Positions 1 to 32,393 of a stretch of DNA of 32,393 bases are shown piece after piece. The notes beneath the pieces were generated by a model that saw nothing but the letters and a program-made list of their open reading frames with translations, ran no database searches and was not told the DNA's origin. How positions within the stretch are numbered: the stretch's first letter is position 1; each line of letters starts with the position of its first letter. Source of the DNA: a virus; the IMG/VR virus record IMGVR_UViG_3300025030_000312, positions 1 to 32,393 of that record; one strand, given 5' to 3'. A program made the position numbers and the translations under genes.

Positions 1-232
1 TGACTTGTTCAGCGCAGGCTTTTAGTGCTTCTACGAGTTCCTCGTGGTTGTTCAGGACCAGAGCAATCAACTTGGCTCTTGCTTCATCGCAATCCTGATT
101 TTCCGGGCGCCCCACTAAGGTGCGGTTGGTCGTCGCTATCCAAGGATAGTCCTCGGTGGGGATGTAGACCACCGTTTTGTGAGCAGCCACAGGCAACTCA
201 ATGTTGGCTTGCTCGATTATGTGAGTTTTCAT
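1..232 (-). CDS. Hypothetical phage protein, C-terminus cut by window edge
   Basis: The reading frame runs leftward from an ATG at 232 and is still open at position 1, giving 77 residues. Its ATG overlaps the TGA of the next upstream gene (ATGA). The visible end, NNHEELVEALKACAEQV, resembles the helical PELxEAL/A-type tails of many small phage proteins of unknown role, including the gene at 1449-1784 here. The start is supported by an AGGAG at about 238-242 and the coupled overlap. No function can be assigned. Confidence 0.75.
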   Translation of the reverse strand, partial: MKTHIIEQANIELPVAAHKTVVYIPTEDYPWIATTNRTLVGRPENQDCDEARAKLIALVLNNHEELVEALKACAEQV

Positions 233-387
233 TTTTTAGGTCTCCTGTCTCTTATTTCCAGATCCGCGAATTTTACAGCGGTCTTCCTGTTCACCAGAGG
301 ATCACCCCAGATTGTCTCCCGGCGCCCATCGTCGTAGACTATGACCGGGAAGAAGTTGTCTCCGCTTTTCGTGTAGGTCGCTCGCAT
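229..387 (-). CDS. Hypothetical 52-residue basic protein
   Basis: A short frame starting MRATYTKSGDNFFPV, preceded by TAGGAGGGGCC as ribosome binding site. It overlaps the next gene by four bases (ATGA). The C-terminus is very basic (RDRRPKK). It lies in the leftward accessory operon, and translational coupling is the main evidence for its reality. No domain is recognised. Confidence 0.7.
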   Translation of the reverse strand: MRATYTKSGDNFFPVIVYDDGRRETIWGDPLVNRKTAVKFADLEIRDRRPKK

Positions 388-396
388 TGGCCCCTC

Positions 397-465
397 CTAT
401 CCGTTGTTTAAACAAGCCTGCAAGAGTTCAACCAAAATCCTGAGTTGTTCAGGATCGAGGTTCAT
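397..465 (-). CDS. 22-residue micro-ORF
   Basis: A 22-residue frame (MNLDPEQLRILVELLQACLNNG) whose ATG overlaps the stop of the upstream gene by four bases and whose stop is close to the ribosome binding site of the gene at 229-387. It would form a single amphipathic helix. It may be a coupling peptide or an independent small protein. Evidence is limited to the overlap and spacing. Confidence 0.45.
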   Translation of the reverse strand: MNLDPEQLRILVELLQACLNNG

Positions 466-665
466 TCAGAGACCTCCCCTGTTGAGAGGTAAACCTCGCC
501 GTCGATCACGACCTGGTAGCTTTTGAGTCCTTCGGCTTCCGCCAGTCCCTTCATGTAGGATTTGATCTGCTCAATGCTCGAAATGTGAAACTCCCCTTTG
601 AACGGGAACTGGTTGTATGAGCCAGAATCCCCGAGTATTTCTACGTAAGCGCAATGTTTGTTCAT
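462..665 (-). CDS. Hypothetical 67-residue protein
   Basis: The start at 665 follows AAAGGAGAGGACGAG, a strong ribosome binding site. The product is small and acidic-to-neutral with a predicted beta-alpha-beta pattern (AYVEILGD, an IEQIKSYMKGLAEAEG helix, YQVVIDGEVYL). The ~90 bases upstream hold ATTCAC half-sites (near 732 and 751) but no full operator. Function unknown. Confidence 0.75.
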   Translation of the reverse strand: MNKHCAYVEILGDSGSYNQFPFKGEFHISSIEQIKSYMKGLAEAEGLKSYQVVIDGEVYLSTGEVSE

Positions 666-754
666 CTCGTCCTCTCCTTTTACTTGAATTTCGAACGCCT
701 TACCACTTTAAATGGCAGTTATAGCACAAGTGAATGGGAATGTATACGTGAATT

Positions 755-1360
755 TTAGTTTGGCCTTTGTAGGGCATCCTCGTTCGTTTCCTTCATCCCC
801 ATTTCCTCCACGTCCTCGACCAAAGTAATCACGCGGCCTTGCTCCAGGCATTCAGCAACCCACTCCTCCCTAAGTTCATCAGCAGGCAAGCAGTAGCCCC
901 AGACCCCGCCGTCAGAATCCAGATCGACTTGGTTCGGGTAGCAGGGTGAGCACCAAGCTCCCTGCAGTGCCCACTTGCTCCAGACGACTTGCAGGATACT
1001 CCCACTATCTCTGCGGTAGATCCCAGCCCAATCTCCGGTTTCGTCGGGCTTGTAGGTCGGGTACTCCAGCAGCCCTGCCTCCGGGTTAGCCCGCTTCCAG
1101 GCACCCACCAGGATCATGCAGTCAGATTCCCAGTTCCCCATTTCCTTGTCAGCGTGCTCCTCGGCGTCGGAAATCAAGTCATCCTCTTGGTACTCGCCGT
1201 CAATAACGTACTCCTCATCCTCCTGATGCTCGTCCACAAATTGTCTCATGAGATCAATTCTGGATTCCTCGTAAGCAAGCTCGATGCCGTCGTTGGTGCA
1301 GGCCCAGAACCATTCACCTGCGGATTCGTTGAGATTTGTTACTCCGGTTACAGGTTTCAT
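755..1360 (-). CDS. Hypothetical acidic 201-residue protein
   Basis: I place the start at 1360 (MKPVTGVTNL), not at the longer upstream frame, because AAAGGAGAGGGAA precedes it and the upstream part overlaps a small membrane-peptide gene. The middle is extremely acidic (residues ~30-75, rich in E/D) and the protein has conserved-looking Trp and Cys (WCSPCYP, WGYCLP). Soluble, no known domain. It sits in the leftward accessory operon. Confidence 0.75.
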   Translation of the reverse strand: MKPVTGVTNLNESAGEWFWACTNDGIELAYEESRIDLMRQFVDEHQEDEEYVIDGEYQEDDLISDAEEHADKEMGNWESDCMILVGAWKRANPEAGLLEYPTYKPDETGDWAGIYRRDSGSILQVVWSKWALQGAWCSPCYPNQVDLDSDGGVWGYCLPADELREEWVAECLEQGRVITLVEDVEEMGMKETNEDALQRPN

Positions 1361-1371
1361 TTCCCTCTCCT

Positions 1372-1452
1372 TTAATCCTGGCACACTTTCCAAATTGCCC
1401 AGGTGGTAGCTGCTATGACGACGAAGTAAAAAGTGGTTAGGATTTGGATCAT
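1372..1452 (-). CDS. 26-residue single-pass membrane peptide
   Basis: The frame MIQILTTFYFVVIAATTWA... is almost entirely one transmembrane helix followed by a short basic/polar tail. Its ATG overlaps the TGA of the gene at 1449-1784 (ATGA). The stop is followed directly by the ribosome binding site of the 755-1360 gene. Real by coupling and composition; role unknown. Confidence 0.55.
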   Translation of the reverse strand: MIQILTTFYFVVIAATTWAIWKVCQD

Positions 1453-1784
1453 TTCGAGACCTCCTTGGCTTTTCGGATTGCTTCGCTGGCTTTGCTCTCG
1501 GCAAATTCCAGAGCAATTCGAGTTGATGGCTGCACGATACCTGCAGTGACTGACAACGCATGAGCCAACGCTTGCTGTGCATCTTCCAGAGCTTCAAAGA
1601 GTTCAGGAGCCGCTGAGACCAAAGCCGCGTCCTCTCTGATAGTCCTGTTGTGGCAGTTGTAGATTACAGCCACCGGGAGTCCCGGTCTTTCGTGGGGTCC
1701 TCGTCGGTCGTAAGAAGGTACAATCTCCAGCATACCAAGTCCACCGTCTCGGATTACCCAAGGTCCTTTCGTAAATCCGCTCAT
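1449..1784 (-). CDS. Hypothetical phage protein with PELFEAL helix
   Basis: A 111-residue protein with the pattern DAALVSAAPELFEALEDA, a hallmark of a widespread family of small phage/prophage proteins (N-terminal GPW motif, then a DA.L..AAPEL.EAL helix). Here GPW appears at residues 7-9 (TKGPW). The molecular role of that family is not established. The start is ATG coupled to the stop of a 29-residue membrane peptide, with GGGAGGATG ahead of it. Confidence 0.8.
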   Translation of the reverse strand: MSGFTKGPWVIRDGGLGMLEIVPSYDRRGPHERPGLPVAVIYNCHNRTIREDAALVSAAPELFEALEDAQQALAHALSVTAGIVQPSTRIALEFAESKASEAIRKAKEVSK

Positions 1785-1870
1785 CTCATCCTCCCAGCCG
1801 CCATCAAAATAAAAGCGGCGAACATTCCGGTTAACGTGATTAGGTTCATGGTTTGATTGAAGATGCTCAT
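1781..1870 (-). CDS. 29-residue single-pass membrane peptide
   Basis: The frame MSIFNQTMNLITLTGMFAAF... has one hydrophobic helix and a basic end (GRMR). It overlaps the genes on both sides by four bases (ATGA at each end). GGGAGGAG lies just upstream of the ATG. This dense overlap pattern is that of a translated gene rather than spacer. Confidence 0.55.
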   Translation of the reverse strand: MSIFNQTMNLITLTGMFAAFILMAAGRMR

Positions 1871-2211
1871 CTCTCCTCCCTCGGCCTTACGGCCCACGTA
1901 ATTTTCAATCCTGAATCAGTCAAGTAGCCGTATGCCTCGCAGTCCCTCACATCCAATTCCATCTCATGATCCAAAACTCCTCCATCCTCGTTGGTCCAGT
2001 AGAAGATGCAATCGGTGATGTGACAGGCAAGGTCACGACCAAGCATTTCGTGGAGCGTTACTGGAACCTCGACCAGAACCAGCCCATCACCCCAGCCTTC
2101 CGGATAAAGCACCTGGTCCTCCTCCCACTCAAGGGAGATTGCCTCGATGAATTCGCCGTTCACCCATATCCGAACTTCGAGATCATCGCCTAGAAATTTT
2201 AGGTTGTGCAT
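1867..2211 (-). CDS. Hypothetical 114-residue acidic protein
   Basis: The start at 2211 abuts the TAA/TAG of the upstream gene; AAGGAGGAATAA precedes it. The sequence is beta-rich and acidic (VEVPVTLHEMLG, CHITDCIFYWTNEDGG) with three Cys. No family is recognised. It belongs to a run of four coupled genes from 2744 leftward. Confidence 0.75.
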   Translation of the reverse strand: MHNLKFLGDDLEVRIWVNGEFIEAISLEWEEDQVLYPEGWGDGLVLVEVPVTLHEMLGRDLACHITDCIFYWTNEDGGVLDHEMELDVRDCEAYGYLTDSGLKITWAVRPREER

Positions 2212-2517
2212 TTATTCCTCCTTTTCCAATTCCTTCCTGATCCAAGCAGCGAGGTCGTCTTGCCTGCAGCCAGCGTAAGGCCAATTCCTAATCATGTGAT
2301 TGAAGTTTTGGATTCCCATTTTCCGATGCTCAACCAAGACCTCCGATGCTTCTAAGTCCAACTCCTGGTAAATCAGGTGGAGGTTACTGCAACTCGTTGC
2401 CCCACTAACATGCCTATAGGAAGCTAACTCGGTCCAAGTAAAGGCCCAATCTCGGTTGCCCTTGGCGTCCACTACAGCGCTGAAGATTGTGAGGGTGGCT
2501 TTGATTTGACGGATCAT
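2212..2517 (-). CDS. Hypothetical 101-residue protein
   Basis: I choose the start at 2517 (MIRQIKATLTIFSAVVD), because its ATG overlaps the TGA of the wHTH gene by four bases and GGAGGTGGCAAA lies upstream; the longer frame would run through that gene. Predicted mixed alpha/beta protein; C-terminal helix is charged (WIRKELEKEE). Function unknown. Confidence 0.75.
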   Translation of the reverse strand: MIRQIKATLTIFSAVVDAKGNRDWAFTWTELASYRHVSGATSCSNLHLIYQELDLEASEVLVEHRKMGIQNFNHMIRNWPYAGCRQDDLAAWIRKELEKEE

Positions 2518-2744
2518 TTTGCCACCTCCAGCTTGTCTCTGTTCTCGAAAAGAATCCTGCCCGCAGTTGTTGGCGCCCACACCCTGTGGGATTGGTACGA
2601 CATAAGGCCATCCTTCTCCATGCGGCAGGTAACCAGGATTCTGGAGCACCACTCCGAGGACATGTGCCATTTATCCAGAAGCCAGTTCAAGCAGGGCTTA
2701 TCCTCCTTGGATGCATACTTGGCTATTTCCTCGCGGACTTTCAT
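2514..2744 (-). CDS. Small winged-helix-like protein
   Basis: A 76-residue protein with the arrangement helix (VREEIAKYASKED), helix (LNWLLDKWHM), recognition-like helix (SSEWCSRILVTCRMEKDG) and wing (LMSYQSHRVWAPTTAGRILF). This looks like a winged helix-turn-helix of the type that reads 'grade B' replication or regulatory sites, but no specific family is claimed. AAAGGAGGATGGT precedes the ATG. A GTGA-N4-TCAC palindrome (2762-2773) sits directly upstream of this ribosome binding site, so the gene is likely controlled by the same factor as its neighbours. Confidence 0.7.
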   Translation of the reverse strand: MKVREEIAKYASKEDKPCLNWLLDKWHMSSEWCSRILVTCRMEKDGLMSYQSHRVWAPTTAGRILFENRDKLEVAK

Positions 2745-2761
2745 ACCATCCTCCTTTAAAT

Positions 2762-2773
2762 GTGAAATCTCAC
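2762..2773. promoter_or_regulatory. GTGA-N4-TCAC palindrome, copy 1
   Basis: GTGAAATCTCAC, just 5' (minus strand) of the AAAGGAGG of the 2514-2744 gene and just 3' of a 7-bp hairpin (2784-2801). Confidence 0.6.
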
Positions 2774-2783
2774 TTTTCCTGGA

Positions 2784-2801
2784 AGGCTCCCGAAGGAGCC
2801 T
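2784..2801 (-). terminator. Hairpin between two leftward genes
   Basis: AGGCTCC-CGAA-GGAGCCT forms a perfect 7-bp stem with a tetraloop, between the stop of the 2814-3479 gene and the next start. There is no U-run after it on the minus strand, so it may be an mRNA stabiliser or attenuator rather than a true intrinsic terminator. Confidence 0.45.
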
Positions 2802-2813
2802 CCCTCTTCCAAA

Positions 2814-3479
2814 CTACTCCCCGAAGTAGAAGCAGCGGCAGTACTCAAGGACGACCTCCTGCTCCTCGTGGTCCAGCGTGAGCGGTTCCCACTTCGTGAA
2901 CCAATCTTGGTAGTAAATCTCGGCGGATTCGGGTTCGCCATATTGCCCCAACTCCCCCTCGATCTTAACCGCAGGTCCTCCGGTGCAAAGCAGAATCTGG
3001 AACTCGGTAGCTTCATTGCCTTCGGAACCTAGGTCGTGCCAATCGGAACGGACCTGGACCGAGAGGGCATCTTCCTGGATACGCTCTCTTGCTTCGTCGG
3101 CGTCTTTGCATTCGCCTGCGGAGGCTTCGAGTTCTTTCAACTCCTCCTCGTTTTCTGCGAGCCATTCCGAAAGCCGATCTTCAGCATCTTCCAGATCCTC
3201 GCGGAGGCTTCCAAGTTCGCAGTTGCAGTTCGGCTCCACCCCTTCCCAATCCTGCTGAGTGGCACAGGATTCCTCGTGAGGGAAGAGTTTGTCTCCGAAC
3301 TCCTTCTCCTTGTCTTCGAGGTCCTGGTAAGCACTAGCAACTGCGGACTGAATCTCGCTGCGCTCCTCCCTCAACTCCTCCAGCCGATCCCAATCCAAGG
3401 CCAAAGCAGCCACCATTTCTTTAATGGATTCAAACTGCGCTCGGGCCTGGTTCCTTGCGTTCTCGTTATTAGCGTTCAT
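2814..3479 (-). CDS. Coiled-coil phage protein with CTGGPAV C-terminal domain
   Basis: A 221-residue protein. Residues ~10-130 are a long, highly charged heptad-like helix region with an inserted Cys cluster (NCNC). The C-terminal part carries ILLCTGGPAVKIEGEL...YQDWFT...YCRCFYFGE, a signature I know from many phage and plasmid hypothetical proteins; its function is not established. AAGGAGGCAACAAA precedes the ATG. A palindrome (3506-3517) lies upstream. Confidence 0.8.
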   Translation of the reverse strand: MNANNENARNQARAQFESIKEMVAALALDWDRLEELREERSEIQSAVASAYQDLEDKEKEFGDKLFPHEESCATQQDWEGVEPNCNCELGSLREDLEDAEDRLSEWLAENEEELKELEASAGECKDADEARERIQEDALSVQVRSDWHDLGSEGNEATEFQILLCTGGPAVKIEGELGQYGEPESAEIYYQDWFTKWEPLTLDHEEQEVVLEYCRCFYFGE

Positions 3480-3497
3480 TTTGTTGCCTCCTTGTTT

Positions 3498-3620
3498 TCA
3501 GAAATGTGAATTCTCACTTTCCTGGTTAACCTGCTCTAGCAGACACTCCGGACAAATGCAGCCTGGATTTTTTATTGTTTGGCGAAAATGCTTGTCACAT
3601 AGGACGCATTCGATGGTCAT
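3498..3620 (-). CDS. 40-residue zinc ribbon
   Basis: MTIECVLCDKHFRQTIKNPGC-ICPECLLEQV: two CxxC knuckles separated by 13 residues make a compact zinc ribbon. The ATG overlaps the upstream TGA (ATGA). Its last codons (SENSHF) are written by the GTGA-N4-TCAC palindrome at 3506-3517, so the regulatory motif is embedded in coding sequence here. Confidence 0.65.
   Translation of the reverse strand: MTIECVLCDKHFRQTIKNPGCICPECLLEQVNQESENSHF
3506..3517. promoter_or_regulatory. GTGA-N4-TCAC palindrome, copy 2
   Basis: GTGAATTCTCAC, 5' of the ribosome binding site of the 2814-3479 gene and inside the 3' end of the zinc-ribbon gene. Confidence 0.6.
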
Positions 3621-3736
3621 TGGTGCCTCCAGAAATAAGCCCAACTACTGCCACGCTCCACCCTAACGCCGCGGGAGTTGGAGAACCCGCCTTTGGCGTA
3701 GAAATCCTTTTTACTAATTCGCTCGTAACCGATCAT
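3617..3736 (-). CDS. Hypothetical 39-residue basic protein
   Basis: MIGYERISKKDFYAKGGFSN... is preceded by GGGAGGACTAAAA and ends in an ATGA overlap with the zinc-ribbon gene. Basic, aromatic-rich. Too short to assign. Confidence 0.6.
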   Translation of the reverse strand: MIGYERISKKDFYAKGGFSNSRGVRVERGSSWAYFWRHQ

Positions 3737-3738
3737 TT

Positions 3739-3957
3739 TTAGTCCTCCCTTTCCATGTCGTCCCTGGCTTCCTGAGCGAAGCTCCGGACAATAACCACCT
3801 CGTTCTGGTCAGAGCTGAATACGTTCAGGACCAAAAGTTGGTTCATCAGGATCTCAAATCCTTCATCCGAGATGGATTGAGCCAGGACCATGGCTTTGCT
3901 GATGTGGTCGGCGCACAGAAGCGCTCGCTGCATTGAGTAACTCGGTATGTTTTCCAT
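3739..3957 (-). CDS. Hypothetical 72-residue helical protein
   Basis: The start follows ATAGGAGGTTGAG. Mostly alpha-helical by composition, acidic C-terminus (DDMERED). It lies two bases upstream of the next gene's start at 3736, so the two are co-translated. No family recognised. Confidence 0.75.
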   Translation of the reverse strand: MENIPSYSMQRALLCADHISKAMVLAQSISDEGFEILMNQLLVLNVFSSDQNEVVIVRSFAQEARDDMERED

Positions 3958-3966
3958 CTCAACCTC

Positions 3967-4350
3967 CTATCCCTGATAGATTTTCCCGTCGTCTCCGACA
4001 TAAAGATCCACTTCCCCGAATCGTTTTGATGAAGCTGTCAGCCTCTTACCAGCTTCCTTCTCCCAACCTCCATCCCAGAAACCACAACCGTGTCCATTCC
4101 TGGTGAGCCAGAAGTCGTGTCCTTGTCGGGTGAAATCCAAGCCGATGTCTCCGGAGTTCTCCTCCAGAAATTTGGAGCAGTCCTCTTGCATTTGCTGGAG
4201 CGCTTCAGGTGCAAGGTCCATTGGTGTGAAACTGGTGTCTAGGAACTCCCCTCGGCCTGCTTCATCGTCGGCATAGGTGCTCCAGAAGGCGCAGGTAACG
4301 TAGGCCTCGAAGAAATCCCAAAATCCCGGTTGCTTGCCGTCGTAGGTCAT
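3967..4350 (-). CDS. Hypothetical phage protein with GHDFWLTRNGHGCGFWD motif
   Basis: A 127-residue protein. The segment DFTRQGHDFWLTRNGHGCGFWDGG (positions about 75-98) is a strongly conserved signature of a family common in phages of many hosts; its role is unknown. The protein ends in a small beta domain (EVDLYVGDDGKIYQ). AAAGGAGGTAGAAA precedes the ATG. Confidence 0.8.
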   Translation of the reverse strand: MTYDGKQPGFWDFFEAYVTCAFWSTYADDEAGRGEFLDTSFTPMDLAPEALQQMQEDCSKFLEENSGDIGLDFTRQGHDFWLTRNGHGCGFWDGGWEKEAGKRLTASSKRFGEVDLYVGDDGKIYQG

Positions 4351-4362
4351 TTTCTACCTCCT

Positions 4363-4728
4363 TTACTCGTAAGCGGTCATGTTGCGCTCCACAATATCTC
4401 CCCAGGAGCAAATCTGGATCGTCCCGGTTGCGTGGTTGTAGCAGATGGTCGGAATGTAGGTGTCCCCGGTGTTCAGGTACTCGATGCCGTTGACGCGGTA
4501 CATGCCATCATCCTTACGTCGGATGTAATCGACGCCGTGGGTGTTCAGGAGCTTGTCGAGCTTCTGGAAGCACTTCAGGAGCGGGTCGTAAGGAGGCCCA
4601 TCGAACTGCGGGTAGTGCCTCAGCACCTCCAACTCCTTCCTGATTTGCTTCGCCAGTTCGTCCGGGTCACCTACCTTGTCGAGCCCGGTGAGCCGGGTTT
4701 TGATCGTTTTGATGGATGGGATGTTCAT
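4363..4728 (-). CDS. Hypothetical 121-residue protein
   Basis: An N-terminal helical half (LAKQIRKELEVLRHYPQ, LLKCFQKLDKLLN) and a C-terminal beta half with a YLNTGDTYIPTICYN segment. GGAGGAGGCACGAA precedes the ATG, with palindrome copy 3 immediately 5' of it. No function assigned. Confidence 0.75.
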   Translation of the reverse strand: MNIPSIKTIKTRLTGLDKVGDPDELAKQIRKELEVLRHYPQFDGPPYDPLLKCFQKLDKLLNTHGVDYIRRKDDGMYRVNGIEYLNTGDTYIPTICYNHATGTIQICSWGDIVERNMTAYE

Positions 4729-4748
4729 TTCGTGCCTCCTCCAAAAAT

Positions 4749-4760
4749 GTGAGATTTCAC
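4749..4760. promoter_or_regulatory. GTGA-N4-TCAC palindrome, copy 3
   Basis: GTGAGATTTCAC in the short gap between the stop of the 4762-5328 gene and the ribosome binding site of the 4363-4728 gene. Confidence 0.6.
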
Positions 4761-4761
4761 T

Positions 4762-5328
4762 TTAGTAGCCGAGCGTCTCTTCCTCGTCGCCGCCCAGGCA
4801 AGCCTCTTCGCGTTCGTCCTCTTCATCCTGGAGGCGTTCTTGCTCCTCTTGGTACTCCCGCTCCTTCTCAGCAGCATCTTCTGCCAAGGAATCGGCAGCG
4901 TAGGCCGCACTAACTTCGTCGTCGTAAATGTGGTCCGTCTCCACGGAGGTAGCCATGCCTTCACCCATCGACCAGCCCATCGACCAGCCCACGATAAAAC
5001 CTCTGTCGTGGTTCAGCCGGATTACGATTCCCCGGATCTTAGCGCTGTCGCCGTACTCGTTGGTGTACCAGCCGGTGTGACTAATGGAGGCATCGCTTAC
5101 CTCGTCACACCACTTCCAGCGGTGGATGGGATTTGCAAAGTCGCTATCGAGGTAGCAGAAGAATCCATTGGCATTGGGCGTAGGCGCCGAGTAGTAGCCT
5201 CCGGTGTGCTTGTATCGTTCCTGGCACTGCTTCTTGGAGCCCTTTGGTAACTCGCTCAGGTATTTAGGGAAATTGAATCCGGCGAAGGTGAATTCCGTTT
5301 CGAGCTTGCGTTGGCGTCCTTTTAACAT
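4762..5328 (-). CDS. Hypothetical 188-residue protein with acidic coiled tail
   Basis: Residues 1-125 are a mixed domain with a short tandem WSMG repeat (GWSMGWSMGEG). Residues ~140-180 are a Glu/Asp-rich helix (EKEREYQEEQERLQDEEDE). AGGGAGGAGGCACCTC precedes the start; palindrome copy 4 lies upstream. Unknown function; the acidic tail could be a DNA mimic or a protein-binding arm, which is speculation. Confidence 0.75.
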   Translation of the reverse strand: MLKGRQRKLETEFTFAGFNFPKYLSELPKGSKKQCQERYKHTGGYYSAPTPNANGFFCYLDSDFANPIHRWKWCDEVSDASISHTGWYTNEYGDSAKIRGIVIRLNHDRGFIVGWSMGWSMGEGMATSVETDHIYDDEVSAAYAADSLAEDAAEKEREYQEEQERLQDEEDEREEACLGGDEEETLGY

Positions 5329-5350
5329 GAGGTGCCTCCTCCCTTTAAAT

Positions 5351-5362
5351 GTGAAATCTCAC
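5351..5362. promoter_or_regulatory. GTGA-N4-TCAC palindrome, copy 4
   Basis: GTGAAATCTCAC, followed directly by ACTTCTGAAT, which adds a half of the other (ATTCA/TGAAT) motif. It lies 5' of the 4762-5328 gene's AAAGGGAGG. Confidence 0.6.
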
Positions 5363-5370
5363 TTCTGAAT

Positions 5371-5550
5371 TCATCCTTTCCAAACCTGGACATCAAATCC
5401 CTTATCCTCCGGGAACCTCTGCTTCATCCTAAGTAATGCCTCTTCCTCTGAGGCAGCGTCGATGTAGTAACCTTGTCTCGCGGAAGGATCTTTGTGTCCG
5501 GGACATCCGGGTTCGTAGCAATCAGGTCTTGTTAGTCGGAATTGGGTCAT
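5371..5550 (-). CDS. Hypothetical 59-residue protein
   Basis: MTQFRLTRPDCYEPGCPGHKD... has a CYEPGCPGH cluster that may bind metal, then a helix (ASEEEALLRMKQRF) and a short strand. The start lies behind GGAGGACTAAGCC and three bases after the upstream stop. Resembles small phage proteins that carry a 'DA.SEEEA...' domain; role unknown. Confidence 0.65.
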   Translation of the reverse strand: MTQFRLTRPDCYEPGCPGHKDPSARQGYYIDAASEEEALLRMKQRFPEDKGFDVQVWKG

Positions 5551-5553
5551 GGC

Positions 5554-5811
5554 TTAGTCCTCCAAATTGGCTGCATCGAGCACATGCTGCATTGGGTCTT
5601 TGATCTTGCTCCAGGCATCTTTCAGAAATAACGACAGAGCATCAGCCTCTTCGTCGGTGAAGACCCGTTCCCCTTTTATGCTGGTGATATCAAACGGGTT
5701 GTCCTCGAAGTGGTACAACTTGTCGATCCGATGAAGTTCCACACAGAACTCGTGGAAGCTCTCTTCGGTGATGGGGTCACATTTTTGGATTGCTTCGATT
5801 ACTTTACTCAT
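5554..5811 (-). CDS. Hypothetical 85-residue acidic protein
   Basis: I take the start at 5811 (MSKVIEAIQKCDP), because GAGGAGAACACAG lies ahead and the longer frame overlaps the neighbour completely. All-helical, acidic. It overlaps the zinc-protein gene by eight bases. Confidence 0.7.
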   Translation of the reverse strand: MSKVIEAIQKCDPITEESFHEFCVELHRIDKLYHFEDNPFDITSIKGERVFTDEEADALSLFLKDAWSKIKDPMQHVLDAANLED

Positions 5812-6205
5812 CTGTGTTCTCCTCCTCAGGCTCGCCGTAAGCGGCCTCAATCGTCCCGCTGCAATTATCGCAGCACAAAGAGTGATCCTCGTAATTGATA
5901 TCGGCGTCCACGATTTTCCACTGTGGATCGTCGCCAAGCGTGAGCTTCAGATTTTTGTTAGCGCAGTCCGGGCACAGCACGCCGTTGTCCTTGGTGAAGT
6001 AGAACATTGGGTAGCCTCCGAGGTCGGTGAAGGTTCGCCATTGCCTCCTGATAGGCCTGAGGATATCCTCTTTACTAGCCCAATCCTTCATGACTTCAGC
6101 CCAAGCCGTTTTGACTGGGTACGATTGCCTTTCGCGGAAAAGTTTATTGCTCCACGGGTACTTCCTGGAGAATATGAAGTCGATGTAAAGCCGCGGTCTG
6201 TTCAT
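5804..6205 (-). CDS. Hypothetical protein with C-terminal zinc ribbon
   Basis: A 133-residue protein: basic N-terminal half, then LCPDCANKN ... CCDNCSG, two CxxC knuckles about 35 residues apart that form a zinc ribbon, then an acidic tail. AGGGAGGACAGG precedes the ATG and palindrome copy 5 sits upstream. Probably nucleic-acid or protein binding; unproven. Confidence 0.75.
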   Translation of the reverse strand: MNRPRLYIDFIFSRKYPWSNKLFRERQSYPVKTAWAEVMKDWASKEDILRPIRRQWRTFTDLGGYPMFYFTKDNGVLCPDCANKNLKLTLGDDPQWKIVDADINYEDHSLCCDNCSGTIEAAYGEPEEENTDE

Positions 6206-6222
6206 CCTGTCCTCCCTAAAAT

Positions 6223-6234
6223 GTGAGATTTCAC
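6223..6234. promoter_or_regulatory. GTGA-N4-TCAC palindrome, copy 5
   Basis: GTGAGATTTCAC between the stop at 6239 and the AGGGAGG of the 5804-6205 gene. Confidence 0.6.
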
Positions 6235-6238
6235 TTTC

Positions 6239-6376
6239 CTACAGCATCGAGAATCCCAGAACAATCGCGCTAATCACAACCATCAAAACCAGGATTTGTC
6301 CAATGATCGTTTCTTCGTCTCTTTTGGCTGCGAGTTGTGCCCTTTGTTTTAAAACGGTGGTGGAAACGTAGTTCAC
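6239..6376 (-). CDS. 45-residue single-pass membrane protein
   Basis: It begins with GTG overlapping the upstream TGA (GTGA). The first ~24 residues are charged (LKQRAQLAAKRDEE), followed by one transmembrane helix (GQILVLMVVISAIVLGF). Too short for the usual search track; the overlap and topology support it. Confidence 0.6.
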   Translation of the reverse strand: MNYVSTTVLKQRAQLAAKRDEETIIGQILVLMVVISAIVLGFSML

Positions 6377-6513
6377 GAAACCACCTCCACTCTCTCGCTC
6401 CGAAGATCGACCCAAGCCAATCCATCGTTAAACTGCACCAGAACCATATCCGCTACTTCTTCAAGGCAGGTTCCTACTCCGGTTCCTGCGACGAAAACCT
6501 TTTGATTTTTCAT
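6373..6513 (-). CDS. Hypothetical 46-residue protein
   Basis: MKNQKVFVAGTGVGTCLEEVADM... behind AAAGGAGCCTCAAA. Predicted beta-alpha-beta. It is coupled to the following membrane protein. Palindrome copy 6 and an ATTCA-N4-TGAAT site lie upstream. Confidence 0.6.
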   Translation of the reverse strand: MKNQKVFVAGTGVGTCLEEVADMVLVQFNDGLAWVDLRSERVEVVS

Positions 6514-6537
6514 TTTGAGGCTCCTTTAGGTTAAAAT

Positions 6538-6549
6538 GTGAGAATTCAC
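6538..6549. promoter_or_regulatory. GTGA-N4-TCAC palindrome, copy 6
   Basis: GTGAGAATTCAC, 5' of the 6373-6513 gene. Thirteen bases further upstream lies the other palindrome type (6562-6575), the only place where both types are complete and adjacent. Confidence 0.6.
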
Positions 6550-6561
6550 TTTTCCATCAAA

Positions 6562-6575
6562 ATTCACTTCTGAAT
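6562..6575. promoter_or_regulatory. ATTCA-N4-TGAAT palindrome in the left arm
   Basis: ATTCACTTCTGAAT, in the gap between 6513 and 6579. Confidence 0.6.
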
Positions 6576-6578
6576 ACT

Positions 6579-6695
6579 TCAGGGCATGAAAATAGCCACG
6601 GTGTAAGGGTAGCCGTAGTTCATGTACCAATCCCAAGTCGTTTTGATCCTTCTTGTTTTGCCTGATTTTAGTTTGACTTCGCAGATGATGGACAT
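6579..6695 (-). CDS. 38-residue basic protein
   Basis: MSIICEVKLKSGKTRRIKTT... preceded by GGAGGACTAAAAA, ends MP just before the regulatory palindromes. Beta-hairpin-like with a WDWYMNYGYPY aromatic patch. Unknown. Confidence 0.6.
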   Translation of the reverse strand: MSIICEVKLKSGKTRRIKTTWDWYMNYGYPYTVAIFMP

Positions 6696-6698
6696 TTT

Positions 6699-6863
6699 TT
6701 AGTCCTCCCTCTCGATAAATTCCTCGGCCAATTCCTTGGAGCGGAAGGCACTCAAGCGCTCGTACCTTCCCGACTCCATATTCCACTTCTCGACAGCTAC
6801 CCAGCCGATCCCGGTAAGTGGTGCAGGTACGATTCTGTAAAGCGGGATTTTTACATATTTCAT
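6699..6863 (-). CDS. Hypothetical 54-residue protein
   Basis: MKYVKIPLYRIVPAPLTGIG...; GGGAGGAGGCACAAA precedes the ATG, which overlaps the upstream stop. It contains a WVAVEKWNMESGRYERLSAF beta segment and a helical end with SKELAEEFIERED; such an 'F.S.E.AEEFI' ending is common in small phage proteins. Function unknown. Confidence 0.65.
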   Translation of the reverse strand: MKYVKIPLYRIVPAPLTGIGWVAVEKWNMESGRYERLSAFRSKELAEEFIERED

Positions 6864-7048
6864 TTTGTGCCTCCTCCCGTTTTAGCGTACAACTCCTCGC
6901 AGGCACGGCAGTTGCAGTGGTACATTATCAAGTGCCTTGCCTGCATCTGTGCTAGGAGCATGACACCGCCCTGCCCTGGATTTACACTCGCTGTGTGGGC
7001 TATTTCAAGAAGCAACTTTACTTCTTCGTGCGCTCGGCATGTACTCAT
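6860..7048 (-). CDS. Hypothetical 62-residue protein with Cys/His pairs
   Basis: Starts at 7048 behind GGAGGACTAAAAA. It has CRAHEE near the N-terminus and YHCNCRACEE near the C-terminus, which could bind one zinc ion. ATGA overlap with the following gene. Unknown. Confidence 0.65.
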   Translation of the reverse strand: MSTCRAHEEVKLLLEIAHTASVNPGQGGVMLLAQMQARHLIMYHCNCRACEELYAKTGGGTK

Positions 7049-7068
7049 TTTTTAGTCCTCCCCTAAAT

Positions 7069-7080
7069 GTGAAGTTTCAT
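7069..7080. promoter_or_regulatory. Degenerate GTGA-N4-TCAC palindrome, copy 7
   Basis: GTGAAGTTTCAT, one base off the consensus. It overlaps the last codons of the 7077-7829 gene and lies 5' of the 6860-7048 gene. Confidence 0.5.
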
Positions 7081-7829
7081 TTTTCCTGCCCAGGCGCCCA
7101 CTCGTAAATAACCTCAGCCTTTTCTCCAGCGTGAAGCCTCCAAGTCTTGCCGTCGAAACCAGGCACAACTCCCATCTCCCACAACTTCTGGCAAGGTTCC
7201 CAAGGGTTAGGGCCTAGTTTTTCAGCATATTTCCATTCGGTTATTTCGGGGAAGAACGAGGCAGTGTAGGCCCACACCGAGTCCCCCACCGAGTCCCCCA
7301 CCGAGTCCCCCACCGAGTCCCCCACCGAGGCCCGCACCGAGGCCCGCACCGAGGCCCGCACCGAGGCCCGCACCGAGGCCCGCACCGAGGCCCGCACCGA
7401 GTCCCGCACCGAGGCCCGCACCGAGTCCCGCACCGAGGCCCGCACCGAGTCCCACAGCTTCAGTAACTCGACCATCTCGGGCGTCACTTCAGGAGCGACA
7501 GGAATTTGATTAAACGGGTGAAAGATCTCCTTGATTCGCAAGGAGGGAACAATCGTTATAAAGTCGATTTTCCGGAGTTTTCTCTCTACGACTTCCGAGT
7601 CATCCTTTCCGTTGATTTGATCAATGGTGAATTTTCCGGTGAGAGGATTGAACTCGTATTTGTTCATCCGGTCCTCTTTGTCTCCTCTGAAGCCGAAGTA
7701 ATCAGCTATGGATGAGTGAGAGTCGGGCTCGTAATCAAGTTCGCCCGAAAGGCACTTCTTTCTGAGTTTCCAATCGAAATACCAGATGTTACCCTGTCCG
7801 TTCGAGATGCAGCTAAAGAATTCGCACAT
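7077..7829 (-). CDS. Tetrapeptide-repeat phage protein
   Basis: A 250-residue protein starting MCEFFSCISNGQGN behind AAAGGAGAAAAGTAAA; the longer frame upstream overlaps another gene and is rejected. The N-terminal ~120 residues (DSHSSIADYFGF, MNKYEFNPLTGKFTIDQIN) belong to a family of phage/prophage proteins of unknown function. Next come 15 tandem tetrapeptides of the form (R/G)(A/D)SV, residues about 126-185, encoded by a 12-bp repeat. The C-terminal domain (EITEWKYAEKLGPNPW...GVVPGFDGKTWRLHAG) closes the protein. The repeat keeps frame, so copy-number change would lengthen or shorten the protein without inactivating it. Confidence 0.8.
   Translation of the reverse strand: MCEFFSCISNGQGNIWYFDWKLRKKCLSGELDYEPDSHSSIADYFGFRGDKEDRMNKYEFNPLTGKFTIDQINGKDDSEVVERKLRKIDFITIVPSLRIKEIFHPFNQIPVAPEVTPEMVELLKLWDSVRASVRDSVRASVRDSVRASVRASVRASVRASVRASVRASVGDSVGDSVGDSVGDSVWAYTASFFPEITEWKYAEKLGPNPWEPCQKLWEMGVVPGFDGKTWRLHAGEKAEVIYEWAPGQEK
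7275..7454 (-). repeat. 15 tandem 12-bp units inside a coding region
   Basis: Units of CACCGAG(T/G)CCC(C/G/A) read on the plus strand: four CACCGAGTCCCC, then six CACCGAGGCCCG, then alternating T and G variants. They encode GDSV, RASV and RDSV. Block-wise variant order suggests recent expansion of single variants. Confidence 0.9.
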
Positions 7830-7875
7830 TTTACTTTTCTCCTTTTTTGGTTGATATGTTAAACAGCAGGTTCCT

Positions 7876-8043
7876 TCAGTACCAATTAGGAAAATCAACG
7901 TCTGCGGTGAAAACCATATTCGGATAATCTTGTTTGAGTGCTTCCAGTCGGCAGAATATAGCGTGGCGCTCACCTTTCATTTTAATGAACAAGTGGGATT
8001 CACCTACTAGTGGATAAGGGTATGCGTAGATTCTAGCAATCAT
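7876..8043 (-). CDS. Hypothetical 55-residue protein
   Basis: MIARIYAYPYPLVGESHLFI... behind AAAAGGAGAAATAAA; ends in DFPNWY. Beta-hairpin then helix (CRLEALKQDYP). Followed, after ~30 bases, by the ribosome binding site of the tetrapeptide-repeat gene. Unknown. Confidence 0.65.
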   Translation of the reverse strand: MIARIYAYPYPLVGESHLFIKMKGERHAIFCRLEALKQDYPNMVFTADVDFPNWY

Positions 8044-8068
8044 TTTATTTCTCCTTTTAGGGTTGAAA

Positions 8069-8121
8069 CCACAAGCAACCTCAATTTTCCAGCGAAGCAG
8101 GTAACCTGATGAAACCTGCGG
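8069..8121 (-). repeat. Dispersed hairpin element, copy H1
   Basis: On the minus strand it starts CCGCAGGTTTCATCAGG and ends GAGGTTGCTTGTGG, with the conserved TGCTTCGCTGGA apex in between. The ends pair CCGCA/TGTGG with one G-U. Same family as the copies at 8.8-9.0, 11.6 and 12.35 kb. Confidence 0.65.
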
Positions 8122-8136
8122 TCAATTCATAAAAAT

Positions 8137-8148
8137 GTGAAATCTCAT
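8137..8148. promoter_or_regulatory. Degenerate GTGA-N4-TCAC palindrome, copy 8
   Basis: GTGAAATCTCAT, right after the stop of the 21-residue membrane peptide. Confidence 0.5.
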
Positions 8149-8151
8149 ATT

Positions 8152-8217
8152 TCAAAACCACCGCAGCCAAACAGCGGTAGCTATAACCATCAGAAGCCAA
8201 ACAGCAGGCAGTCTCAT
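8152..8217 (-). CDS. 21-residue membrane peptide
   Basis: MRLPAVWLLMVIATAVWLRW(F) is a single hydrophobic helix flanked by Arg. Its ATG overlaps the stop of the 8214-8510 gene (ATGA). The upstream GGAGGGACGTT supplies a ribosome binding site. Could be a coupled micro-protein. Confidence 0.45.
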   Translation of the reverse strand: MRLPAVWLLMVIATAVWLRWF

Positions 8218-8510
8218 AACGTCCCTCCGTGCTTCCGGATAATCTCCCGGACAACTTCCAGAGGGACGTATCCAAACACGTTCGAGCCTTCGCCAGCTTG
8301 AAAGGGCAAGAGGAGTTCTTCCGGTTGACTGGGGAAGCCAACTTCCACCTCGCTATAGCAAGAGAGCTTGAAAAAGTCCAAAGTTTTGGGGCAGCAATAA
8401 TGCCAGTCGCTAGCTTGAGCACTAAACATAAACCCGTCTTTGCACACGATTTCAGGGAATAAGTGTCTGGAAGTCCTGTGGGGCAATTTGATTTCAATTT
8501 TGGTGGGCAT
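8214..8510 (-). CDS. Hypothetical 98-residue protein, first gene of the leftward operon
   Basis: Start at 8510 (MPTKIEIKLPHRT) behind CAAAGGAGATCCAA; the longer frame would begin inside the promoter. Beta-rich with four Cys spread along it (IVCKDG, YCCPKTL, LSCYSEVEV). It is the first gene after the promoter at 8598-8626. Unknown function. Confidence 0.7.
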   Translation of the reverse strand: MPTKIEIKLPHRTSRHLFPEIVCKDGFMFSAQASDWHYCCPKTLDFFKLSCYSEVEVGFPSQPEELLLPFQAGEGSNVFGYVPLEVVREIIRKHGGTL

Positions 8511-8597
8511 TTGGATCTCCTTTGTAATTATGGGCGATTTCCGAAATGGGCGGTTAGGGGTAGTGGTGGAAACCTTTTGGAAACCTTTGTCTTGGCG

Positions 8598-8626
8598 TTT
8601 ATAGGGCATTTAGAGAATTCAGTCAA
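8598..8626 (-). promoter_or_regulatory. Leftward promoter for the accessory operon
   Basis: On the minus strand TTGACT (8626-8621), 17-bp spacer, TATAAA (8603-8598). An ATTCGGATATGAGT near-operator lies just upstream (8635-8648) and a GTGA palindrome at 8661-8672. Confidence 0.7.
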
Positions 8627-8634
8627 GCATTTTA

Positions 8635-8648
8635 ATTCGGATATGAGT
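8635..8648. promoter_or_regulatory. Near-match to ATTCA-N4-TGAAT
   Basis: ATTCGGATATGAGT has two mismatches. It sits 9 bp upstream of the -35 of the leftward promoter. Confidence 0.4.
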
Positions 8649-8660
8649 TCTTAGTGGAAT

Positions 8661-8672
8661 GTGAAAATCCAC
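8661..8672. promoter_or_regulatory. Degenerate GTGA-N4-TCAC palindrome, copy 9
   Basis: GTGAAAATCCAC in an AATGTG...CACATT context, ~35 bp upstream of the leftward promoter's -35. Confidence 0.5.
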
Positions 8673-8758
8673 ATTTCTTTGAGTTTTGATGGGCGAATGT
8701 TAAATTATGCATTTCTGCATAAAAATTGTCGCGACCTGGAATGGCTGCAGGAAATGGT

Positions 8759-8799
8759 CAGGTTTCCAGCGAAGCTTTTTACACTGAGGAAACCTGCGG
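8759..8799. repeat. Dispersed hairpin element, copy H2
   Basis: CAGGTTTCC (8759-8767) pairs perfectly with GGAAACCTG (8788-8796) around the conserved AGCGAAGCTTTTTACACTGA loop. Confidence 0.7.
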
Positions 8800-8816
8800 G
8801 TTAGGTTAAGTCGAAA

Positions 8817-8868
8817 CGCAGGTTCCTCAATTTTCCAGCGAAGCTTTTTACACTGAGGAAACCTGCGG
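8817..8868. repeat. Dispersed hairpin element, copy H3
   Basis: CGCAGGTT-CCTCA pairs with TGAGG-AAACCTGCG: 13 base pairs with a one-base bulge, apex CCAGCGAAGC. The best-paired copy. Confidence 0.75.
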
Positions 8869-8970
8869 TTTGAATTGGTTTGGAATCAGGATTATTCAAT
8901 TTTCCAGCGAAGCTTTTTACACTGAGGAAACCTGCGGTTTGAATTGGTTTGGAATCAGGATTATTCAATT
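8828..8970. repeat. Two tandem 69-bp units carrying hairpin elements
   Basis: The unit beginning CAATTTTCCAGCGAAGC at 8828 is repeated at 8897 and begins again at 8966 before diverging. Each unit carries one hairpin core and a TTTGAATTGG...GGATTATT spacer. The whole 8511-9074 gap holds no gene on either strand. Confidence 0.85.
8888..8937. repeat. Dispersed hairpin element, copy H4
   Basis: Same core as H3, but its 5' arm has become AGGATTATTCAATTTTCC, so the outer stem is lost and only TTTTCC/GGAAA can pair. Confidence 0.6.
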
Positions 8971-8975
8971 TTCAT

Positions 8976-9007
8976 CAGGTTTCCAGCGAAGCTTTTTACA
9001 CTGAGGA
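8976..9007. repeat. Dispersed hairpin element, truncated copy H5
   Basis: The 5' arm CAGGTTTCC and the loop are intact, but the 3' arm breaks off after ACTGAGGA. Confidence 0.6.
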
Positions 9008-9074
9008 CAACTTGAGGAGCGTTGCGGTTCAATTAGGCCGTTTCCCCAAGTTCCAACGCGTTTCCTTTCCTAGA

Positions 9075-9305
9075 TCAAAAAGGATATACGTTGCGCGAAG
9101 CGGGATTTATTTGCTTTAGGGATGCCAGCAAAGCGCCCTTAGCCTCATCGACACTGGGGAAGTAGCCTAATTGCAACATCCCCCGCAAAGCCAGGTAGCG
9201 CCCGTCGCGGCGAGCGATAGTCAAGTCTACTCCATTAATGGTAGCTTCTAGAAATGCCCCACCAATCACGCCTTTAGTGTAATCGCTTGCATGTTTGAAC
9301 TTCAT
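9075..9305 (-). CDS. Hypothetical 76-residue protein
   Basis: Starts MKFKHASDYTKGVIGGAF behind TAAGGAGGCAACAA. Beta strands (LEATINGVDLTIARRDGRYLAL) and a C-terminal helix (SVDEAKGALLASLKQ): an arrangement frequent in small phage proteins with no known role. Co-oriented with the gene upstream, 11 bp away. Confidence 0.7.
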   Translation of the reverse strand: MKFKHASDYTKGVIGGAFLEATINGVDLTIARRDGRYLALRGMLQLGYFPSVDEAKGALLASLKQINPASRNVYPF

Positions 9306-9316
9306 TTGTTGCCTCC

Positions 9317-9499
9317 TTATGCTTTGGTTACGTGCGACAGTATTTGCGCTTTGGTGCTGTAGAGTCCAGGGCGATAACCCTTTGTCTTAACCAGATAAAC
9401 CTGATCCGCTCCTTTTGCTGCGGGATGTGATGGAGAATCAATTAGGCGCGAGGTGTGACCGTAATCATGCTTTTTGTTCCAAGTGATTGCAAGAAACAT
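9317..9499 (-). CDS. Hypothetical 60-residue protein
   Basis: MFLAITWNKKHDYGHTSRLI... behind AAAGGAGGCAACAAA. Basic; a segment VYLVKTKGYRPGLYSTKAQILSHV suggests a beta-beta-alpha fold. First gene left of the 9.5-10.2 kb control region. Unknown. Confidence 0.7.
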   Translation of the reverse strand: MFLAITWNKKHDYGHTSRLIDSPSHPAAKGADQVYLVKTKGYRPGLYSTKAQILSHVTKA

Positions 9500-9574
9500 T
9501 TTGTTGCCTCCTTTTGTCGTTGTCTGGTGCCCTATCTAAAAACTGCAAACATCCGTTCGCAGAGTTTAGAAAAT

Positions 9575-9586
9575 ATGAAATCTCAC
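9575..9586. promoter_or_regulatory. Degenerate GTGA-N4-TCAC palindrome, copy 10
   Basis: ATGAAATCTCAC; in the left arm of the 9567-9646 inverted repeat. Confidence 0.5.
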
Positions 9587-9625
9587 TTTTATTTGTTCCA
9601 TTTTGTAACACATCCTGGAGTAAAT

Positions 9626-9637
9626 GTGAGAATTCAT
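9626..9637. promoter_or_regulatory. Degenerate GTGA-N4-TCAC palindrome, copy 11
   Basis: GTGAGAATTCAT; in the right arm of the inverted repeat. Confidence 0.5.
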
Positions 9638-9650
9638 ATTTTCTAAATAG

Positions 9651-9686
9651 AGCGGGGTAACTCCTTTGCTTCAGAGTTACCCCGCT
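9651..9686. terminator. Strong 13-bp hairpin, possible bidirectional terminator
   Basis: AGCGGGGTAACTC (9651-9663) and GAGTTACCCCGCT (9674-9686) are perfectly complementary with a 10-base loop. T-runs after it are short, so the terminator call is moderate. Confidence 0.6.
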
Positions 9687-9698
9687 TTGCCTCAAAAT

Positions 9699-9710
9699 GT
9701 GAGAATTCAC
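9699..9710. promoter_or_regulatory. GTGA-N4-TCAC palindrome, copy 12
   Basis: GTGAGAATTCAC; 13 bp before a second, perfect but shorter palindrome. Confidence 0.6.
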
Positions 9711-9719
9711 TTTTCAGAA

Positions 9720-9736
9720 AATGTGAACTTCACATT
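9720..9736. promoter_or_regulatory. Perfect AAATGTGAA-C-TTCACATTT palindrome, copy 13
   Basis: Centre spacing is shorter than in the other copies (GTGAA-C-TTCAC), but both outer arms are complete. It forms a pair with copy 12. Confidence 0.55.
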
Positions 9737-9739
9737 TGT

Positions 9740-10152
9740 TTTCTTTAATCTAATGACTACCAGTGTCGCCACTTGTCTCATACCTTTCCTATCCGGTACA
9801 CTGTATAGCAAGCGCCGTATCTGGCGTTTAACAGGGTCTTTACATTCAGGTGCGTGGTATCACCTCCCCCGCTTCTAACTTCACAGTTATAAGGGGATAT
9901 TCCGCCTTTCCATTCTTTTACCTTGTATCGTCGGGTAGACTCCTATCTATAGGGTCTCATGTCTACTATCCTTTGAATTGGTACAAGTCAGAGAATGAAC
10001 GCGCTTAATCTTGTGGTGAACCCACCGGCGATAGGTAGTAGGTTCTAAAGTTTCATGCCGTAATGCGCGGCATTACTTGCGCCACATAACAGGATGCTAG
10101 GCTGTTATGTGTCACGCCTCAATAATCTCAATGAGCGGGGAAATGATGTAAA
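9740..10152. other. Non-coding, hairpin-rich region
   Basis: No convincing gene on either strand. It holds a GTAATGC-GCG-GCATTAC palindrome (10060-10076), a 10-bp perfect hairpin (CACATAACAG, 10083-10092, with its complement at 10102-10111) and a mirror-like CCTATCTATAGGG. No tRNA T-loop sequence was found. It could be a structured RNA, a replication or a packaging region. Confidence 0.5.
10083..10111. repeat. 10-bp perfect hairpin
   Basis: CACATAACAG ... CTGTTATGTG with a nine-base loop (GATGCTAGG). Confidence 0.7.
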
Positions 10153-10205
10153 GGGCTTTCGCTGTAGCTGCTAGGGTTAATGCCTAGCAGCTACAGCGAA
10201 AGCCC
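10153..10205. repeat. Perfect 23-bp inverted repeat
   Basis: Arms at 10153-10175 and 10183-10205 are fully complementary (starting GGGCTTTCGCTGTAGC) around the seven-base loop GTTAATG. This is far longer than an ordinary terminator. Its right arm shares bases 10200-10205 with the next hairpin. Confidence 0.85.
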
Positions 10206-10228
10206 CTTGCAAGGTATGCAAGGGGCTT
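10200..10228 (-). terminator. Terminator of the 10235-10663 gene
   Basis: AAGCCCCTTGCA (10200-10211) pairs with TGCAAGGGGCTT (10217-10228), loop AGGTA. It lies six bases past the stop of the leftward gene, and transcripts would continue with a short CUUUC. Mutually exclusive with the 23-bp hairpin. Confidence 0.65.
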
Positions 10229-10234
10229 AAAGCT

Positions 10235-10663
10235 CTAGGCAACGGCCTTTTTGGCAGCTTTCATGGCCTTTTCGAGAGCTGCGAAGAGACCGTCGTTACC
10301 GGCGCATTTCGTCATGACGGCCTTGACGTAGGAGTCAATGTTAAACTCTTTGGGCTCGGCAGTGTCACCGCTGTTCCTGATGAAGTCAGCAAGGCGTTTC
10401 AAGTACTTGCCACACTCGCCCTTGTCGTTTATAGCGTCGGTGTATTTCCTGCTAGGGACATCGGCGCCAGCCTGAACCATGACAGCCCACACAATGTGTG
10501 TGTAGCCGGTGACTTTCTCAGGTGCGCCGAAATGCTCGTCGATGGTATCCATCTGGTTTTTGAGCTGCGCCTGCTGTGAAGCGTAGGACCGGCATTCCGC
10601 ATGTACGTTTTTCATAACTGCAGCTTGTGCTTTGGAACCAATGATTAAAGTTTGCTTTTTCAT
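10235..10663 (-). CDS. Hypothetical 142-residue protein in the control region
   Basis: Starts MKKQTLIIGSKAQAAVMKNV behind AAAGGGGTATATC. All-helical by composition, with an EHFGAPEKVTGYTHIVWAVMVQAGADVPSRKY core and an Ala/Lys-rich C-terminus (AALEKAMKAAKKAVA). Monocistronic: its own promoter (10753-10781), a ~90-base leader with two small hairpins (GGTGCTAGGCACC at 10706-10718 and GGCCTATGGCC at 10678-10688) and its own terminator. That solitary, well-insulated layout suggests an abundantly or separately regulated product. I recognise no family. Confidence 0.8.
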   Translation of the reverse strand: MKKQTLIIGSKAQAAVMKNVHAECRSYASQQAQLKNQMDTIDEHFGAPEKVTGYTHIVWAVMVQAGADVPSRKYTDAINDKGECGKYLKRLADFIRNSGDTAEPKEFNIDSYVKAVMTKCAGNDGLFAALEKAMKAAKKAVA

Positions 10664-10752
10664 GATATACCCCTTTGGCCTATGGCCGGTTATTGGTGCT
10701 AGGCACCGTGATTAGTAGTGCTCCAGGTAAGCCGCTCGTTTATGTTGATATA

Positions 10753-10781
10753 GGTATAACATCTACCTTGTTTCAAGTCAA
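10753..10781 (-). promoter_or_regulatory. Promoter of the 10235-10663 gene
   Basis: Minus strand: TTGACT (10781-10776), 17-bp spacer, TATACC (10758-10753). Confidence 0.7.
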
Positions 10782-10789
10782 TACTATTT

Positions 10790-11020
10790 TTCACATTTAT
10801 TTTAAAATAATTATTGTTGTGTAATAGCAAGTACTTATTAGGTCACACCCTACGACATGCCCTAAGTCACACCCTACGACATGCCCTAAGTCACACCCTA
10901 CGACATGCCCTAGGTCACACCCTACGACATGCCCTAGGTCACACCCTACGACATGCCCTAGGTCACACCCTACGACATGCCCTAGGTCACACCCTACGAC
11001 ATGCCCTAGGTCACACCCTA
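10790..11020. other. Candidate replication origin: AT-rich tract plus iterons
   Basis: Bases 10782-10830 are strongly A+T-rich, and seven 24-bp direct repeats follow from 10841. AT-rich DNA beside iterons is a classic origin layout, but no initiator gene is identified in the window, so this remains an inference. Confidence 0.4.
10841..11020. repeat. Seven tandem 24-bp repeats plus a half copy
   Basis: Each unit is (G/A)GTCACACCCTACGACATG followed by CCCTA. Copies begin at 10841, 10865, 10889, 10913, 10937, 10961 and 10985; a 12-base partial begins at 11009. Copies 2 and 3 start with A instead of G; otherwise they are identical. They could be read as an HTLRHALG octapeptide repeat, but there is no ribosome binding site. 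Confidence 0.9.
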
Positions 11021-11114
11021 GGGATCAGCTACGTCCTCACCCAGTGGGGGTGGGGTGAAAGTTCTAATGAGAGCCAGGCGCCCTTACCCATTCACTCACA
11101 CGCTACGAAGTAAA

Positions 11115-11128
11115 ATTCAGATGTACAT
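11115..11128. promoter_or_regulatory. Near-match to ATTCA-N4-TGAAT
   Basis: ATTCAGATGTACAT, intact left half, degenerate right half, nine bases upstream of the -35 at 11138. Confidence 0.35.
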
Positions 11129-11137
11129 ACTTTTAGC

Positions 11138-11166
11138 TTGACACGTAGCGAGTAAAGTGTTAAGGT
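11138..11166 (+). promoter_or_regulatory. Rightward promoter
   Basis: TTGACA (11138-11143), 17-bp spacer, TAAGGT (11161-11166), 33 bp upstream of the ATG at 11199. Confidence 0.65.
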
Positions 11167-11198
11167 CTAATCTAGGCAAACAAAGGAGGAGCCTAAAT

Positions 11199-11525
11199 AT
11201 GGAACGAGTTAAATTAGGAGATACATTCCATTCCTGGACAGTTACAAAAGGACCTATCATGAAGGGCAAAGGTCTCAAGTACTGGACCTGTAGGTGTGTC
11301 TGTGGAACCCAGAAGGAGATCCAGCAGTACTCCCTACTGAATGACCGCACTCATAACTGCGGATGCCAAAAGGTTTTTTCCGAAGAAACAAGGAAGCTCC
11401 TGTCCGACCTCAGGAAACAGAGACCAGCCCCGAGAGCAAAGGGGTTTACTCAGACTGAGGAGACGAAGGCGAAGATAAGCCAGGGTGCCAAGCTAAGGTG
11501 GGAGCAGAGGAAGGCTCAGTCGTGA
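11199..11525 (+). CDS. Zinc-binding DNA-binding protein with NUMOD3-like motifs
   Basis: A 108-residue protein, start chosen at 11199 behind AAAGGAGGAGCCTAAAT. The N-terminal part (residues ~1-56) has the pattern GDTFHSW...YWTCRCVCGTQKEIQQYSLL...HNCGCQ, known as the N-terminal domain of many phage HNH/homing-type endonucleases (CxCxCG ... CGC zinc site). The C-terminal part carries two NUMOD3-like helices (FSEETRKLLSDLRKQR and TEETKAKISQGAKLRW), DNA-binding modules of homing endonucleases. No nuclease domain is present, so it is either a remnant of a homing endonuclease or a stand-alone DNA-binding protein. Confidence 0.75.
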   Translation: MERVKLGDTFHSWTVTKGPIMKGKGLKYWTCRCVCGTQKEIQQYSLLNDRTHNCGCQKVFSEETRKLLSDLRKQRPAPRAKGFTQTEETKAKISQGAKLRWEQRKAQS

Positions 11526-11572
11526 CCCTACCCCTCCTGCTTCGCACTGTTCCAGGGGTTTCCACTTAATCC

Positions 11573-11627
11573 CCACAGGTTTCCTCAGGTAAAAATGCTT
11601 CGCAGTAATCCTGACTGGTACCTGTGG
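11573..11627 (+). repeat. Dispersed hairpin element, copy H6
   Basis: CCACAGGT (11573-11580) pairs with ACCTGTGG (11620-11627). The 5' side continues TTCCTCAGGTAAAAATGCTTCGC as in the other copies. Relative to H3, CGCAGG/CCTGCG has become CACAGG/CCTGTG, i.e. both sides of a pair changed together. Confidence 0.75.
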
Positions 11628-11672
11628 TCTGAACTAGATGAGCCTGTGGTCTGAACTAGATGAGCCTGTGGT
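11621..11672. repeat. 22-bp direct repeat growing out of the hairpin's 3' arm
   Basis: CCTGTGGTCTGAACTAGATGAG occurs at 11621-11642 and 11643-11664 (22 bp; first 20 shown are CCTGTGGTCTGAACTAGATG), with CCTGTGGT again at 11665. Confidence 0.85.
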
Positions 11673-11708
11673 TCAACTTAGACCAAACAAAACAAAGGAG
11701 CCAACAAA

Positions 11709-12104
11709 ATGAAGACAATATTCCTGAATCACCCAGCCACTCCCCAGGAAGCTACCCAATTCGCCCAGCACCTCCTCCAGAAGTTCCCCCTCAGCCAGAC
11801 CAACCAAATCAGCATCGAATTTCTTCCCAGGAACTCCATTGGCAAGCTGGCGTACGGTCGTTGCTACTATGTGAAGACCAAGAACCTTAACGTCTGGATC
11901 AGGATTGCCCTTGGCTCCTCGAAGGAGAGGCGCCAACTTCCTGATCTGCTCAAGACCCTCGGGCACGAGTACTGCCACGCGCTCCAACACGACCAGGATA
12001 GAGATGCTTGCTGTGTCGAGGCTGATGAATTCGGATGGAGGGAGTCCAAAAAGTACCTGAATCTGACCGAAAAGCGGAATTCTGGGAGCAAAAGGGCTGC
12101 ATGA
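11709..12104 (+). CDS. HExxH putative zinc metallopeptidase
   Basis: A 131-residue protein behind AAAGGAGCCAACAAA. Residues 86-90 are HEYCH, preceded by a hydrophobic helix (LLKTLG) and followed by CCVEADEFGW (residues 101-110), whose Glu/Asp could be the third zinc ligand, as in SprT- or ImmA/IrrE-like minimal metallopeptidases. The N-terminal half (IEFLPRNSIGKLAYGRCYYV...NVWIRIALG) gives the strands expected before the active-site helix. In phages such proteins might cleave a repressor or a host defence factor; that is only inference. It could also be a zincin-like domain without activity. Confidence 0.65.
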   Translation: MKTIFLNHPATPQEATQFAQHLLQKFPLSQTNQISIEFLPRNSIGKLAYGRCYYVKTKNLNVWIRIALGSSKERRQLPDLLKTLGHEYCHALQHDQDRDACCVEADEFGWRESKKYLNLTEKRNSGSKRAA

Positions 12105-12111
12105 TGGCTTC

Positions 12112-12166
12112 CTGTTCAGATTTCTGGACTGTTCATAAAAACTGAACGCAGCACAAATCTGAACAG
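12112..12166. repeat. Nested hairpin after the metallopeptidase gene
   Basis: CTGTTCAGATTT (12112-12123) pairs with AAATCTGAACAG (12155-12166); inside it GTTCA (12131-12135) pairs with TGAAC (12143-12147). Perfect 12-bp outer stem. No T-run, so more likely a structured element than an intrinsic terminator. Confidence 0.7.
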
Positions 12167-12184
12167 CGCCCCTCCCCTCTTGTA

Positions 12185-12252
12185 CCTTAATGCTTCATAT
12201 ATGATACGTTAAGCCTAGATTTGACCCTTAATGCTTCATATATGATACGTTA
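12185..12252. repeat. Two direct copies of a 27-bp sequence
   Basis: CCTTAATGCTTCATATATGA + TACGTTA at 12185-12211 and 12226-12252, 14 bp apart. Each contains the ATCATATATGAAGC near-palindrome. Possible binding site pair or promoter duplication. Confidence 0.85.
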
Positions 12253-12350
12253 GGGAATGTGGGATTTGGATCGGAGGTTGGATTTGCGTTTGCTAAAATT
12301 TTGGAAAATAATTCTGACAAAGTATATCCGGAGGACTGGCCTCTGGAGAA

Positions 12351-12405
12351 CCACAGGTTTCCTCAGGTTGGCTTGCTTCGCAGGAGGAATTGAGGATGCT
12401 TGTGG
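12351..12405 (+). repeat. Dispersed hairpin element, copy H7
   Basis: CCACAGGTTTCCTCAGGTT ... TTGCTTCGC ... AATTGAGGATGCTTGTGG. CCACA/TGTGG and CCTCA/TGAGG pair. It is most like copy H1, in the opposite genome orientation. Confidence 0.7.
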
Positions 12406-12456
12406 TCTGGCTCAGGGACCTGAGGGGAGGATGCTTGTGGTCCGGCTCACGGACCT
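12392..12456. repeat. 30-bp imperfect direct repeat
   Basis: GAGGATGCTTGTGGTC(T/C)GG followed by CTCA(G/C)GGACCT occurs at 12392-12421 and 12427-12456, again extending the 3' arm of a hairpin element, as at 11621. The 12105-12673 gap has no credible gene. Confidence 0.8.
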
Positions 12457-12477
12457 AAAGAAACCCTGCGTGCCCAG

Positions 12478-12534
12478 TAACGTAAAAATAAAATTTACAA
12501 AACCTACCTGAAATGTAAATTTTATTTTATGTTA
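12478..12534. repeat. AT-rich inverted repeat
   Basis: Arms of about 20 bp (left 12478-12498, right 12515-12534; shared core AAAATAAAATTTAC) with a 16-base loop. It ends 24 bp before the operator pair of the radical SAM promoter and could end transcription coming from the left. Confidence 0.7.
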
Positions 12535-12558
12535 GGCCGCTTTAAATTCACGCAGTGC

Positions 12559-12572
12559 ATTCACATCCGAAT
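12559..12572. promoter_or_regulatory. ATTCA-N4-TGAAT site upstream of promoter
   Basis: ATTCACATCCGAAT (one mismatch), 7 bp upstream of the -35 at 12580. Confidence 0.6.
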
Positions 12573-12579
12573 TTTTCTC

Positions 12580-12608
12580 TTGACAAACATTCAGAAGTGA
12601 ATTAAGAT
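12580..12608 (+). promoter_or_regulatory. Promoter with operator in its spacer, radical SAM operon
   Basis: TTGACA (12580-12585), 17-bp spacer, TAAGAT (12603-12608). The palindrome ATTCAGAAGTGAAT (12589-12602) fills the spacer and abuts the -10. The integrase promoter has exactly the same geometry. A repressor bound here would block RNA polymerase. Confidence 0.8.
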
Positions 12609-12673
12609 GCAATTCATCAAGAGGTCTGCCCGCCGCTAACGGGAGAGGCCTCAATTTTTTGAAGGGAGGCTTA

Positions 12674-13663
12674 ATGAAGCTAACGCAGAACCTGTGGGTA
12701 CCTACTGGTAATATTTTGGTGGGTGAAGGGTCGAAAGGCTTGCTTGAATTCCTGTCTATTGCTGACTATGGCAAGGACGTGAACCTGAATCAGAACAAGG
12801 CAGTTGCGGATGAAACCCCGCTTTTACCACTCTCCGAGAAGTGGGTCATTACGATCTCGACTCAGTATGGCTGCTCGATGGGATGCACCTTCTGCGACGT
12901 ACCGAAGGTAGGTCCTGGAATAAATTGCACCTACGCGGATCTCCGAGAGCAGGTTCTTGGTGGACTAGCCTTGCACCCGGAGATAACTGCCACCAAGCGC
13001 TTGAACGTCCACTTCGCTCGGATGGGTGAGCCTACGTGGAATTCGAATGTTTTGGATTTTGCTCGGAACATCCGTCTGGAAGTCAGGCCTTTTGTTGGTA
13101 GGTCACTGGTTCATCCGGTGATCTCCACGATGATGCCTCGGCACAACCGCGAGTTGGGGGCTTTCTTGGCTGAGTGGATGGAGATCAAGAACTACGATTT
13201 CCGTGGAGAAGCAGGGCTCCAGATTTCGGTGAACTCTACTTGTGAAGAAGAGCGGGAGAAGATGTTTGGGGGAAATGCTTTGTCGCTGGAGGAAGTAGCT
13301 GAAATTGGTCGGTCGCTTGATCGTCCGTGGGGCCGCAAGATCACCTTGAATTTCGCGGTAGCTGGTTACGAGATCGACGCGGTGAAACTGAGGGACCTCT
13401 TTGACCCCAGGTGGTTCGTCTGCAAGCTGACCCCGATGCACAAGACGGTTGTTGCTGAGGAAAACGGAATCCGGACCTTGGGTGACTACACCACGCCCTA
13501 CCCGTACCAGCATCACGCTAAGGCTCTGAAGAAGGTTGGCTTCGATGTGCTGACGTTCATCGCGAGCCATGATGAGGACGCCGGGAGGATAACCTGCGGA
13601 AATGCAATCTTGTCTGGAACTTTGCCACACAAATTCACATCTGAATTAAGGAGACCGTTTTGA
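12674..13663 (+). CDS. RlmN/Cfr-like radical SAM protein
   Basis: A 329-residue protein starting at 12674 behind AAGGGAGGCTTA. CSMGCTFC (Cys67, 71, 74) is the CxxxCxxC cluster that binds [4Fe-4S] and SAM. RMGEP (116-120) matches the GMGEP SAM-binding motif of RlmN/Cfr, and the C-terminal RITCGNA supplies the Cys that carries the methyl group in RlmN. The Cys seven residues before the cluster in RlmN (C118 of E. coli, needed to resolve the intermediate) is Thr60 here. The protein may therefore methylate RNA by an altered mechanism or do something else. First gene of a long rightward operon; its last codons contain an ATTCA-N4-TGAAT site. Confidence 0.8.
   Translation: MKLTQNLWVPTGNILVGEGSKGLLEFLSIADYGKDVNLNQNKAVADETPLLPLSEKWVITISTQYGCSMGCTFCDVPKVGPGINCTYADLREQVLGGLALHPEITATKRLNVHFARMGEPTWNSNVLDFARNIRLEVRPFVGRSLVHPVISTMMPRHNRELGAFLAEWMEIKNYDFRGEAGLQISVNSTCEEEREKMFGGNALSLEEVAEIGRSLDRPWGRKITLNFAVAGYEIDAVKLRDLFDPRWFVCKLTPMHKTVVAEENGIRTLGDYTTPYPYQHHAKALKKVGFDVLTFIASHDEDAGRITCGNAILSGTLPHKFTSELRRPF
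13633..13646. promoter_or_regulatory. ATTCA-N4-TGAAT site
   Basis: ATTCACATCTGAAT, overlapping the end of the radical SAM gene and directly followed by TAAGGAG, the ribosome binding site of the next gene. Confidence 0.65.
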
Positions 13664-13920
13664 CCGTTAAAGAGTTGATCGCGGAACTTAAGGACATGCC
13701 ACAGGACGCGGAGATCATCCTGCAGAGAGATGCAGAGGGCAACGGCTACAGCCCTTTGTCCGTAACTGACCCGAACGCCATTTACATCCCGGACAGCACC
13801 TACAGTGGGGATGTTTACTCCCTAGACTGGACAGCGAGCGATTGCTGCTTGGAGGAGGAAGAGTGGGAAGAAATGAAGGCCAACCATCCGAGGTGTGTAG
13901 TTCTGGTACCGGTAAATTAA
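13660..13920 (+). CDS. Hypothetical acidic 86-residue phage protein
   Basis: TTG start overlapping the upstream TGA, with TTAAGGAGACCG ahead. MTVKELIAELKDMPQDAEIILQRDAEGNGYSPL is a family signature I know from many phages (KELI..L..MP.DA.V....D.EGN..SPL); the function is not known. C-terminal ends VVLVPVN. Confidence 0.8.
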   Translation: MTVKELIAELKDMPQDAEIILQRDAEGNGYSPLSVTDPNAIYIPDSTYSGDVYSLDWTASDCCLEEEEWEEMKANHPRCVVLVPVN

Positions 13921-13930
13921 GGAGAATGAA

Positions 13931-14122
13931 ATGTCAAAAGTAGTGCTTCACCTACGATCAGGCCAGGTTCTGAATTTTACCTGCGAAGATTTTACCGTCA
14001 CGAAGAGGTCTGACAACACGATCTCCGCGTTGAGTTGGGAAGGCATCAGCCCCGCCCCTTTGTACCTGCGTCTCGATGACATCAGCGCGGTTATTGTGGA
14101 GGAGGAAAAGGATGAGCCTTAA
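13931..14122 (+). CDS. Hypothetical 63-residue protein
   Basis: Behind AAGGAGAATGAA. MSKVVLHLRSGQVLNFTCEDFTV... an all-beta small domain seen in other phages ('V.L.SG..L.F.C..F.V'); unknown role. Overlaps the next gene by 11 bases. Confidence 0.7.
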   Translation: MSKVVLHLRSGQVLNFTCEDFTVTKRSDNTISALSWEGISPAPLYLRLDDISAVIVEEEKDEP

Positions 14123-14294
14123 GCCCTACTGGGTCAAGCACCCGGTTCAACTGCGACTAACCGCTTTCGGATTCCTGTTGACTTTGCCAGTTTGGATTCT
14201 AGCGTTCGTGGTTCATGCTGCCTGGAAGGATCGGGAAGAGGTTGTGGATTTTGGTAAGACGCTTTGGGACTACATGATTAAGGGAGGTGAGTAG
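14112..14294 (+). CDS. 60-residue membrane protein
   Basis: I use the ATG at 14112 (MSLKPYWVKHP) behind GGAGGAGGAAAAGG. One transmembrane helix (LTAFGFLLTLPVWILAFVVHAA) then a charged tail. Similar to small membrane proteins widely seen in phage operons. Confidence 0.7.
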   Translation: MSLKPYWVKHPVQLRLTAFGFLLTLPVWILAFVVHAAWKDREEVVDFGKTLWDYMIKGGE

Positions 14295-14474
14295 ATGTGG
14301 TCCCTGTTCAGAACTATGTACCGAATCGTGAAGGACCGCTGGGCGGGGTACGAGGTACAGCAGAAGATATGGTGGCTTGGGTCTTGGCACATGCCGAGTA
14401 GCAACACCCACCAAACGTTAGAAGAAGCAGAGGCGTACATCGAGAAGATTAAGTTCGTGAAATATGTGGATTAG
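14295..14474 (+). CDS. Hypothetical 59-residue protein
   Basis: ATG directly after the upstream TAG, with AAGGGAGGTGAGTAG as ribosome binding site. MWSLFRTMYRIVKDRWAGYE... Trp-rich, basic, ending in a TLEEAEAYIEKIKF helix, a common tail of small phage proteins. Confidence 0.7.
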   Translation: MWSLFRTMYRIVKDRWAGYEVQQKIWWLGSWHMPSSNTHQTLEEAEAYIEKIKFVKYVD

Positions 14475-14483
14475 GAGACCTAA

Positions 14484-14666
14484 ATGTTAAAACCCTACTT
14501 CGTGATGCCCCACTGCCAAAACGGAGGCATCACGCCGATGACCCAAGAAGATGGAGAACTGGCTACTTTTGATTTTTTCGAGGAAGCTTGTGAATCTGCT
14601 GAGGACAACCTTTTGGGTTCCCACTTCGGCTTCGAGGTTTTTGAGAGAGGCTGTGGGGAAATTTAA
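14484..14666 (+). CDS. Hypothetical 60-residue acidic protein
   Basis: Behind TTAGGAGACCTAA. MLKPYFVMPHCQNGGITPMT... then FFEEACESAEDNLLGSHFGFEVFERG; three Cys. Unknown. Confidence 0.7.
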   Translation: MLKPYFVMPHCQNGGITPMTQEDGELATFDFFEEACESAEDNLLGSHFGFEVFERGCGEI

Positions 14667-14683
14667 AACAAAGGAGATTAAAA

Positions 14684-15064
14684 ATGGAATGGTATCACGT
14701 TTATTTGTTCACGAGGTTGGATAGTCTGCATGAAGTGTTCTGCTTCCTCGGAATATTTTTGGGGGTACTCAGCGTCATAGCCCTAGTGTTTCTGCCTCTT
14801 GTGCTACATGAAGTGCAGTCCACGGGGGATGTCAAGAAGGTCTATGCTGCTTTGATCGGAGCATCCCTCTTCTCCTGTGCAGGAGCATTAGCAATCCCAA
14901 CGCAAAAGGAAGTTGCTGTGATTTACCTGCTACCGAAGTTGGCAAAGTCCGAGTTTGCTTCCGAGGCACAGAAGATGCCGACCGACGCTGCAAAACTGCT
15001 GAGATTGAAGCTGGAGCAGTACATCGCTGAGATCGACCCGGTGAAGGAGGCAGTGAAGAAATGA
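14684..15064 (+). CDS. 126-residue membrane protein
   Basis: Behind AAAGGAGATTAAAA. Two transmembrane helices (about 18-42 and 57-73: FLGIFLGVLSVIALVFLPLV and YAALIGASLFSCAGALAIP) followed by a soluble helical tail (LPKLAKSEFASEAQKMPTDAAKLLRLKLEQYIAEI). This two-helix plus tail layout is common in phage operons. Coupled to the next gene (ATGA). Confidence 0.75.
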   Translation: MEWYHVYLFTRLDSLHEVFCFLGIFLGVLSVIALVFLPLVLHEVQSTGDVKKVYAALIGASLFSCAGALAIPTQKEVAVIYLLPKLAKSEFASEAQKMPTDAAKLLRLKLEQYIAEIDPVKEAVKK

Positions 15065-15261
15065 TTTGGCTTGTGAGATTTGGATTGGCTTGGTCTTACT
15101 GTGCGTTCGCTTTATGTACTGCGGTGTTTTGTGAGGATCTTCTTAACGGCGCGTACATCCTTGCCTTGTTGATGCTAGTGTGCCTCGTGATAAATGCTGT
15201 GTGCGTAGCGAGTTATACCAACACGCTGGGTTATGAGAAAGAGCAGGAGGCACAGAAGTGA
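15061..15261 (+). CDS. 66-residue membrane protein
   Basis: ATGA overlap with the upstream gene. Two closely spaced hydrophobic segments (FGLAWSYCAFALCTAVFC and YILALLMLVCLVINAVCVA). Probably an integral membrane hairpin. Unknown role. Confidence 0.7.
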   Translation: MIWLVRFGLAWSYCAFALCTAVFCEDLLNGAYILALLMLVCLVINAVCVASYTNTLGYEKEQEAQK

Positions 15262-15458
15262 GCAAATGTACTTGGGTCGATTGCCTAGAGATAGGGATCA
15301 ACCCGCAGTTTTCTAAAGACGGCAAAGAGTGGGCCTGTCTGTGTGATGAGCACCACTTGAAGTTGGAAGGGGATTTGGCTTCTCTTGATGCTAAGAGAAT
15401 TTTGTCGTCATGGGTGAAGGCTCAGGGTGGGGCTGCGAAAGCGGCGAGGAGGGTTTGA
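15258..15458 (+). CDS. 66-residue Cys/His protein, likely zinc-binding
   Basis: GTG start overlapping the upstream TGA (GTGA), with AGCAGGAGGCACAGAA ahead. MSKCTWVDCLE...WACLCDEHHLKLEGD contains C-x4-C ... C-x-C-x2-HH, a pattern of small phage zinc proteins, then a helix (SLDAKRILSSWVKAQGGAAKAA). Confidence 0.7.
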   Translation: MSKCTWVDCLEIGINPQFSKDGKEWACLCDEHHLKLEGDLASLDAKRILSSWVKAQGGAAKAARRV

Positions 15459-15895
15459 TGAACCACTTAATCACATTTGAGGCTGACCCTCGATATAACA
15501 TCCGGGTTTCAGGGCATTGGGAGCTTGGTACAGTGGATCTCCTACAAGGAGATAGGTGGGTATCAATTCCTGCATGTGTGATTCAGAAGTTAATCGGGAT
15601 GTTGCAGGATGAACTCAATGAGTTCGAGAGGCTGGACCGAGAGGTCGAGCAGTACTGTGCCTACTATGAAGCTTATCTGAGTGACCCCATGAGGATGACC
15701 AACCAAAAGTTCTACGCAGTAGGCGCCCTGCACAAATCGGTGCTCGCTAAGATCAGTGGAGAGGAGTTATCAATTCCGCTCTCTTGGCGCGACGGGATGC
15801 TCGGGATGATGCCTGTTTTTAGCAGTCTGGAAGCGGCTGAAGCGGAGGCAGGAGGTAAGTTCGAGGTGATTGAGTGTGGGGAGGTGTCAAGATGA
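15458..15895 (+). CDS. Hypothetical 145-residue protein
   Basis: Start at 15458, TGATG overlap with the upstream stop, GGAGGGTT ahead; the longer frame begins inside the neighbour. Mixed beta N-terminus (YNIRVSGHWELGTVDLLQGDRWVSI) then helices (LIGMLQDELNEFERLDREVEQYCAYYEA). No family recognised. Confidence 0.7.
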   Translation: MNHLITFEADPRYNIRVSGHWELGTVDLLQGDRWVSIPACVIQKLIGMLQDELNEFERLDREVEQYCAYYEAYLSDPMRMTNQKFYAVGALHKSVLAKISGEELSIPLSWRDGMLGMMPVFSSLEAAEAEAGGKFEVIECGEVSR

Positions 15896-16245
15896 GTTGG
15901 ACTGACTGTGTTTGTGAGGAAAACGAGAACCACAACGACATCTACTCCGAGTGCCTCCTGTGCGAGATCGGGAGGCTGGGTGAATACTCTGCTTTTCAGG
16001 GTAGGGAGATCTCAAGACTGGTGGAGGAGAATAGGCTTCTAAGAGATCAAGTTGCTCGTCTGCAATCTTCTACCGGTGCCTGTGAGATGATCAGGAAGGA
16101 CCAGATGATTGATGAGTTGACCGAGTTGGTGCGAGAAGCGGCTCCGGTTTGTTGGGCTTCTTGGCGTGATTACGAGAAGGCAGCCTCTTGGGAAGCTAGA
16201 GTTGCGAAGTTTCTTGGTGCACAAGTAAATTCAGATGTGAATTGA
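15892..16245 (+). CDS. Coiled-coil 117-residue protein with N-terminal Cys motif
   Basis: ATG at 15892 behind GGGGAGGTGTCAAG, overlapping the upstream TGA. CVCEEN...CLLCE may bind zinc (residues ~6-25); then a coiled coil (ISRLVEENRLLRDQVARLQS). The last codons (NSDVN) are written by the ATTCAGATGTGAAT operator at 16229-16242. Confidence 0.7.
   Translation: MSWTDCVCEENENHNDIYSECLLCEIGRLGEYSAFQGREISRLVEENRLLRDQVARLQSSTGACEMIRKDQMIDELTELVREAAPVCWASWRDYEKAASWEARVAKFLGAQVNSDVN
16229..16242. promoter_or_regulatory. ATTCA-N4-TGAAT site
   Basis: ATTCAGATGTGAAT, inside the end of the coiled-coil gene and followed by TGAAAAGGAG, the next ribosome binding site. Confidence 0.65.
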
Positions 16246-16258
16246 AAAGGAGATTTAA

Positions 16259-16645
16259 ATGTCAAGTTTTACGAAGAAGGGCCTTTCGTTAAAAGAAGGC
16301 GACAAGGTGATGTGGGATGGCCTCCTGGCAATCGTAGTCGCGGTAGCTGAGGAGGATGTGGGGTGCCCCTACAGGGTATTCAGCGAGAAGCATGAGATTT
16401 CTGGGTGGGTGAGCGGGGAGGTTTTGGAGTTGGTTGAAATGGCTAATTATGAAGCGCCTGCGGTCGAGTTGCTGAAGGTCGGGGATTTTGTGCGAACGCA
16501 TCGGGGCAAGGGAGTTCTGTTTAAGTTGGATTCTGCCGACAAGAGGATGCCTTATTGCGTCGCAATATTTGGGCGCTGTATAGATTGGTTCGCTTACGAC
16601 GAAGTGACCTTCCTCTCCCGACCTGACTATGGCATGGAGGTTTAG
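16259..16645 (+). CDS. Protein of two SH3-like modules (A-B)
   Basis: A 128-residue protein behind AAAAGGAGATTTAA. Two beta modules, each opening with a GD.V motif: residues ~14-61 (KEGDKVMWDG...) and ~75-125 (KVGDFVRTHRGKGVLFKL...YDEVTFLSRPDY). The second resembles the first module of the next gene. KOW/SH3-like barrels usually bind nucleic acid or protein; role here unknown. Confidence 0.65.
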   Translation: MSSFTKKGLSLKEGDKVMWDGLLAIVVAVAEEDVGCPYRVFSEKHEISGWVSGEVLELVEMANYEAPAVELLKVGDFVRTHRGKGVLFKLDSADKRMPYCVAIFGRCIDWFAYDEVTFLSRPDYGMEV

Positions 16646-17140
16646 ATGAAACCTGAACTTGGAGATAGGGTTCAAATTAAGCAGTACTTCTTGAACAAGG
16701 AAGGGCTCATTTTTAAAGTCCCAAGTGAGACCTCCACTCTCTACAACATTGGACTCGAAAACGGGACAGTGACCTATGCCGAGGAGCACGAAATCACAAT
16801 TCTCTTTCGGCCTGAGTACCGCTATGTCACCCGAGGTCTCTGCAAAGTAGGCGATCTGGTTGACTGGGAGGGGGAGCGCTGTTTGGTTGTAGGGCTTGTG
16901 GCCCTGGGTGAGTATGCCTACCAAATTTGTAGGTTGCAGTACAAAGGAGCGGCTCTGACTTTCGCTAGAGAACAGGATTTGAGCTTGGTTCATGCAGCGG
17001 AGCATCCGGAGGTTGTGGTGGCTGCTACTGAAGCTACTGACGTCGAGCCTGCAGGTTGGTGGGGTTACAATTCTGAGGTGCCTATGCCTCCTGCACCACC
17101 TGTGTTCACGGAGGCAGATGATGACGACCTCCCATTTTAG
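16646..17140 (+). CDS. SH3-like protein (B'-A') with SSB-type C-terminal tip
   Basis: A 164-residue protein starting right after the upstream TAG, with GGCATGGAGGTTTAG ahead. Module 1 (LGDRVQIK...KEGLIFKV...EEHEITILFRPEY) matches the second module of the upstream gene; module 2 (CKVGDLVDWEG...) matches its first. A Pro-rich linker (MPPAPPVFTE) leads to the very end ADDDDLPF. This acidic-LPF tail is the hallmark of bacterial single-stranded DNA-binding protein (E. coli SSB ends in DDDIPF), where it docks replication and repair proteins. The protein is not a recognisable OB-fold SSB, so it may be a divergent SSB or an SSB-tail mimic. Confidence 0.7.
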   Translation: MKPELGDRVQIKQYFLNKEGLIFKVPSETSTLYNIGLENGTVTYAEEHEITILFRPEYRYVTRGLCKVGDLVDWEGERCLVVGLVALGEYAYQICRLQYKGAALTFAREQDLSLVHAAEHPEVVVAATEATDVEPAGWWGYNSEVPMPPAPPVFTEADDDDLPF

Positions 17141-17327
17141 ACTACTCCCCTGCCCCTTCTGCGGAAGTGAGGCAGAACTTGAAATCGAAGAGGATCACCA
17201 CGGCGAGTACTTCAGCTTGGGCTGCTCCGACTACGGGTGTCATGGGCACTGGGCCTTCTACACAGAGCCTACCGAAGACACGCCGGTTGAAGAAGCAGTC
17301 GCAAAATGGAACCGGAGGGTTGCGTGA
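17118..17327 (+). CDS. Lar-like restriction-alleviation zinc ribbon
   Basis: A 69-residue protein starting at 17118 behind ACGGAGGCAG, inside the codons of the upstream DDDDLPF tail. LLPCPFCGSEAELEIEE...YFSLGCSDYGCHGHWAFYTEP...EEAVAKWNRR has the layout of Lar family proteins (LPCPFCG ... C...C ... A..WN.R). Lar of the Rac prophage relieves type I restriction; the family also includes many uncharacterised phage members, so the function is tentative. Confidence 0.8.
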   Translation: MMTTSHFRLLPCPFCGSEAELEIEEDHHGEYFSLGCSDYGCHGHWAFYTEPTEDTPVEEAVAKWNRRVA

Positions 17328-17500
17328 GCGGAGACCTATTTTGTAACTGCGACTTCACTATCTCTCGGTTACAGGCTCAACTGGAATTGACGAGGAAAAG
17401 GGAAGCCGAACTTGAGGTGCTGTTGAAGGACTGCCAGAAATTAGCAGAAACCTACCGCGTTTTTACACGGAGAACAATTCAGACAAAGGAGACAAGTTGA
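17324..17500 (+). CDS. 58-residue coiled-coil protein
   Basis: GTG start (17324) overlapping the upstream TGA, with CGGAGGGTTGC ahead; an ATG at 17306 is possible but lacks a ribosome binding site. VSGDLFCNCDFTISRLQAQLELTRKREAELEVL is mostly one coiled coil. Overlaps the next gene (TTGA). Confidence 0.65.
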   Translation: MSGDLFCNCDFTISRLQAQLELTRKREAELEVLLKDCQKLAETYRVFTRRTIQTKETS

Positions 17501-17946
17501 GAAATATAGCAAAATGTGCCCTCTGTGGTGACATCATCGAGTCCACATACAGGCACCATTTTATTTCCTGCAAGTGTGGGGAGATAGGGGTGGATGGAGG
17601 GACGGATTACCAGAGGGTGTCCGCAAGAAATTTTGCGAATGTCCTTGAGTTGACCGAAGAAGAAATCGCTGCGTGGGATTCGGTGCCTACTGGTAGGCTG
17701 GAGGGGTGGCTTTATCAAAACGGAGTGATCTGGGCGCGGATCTACGACGACAAGCTGAAGAGGTTCTTCGATGGAACCGAGATATCGACTTCTCCGGTTG
17801 TTTCCCCTGCGAAGGACCGTAAAGAGGGCAAGGTGATCCAGACCAGAGGCAGCACTTACCTTCTTGGTAAGAAGTTTGTTCAGAAGAAGGATTGGGCGGC
17901 TGAGGTTGCTGAAGAAGCGGCTGAGGTTGGAGTCGGCGTGGTTTAA
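17497..17946 (+). CDS. Zinc-ribbon phage protein (DUF7695-like)
   Basis: TTG start overlapping the upstream TGA; AAAGGAGACAAG precedes it. Residues 1-40, MRNIAKCALCGDIIESTYRHHF...CKCGEIGVDGGTDY, form the CxxC...CxC ribbon I associate with a widespread small phage domain (DUF7695; recalled, not searched). The rest is less conserved, with an acidic helical C-terminus (AAEVAEEAAEVG). Confidence 0.75.
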   Translation: MRNIAKCALCGDIIESTYRHHFISCKCGEIGVDGGTDYQRVSARNFANVLELTEEEIAAWDSVPTGRLEGWLYQNGVIWARIYDDKLKRFFDGTEISTSPVVSPAKDRKEGKVIQTRGSTYLLGKKFVQKKDWAAEVAEEAAEVGVGVV

Positions 17947-17982
17947 TTTGGGTAGGGCGTAGGGATTCCTGCGCCTTTTCCT

Positions 17983-18849
<867 letters not shown>

Positions 18850-18851
18850 AA

Positions 18852-18880
18852 AAAGCCCTTGGGTCATCCCCAAGGGCTTT
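18852..18880. terminator. Bidirectional terminator between converging genes
   Basis: AAAGCCCTTGGG (18852-18863) and CCCAAGGGCTTT (18869-18880), loop TCATC, with CCTTTTAT after it on the plus strand and a run of T (from GAAAAAG) on the minus side. Confidence 0.85.
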
Positions 18881-18884
18881 CCTT

Positions 18885-20129
18885 TTATAAATCAGAAAAC
18901 TTCTCTCCGAATTTATCAGCATCCTTCCTTCGCTGTTCCCGATCCACGAATGAGTACTTCCTGCTCATGTTGATATCGCTGTGATCGAGGAAATCTGCGG
19001 TTTTCCTAATGTCCTGTGTAGCTTGGTAGTAGAAGGTCCCGGCTGAGTGCTTGGTATCGTGGAAGCGCTTGTCTTCGAGCCCCGCTTCCTTTTTGACCTT
19101 CTGGAAAATGTTGTCCCAGTAGGATCTGGAGATGGGCACTTCTTTAGTTTCGCCGCAAAAGAGCCAAGGGCTTTCCTGTTCCTTCTTGGTTAGCCCCTCC
19201 AAGTAGGAATCCAGTAGGCTCCTAAGCCGAGGGATCATGTCCAGATAGTGCGTGTAGTCGCCACGCTTCCTCTTGCTCGCGGGGATGGCTAGAAGGTTTT
19301 CCTGGAGGTTCAGGTATTCCTTTTTTAATGAGCAGATGGTTTTTCTCCTGAGTCCTCCGAACGCCCCAAATCCAATTATTAACGAAGCCCTTTTATCTAC
19401 GAACTCCGCAGCCTCAAATAGCCTCGTCAATTCACCCACCGTGTAAAATTTGTCCTCCCTAGAATCGTTCTCAGGCCATGCAGAAACCGCCTGAAGCTGA
19501 TTATATTCCAGGTACCTCGTGTTATCCGGAGCTACGATCTTGGACTTCACGAAGCAGTTGATCATGTTGATGAGGGTTGACCTGGCACGGTTCACGGTCG
19601 AGTTTGAGTGTTTCAACTCGTCGCGGCAGTAGACCATGTAGGATTGGAGGTGCTGAGGCAGGAGGTCCACTACATAGACCGGGAGGCGGTCTGCAAGTTG
19701 CTTTGGGAGTGGCTTGTCCGACTTCCAACTGAAATCTCGGAAGAATGGAGTCAGGTTGCAGTTCAACCTCTGGACGTAGAAGGCGCGGGTGTCCTCGTTG
19801 GAGAGGCCTTGGAGGTAGGCGGTGTAAAGCTCTGCGGCTCGATCCCAGGTGAGCTTTTCCTTCTTCTGGTTCAACTTGAAGCGGTCGTCTACGATCTGGC
19901 CCAGGACTTGGTTGAGCCGGTCTTCCGCCTGTTTCTTGTGGATGCTGATTTGCTCCGCAATTTGCTTCCCCTCGAAGGAGTAGGAGACGCTCCAGAATTT
20001 GTCTGCTTCATTTGAGGTGCTCCCGCACTTCTTGCATGGAGGCAACTTCTTAGGAGGATCTGTGAACCGCTTCCTGGACCCACATTCGTAGCACCGGACC
20101 ACCTTAAAAATCGAACCCTTTTCTCGCAT
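18885..20129 (-). CDS. int: Tyrosine-recombinase integrase with N-terminal zinc ribbon
   Basis: A 414-residue protein behind AAGGAGGAAAGCTC. CYECG...CKKCGS (residues ~13-38) is a zinc ribbon. An SAM-like core-binding domain follows (residues ~90-200), then the catalytic domain: Arg I in GGLRRKT (R261), HDTKHSAG (H357, K360), LDHSD (H383) and RKYSF with the nucleophile Tyr392. Position 360, normally the second catalytic Arg (HxxR), is Lys; some phage integrases share this. Its own promoter (20150-20178) carries an operator in the spacer. attP lies just upstream of the gene. It integrates the phage into a tRNA-Gln gene by inference from attP. Confidence 0.93.
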   Translation of the reverse strand: MREKGSIFKVVRCYECGSRKRFTDPPKKLPPCKKCGSTSNEADKFWSVSYSFEGKQIAEQISIHKKQAEDRLNQVLGQIVDDRFKLNQKKEKLTWDRAAELYTAYLQGLSNEDTRAFYVQRLNCNLTPFFRDFSWKSDKPLPKQLADRLPVYVVDLLPQHLQSYMVYCRDELKHSNSTVNRARSTLINMINCFVKSKIVAPDNTRYLEYNQLQAVSAWPENDSREDKFYTVGELTRLFEAAEFVDKRASLIIGFGAFGGLRRKTICSLKKEYLNLQENLLAIPASKRKRGDYTHYLDMIPRLRSLLDSYLEGLTKKEQESPWLFCGETKEVPISRSYWDNIFQKVKKEAGLEDKRFHDTKHSAGTFYYQATQDIRKTADFLDHSDINMSRKYSFVDREQRRKDADKFGEKFSDL

Positions 20130-20149
20130 GAGCTTTCCTCCTTGGTTGA

Positions 20150-20178
20150 AATATAATTCAGACGTGAATGGAAGTCAA
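20150..20178 (-). promoter_or_regulatory. Integrase promoter with operator in its spacer
   Basis: Minus strand: TTGACT (20178-20173), 17-bp spacer, TATATT (20155-20150). The palindrome at 20156-20169 (ATTCAGACGTGAAT on the plus strand) fills the spacer next to the -10. Confidence 0.8.
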
Positions 20179-20188
20179 GCCCTTCGCT

Positions 20189-20211
20189 GCAATATTTGAG
20201 CAATAATTGAG
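20189..20211 (+). repeat. Arm-type site candidate 1 (23 bp)
   Basis: GCAATATTTGAGCAATAATT + GAG. Shares the GCAATA...CAAT(A/T)ATTGA frame with two copies further right. Confidence 0.6.
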
Positions 20212-20285
20212 ATTTCCCGAGTGTTCCCTATATTGGTTAAGTGGCTGGATTTGGTACTTTTATTTTATGGATTAGCTAGTTATCA

Positions 20286-20299
20286 ATTCAGACGTGATT
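20286..20299. promoter_or_regulatory. Near-perfect ATTCA-N4-TGAAT site
   Basis: ATTCAGACGTGATT. Lies in a gene-free stretch (20206-20377) that may encode a small RNA ended by the terminator at 20378. Confidence 0.5.
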
Positions 20300-20377
20300 T
20301 TAAATGCAGGATGTGATTTAAGGAAGTCTTTGTAAATCGGTTGGTTAGAGGATTTGAGGCATTTCTGTTGATAAACC

Positions 20378-20407
20378 AAAGGCCCTCTTGAATCAAGAGG
20401 GCCTTTT
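20378..20407. terminator. Intrinsic terminator left of attP
   Basis: AAAGGCCCTCTTG-AAT-CAAGAGGGCCTTTT, a 13-bp stem with U-run on the plus strand and AAA-rich start (T-run on minus). It insulates attP from the integrase side, or ends an unrecognised transcript of 20206-20377. Confidence 0.8.
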
Positions 20408-20450
20408 GATAACTGACTGATTTTATTACTTAATTCGGTTTTACCAAATA

Positions 20451-20464
20451 ATTCATTTGTGAAT
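20451..20464. promoter_or_regulatory. ATTCA-N4-TGAAT site overlapping attP
   Basis: ATTCATTTGTGAAT; its right half forms the end of the tRNA-identical segment. Confidence 0.55.
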
Positions 20465-20498
20465 CAGAATCCGTTGCCTTACCGCTTGGCGACACCCC
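20461..20498 (-). other. attP core: 5' half of tRNA-Gln(CUG)
   Basis: Read on the minus strand, from 20498: GGGGTGTCGCCAAGCGGTAA, then GGCAACGGATTCTGATTC. This is the acceptor, D-arm and anticodon part of a bacterial tRNA-Gln (anticodon CTG in TTCTGAT). Identity stops in the anticodon stem; the following ACAAATGAATT is not tRNA. There is no 3' half or T-loop, so it is not a functional tRNA gene but the typical footprint of integration into one. A TTGACA (20550-20545, minus) lies ~50 bases upstream and might supply a promoter after integration. Confidence 0.85.
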
Positions 20499-20532
20499 TA
20501 TTTCAACTACTTACGCCATTTATTTTTCCTTA

Positions 20533-20555
20533 GCAATAGTCTGTCAATAATTGAA
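20533..20555 (+). repeat. Arm-type site candidate 2 (23 bp)
   Basis: GCAATAGTCTGTCAATAATT + GAA, 35 bp right of the attP core. Confidence 0.65.
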
Positions 20556-20575
20556 TCCGAATTCCTGATCAACAA

Positions 20576-20620
20576 AAAATGCCCTACCTCGCTTCGGTGA
20601 GTCGCAAGATAGGGCATTTT
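20576..20620. terminator. Terminator of the leftward RDF operon
   Basis: AAAATGCCCTA (20576-20586) and TAGGGCATTTT (20610-20620), perfect 11 bp, with a loop that can itself fold (CTCGCTTCGGTGAG). It ends in U-runs in both directions. Confidence 0.8.
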
Positions 20621-20625
20621 GAAAT

Positions 20626-20970
20626 TCATGTCAATATTCTTTTTCGTCTTTTTTTAGGCACGGGGTCTTGCCTGGATGCTTGATGAAGTGACTTCAATTC
20701 CTCCAGGAGGATTACCGGGTCAAGCTGCCATCTTCCCCTTGGCCCAGTCTTCCACCCCGTAAGTTCGCCAAGTTCCAGCTTTCCCTTCAGCCAGCGGTCG
20801 GATTTGTTTATTTTCAGAGAGGCTTGTTTCAGGCCAATCAGCAGGGGCTCTGGTCGGTTGGGGCTGAGGGCTTCGATGGCCGCTTGGAGAATTTTTAATG
20901 TTGCTGCGTGTACCTCGGCCTGAGCCTGGAGGAGCCCGAGGAGTGCTGCTGGGTCTGCTTGAATCTGCAC
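20626..20970 (-). CDS. Small HTH-like protein, candidate excisionase (RDF)
   Basis: GTG start at 20970 (VQIQADPAALL) behind GCAGGAGGGC, 114 residues; a longer start has no ribosome binding site. N-terminal helices (LLGLLQAQAEVHAATLKILQAAIEAL) are followed by LKQASLKINKSDRWLKGKLELGELTGWKTGPRGRWQLDPVILLEEL, which follows the MerR/excisionase-type winged-helix plan (recognition helix then a GPRGRW wing). The tail is very basic (KKRRKR). Location: last gene of a leftward operon that ends 130 bp from attP. Excisionase is an inference; a transcription factor is the alternative. Confidence 0.55.
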   Translation of the reverse strand: MQIQADPAALLGLLQAQAEVHAATLKILQAAIEALSPNRPEPLLIGLKQASLKINKSDRWLKGKLELGELTGWKTGPRGRWQLDPVILLEELKSLHQASRQDPVPKKRRKRILT

Positions 20971-20985
20971 TGGAAATGCCCTCCT

Positions 20986-21008
20986 GCAATAGTCTTGCAA
21001 TTATTGAA
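20986..21008 (+). repeat. Arm-type site candidate 3 (23 bp)
   Basis: GCAATAGTCTTGCAATTATT + GAA, overlapping the translation start region of the candidate excisionase, 490 bp from the core. If the same protein binds all three, it could also autoregulate. Confidence 0.6.
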
Positions 21009-21030
21009 CTGGATTCTTTTGTTATTTCGG

Positions 21031-21186
21031 CTACTTCCAAGGAGTCCTGCTGATTATTTTTGGTTTTGCCAGCCCGATTACCTCTTCCTCGACTAAGCGG
21101 GTAGCTTGTTCGCTGGAGGCTGCTTCGATTAATAAAATGCTGGATTTCTGGGTAGTTGGGTCCACAATCTCAACCTGGAAAAGCAT
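21031..21186 (-). CDS. Hypothetical 51-residue protein
   Basis: MLFQVEIVDPTTQKSSILLIEAASSEQATRLVEEEVIG... behind TTAGGAGAATCAC. Strand-strand-helix, typical of small phage proteins that share the 'I..EA.S.EQA...V' pattern. Unknown. Confidence 0.65.
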   Translation of the reverse strand: MLFQVEIVDPTTQKSSILLIEAASSEQATRLVEEEVIGLAKPKIISRTPWK

Positions 21187-21202
21187 GTGATTCTCCTAAT
21201 TT

Positions 21203-21358
21203 CTACTTCCAAGGCCACTTGAAGATTGGGCTTGAATAATTCTCCCTGAAAAACTTCCAGGAGGCAAAATGGGATCGGCAGCAGAAGTCCAATTTGTACT
21301 TCTTGGAGTAGATCCCCTTGTGGCTGAATTGGGAGTGGCACCGGGCGCATGTTGGCAT
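21203..21358 (-). CDS. 51-residue zinc-finger protein
   Basis: MPTCARCHSQFSHKGIYSKK...DFCCRSHFASWKFF behind TAGGAGGTTCATAAAA. CxxC and a CCxxH cluster can bind one zinc. Basic, probably nucleic-acid binding. Confidence 0.65.
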   Translation of the reverse strand: MPTCARCHSQFSHKGIYSKKYKLDFCCRSHFASWKFFRENYSSPIFKWPWK

Positions 21359-21382
21359 TTTTATGAACCTCCTACTTCGATC

Positions 21383-21556
21383 CTACGCTTCACCCTCATA
21401 AGTAACAAGTTGGAAGCACCTACGTGGATTCTTGATGCAGGCCACTTCAGGCGATTCGGTTGAGCACTCGGACTGCGACTTGCAGTAGAAGCAGCACGTA
21501 TGGTTCTCCTTGAACGGATCGTAAGGACAGCAGGAGGATTTGCAACTGGCTATCAT
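21383..21556 (-). CDS. 57-residue Cys-rich protein
   Basis: Eight or more Cys (SCKSSCCPYD, HTCCFYCKSQSECS, VACIKN, RCFQL), likely a cluster- or multi-zinc-binding protein. ATG overlaps the stop of the FmdB-like gene (ATGA). Unknown. Confidence 0.65.
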   Translation of the reverse strand: MIASCKSSCCPYDPFKENHTCCFYCKSQSECSTESPEVACIKNPRRCFQLVTYEGEA

Positions 21557-21735
21557 TCCCCACCTCCATACAAATCTTTAGCCCACCCAGAGCCCTTTAG
21601 GATAAAAGTAGGTGAAGAGACGGCGCGGTGCATGAAATTACCACAGGCGCACATTTGGAACCCCTCGAAGCCGTAGGCTTCTCGAACCTCCCTAGTTTTA
21701 CTACATTTGCTGCATTTGTACTCGTACAGAGGCAT
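21553..21735 (-). CDS. FmdB-family zinc ribbon protein
   Basis: MPLYEYKCSKCSKTREVREAYGF...CACGNFMHRAVSSPTFILKGSGWAKD is the textbook FmdB/CxxC_CxxC_SSSS pattern (MP.YEY.C..CG, C.C, SSP.F...GSGW), 60 residues, full length. In bacteria the family is annotated as a putative regulator; the biochemical role is not known. Behind TAGGAGATTTACCAAA; first gene of the leftward operon under the 21820-21848 promoter. Confidence 0.85.
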   Translation of the reverse strand: MPLYEYKCSKCSKTREVREAYGFEGFQMCACGNFMHRAVSSPTFILKGSGWAKDLYGGGE

Positions 21736-21750
21736 TTTGGTAAATCTCCT

Positions 21751-21764
21751 ATTCGGATATGAAT
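21751..21764. promoter_or_regulatory. ATTCA-N4-TGAAT-like site at the FmdB-like gene
   Basis: ATTCGGATATGAAT (one mismatch), directly 5' of the gene's ribosome binding site. Confidence 0.55.
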
Positions 21765-21819
21765 TGTTTGGGCGAAACGAAAGGCCCCGCTAAAGCCCTC
21801 GATACACCCTTTGAAGAGG

Positions 21820-21848
21820 ATGTTACATCAGGTCAGGCTCGGTGTCAA
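21820..21848 (-). promoter_or_regulatory. Leftward promoter of the FmdB/excisionase operon
   Basis: Minus strand: TTGACA (21848-21843), 17-bp spacer, TAACAT (21825-21820). Confidence 0.7.
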
Positions 21849-21855
21849 GAAAATA

Positions 21856-21869
21856 ATTCACATATGAAT
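21856..21869. promoter_or_regulatory. Operator between divergent promoters
   Basis: ATTCACATATGAAT, 7 bp from the leftward -35 and 10 bp from the rightward -35. One bound dimer could act on both. Confidence 0.75.
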
Positions 21870-21879
21870 AAAAATTCAC

Positions 21880-21907
21880 TTGACAAATGACGAAAGTGTG
21901 ATACAAT
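21880..21907 (+). promoter_or_regulatory. Rightward promoter of the late operon
   Basis: TTGACA (21880-21885), 16-bp spacer, TACAAT (21902-21907). A further ATTCAC half-site overlaps its -35. Confidence 0.8.
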
Positions 21908-21934
21908 TTTTAATGAGGGAGTGTACCCTCAACA

Positions 21935-21948
21935 ATTCAGATGTGAAT
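21935..21948. promoter_or_regulatory. ATTCA-N4-TGAAT site in the late leader
   Basis: ATTCAGATGTGAAT, ~25 bp downstream of the rightward transcription start, after a small GAGGG/CCCTC hairpin, just 5' of the ribosome binding site. Confidence 0.65.
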
Positions 21949-21960
21949 GGGAGAAGAGGA

Positions 21961-22347
21961 ATGGCGATGGTCGAGATTAAGCCGGAAAAAGTCAGGAAGG
22001 ATAACAAGAACCTTTACAGGATGGAGGGGAGGGGAAAAGAGTTAGATCGTGATCTGAAGAAGCTTAGAGGCAAGAATCCTGACTATGAAGAGATTGGGGC
22101 ACTGATTGAGTACTACACGGTACTGAACTACGGAAGCGTTGATGTCTACGATGAATTGATCTTCAGGATGGATATGGAAAAATTCAAGTCGAGTTTATCT
22201 GAAAGCAACCAAAAAGTTCTGGATATGCTCACTGACCACATCCCAGTGAAAATCATTGCCGAGGACCTGCAACTCCCGGTTAAGACCGTCTACAGCAAAA
22301 TGTATAAGTTAAGAGACATGCTCGAAGATTATTTCAAGGAGGAATAA
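21961..22347 (+). CDS. Sigma-70 region-4-like late regulator
   Basis: A 128-residue protein, start at 21961 (or 21967) because upstream codons overlap promoter and operator. C-terminal half: LSESNQKVLDMLTDHIPVKIIAEDLQLPVKTVYSKMYKLRDML is a sigma-4/LuxR-type helix-turn-helix as in phage late regulators of the ArpU/RinA kind. The basic N-terminal half may contact RNA polymerase or be an oligomer domain. It is the first gene of the late operon, before terminase, where phages often put such an activator. Confidence 0.7.
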   Translation: MAMVEIKPEKVRKDNKNLYRMEGRGKELDRDLKKLRGKNPDYEEIGALIEYYTVLNYGSVDVYDELIFRMDMEKFKSSLSESNQKVLDMLTDHIPVKIIAEDLQLPVKTVYSKMYKLRDMLEDYFKEE

Positions 22348-22859
22348 TGGAAGAAGATAAAATACTCGGCACCAAATCAATCGTACCGAAGGACACCGAC
22401 GCTTTCGAATTAGCGGATTTTGAAACACCGCTTTCAACTTCAGCAGTACCGAATGTTTTGTGGAGCATCGAGAAGCACAAAGTTGCTCAACTACTGGCTT
22501 TGTCTGGGTTCTCTAAGGCCCAGATCAGCCGAGAAACAAAGGTTCCTCTTGGAGCCATCAAGAAGTGGCAGGAAAGCCAGGAGTTCCGTGACTACGTAAA
22601 CCAGTTGGTCCTCGAATCAGCAAATCTCATGAAGGCCACCCGCCTGCAGATCCTGACCAAAATCCTGAACGCCAGAATTGACGAAGCGGAAAAAACTGAC
22701 GACTACGCCCGCCTCTCCAAAGCCGACACGGTGGACATCATCAACGCGATCCGGAAAGAGACTGTTGAGGATGAGGAGAAGAAGGAGTCGAAGTACGTTC
22801 AGATCCTGGAGAAGATGGTGGAATTGACCCACCAACCAAAAACAATTGTGAACAGTTAG
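22347..22859 (+). CDS. terS: Terminase small subunit (HTH type)
   Basis: A 170-residue protein; its ATG overlaps the upstream TAA, AAGGAGGAATA ahead. AQLLALSGFSKAQISRETKVPLGAIKKWQESQEFRDYVNQLV (residues ~46-90) is the helix-turn-helix plus WxxxxEF signature of phBC6A51-type small terminases, followed by long helices for oligomerisation (LMKATRLQILTKILNARIDEA). It recognises packaging sites and feeds DNA to TerL. It is separated from terL by two membrane-protein genes. Confidence 0.8.
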   Translation: MEEDKILGTKSIVPKDTDAFELADFETPLSTSAVPNVLWSIEKHKVAQLLALSGFSKAQISRETKVPLGAIKKWQESQEFRDYVNQLVLESANLMKATRLQILTKILNARIDEAEKTDDYARLSKADTVDIINAIRKETVEDEEKKESKYVQILEKMVELTHQPKTIVNS

Positions 22860-22929
22860 GAAAAAAGGGCCAATTTTCCTCATATTAGAATATGAAATCA
22901 AATTTCAATATCTTTTACGGGGTCCTTAA

Positions 22930-23331
22930 ATGAATGCTTTTTTAGCCAAGATATTCGGCAACAGGCCTGGCGTCATTTTCAGGCTTTACATGGCAGCAGT
23001 GCTTTTTCAGTTTTCACTTCTCAGTTTCGCCTCAGTCGATTTGGCGGCTACGAATGATCTCTGCTTTGGTGCTTTCAACATGGCGCGGGATATCTCCTTC
23101 TGGCTCGGCGTGTTTTCATCGCTGGGTGCCTGCAGTTTGGCTTTTAGAAGCAAATACGTGAACTGGCCGCTAGGCATCCTACTCAGTGAATCAGCCGCAG
23201 TCCTCGCCTTCGTCACCCTCAGCTATGACTACTTGACCCGCAAGCCTCCGATCATCGCAGGTAGCGTTCTCTCCGTAACCGCCTCTATTTTCCTGATTGG
23301 AGGCCTTATCTATGAGCGAAGAAATCCTTAA
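22930..23331 (+). CDS. Four-helix membrane protein
   Basis: A 133-residue protein with four hydrophobic segments (about 18-38, 56-72, 77-97, 106-126). The ribosome binding site is weak (GGGGTCC). It overlaps the next gene by 20 bases. With the XhlA-like neighbour it may form a holin-type lysis pair, but holins of this length with four helices are unusual and no endolysin is nearby. Could instead act in superinfection exclusion. Confidence 0.65.
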   Translation: MNAFLAKIFGNRPGVIFRLYMAAVLFQFSLLSFASVDLAATNDLCFGAFNMARDISFWLGVFSSLGACSLAFRSKYVNWPLGILLSESAAVLAFVTLSYDYLTRKPPIIAGSVLSVTASIFLIGGLIYERRNP

Positions 23332-23551
23332 TTACAAAATCGAGCAGCTCGTAGAGCGAGTAGAAAAGTTGGAGGAGCACCACGAAAGGTGCGCTCAGCC
23401 GGAAGAAGGAACTCTGGCTTTGATGAAGGAGAGCTTGAAGCAGGACATAGGCAAGGTGGAGTCGAAGTTTAATTGGCTCATCACCTTGATTCTGACCACT
23501 GTGCTGGGAGCCCTAGTGACCATCTTTTTAAGTAAGATGGGGTTTAATTGA
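23312..23551 (+). CDS. XhlA/holin-like coiled-coil membrane protein
   Basis: A 79-residue protein, ATG at 23312 behind TTGGAGGCCTTATCT. N-terminal coiled coil (LNYKIEQLVERVEKLEEHH), linker, second helix, and one C-terminal transmembrane helix (WLITLILTTVLGALVTIFLSK). This is the layout of XhlA-type haemolysin/holin accessory proteins. Its TGA overlaps the ATG of terL. Confidence 0.7.
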   Translation: MSEEILNYKIEQLVERVEKLEEHHERCAQPEEGTLALMKESLKQDIGKVESKFNWLITLILTTVLGALVTIFLSKMGFN

Positions 23552-25164
23552 TGGATGCTAGAACCCGAAGTAGAAGTAAGAAAAAGGTTACCAGGAAAAA
23601 ACCAGAAATTATTGAGTACATGCAAATGCGGGGGCGGATAACCGTTCCCGCCTTCATCGACATCCTCAACGAAACCGATGCGGAATTTGAGCCCCACGAA
23701 GGACAGTGGCCGATCATCGACGCTTTTGAGGAGCGTATCCCTCCTAGTTCAGAGACGCTGGAAGTTGGAGCTGCTCATGGGCTGAATCTTGATTTCGAGT
23801 ACCGCTACCAAGTTCTTGTGGTCGCGGCGGGTCGAAGATTCGGGAAATCAGAGATCGCCTCTATTCTTGGGGCTGCTGAGATGATGGTTCCCAATGCTAA
23901 GGTGCTCATCGTCTCCAAGACCACCGAGAACTGTGAGATCATCTTCAACAAGATCAGGCTCCTGCTCATAAATCTGCTGGGTCGCGAAGAGATCATAGCA
24001 GACCGCGCTAAAGACATGGAGTTAGAACTGAGCAACGGCTCCAGCCTTCGTGTCGCCGGAAAAGATAACGTGGAAAGTAAGTTGGGACGGGCGCTGTCTC
24101 TCCTGATACTCGATGAAGCTAAATTGTACTCGAAGAAGCTCTACGAACAGATTTTATCGCCAATGCTTGCGGACTACGCTCCATACTCCCGGACGATCCT
24201 AATTTCATCCCCAGAAAATAATTGGTTCGAGGACTACTATAAGCGCGGGCAAGATGTTGAAAGTATTAGGTTTTCTGCTTTCTGGTCGATCAACATGCCC
24301 ACCCACACGAACCCAACCATCAGCCGTAAATGGCTGGAAGAACAGAAAGCCACGCTTCCTCCTGACCTCTACGACCAAGAGATTCTAGGCCTCTTCACCT
24401 CTAACGCTGGTTTGGTTTGTAGGGAGTTTTCTAAAGAGCGGAATACTTATCGCCCCGAGGAGTACCCATTCCTCTACGAGTGGCTTCATTCGGGAAATGT
24501 CATCATCAACATGATCGACTCAGGCTACTCGCACTATTTTGCGTCGGTCTGGGTCATGTACGTCGAGGAGTTGGACACCTACTTCGCCTTCGCTGAGTAC
24601 GCCAAGAATAAGACCCTGACATCCGAGCACGCTCGCTACATCAACGAGTTCGAGACTGAGAACGACCTCCAGGTTGATATCCGGTTCGCTGACCCCGCAG
24701 CCAGTCAGCAGTTGGCGGACTTCACAGAGTACGACCTCTACTTCAACAAGGCTGCGAAAGTACTCAGGGAGACCATCAATAATATCAATTCACTCTTCTT
24801 CCAGACCAGTGAGATCACAGGTAAACCGAGGCTCCTCATAAGCACTGAATGCCCTGAACTGATCAGGCAGCTTTCCTCGGTTATTTGGAAAACCGGCAAA
24901 GAGGACGAGCAGACTAAAGAACAGTCGGCTCAGGGAATCAAGCCTTTCATTCCAGACAAGGATGGCCCAGTCAGCGGAGGCAACAAGACTGACTGGGACC
25001 TCTTCGACGCCTTTCGTTATGGCCTCTTTTCATTCATCAAAAACAATAGGGTTGATGCGACGGTAATCACAACTGAAACCGGGAACCAACGAGACGCCTC
25101 CGAAGATGAATTCGACGAGATGCTGTACTCACGAGGATGGTTCCGGTTCAGTGACTCCGTTTAA
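23551..25164 (+). CDS. terL: Terminase large subunit (packaging ATPase and nuclease)
   Basis: A 537-residue protein. ATPase: Walker A GRRFGKS (94-100), Walker B LLILDEA (184-190), coupling motif SSPE (ISSPENNWF). C-terminal RNase H-type nuclease: first Asp in NMIDSGYSHY, second in IRFADPAAS, last in DWDLFDAFRYG. Length is normal for the family. It pumps DNA through the portal and cuts concatemers. The start overlaps the upstream stop by one base. Confidence 0.95.
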   Translation: MDARTRSRSKKKVTRKKPEIIEYMQMRGRITVPAFIDILNETDAEFEPHEGQWPIIDAFEERIPPSSETLEVGAAHGLNLDFEYRYQVLVVAAGRRFGKSEIASILGAAEMMVPNAKVLIVSKTTENCEIIFNKIRLLLINLLGREEIIADRAKDMELELSNGSSLRVAGKDNVESKLGRALSLLILDEAKLYSKKLYEQILSPMLADYAPYSRTILISSPENNWFEDYYKRGQDVESIRFSAFWSINMPTHTNPTISRKWLEEQKATLPPDLYDQEILGLFTSNAGLVCREFSKERNTYRPEEYPFLYEWLHSGNVIINMIDSGYSHYFASVWVMYVEELDTYFAFAEYAKNKTLTSEHARYINEFETENDLQVDIRFADPAASQQLADFTEYDLYFNKAAKVLRETINNINSLFFQTSEITGKPRLLISTECPELIRQLSSVIWKTGKEDEQTKEQSAQGIKPFIPDKDGPVSGGNKTDWDLFDAFRYGLFSFIKNNRVDATVITTETGNQRDASEDEFDEMLYSRGWFRFSDSV

Positions 25165-25180
25165 CCCAAAAGGACACCAA

Positions 25181-26557
25181 ATGGGATGGTTCTTCAAAGA
25201 GAGAGCACATCAGCCTAGTGTGGCTGTGTACTCGACTCCTCCGCGACACACGATTGACTACTCAGGCAAAGAAAACCCCGCAGATAAAATTACGTACACC
25301 GGCATCGGCCAAACGAAATACGCGAGTGGACTGCCTCCTTCCATCTTCGACAACCCGATCACAGCGGTTCGCTCTTATCCGGTGGTCTACTCGGTCATTT
25401 CAGCAATTTCCGACGCCATAGCTGGGTTGAACATCAAGGTCTATCAGCTTAAAGGCGGGCAGCGAACCGAGGCAATGGACCACCCCTTCTACAAAGTTTT
25501 CTCGAACCCCAATCCTTACCAAGGATCGTTCGAGTTCCTCGAAGAACTTGAGCAGGGCCTGGATACTTGCGGGAACGTCTACATCCTGAAGGAACCGGGG
25601 CCAAATGGGGTCGAACTTTACATCCTCAATCCGAAGTACGTCGCGATCCTCCCTGATCCCACCATCAAGGTCAAGGCATACCGCTACTACATCAACGGGC
25701 AGTCTATGGATTTCCCCCCGGAGTCCATCATCCACATCAAGTACAACGACGTGGATGATCCGTACTACGGGATGCCTCCTCTGGCTACTGCGACCGACGT
25801 AATCACTTTTGAGAAGAACCGCATCGCGTTTGCCAATCAGTATTTTGTGAACGGCGCGATTCCGGTTGGGGTCCTTGAGACGGAGCAGGTTCTCGGTGAG
25901 ACTCTCTTGAAGAAACTCAGGAAAGAATGGAGCGGGATTCACCAAGGGGTGAGTAACGCCCACAAAGTGGGGATTCTTCAAGGCGGGTTGAAGTATCGTG
26001 CAGTGTCTTCTCCGATCAAGGATCTGGATTTCCCTGGTTTGAAGAAGATGTCCCGAGAAGACATTTTGGCAATCTTCAAAGTGCCTGAGTCCATTCTTGG
26101 TAATCAGGAAGGTACCGGCGCCAAAGAAGGTAAGGACGCAGTGGTCGCCTTCTGGCGCCAGTGCATTATCCCTAGGCTTCGTAGGATCGAAAGCGGTCTG
26201 AATCGCGGCCTCCAGATCGAGATGTTTGGGCAGGGCACGTTCGTCTTCGAGTTCAATTTGAAAGATGTCGTAGCTTTGCAGGACGACCGTGAGAGCCTGT
26301 CGAAGTACCTCCAGACGCTGGTAGGTAGTTCCATCATGACTGCCAACGAAGCTCGCGCAGTCATAGGCCTGCCTTTAAGTAAGGACCCCACTGCTGACGT
26401 TCTGATGGTCAACAACAGTCAATTCGGGAATGCCTTGATGCCTGTTGGAGACGTAGGAAATCAAGGTGCAGGTTCTAACGACAAGAAGCCTGGAGCAAAA
26501 CCTGGAGGGACCAAACCGGTGAACGGAGAGAAGCCAAAGGCTAAACCTGCGGCTTAA
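25181..26557 (+). CDS. Portal protein, HK97 type
   Basis: A 458-residue protein starting MGWFFKERAHQ at 25181 behind AAAGGACACCAA; an upstream in-frame start lies inside terL. Family landmarks: YSVISAISDAIAGLNIKVY, FEFLEELEQGLDTCGNVYI, IIHIKYND...YGMPPLATA, SAH-like ANQYFVNGAIPVGVL, SREDILAIFKVPESILG and a Pro/Lys-rich tail (PGAKPGGTKPVNGEKPKAKP). It forms the dodecameric DNA gate of the head. Confidence 0.95.
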   Translation: MGWFFKERAHQPSVAVYSTPPRHTIDYSGKENPADKITYTGIGQTKYASGLPPSIFDNPITAVRSYPVVYSVISAISDAIAGLNIKVYQLKGGQRTEAMDHPFYKVFSNPNPYQGSFEFLEELEQGLDTCGNVYILKEPGPNGVELYILNPKYVAILPDPTIKVKAYRYYINGQSMDFPPESIIHIKYNDVDDPYYGMPPLATATDVITFEKNRIAFANQYFVNGAIPVGVLETEQVLGETLLKKLRKEWSGIHQGVSNAHKVGILQGGLKYRAVSSPIKDLDFPGLKKMSREDILAIFKVPESILGNQEGTGAKEGKDAVVAFWRQCIIPRLRRIESGLNRGLQIEMFGQGTFVFEFNLKDVVALQDDRESLSKYLQTLVGSSIMTANEARAVIGLPLSKDPTADVLMVNNSQFGNALMPVGDVGNQGAGSNDKKPGAKPGGTKPVNGEKPKAKPAA

Positions 26558-26559
26558 GT

Positions 26560-26573
26560 ATTCATATCTGAAT
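26560..26573. promoter_or_regulatory. ATTCA-N4-TGAAT site before the HNH gene
   Basis: ATTCATATCTGAAT between portal stop and TTAGGGAGAGG, the ribosome binding site of the HNH gene. Confidence 0.6.
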
Positions 26574-26585
26574 TTAGGGAGAGGT

Positions 26586-27275
26586 ATGCAGGGAGAAAAG
26601 AGGGTTTGTAAAAGGTGTGGTGAGGAGAAGTTGGTTGCCAGTCAGTTTAAACCAAAAGGCCGTTTTTGCTTTGATTGCCTGCACAAAAAAGAAAAAGAGT
26701 GTACCGCTAAGTGGGCAGCAGGACATAAAGAGCACTTACGAGAATATTGTCGAGAGTACTGGGCTGCCCGTCTTGCGGATAATCCAGAATTGAGTGCACA
26801 AAAGAGCGCGAGGCGTAGAGCAGCCAAGTTAAATGCTATAGGAAACTTTTGTGCCGAAGATATAAACCTACTTAGGCAGTTACAGGACGATTCATGTGCG
26901 TACTGCGGTAGTAATCTTGCGGAAAATTGTGCTGCTGACCATATATTTCCAATTTCAAAGTACTTTTATAATGGTCCTGAAAACATACAGTTGCTTTGTA
27001 GGTTTTGTAACTCTAGCAAGAATGATAAAGATCCTTACGAATACGAGAGCAAAATGGGGTTTGTAAGTTCGGAGCGATTAGAAAAGTTGGACGCAATACT
27101 GGCTTTGATTGAGCAGGCACATAGCGGTATGGGCGTGGAGAATTACGAAATATGGCGCCACGACATCAGGAATGAGATTGCTTACGAAAACTCAACAAAT
27201 GGGACATTTGACTATCCACCAGACCCTGCTTACTACGAACCTCGATACACCTACGAGATGTGGGGGCACACATAA
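26586..27275 (+). CDS. Free-standing HNH homing-type endonuclease
   Basis: A 229-residue protein. N-terminal zinc ribbon (C8, C11, C28, C31), a basic linker (YCREYW, QKSARRRAAK), then the HNH/zinc motif: CAYCG (104-108), ADH (H119), N133, CRFCN (138-142), K145. It sits between portal and protease, genes that are normally adjacent, and is A+T-richer than both, so it is probably a mobile insertion. It would cut phages lacking it at this locus. Confidence 0.85.
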   Translation: MQGEKRVCKRCGEEKLVASQFKPKGRFCFDCLHKKEKECTAKWAAGHKEHLREYCREYWAARLADNPELSAQKSARRRAAKLNAIGNFCAEDINLLRQLQDDSCAYCGSNLAENCAADHIFPISKYFYNGPENIQLLCRFCNSSKNDKDPYEYESKMGFVSSERLEKLDAILALIEQAHSGMGVENYEIWRHDIRNEIAYENSTNGTFDYPPDPAYYEPRYTYEMWGHT

Positions 27276-27348
27276 GGTTAAAAACTTATTTTTAAGAATA
27301 ATAACCCAAAAATACCCATATTAGGTGATAGGTACATTAAGGAGAATT

Positions 27349-28329
27349 ATGGAAAATAAAACGTTCAACCTCTTGACCAAATTTGAGGTCAAAGCAGCGA
27401 CATCCCCTCCTCATGATCCTGAGGCGTGTGACACAGGAGATTCCGAAGTAATCAAGATTGCGGGCTACGCTAACTTTGCTGGGGCTGTTGATGAAGGTGC
27501 TCCCCTAGTGGATCTTTCGGGCGATGTGATCGTACCATCAGGGATAGACGTAACGATCTGGAAGAAGAACCCTCAGATTCTCCTTCAGCACAATCGACAA
27601 GCCACCATTGGCAGAGGCATTTCCGTAGTCAAGAAGAAAGACGGTCTTTACATCGAAGCCGAGATCCACAAGGGCGCTATGGACGATGAGGACTTTTACA
27701 GAATCAAGTCCGGGCTCCTCTCCTACTTCTCTGTGGGCTTCCGCACCGTTGCAGCTGAGTACAAAAAAGTCGGAGACCGACAGGTCTACTTCATCACCAA
27801 GTCCCTCCTCCTGGAATGCAGCGTCGTGGGAATCCCATGTTGTAGTGACGCATCCTTCCAAATTATCAAATCCCTCCCTGACGATGGAGGTTTCTACGCG
27901 GGTGAACTAACAGGAAAAATTTGTCCCACCATTGAAAATGAAAACCAAGAACAAAAAGGAGTAGCAATGAAATTGACTATGAAATTCAGGGACACATTGG
28001 GCGAGGAAGAAGCCAAACGCCTTGAGGGACTAGGGCTGGGCGACAAGCTCGATGAATCGGTTGAGGTAGACCCTAAAGCCTATTTTGACACCCAGATCAA
28101 GGCTGCTATGGGCGGTGACAAGATGCGTGGGATGGTTAAGGACATCTGCCGCGAATGCCTCGACGAAATGATGTCTGAGATGAAGAAAGAGGCTCCTACC
28201 GAGACCCCTGAGGAAATCCCGGAAGAGGAAAAAGAGGCGCCCGTTGAAGAGGAACTCAGCGAGGAAGACGTGACCGTCATGAAAGAACTGCTCGCGCAGA
28301 TCGAAGAAATCAAAAAGGCACTCGACTAA
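27349..28329 (+). CDS. Prohead protease fused to scaffold domain
   Basis: A 326-residue protein, start MENKTFNLL behind AAGGAGAATT. Residues ~30-175 are the HK97-type (S78) protease: LLQHNRQATIGRG (His81), LSYFSVGF (Ser128), LLECSVVGIP (Glu156). Residues 207-326 are an acidic, helical extension (EEIPEEEKEAPVEEELSEED) ending in a coiled coil, typical of an internal scaffold. That part can also be made separately (27967). Confidence 0.9.
   Translation: MENKTFNLLTKFEVKAATSPPHDPEACDTGDSEVIKIAGYANFAGAVDEGAPLVDLSGDVIVPSGIDVTIWKKNPQILLQHNRQATIGRGISVVKKKDGLYIEAEIHKGAMDDEDFYRIKSGLLSYFSVGFRTVAAEYKKVGDRQVYFITKSLLLECSVVGIPCCSDASFQIIKSLPDDGGFYAGELTGKICPTIENENQEQKGVAMKLTMKFRDTLGEEEAKRLEGLGLGDKLDESVEVDPKAYFDTQIKAAMGGDKMRGMVKDICRECLDEMMSEMKKEAPTETPEEIPEEEKEAPVEEELSEEDVTVMKELLAQIEEIKKALD
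27967..28329 (+). CDS. Nested scaffold protein from an internal start
   Basis: AAAAAGGAG (27953-27961) stands five bases before an in-frame ATG at 27967, as good as any start in the window, inside the protease gene. The 120-residue product (MKLTMKFRDTLGEEEAKRLE...EIKKALD) is a charged helical scaffold. The arrangement matches lambda C/Nu3, where the scaffold is translated from within the protease gene. Confidence 0.75.
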   Translation: MKLTMKFRDTLGEEEAKRLEGLGLGDKLDESVEVDPKAYFDTQIKAAMGGDKMRGMVKDICRECLDEMMSEMKKEAPTETPEEIPEEEKEAPVEEELSEEDVTVMKELLAQIEEIKKALD

Positions 28330-28361
28330 GAGAGCACAAACCAAACAGGAGATATCCAAAC

Positions 28362-29717
28362 ATGAGTAAAGAAATTCTTGAGCAGCTCCAGGGCGAAGTC
28401 GCCAACCTCACCAAAACTCTGGCTGATAAAGTCAATGCAAGCCAGACTGCAGAAGTCAAAGAACTGGGTGATAAACTGACCGCTCTCCAGGCTCAGATGA
28501 CTGAGAAGCGTCACCAGTTCGCGGTTGACCAGCATGTCACCAAGGAGAAGTCGGTTGAACTCGACCGCAAGATGGATGAGCTGTTTATCGCATCCCACAT
28601 CCTGCGTACCGAATCCGGGCACCTGAATAAAGACGCCTACGGCGCGATCCTCACTATTCCGGAGTACCGGGACGCGATCAAGGCAAGCGGCTTTACCGTC
28701 GATGCCCAGACCACCACGGGTTCCGCTACCGGCCTTGAGTTCATCCCTACCGCTTTCTCCAGCACCCTGAAGGAAGAGATCTGGCTGAAGCTGGAAATCG
28801 CCAACCTGTTCTCCCGCATTAACATGCCTGCCCCGACCTTCGTGATGCCGTTCTCTCCGGGACGTGGCATTGCTAAAGGCGTTGCTGAGGGTGGTGCTCC
28901 GACCAAGGTTAAAGCAAGCACCGCGAAGCTGACCTTCAACAGCCAGAAAATCATGTCCAACATCGAGTTCACCGACGAGTTCGAGCAGGACAGCATCGTG
29001 TCCGTGCTGCCGTTCATCCGCAAGCAACTCATCGACGGCTTCGCGCTCGCTCAGGAAACTATGTCCCTGAACGGTGACAAGAACGACACGCTGCTCGCCA
29101 ACGGCGCCTACGCCTCCGATGACTGCCGTAAACTGGTCGCAGGTATCCGTGCCGACGCCACCAACTCTGCCGCAGGTAACGCCGCTGTTTCGTTCGCCTC
29201 TGGCGGGTTCACAGCGGACAACCTGCGCTCGCTCAGGACCGCTATGGGCAAGTATGGCAAAACTCCCTCGGACCTCGCGATCATCGTCTCGATGGCTGAC
29301 TACAACAAGATGCTGGCTACTGCCTGGAACAGTGGGGCATTCCAGATGCTCTACTCCTATGGCGCTGGCGCTACCCTGCTGACCGGCGAGATGGGTCGCT
29401 TCGACAACATCCCCATCATCGTCTCCGAACTGGTGCCGGTCGCCAACACTGGCTCCACTGCGGACCTCCCGGACGCACTTGGTGGTCTGAACGCTTCTGG
29501 CCTTCACGACTACACCACCGCAGCCAACAACGCCAAGACCACCTGCGTCCTGGTAAACAAGAACGCATACATGTGGGGTGATCGCAATGCCTTCGCACTG
29601 GAGACCTTCCGCAACCCGTTCAACCAGACCCTGAACCTGATCGGTTCGCAGCGCCTCGACTTCCAGAAAGTCCTGACCGCTACTGACCCGACCTGCGCGG
29701 TAGGTATCAACTACTAA
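28362..29717 (+). CDS. Major capsid protein, HK97 fold, with delta domain
   Basis: A 451-residue protein behind CAGGAGATATCCAAAC. Residues 1-~110 are a coiled-coil delta (scaffolding) region (ILEQLQGEVANLTKTLADKV) likely removed by the protease. The rest has HK97 landmarks: TTGSATGLEFIPTAFSSTLKEEI, MPFSPGRGIAKGVAEGG, EFTDEFEQDSIVSVLPFIRKQLIDGFALAQETMSLNGD, WNSGAFQMLY, YMWGDRNAFALETFRNPFNQTLNLIGSQRLDF. Codon choice is noticeably more GC-rich and uniform than in neighbours, as expected of a highly expressed gene. Confidence 0.95.
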   Translation: MSKEILEQLQGEVANLTKTLADKVNASQTAEVKELGDKLTALQAQMTEKRHQFAVDQHVTKEKSVELDRKMDELFIASHILRTESGHLNKDAYGAILTIPEYRDAIKASGFTVDAQTTTGSATGLEFIPTAFSSTLKEEIWLKLEIANLFSRINMPAPTFVMPFSPGRGIAKGVAEGGAPTKVKASTAKLTFNSQKIMSNIEFTDEFEQDSIVSVLPFIRKQLIDGFALAQETMSLNGDKNDTLLANGAYASDDCRKLVAGIRADATNSAAGNAAVSFASGGFTADNLRSLRTAMGKYGKTPSDLAIIVSMADYNKMLATAWNSGAFQMLYSYGAGATLLTGEMGRFDNIPIIVSELVPVANTGSTADLPDALGGLNASGLHDYTTAANNAKTTCVLVNKNAYMWGDRNAFALETFRNPFNQTLNLIGSQRLDFQKVLTATDPTCAVGINY

Positions 29718-29722
29718 AATCT

Positions 29723-29736
29723 ATTCAGATGTGAAT
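29723..29736. promoter_or_regulatory. ATTCA-N4-TGAAT site after the capsid gene
   Basis: ATTCAGATGTGAAT, six bases after the capsid stop codon and directly 5' of a terminator. A binding site here could not be a simple promoter operator. Confidence 0.6.
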
Positions 29737-29766
29737 AGGGCGGGGGCCTTAGCTCCCCCCGCCCTT
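29737..29766 (+). terminator. Terminator or attenuator after the capsid gene
   Basis: GGGCGGGGG ... CCCCCCGCCC TTTCT with a short loop; GC-rich stem and U-run. Since co-oriented head genes continue, it probably sets a high capsid-to-connector mRNA ratio. Confidence 0.75.
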
Positions 29767-29789
29767 TCTCATAGGAATACAGGAGATTT

Positions 29790-30161
29790 ATGGAACTCGC
29801 AGCTAAACAAACCTACAGGGAACCGTCTTTCGAGATTTGGCCTGGTGGCGACACCATCGGCCTGGACATCTCTGAGGAGCACAAAGAGCAGATGCTTGCG
29901 GATTTCCCGCAGAAACTTCGGGTGATCGAAGATGTCGAGGCTTACTTGAAAGAGAAAACTGAAAGGCTCGCAGCAGAGGCCCAGAAGAATATGCAGGAAA
30001 TCCTGGATCAGTATGAAGATGCTGACATCTTCAACCCCAAGCCTATGACTGCCAAAGAAGACGCCTTCGAGAAGGACAAGGATTTTGCCCCAGAGACCAA
30101 AGAGGATGCCCTTGAGATTGAGACTCCGGAAGCCAAGCAGGGCAAGGGCAAGAGGAAATAA
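29790..30161 (+). CDS. Hypothetical 123-residue head-region protein
   Basis: Behind ACAGGAGATTT. N-terminal beta part (YREPSFEIWPGGDTIGLDI), then a long helix (VEAYLKEKTERLAAEAQKNMQEILDQY) and an acidic/basic tail. Lies where phages have head-stabilisation or capsid-decoration genes; no direct evidence for either. Confidence 0.7.
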   Translation: MELAAKQTYREPSFEIWPGGDTIGLDISEEHKEQMLADFPQKLRVIEDVEAYLKEKTERLAAEAQKNMQEILDQYEDADIFNPKPMTAKEDAFEKDKDFAPETKEDALEIETPEAKQGKGKRK

Positions 30162-30164
30162 TCC

Positions 30165-30743
30165 ATGAGCTTTACCACAGTAGAAAATGTAAAGACCTTC
30201 CTGAACCAGGATGTACTCACTACCGCGCAGAACAGCACCATCTCGGCGTTGATTCTTTTGATTGACGGGGTGATCAGCAACTACTGTGGCTGGGCTATGC
30301 TGGCTAAGGACTACACCGCGAAGAAGTTCAACGGCAACGGTGATACCGAGTTGGACTTGGGGGTTTATCCGGTTAATTCGGTGGAAGAAGTTCTGATCTA
30401 CGACGACCTGACCTACGCCGTGTTTGAGGATGTGACTTCCGACATTGTTGCTGCAGATGATGAGGGAGTCCTTCTTTTCACTGACGGAAGCACCGTCTTC
30501 ACCTCAGGCAGAAGGAACATCTCGATAACTTTCAACGCAGGTTTTGCTGAAGAAGGGATGCCAGACGACCTCAAGTACGCGGCATCTTACTTGGTAGCCA
30601 TTGAGTACACCAAGATTGACAAAGAGACTTTGGGCGTATCGGCCCAGAAGTTCAACAATTTGGAAGAGAAGTTCGAAAGCGACGATCTTCCGATGCTAGT
30701 TAAAAGAGTTCTGGATCGCTACCGTAAAATTCTGGTTCTTTAA
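30165..30743 (+). CDS. Head-tail connector (gp6-like adaptor)
   Basis: A 192-residue protein; MSFTTVENVKTFLNQDVLTTAQNSTISALILLIDGVISNYCGW follows the phage gp6-like/phiE125 gp8 connector pattern (N-terminal 'vk.yL.i...D..i..li..a...i..yt.r' helices), then beta strands (NSVEEVLIYDDLTYAVF) and C-terminal helix (LVKRVLDRYRKI). It forms the ring under the portal. Confidence 0.8.
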   Translation: MSFTTVENVKTFLNQDVLTTAQNSTISALILLIDGVISNYCGWAMLAKDYTAKKFNGNGDTELDLGVYPVNSVEEVLIYDDLTYAVFEDVTSDIVAADDEGVLLFTDGSTVFTSGRRNISITFNAGFAEEGMPDDLKYAASYLVAIEYTKIDKETLGVSAQKFNNLEEKFESDDLPMLVKRVLDRYRKILVL

Positions 30744-30756
30744 AGGAGGATCTTGG

Positions 30757-31380
30757 ATGAGCAAATTTGCAGCAAGGTTATCCGCCAGAATCCTGAGAAC
30801 TCGGACAGGGACCATTGATGGAGAGCCTAGGATCACCAATCTGGATCGCAACGAGAGCTTCTACGGCTACGTCGAGATCAACACTCAGGCCACCTCCCCT
30901 GTCGCCCGAATCAAGACCCACAAAGCCTGGTTCATGCCAGATGCCCCTGTGTCAGACGGCGAGCTAATCCTGGATCGTGCCGACGACAAGAAGTACCTGG
31001 TCATGTCGCTGAAGAAGGAAATAGACGGCGGGGTGTGCGCCTACATAGACGGGACGGTTTATTTTGTGAACGTGCTAGCCAACATCGAAAGATTTTCGGC
31101 GCCTAGCAGGAACTCTTTTGGTCGGCCTACTGAAGCTGAAGGTTCGATTGTCGCTTACGACGTACCAATCATGACCTCCTCGATGTCGATGAACGTCAAC
31201 GAACAGAAGGACCAAAACCTCGCCAACGAGAAAATCAAAGTGGTTATCCAGAGCAAAGTTGGGGTCCAGATAAATGACCGGCTGATTTGTGACTCGGGCA
31301 GCGTGTACAAAGTCAACAGCATCAACCGGGACGACCTGGTTGGGCTGTGGGTGCTGCATGTAGATGTGGACGTGCGCTAA
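30757..31380 (+). CDS. Head-closure/neck-type protein
   Basis: A 207-residue protein behind AAAGGAGGATCTTGG. All-beta with LDRADDKKYLVMSLKKEIDGG, VQINDRLICDSGSVYKVNSINRDDLVGLWVLHVDV, the pattern of head-tail stopper proteins (SPP1 gp16/HK97 gp7-like) that close the head. Assignment rests on position and fold pattern. Confidence 0.6.
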   Translation: MSKFAARLSARILRTRTGTIDGEPRITNLDRNESFYGYVEINTQATSPVARIKTHKAWFMPDAPVSDGELILDRADDKKYLVMSLKKEIDGGVCAYIDGTVYFVNVLANIERFSAPSRNSFGRPTEAEGSIVAYDVPIMTSSMSMNVNEQKDQNLANEKIKVVIQSKVGVQINDRLICDSGSVYKVNSINRDDLVGLWVLHVDVDVR

Positions 31381-31979
31381 TGATTACTTCGATCAAGTTC
31401 AAGAAATCCGACCTAGATCGGATCACCCAGAAAATCAAGAAGCTCGAATCCAACGTGATGGACACGAAGAAACTCTTCTACGTGATTGAGCACTACGCGA
31501 AGGCGTACAGGAACGGGGCGGTTCGGGCTATAGGGACCGTCGCAGCTACAACGGACATGGAAGGGGGCGGTCATGCTTACCCAGTCATATCCTTCGAGGG
31601 GCTTACAGCATCACCTGCTGGCGGTTGGGAACCACTCTCACCCAGGGCCATCAACAGCAAGATCAAGCGCGGAGGCAAGGTTACTTTTTGGTACCAGACA
31701 GGGGAAGTCTTTGGGGCGGTGGGACACTCAGTCCAGGTTGGCTCCTACTACTCTGACCGGGTAGCCAAGGTCTTCGCTGGGATTGACGGTGCAAGGGATG
31801 CCGAGGCCCTCAAACATGCGCTGCTCACTGAGTTCGGTGGTGTGAACGAAGAAGGCAAACGAGTTCCTGCCCGAGCCCTCTTTACCATCGCTAACGAGCT
31901 TTTCAAAGCCAAAAGAAACGAAATCGAGAAAGCGGTTATGACCGCAGTTTTAGAGGGAGTCAACTGGGGAGGGGCTTAA
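31380..31979 (+). CDS. Tail-completion/HK97 gp10-like protein
   Basis: A 199-residue protein, ATG overlapping the upstream TAA by one base. Central FWYQTGEVFGAVGHSVQVGSYYSDRVAKVFAG and C-terminal EFGGVNEEGKRVPARALFTIANELFKAKRNEIEKAV resemble the 'E.G....kG.r.PARPF' motif of HK97 gp10/virion morphogenesis proteins at the neck. Confidence 0.7.
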   Translation: MITSIKFKKSDLDRITQKIKKLESNVMDTKKLFYVIEHYAKAYRNGAVRAIGTVAATTDMEGGGHAYPVISFEGLTASPAGGWEPLSPRAINSKIKRGGKVTFWYQTGEVFGAVGHSVQVGSYYSDRVAKVFAGIDGARDAEALKHALLTEFGGVNEEGKRVPARALFTIANELFKAKRNEIEKAVMTAVLEGVNWGGA

Positions 31980-32393
31980 ATGACACTGACCGACGTAGAA
32001 GCGTCCTTCTTCAGGTACCTCTACGAGCAACTCGAAGTGCCTTATGGCATCCGAGTGTTCGAGGACATCACCTTGGAGGAATACGCAGATTTAGAAAAGT
32101 GGGTTGTCATCGAAACCCTGACCAATCCTACTGGCGACCAGCCGAAACAACTCTGGTTCATCCACATGGCTACTCAAAACAACGCCAAGCAGTCGAAAGA
32201 GGTTCTGATTAGGTTGGTCGATCAGGTCATGAAAGTGATCAACAAGGGCACCACAATGGTGGTCTACGACTACGATGACGGACAAGAAATAGGCGGGATG
32301 GAGGTTCAAGAAACCAGCCTCAGCCCTGTAATGCCCCACTTCAGCGGCGGGGCTTTTCGCAGCTTAACAGTCGGCGTAACTTACGTCGCTGAA
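31980..32393 (+). CDS. Tail-terminator-like protein, cut by window edge
   Basis: ATG directly after the upstream TAA; 138 codons visible, still open. MTLTDVEASFFRYLYEQLEVPYGIRVFEDITLEEYADLEKWVVI..., then a helix (SKEVLIRLVDQVMKVIN) and strands (LSPVMPHFSGGAFRSLTVGVTYVAE). Position after a gp10-like gene and this alpha-beta plan match tail-terminator (gpU-like) proteins. Confidence 0.65.
   Translation, partial: MTLTDVEASFFRYLYEQLEVPYGIRVFEDITLEEYADLEKWVVIETLTNPTGDQPKQLWFIHMATQNNAKQSKEVLIRLVDQVMKVINKGTTMVVYDYDDGQEIGGMEVQETSLSPVMPHFSGGAFRSLTVGVTYVAE

Follow-up and report, generated by a model that had tools for sequence, protein, structure and literature searches.

A block of 39 nucleotides on the minus strand of this virus record corresponds to the 5' half of a bacterial tRNA-Gln(CUG) gene, and very probably represents the tRNA-identical part of the attachment site (attP) of a temperate phage, whose integrase would recombine within the anticodon loop of the host tRNA-Gln(CUG) gene and whose own promoter would rebuild the tRNA.

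A tRNA-Gln 5' half beside the integrase gene

The window (the whole 32.4-kb virus record, classed as linear) carries the tRNA half some 330 bp upstream of a gene for a tyrosine integrase; that gene lies on the same strand and begins at 20129 (Table 1). The earlier note had read the minus strand from 20498 onward, GGGGTGTCGCCAAGCGGTAAGGCAACGGATTCTGATTC, as the 5' half of tRNA-Gln(CUG); this identification was borne out and extended to 39 nt (20499-20461), as base 20499 (A) is tRNA position 1. The block reads AGGGGTGTCGCCAAGCGGTAAGGCAACGGATTCTGATTC and is followed by ACAAATGAATT. Identity covers tRNA positions 1-39, ending two bases past the 7-nt anticodon loop, and breaks at position 40: past position 38-39 the host sequence runs CCGTC..., and that of the phage ACAAATG.... 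The 38-base half occurs once in the window, with shuffled sequences giving an expectation of zero even at three mismatches, and neither ARAGORN nor Rfam recovered a complete tRNA there. The attP block thus spans the tRNA from its 5' end through the presumed crossover, the 3' end not being carried.

The attP of a temperate phage is expected between the integrase and the structural genes. Beyond a small ORF on the other flank of the site lie genes for a sigma-like protein and a candidate terminase small subunit, followed by the terminase large subunit, portal, protease and capsid, so the place of the tRNA half, between integrase and structural genes, fits such an attP. An integrase gene adjoining a tRNA-identical block is itself a feature of tyrosine-integrase attP sites, in agreement with the assignment that the note had proposed. 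The small ORF is a possible excisionase by a weak profile match; no Pfam family was found for it at a threshold of 0.001.

The integrase retains R261, H357, H383 and Y392, all shared with the G177 integrase described below; in both proteins the HxxR motif is HDTK (K360), box II (HDTKH) having a lysine in place of the catalytic arginine. A zinc-ribbon-like segment (CxxC..CxxC) at the integrase N-terminus may be an arm-binding domain. Searches against annotated phages returned six partial matches, all below 40% identity; no close relative was found in the genome contig collection, and the integrase gave no alignment in the phylum genome sample. Elsewhere in the window, a tandem AGCAG-type repeat open on both strands (17985-18209) lies just before a PAPS-reductase-like gene (18157-18849), and short in-frame tandem repeats occur at 7222-7455 and 10814-11113, with SVRASVRD and GHTLRHAL units.

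Table 1. Coordinates of the attachment-site region in the window and of the related G177 element
Feature	Position	Strand	Basis or content
Tyrosine integrase, 414 aa	18885..20129	-	PF00589 E 5e-20; phrog_1
Arm-like repeat, integrase side, GCAATATTTGAGCAATAATTGAG	20189..20211	+	
Hairpin, 14-bp perfect arms, ~55 nt past tRNA half	20378..20406	-	-22.6 kcal/mol, z -4.9
tRNA-Gln(CUG) 5' half, linear positions 1-39, shared block of attP	20461..20499	-	sequence match
Inferred crossover region, tRNA linear 31-39, anticodon loop 31-37	20461..20469	-	sole tRNA sequence shared by 5'-carrying phages and 3'-carrying G177
Anticodon CTG of tRNA-Gln half	20467-20465	-	
15-nt leader GTAAGTAGTTGAAAT	20500..20514	-	identical in 6/6 phage contigs
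Candidate promoter P1, TTGACA-17-AATAAA, weak -10	20519..20547	-	consensus match
Arm-like repeat between P2 and tRNA half, holds complement of TTGACA (P1)	20533..20555	+	
Terminator-like hairpin and T run	20576..20620	-	-26.4 kcal/mol, z -5.9
Candidate promoter P2, TTGACA-17-TATCTT	20606..20634	-	consensus match; hexamers in 6/6 contigs (TTGACA or TTGACT)
Small ORF, other flank of attP, possible excisionase (weak)	20626..21000	-	phrog_1840 excisionase E 0.041
Arm-like repeat, third copy	20986..21008	+	
4.3-kb integrative element, G177	C2:19061-23342 (L186/L187)		integrase, 388-aa coiled protein with SH3-like end, 257-aa nucleotide-binding-like protein

Conservation of the arrangement in six phage contigs

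The same arrangement was recovered in five further viral contigs (L004-L008), whose integrases are 90-97% identical; a wider integrase search of viral contigs returned the same five again. Across the six contigs, three columns vary in the leader and the 39-nt half taken together, where the median 54-column window has 15 that do; conservation is as strong around the arm-like repeat before the integrase. The variation in leader and half falls precisely at tRNA positions 1, 31 and 37, which segregate into two versions: A1 with T/T (loop TTCTGAT) in the window, L004 and L008, and T1 with C/C (loop CTCTGAC) in L005, L006 and L007. With variation confined to these positions, the sequence seems to be under selection as far as the first base of the tRNA and further out, some 30 bp outside the presumed overlap.

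A related integrase at the same gene with the opposite half

Among the 277 genomes searched from the class of Geobacter sp. OR-1 (Desulfuromonadia), one, G177, encodes a full-length relative of the integrase (E 2.5e-130, 47% identity). Its gene directly follows an intact tRNA-Gln(CUG), whose 5' flank is host DNA, and the 3' 44 nt of this tRNA (linear 31-74) are duplicated 4.3 kb away, directly before a tRNA-Glu gene. By its sequence, the G177 element is a canonical 3'-half integration, and a relative at this distance integrated at tRNA-Gln(CUG) indicates that the integrase family does integrate in this gene.

The phage 5' block (1-39) and the G177 3' block (31-74) overlap only at 31-39, that is, the anticodon loop and two further bases, which we therefore infer to be the crossover region. 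The two systems thus have in common related integrases, the same tRNA gene, the anticodon-loop core and the orientation of the integrase relative to the site. With the integrase 3' of the site in either case, no reversal of the enzyme has to be assumed; it is the tRNA identity that extends to opposite sides. Unlike the phages, G177 carries the 3' half and has its intact tRNA at the integrase-proximal end; the tRNA-Glu now lies past the element, which offers a candidate promoter (a TTGACA-17-TATTTT promoter-like site at its end), and a second tRNA-Glu gene is present elsewhere in the genome.

Host tRNA-Gln(CUG) genes

Scanning GTDB contigs with the 39-mer, with W allowed at position 1 and Y at positions 31 and 37, we retrieved at least 120 stretches. 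The matches listed continue into complete tRNA-Gln(CUG) genes from many bacteria, a few ending at contig ends. Among these, positions 31 and 37 are both C (most) or both T (six) and never mixed, though the pattern permitted it; the phage bases are likewise both C or both T. Position 1 is T among the matches listed, with A only in Geomonas limicola and Megasphaera. The version with T1 and CTCTGAC is found exactly in many genomes, including Geobacter and relatives.

For the version in the window, the host search proposed in the earlier note succeeded in part. Without position 1, the 38-mer is exact in a Desulfuromonas and five gammaproteobacterial MAGs among the genomes scanned and the GTDB matches listed, but the exact 39-mer (A1 with TTCTGAT) was not found in the 277 class genomes, in 395 phylum genomes or among the GTDB matches listed. 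The companion search, for prophages ending in the tRNA half, recovered no integrated copy of the phage clade in the 277 Desulfuromonadia genomes, and the phage terminase had no match in 271 of this class, in a search run without a positive control. A Geobacter-type host is accordingly an inference. On Geobacter prophages in tRNA-Gln, or on the polarity of tDNA restoration, the literature searched offered nothing more. The suggestion that the 5' half may also serve to find the host found little or no support: the block looks like an ordinary att core, with no indication of an extra function and no genome found that carries the exact 39-mer.

The lack of a lysogen in these 277 genomes and of an exact host among the genomes scanned would suit a different origin of the half, as an unused relic of past recombination or of imprecise prophage excision in a phage that integrates elsewhere or never. 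We consider this unlikely: the arrangement is common to six contigs, few stretches are as conserved as the half and leader, whose three changes track host tRNA variation, and the integrase relative uses the same tRNA gene.

Promoters, hairpins and arm-like repeats around the site

If the phage integrates at tRNA-Gln, the rebuilt tRNA does require a promoter from the element, as the note had argued. All promoter and terminator calls here are consensus or folding matches. The TTGACA that the note had proposed as that promoter is present (20547-20542) and forms part of a good site in L005 and L007, where P1 reads TTGACA-18-TAAAAT (11/12) and lies 18 nt before the tRNA. As a promoter of the window itself it fares less well: the -10 is poor (AATAAA at 17 bp), the hexamer lies inside an arm-like repeat, and the closest relatives, L004 and L008, have TTGCAA instead, P1 being degraded in L004. 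P2, farther upstream, is the other candidate.

A terminator-like hairpin (20620-20576) lies upstream of the tRNA half and, on the folding prediction, would shield the half from the upstream gene; the expected start of P2 falls inside its loop, so that RNA from P2 would not form the hairpin. The second hairpin, past the tRNA half, could be the end of a tRNA-half transcript in the free phage. A consensus terminator scan of the window listed neither, although folding supports both. The palindrome ATTCA(NNNN)TGAAT, a possible repressor operator, occurs at 20153-20169, 20283-20299 and 20448-20464, with copies at the integrase promoter and one that runs into the end of the tRNA half (ATTCATTTGTGAAT).

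Three copies of a 23-nt repeat resembling integrase arm sites are placed around attP, where four of the six matches to the arm-like unit in the 32 kb cluster. Such repeats flank the site, and one covers the TTGACA of P1, which raises the question of whether the conservation reflects integrase binding only (core and arm sites), with tRNA rebuilding incidental. This too appears improbable, and marginally more so than a relic: the conserved block continues about 30 bp past the inferred 7-bp overlap, through the first tRNA base into the leader, whereas in G177 identity extends on the opposite side, so that the integrase family itself has no need of a 5' extension. A stable tRNA-half RNA made by the free phage, with a role of its own as a decoy for tRNA-cutting nucleases or glutaminyl-tRNA synthetase, would account for a promoter-half-hairpin unit that lacks an ORF, but it is highly improbable, having no precedent in the literature searched and adding nothing to a unit fully explained by tRNA rebuilding after integration.

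The predicted prophage and its rebuilt tRNA

Under our preferred reading, in which the phage integrates at tRNA-Gln(CUG) and restores the gene, the host promoter and 5' half would run into phage DNA at the integrase-proximal junction, forming no tRNA. At the integrase-distal junction, a phage promoter, the leader and the phage 5' half would join the host 3' half to give a complete tRNA-Gln(CUG). Hybrids built in silico behave in this manner: for each of the 34 intact host genes tried, ARAGORN identified the fusion of phage 5' half and host 3' half as tRNA-Gln(ctg), and no tRNA was recognised in the hybrids tested of host 5' half and phage integrase side.

The acceptor stem is perfect in 31 hybrids with the L005 version and in two with the window version (Geomonas type, A1-T72), the remaining hybrids having a position 1 mismatch or one G-T pair. 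The A1 of the window would face A72 in most hosts, T72 being present in only two genomes. Given that a perfect stem needs A1-T72 and that the loop is T/T, the window version would fit a host combining A1-T72 with a T/T loop, and none was seen among the genomes scanned.

The host gene order gives this arrangement further consequences. In 19 genomes tRNA-Gln(CUG) is followed on its own strand, after 32-103 bp, by a tRNA-Glu gene; of 16 genomes checked, 14 gave a single tRNA-Glu match (anticodon NTC, up to three mismatches). Often the gap leaves little room for a separate promoter, which makes co-transcription of the two tRNAs likely. In a further genome, G132 (C140:15931-16029, L145), about the first 47 nt of a decayed tRNA-Gln(CUG) remain, fused directly to tRNA-Glu. 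Restoring the tRNA only at the integrase-proximal end would cut tRNA-Glu off from its promoter. The 5'-half strategy would keep Gln and Glu together behind the phage promoter, and in Geobacter-type hosts the integrase-distal junction would re-attach the downstream tRNA-Glu to a promoter. The strategy thus plausibly rebuilds a two-tRNA operon from the phage promoter, as judged from one case of each kind. We raise tentatively the further possibility that an integrase family acting at a single site has changed from restoring the 3' half to restoring the 5' half, driven by operon structure: where the target tRNA heads an operon with the cell's only tRNA-Glu gene, a promoter and 5' half would allow integration that does not silence this essential downstream tRNA.

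Relation to known systems and implications

Carrying the 3' half is the majority strategy, as the earlier note had stated: of 3919 islands in Islander, 3760 have a 3' tDNA fragment and 159 a 5' fragment (PMC4383910). Islands with a displaced 5' tDNA fragment are also mentioned where PMC6563490 cites Zhao & Williams 2002. Elements that restore the 5' part are hence a known but uncommon class, and the phage belongs there. As in the Islander 5' islands, the 5' part of the tRNA comes from the element, which needs its own promoter, and the block ends at the anticodon (Islander site class A); here, unlike in those islands, the half is found in free phage genomes, in several related phages. The integrase-distal position of the half would put the rebuilt tRNA a long way from the integrase.

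Integrases of the archaeal pTN3/TKV4 type also use a tRNA 5' half as attB, and the rebuilt tRNA is split from its own promoter; integration splits the integrase gene, whose promoter then drives the tRNA (PMC8371274, PMC5495485). The phage would share the restored 5' half and the loss of the tRNA's own promoter, but its integrase gene stays whole and lies on the opposite side.

In mycobacteriophage tRNA-dependent lysogeny, the core is about 10 bp, the tRNA is not rebuilt and a full tRNA is phage-encoded (PMC10865867). Integration in a tRNA gene needing compensation by the phage is common to both. We nevertheless rejected this mechanism here: the core is 39 nt, not short, and the six phage contigs, which are possibly fragments, yielded no tRNA-Gln gene. 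An 82.6-kb contig of a related phage (L129) has only a tRNA-Thr(TGT) gene (10052-10124, minus strand).

In a limited literature search, we found no case of two elements with related integrases that use one site but carry opposite halves. The phages and G177 form such a natural pair at one tRNA gene, making the preference for 3' halves testable at a single site. Collectively, these observations suggest that the gene downstream of a tRNA, often the only tRNA-Glu, can decide which half an element carries, and that a resident prophage can own the promoter of essential host tRNAs.
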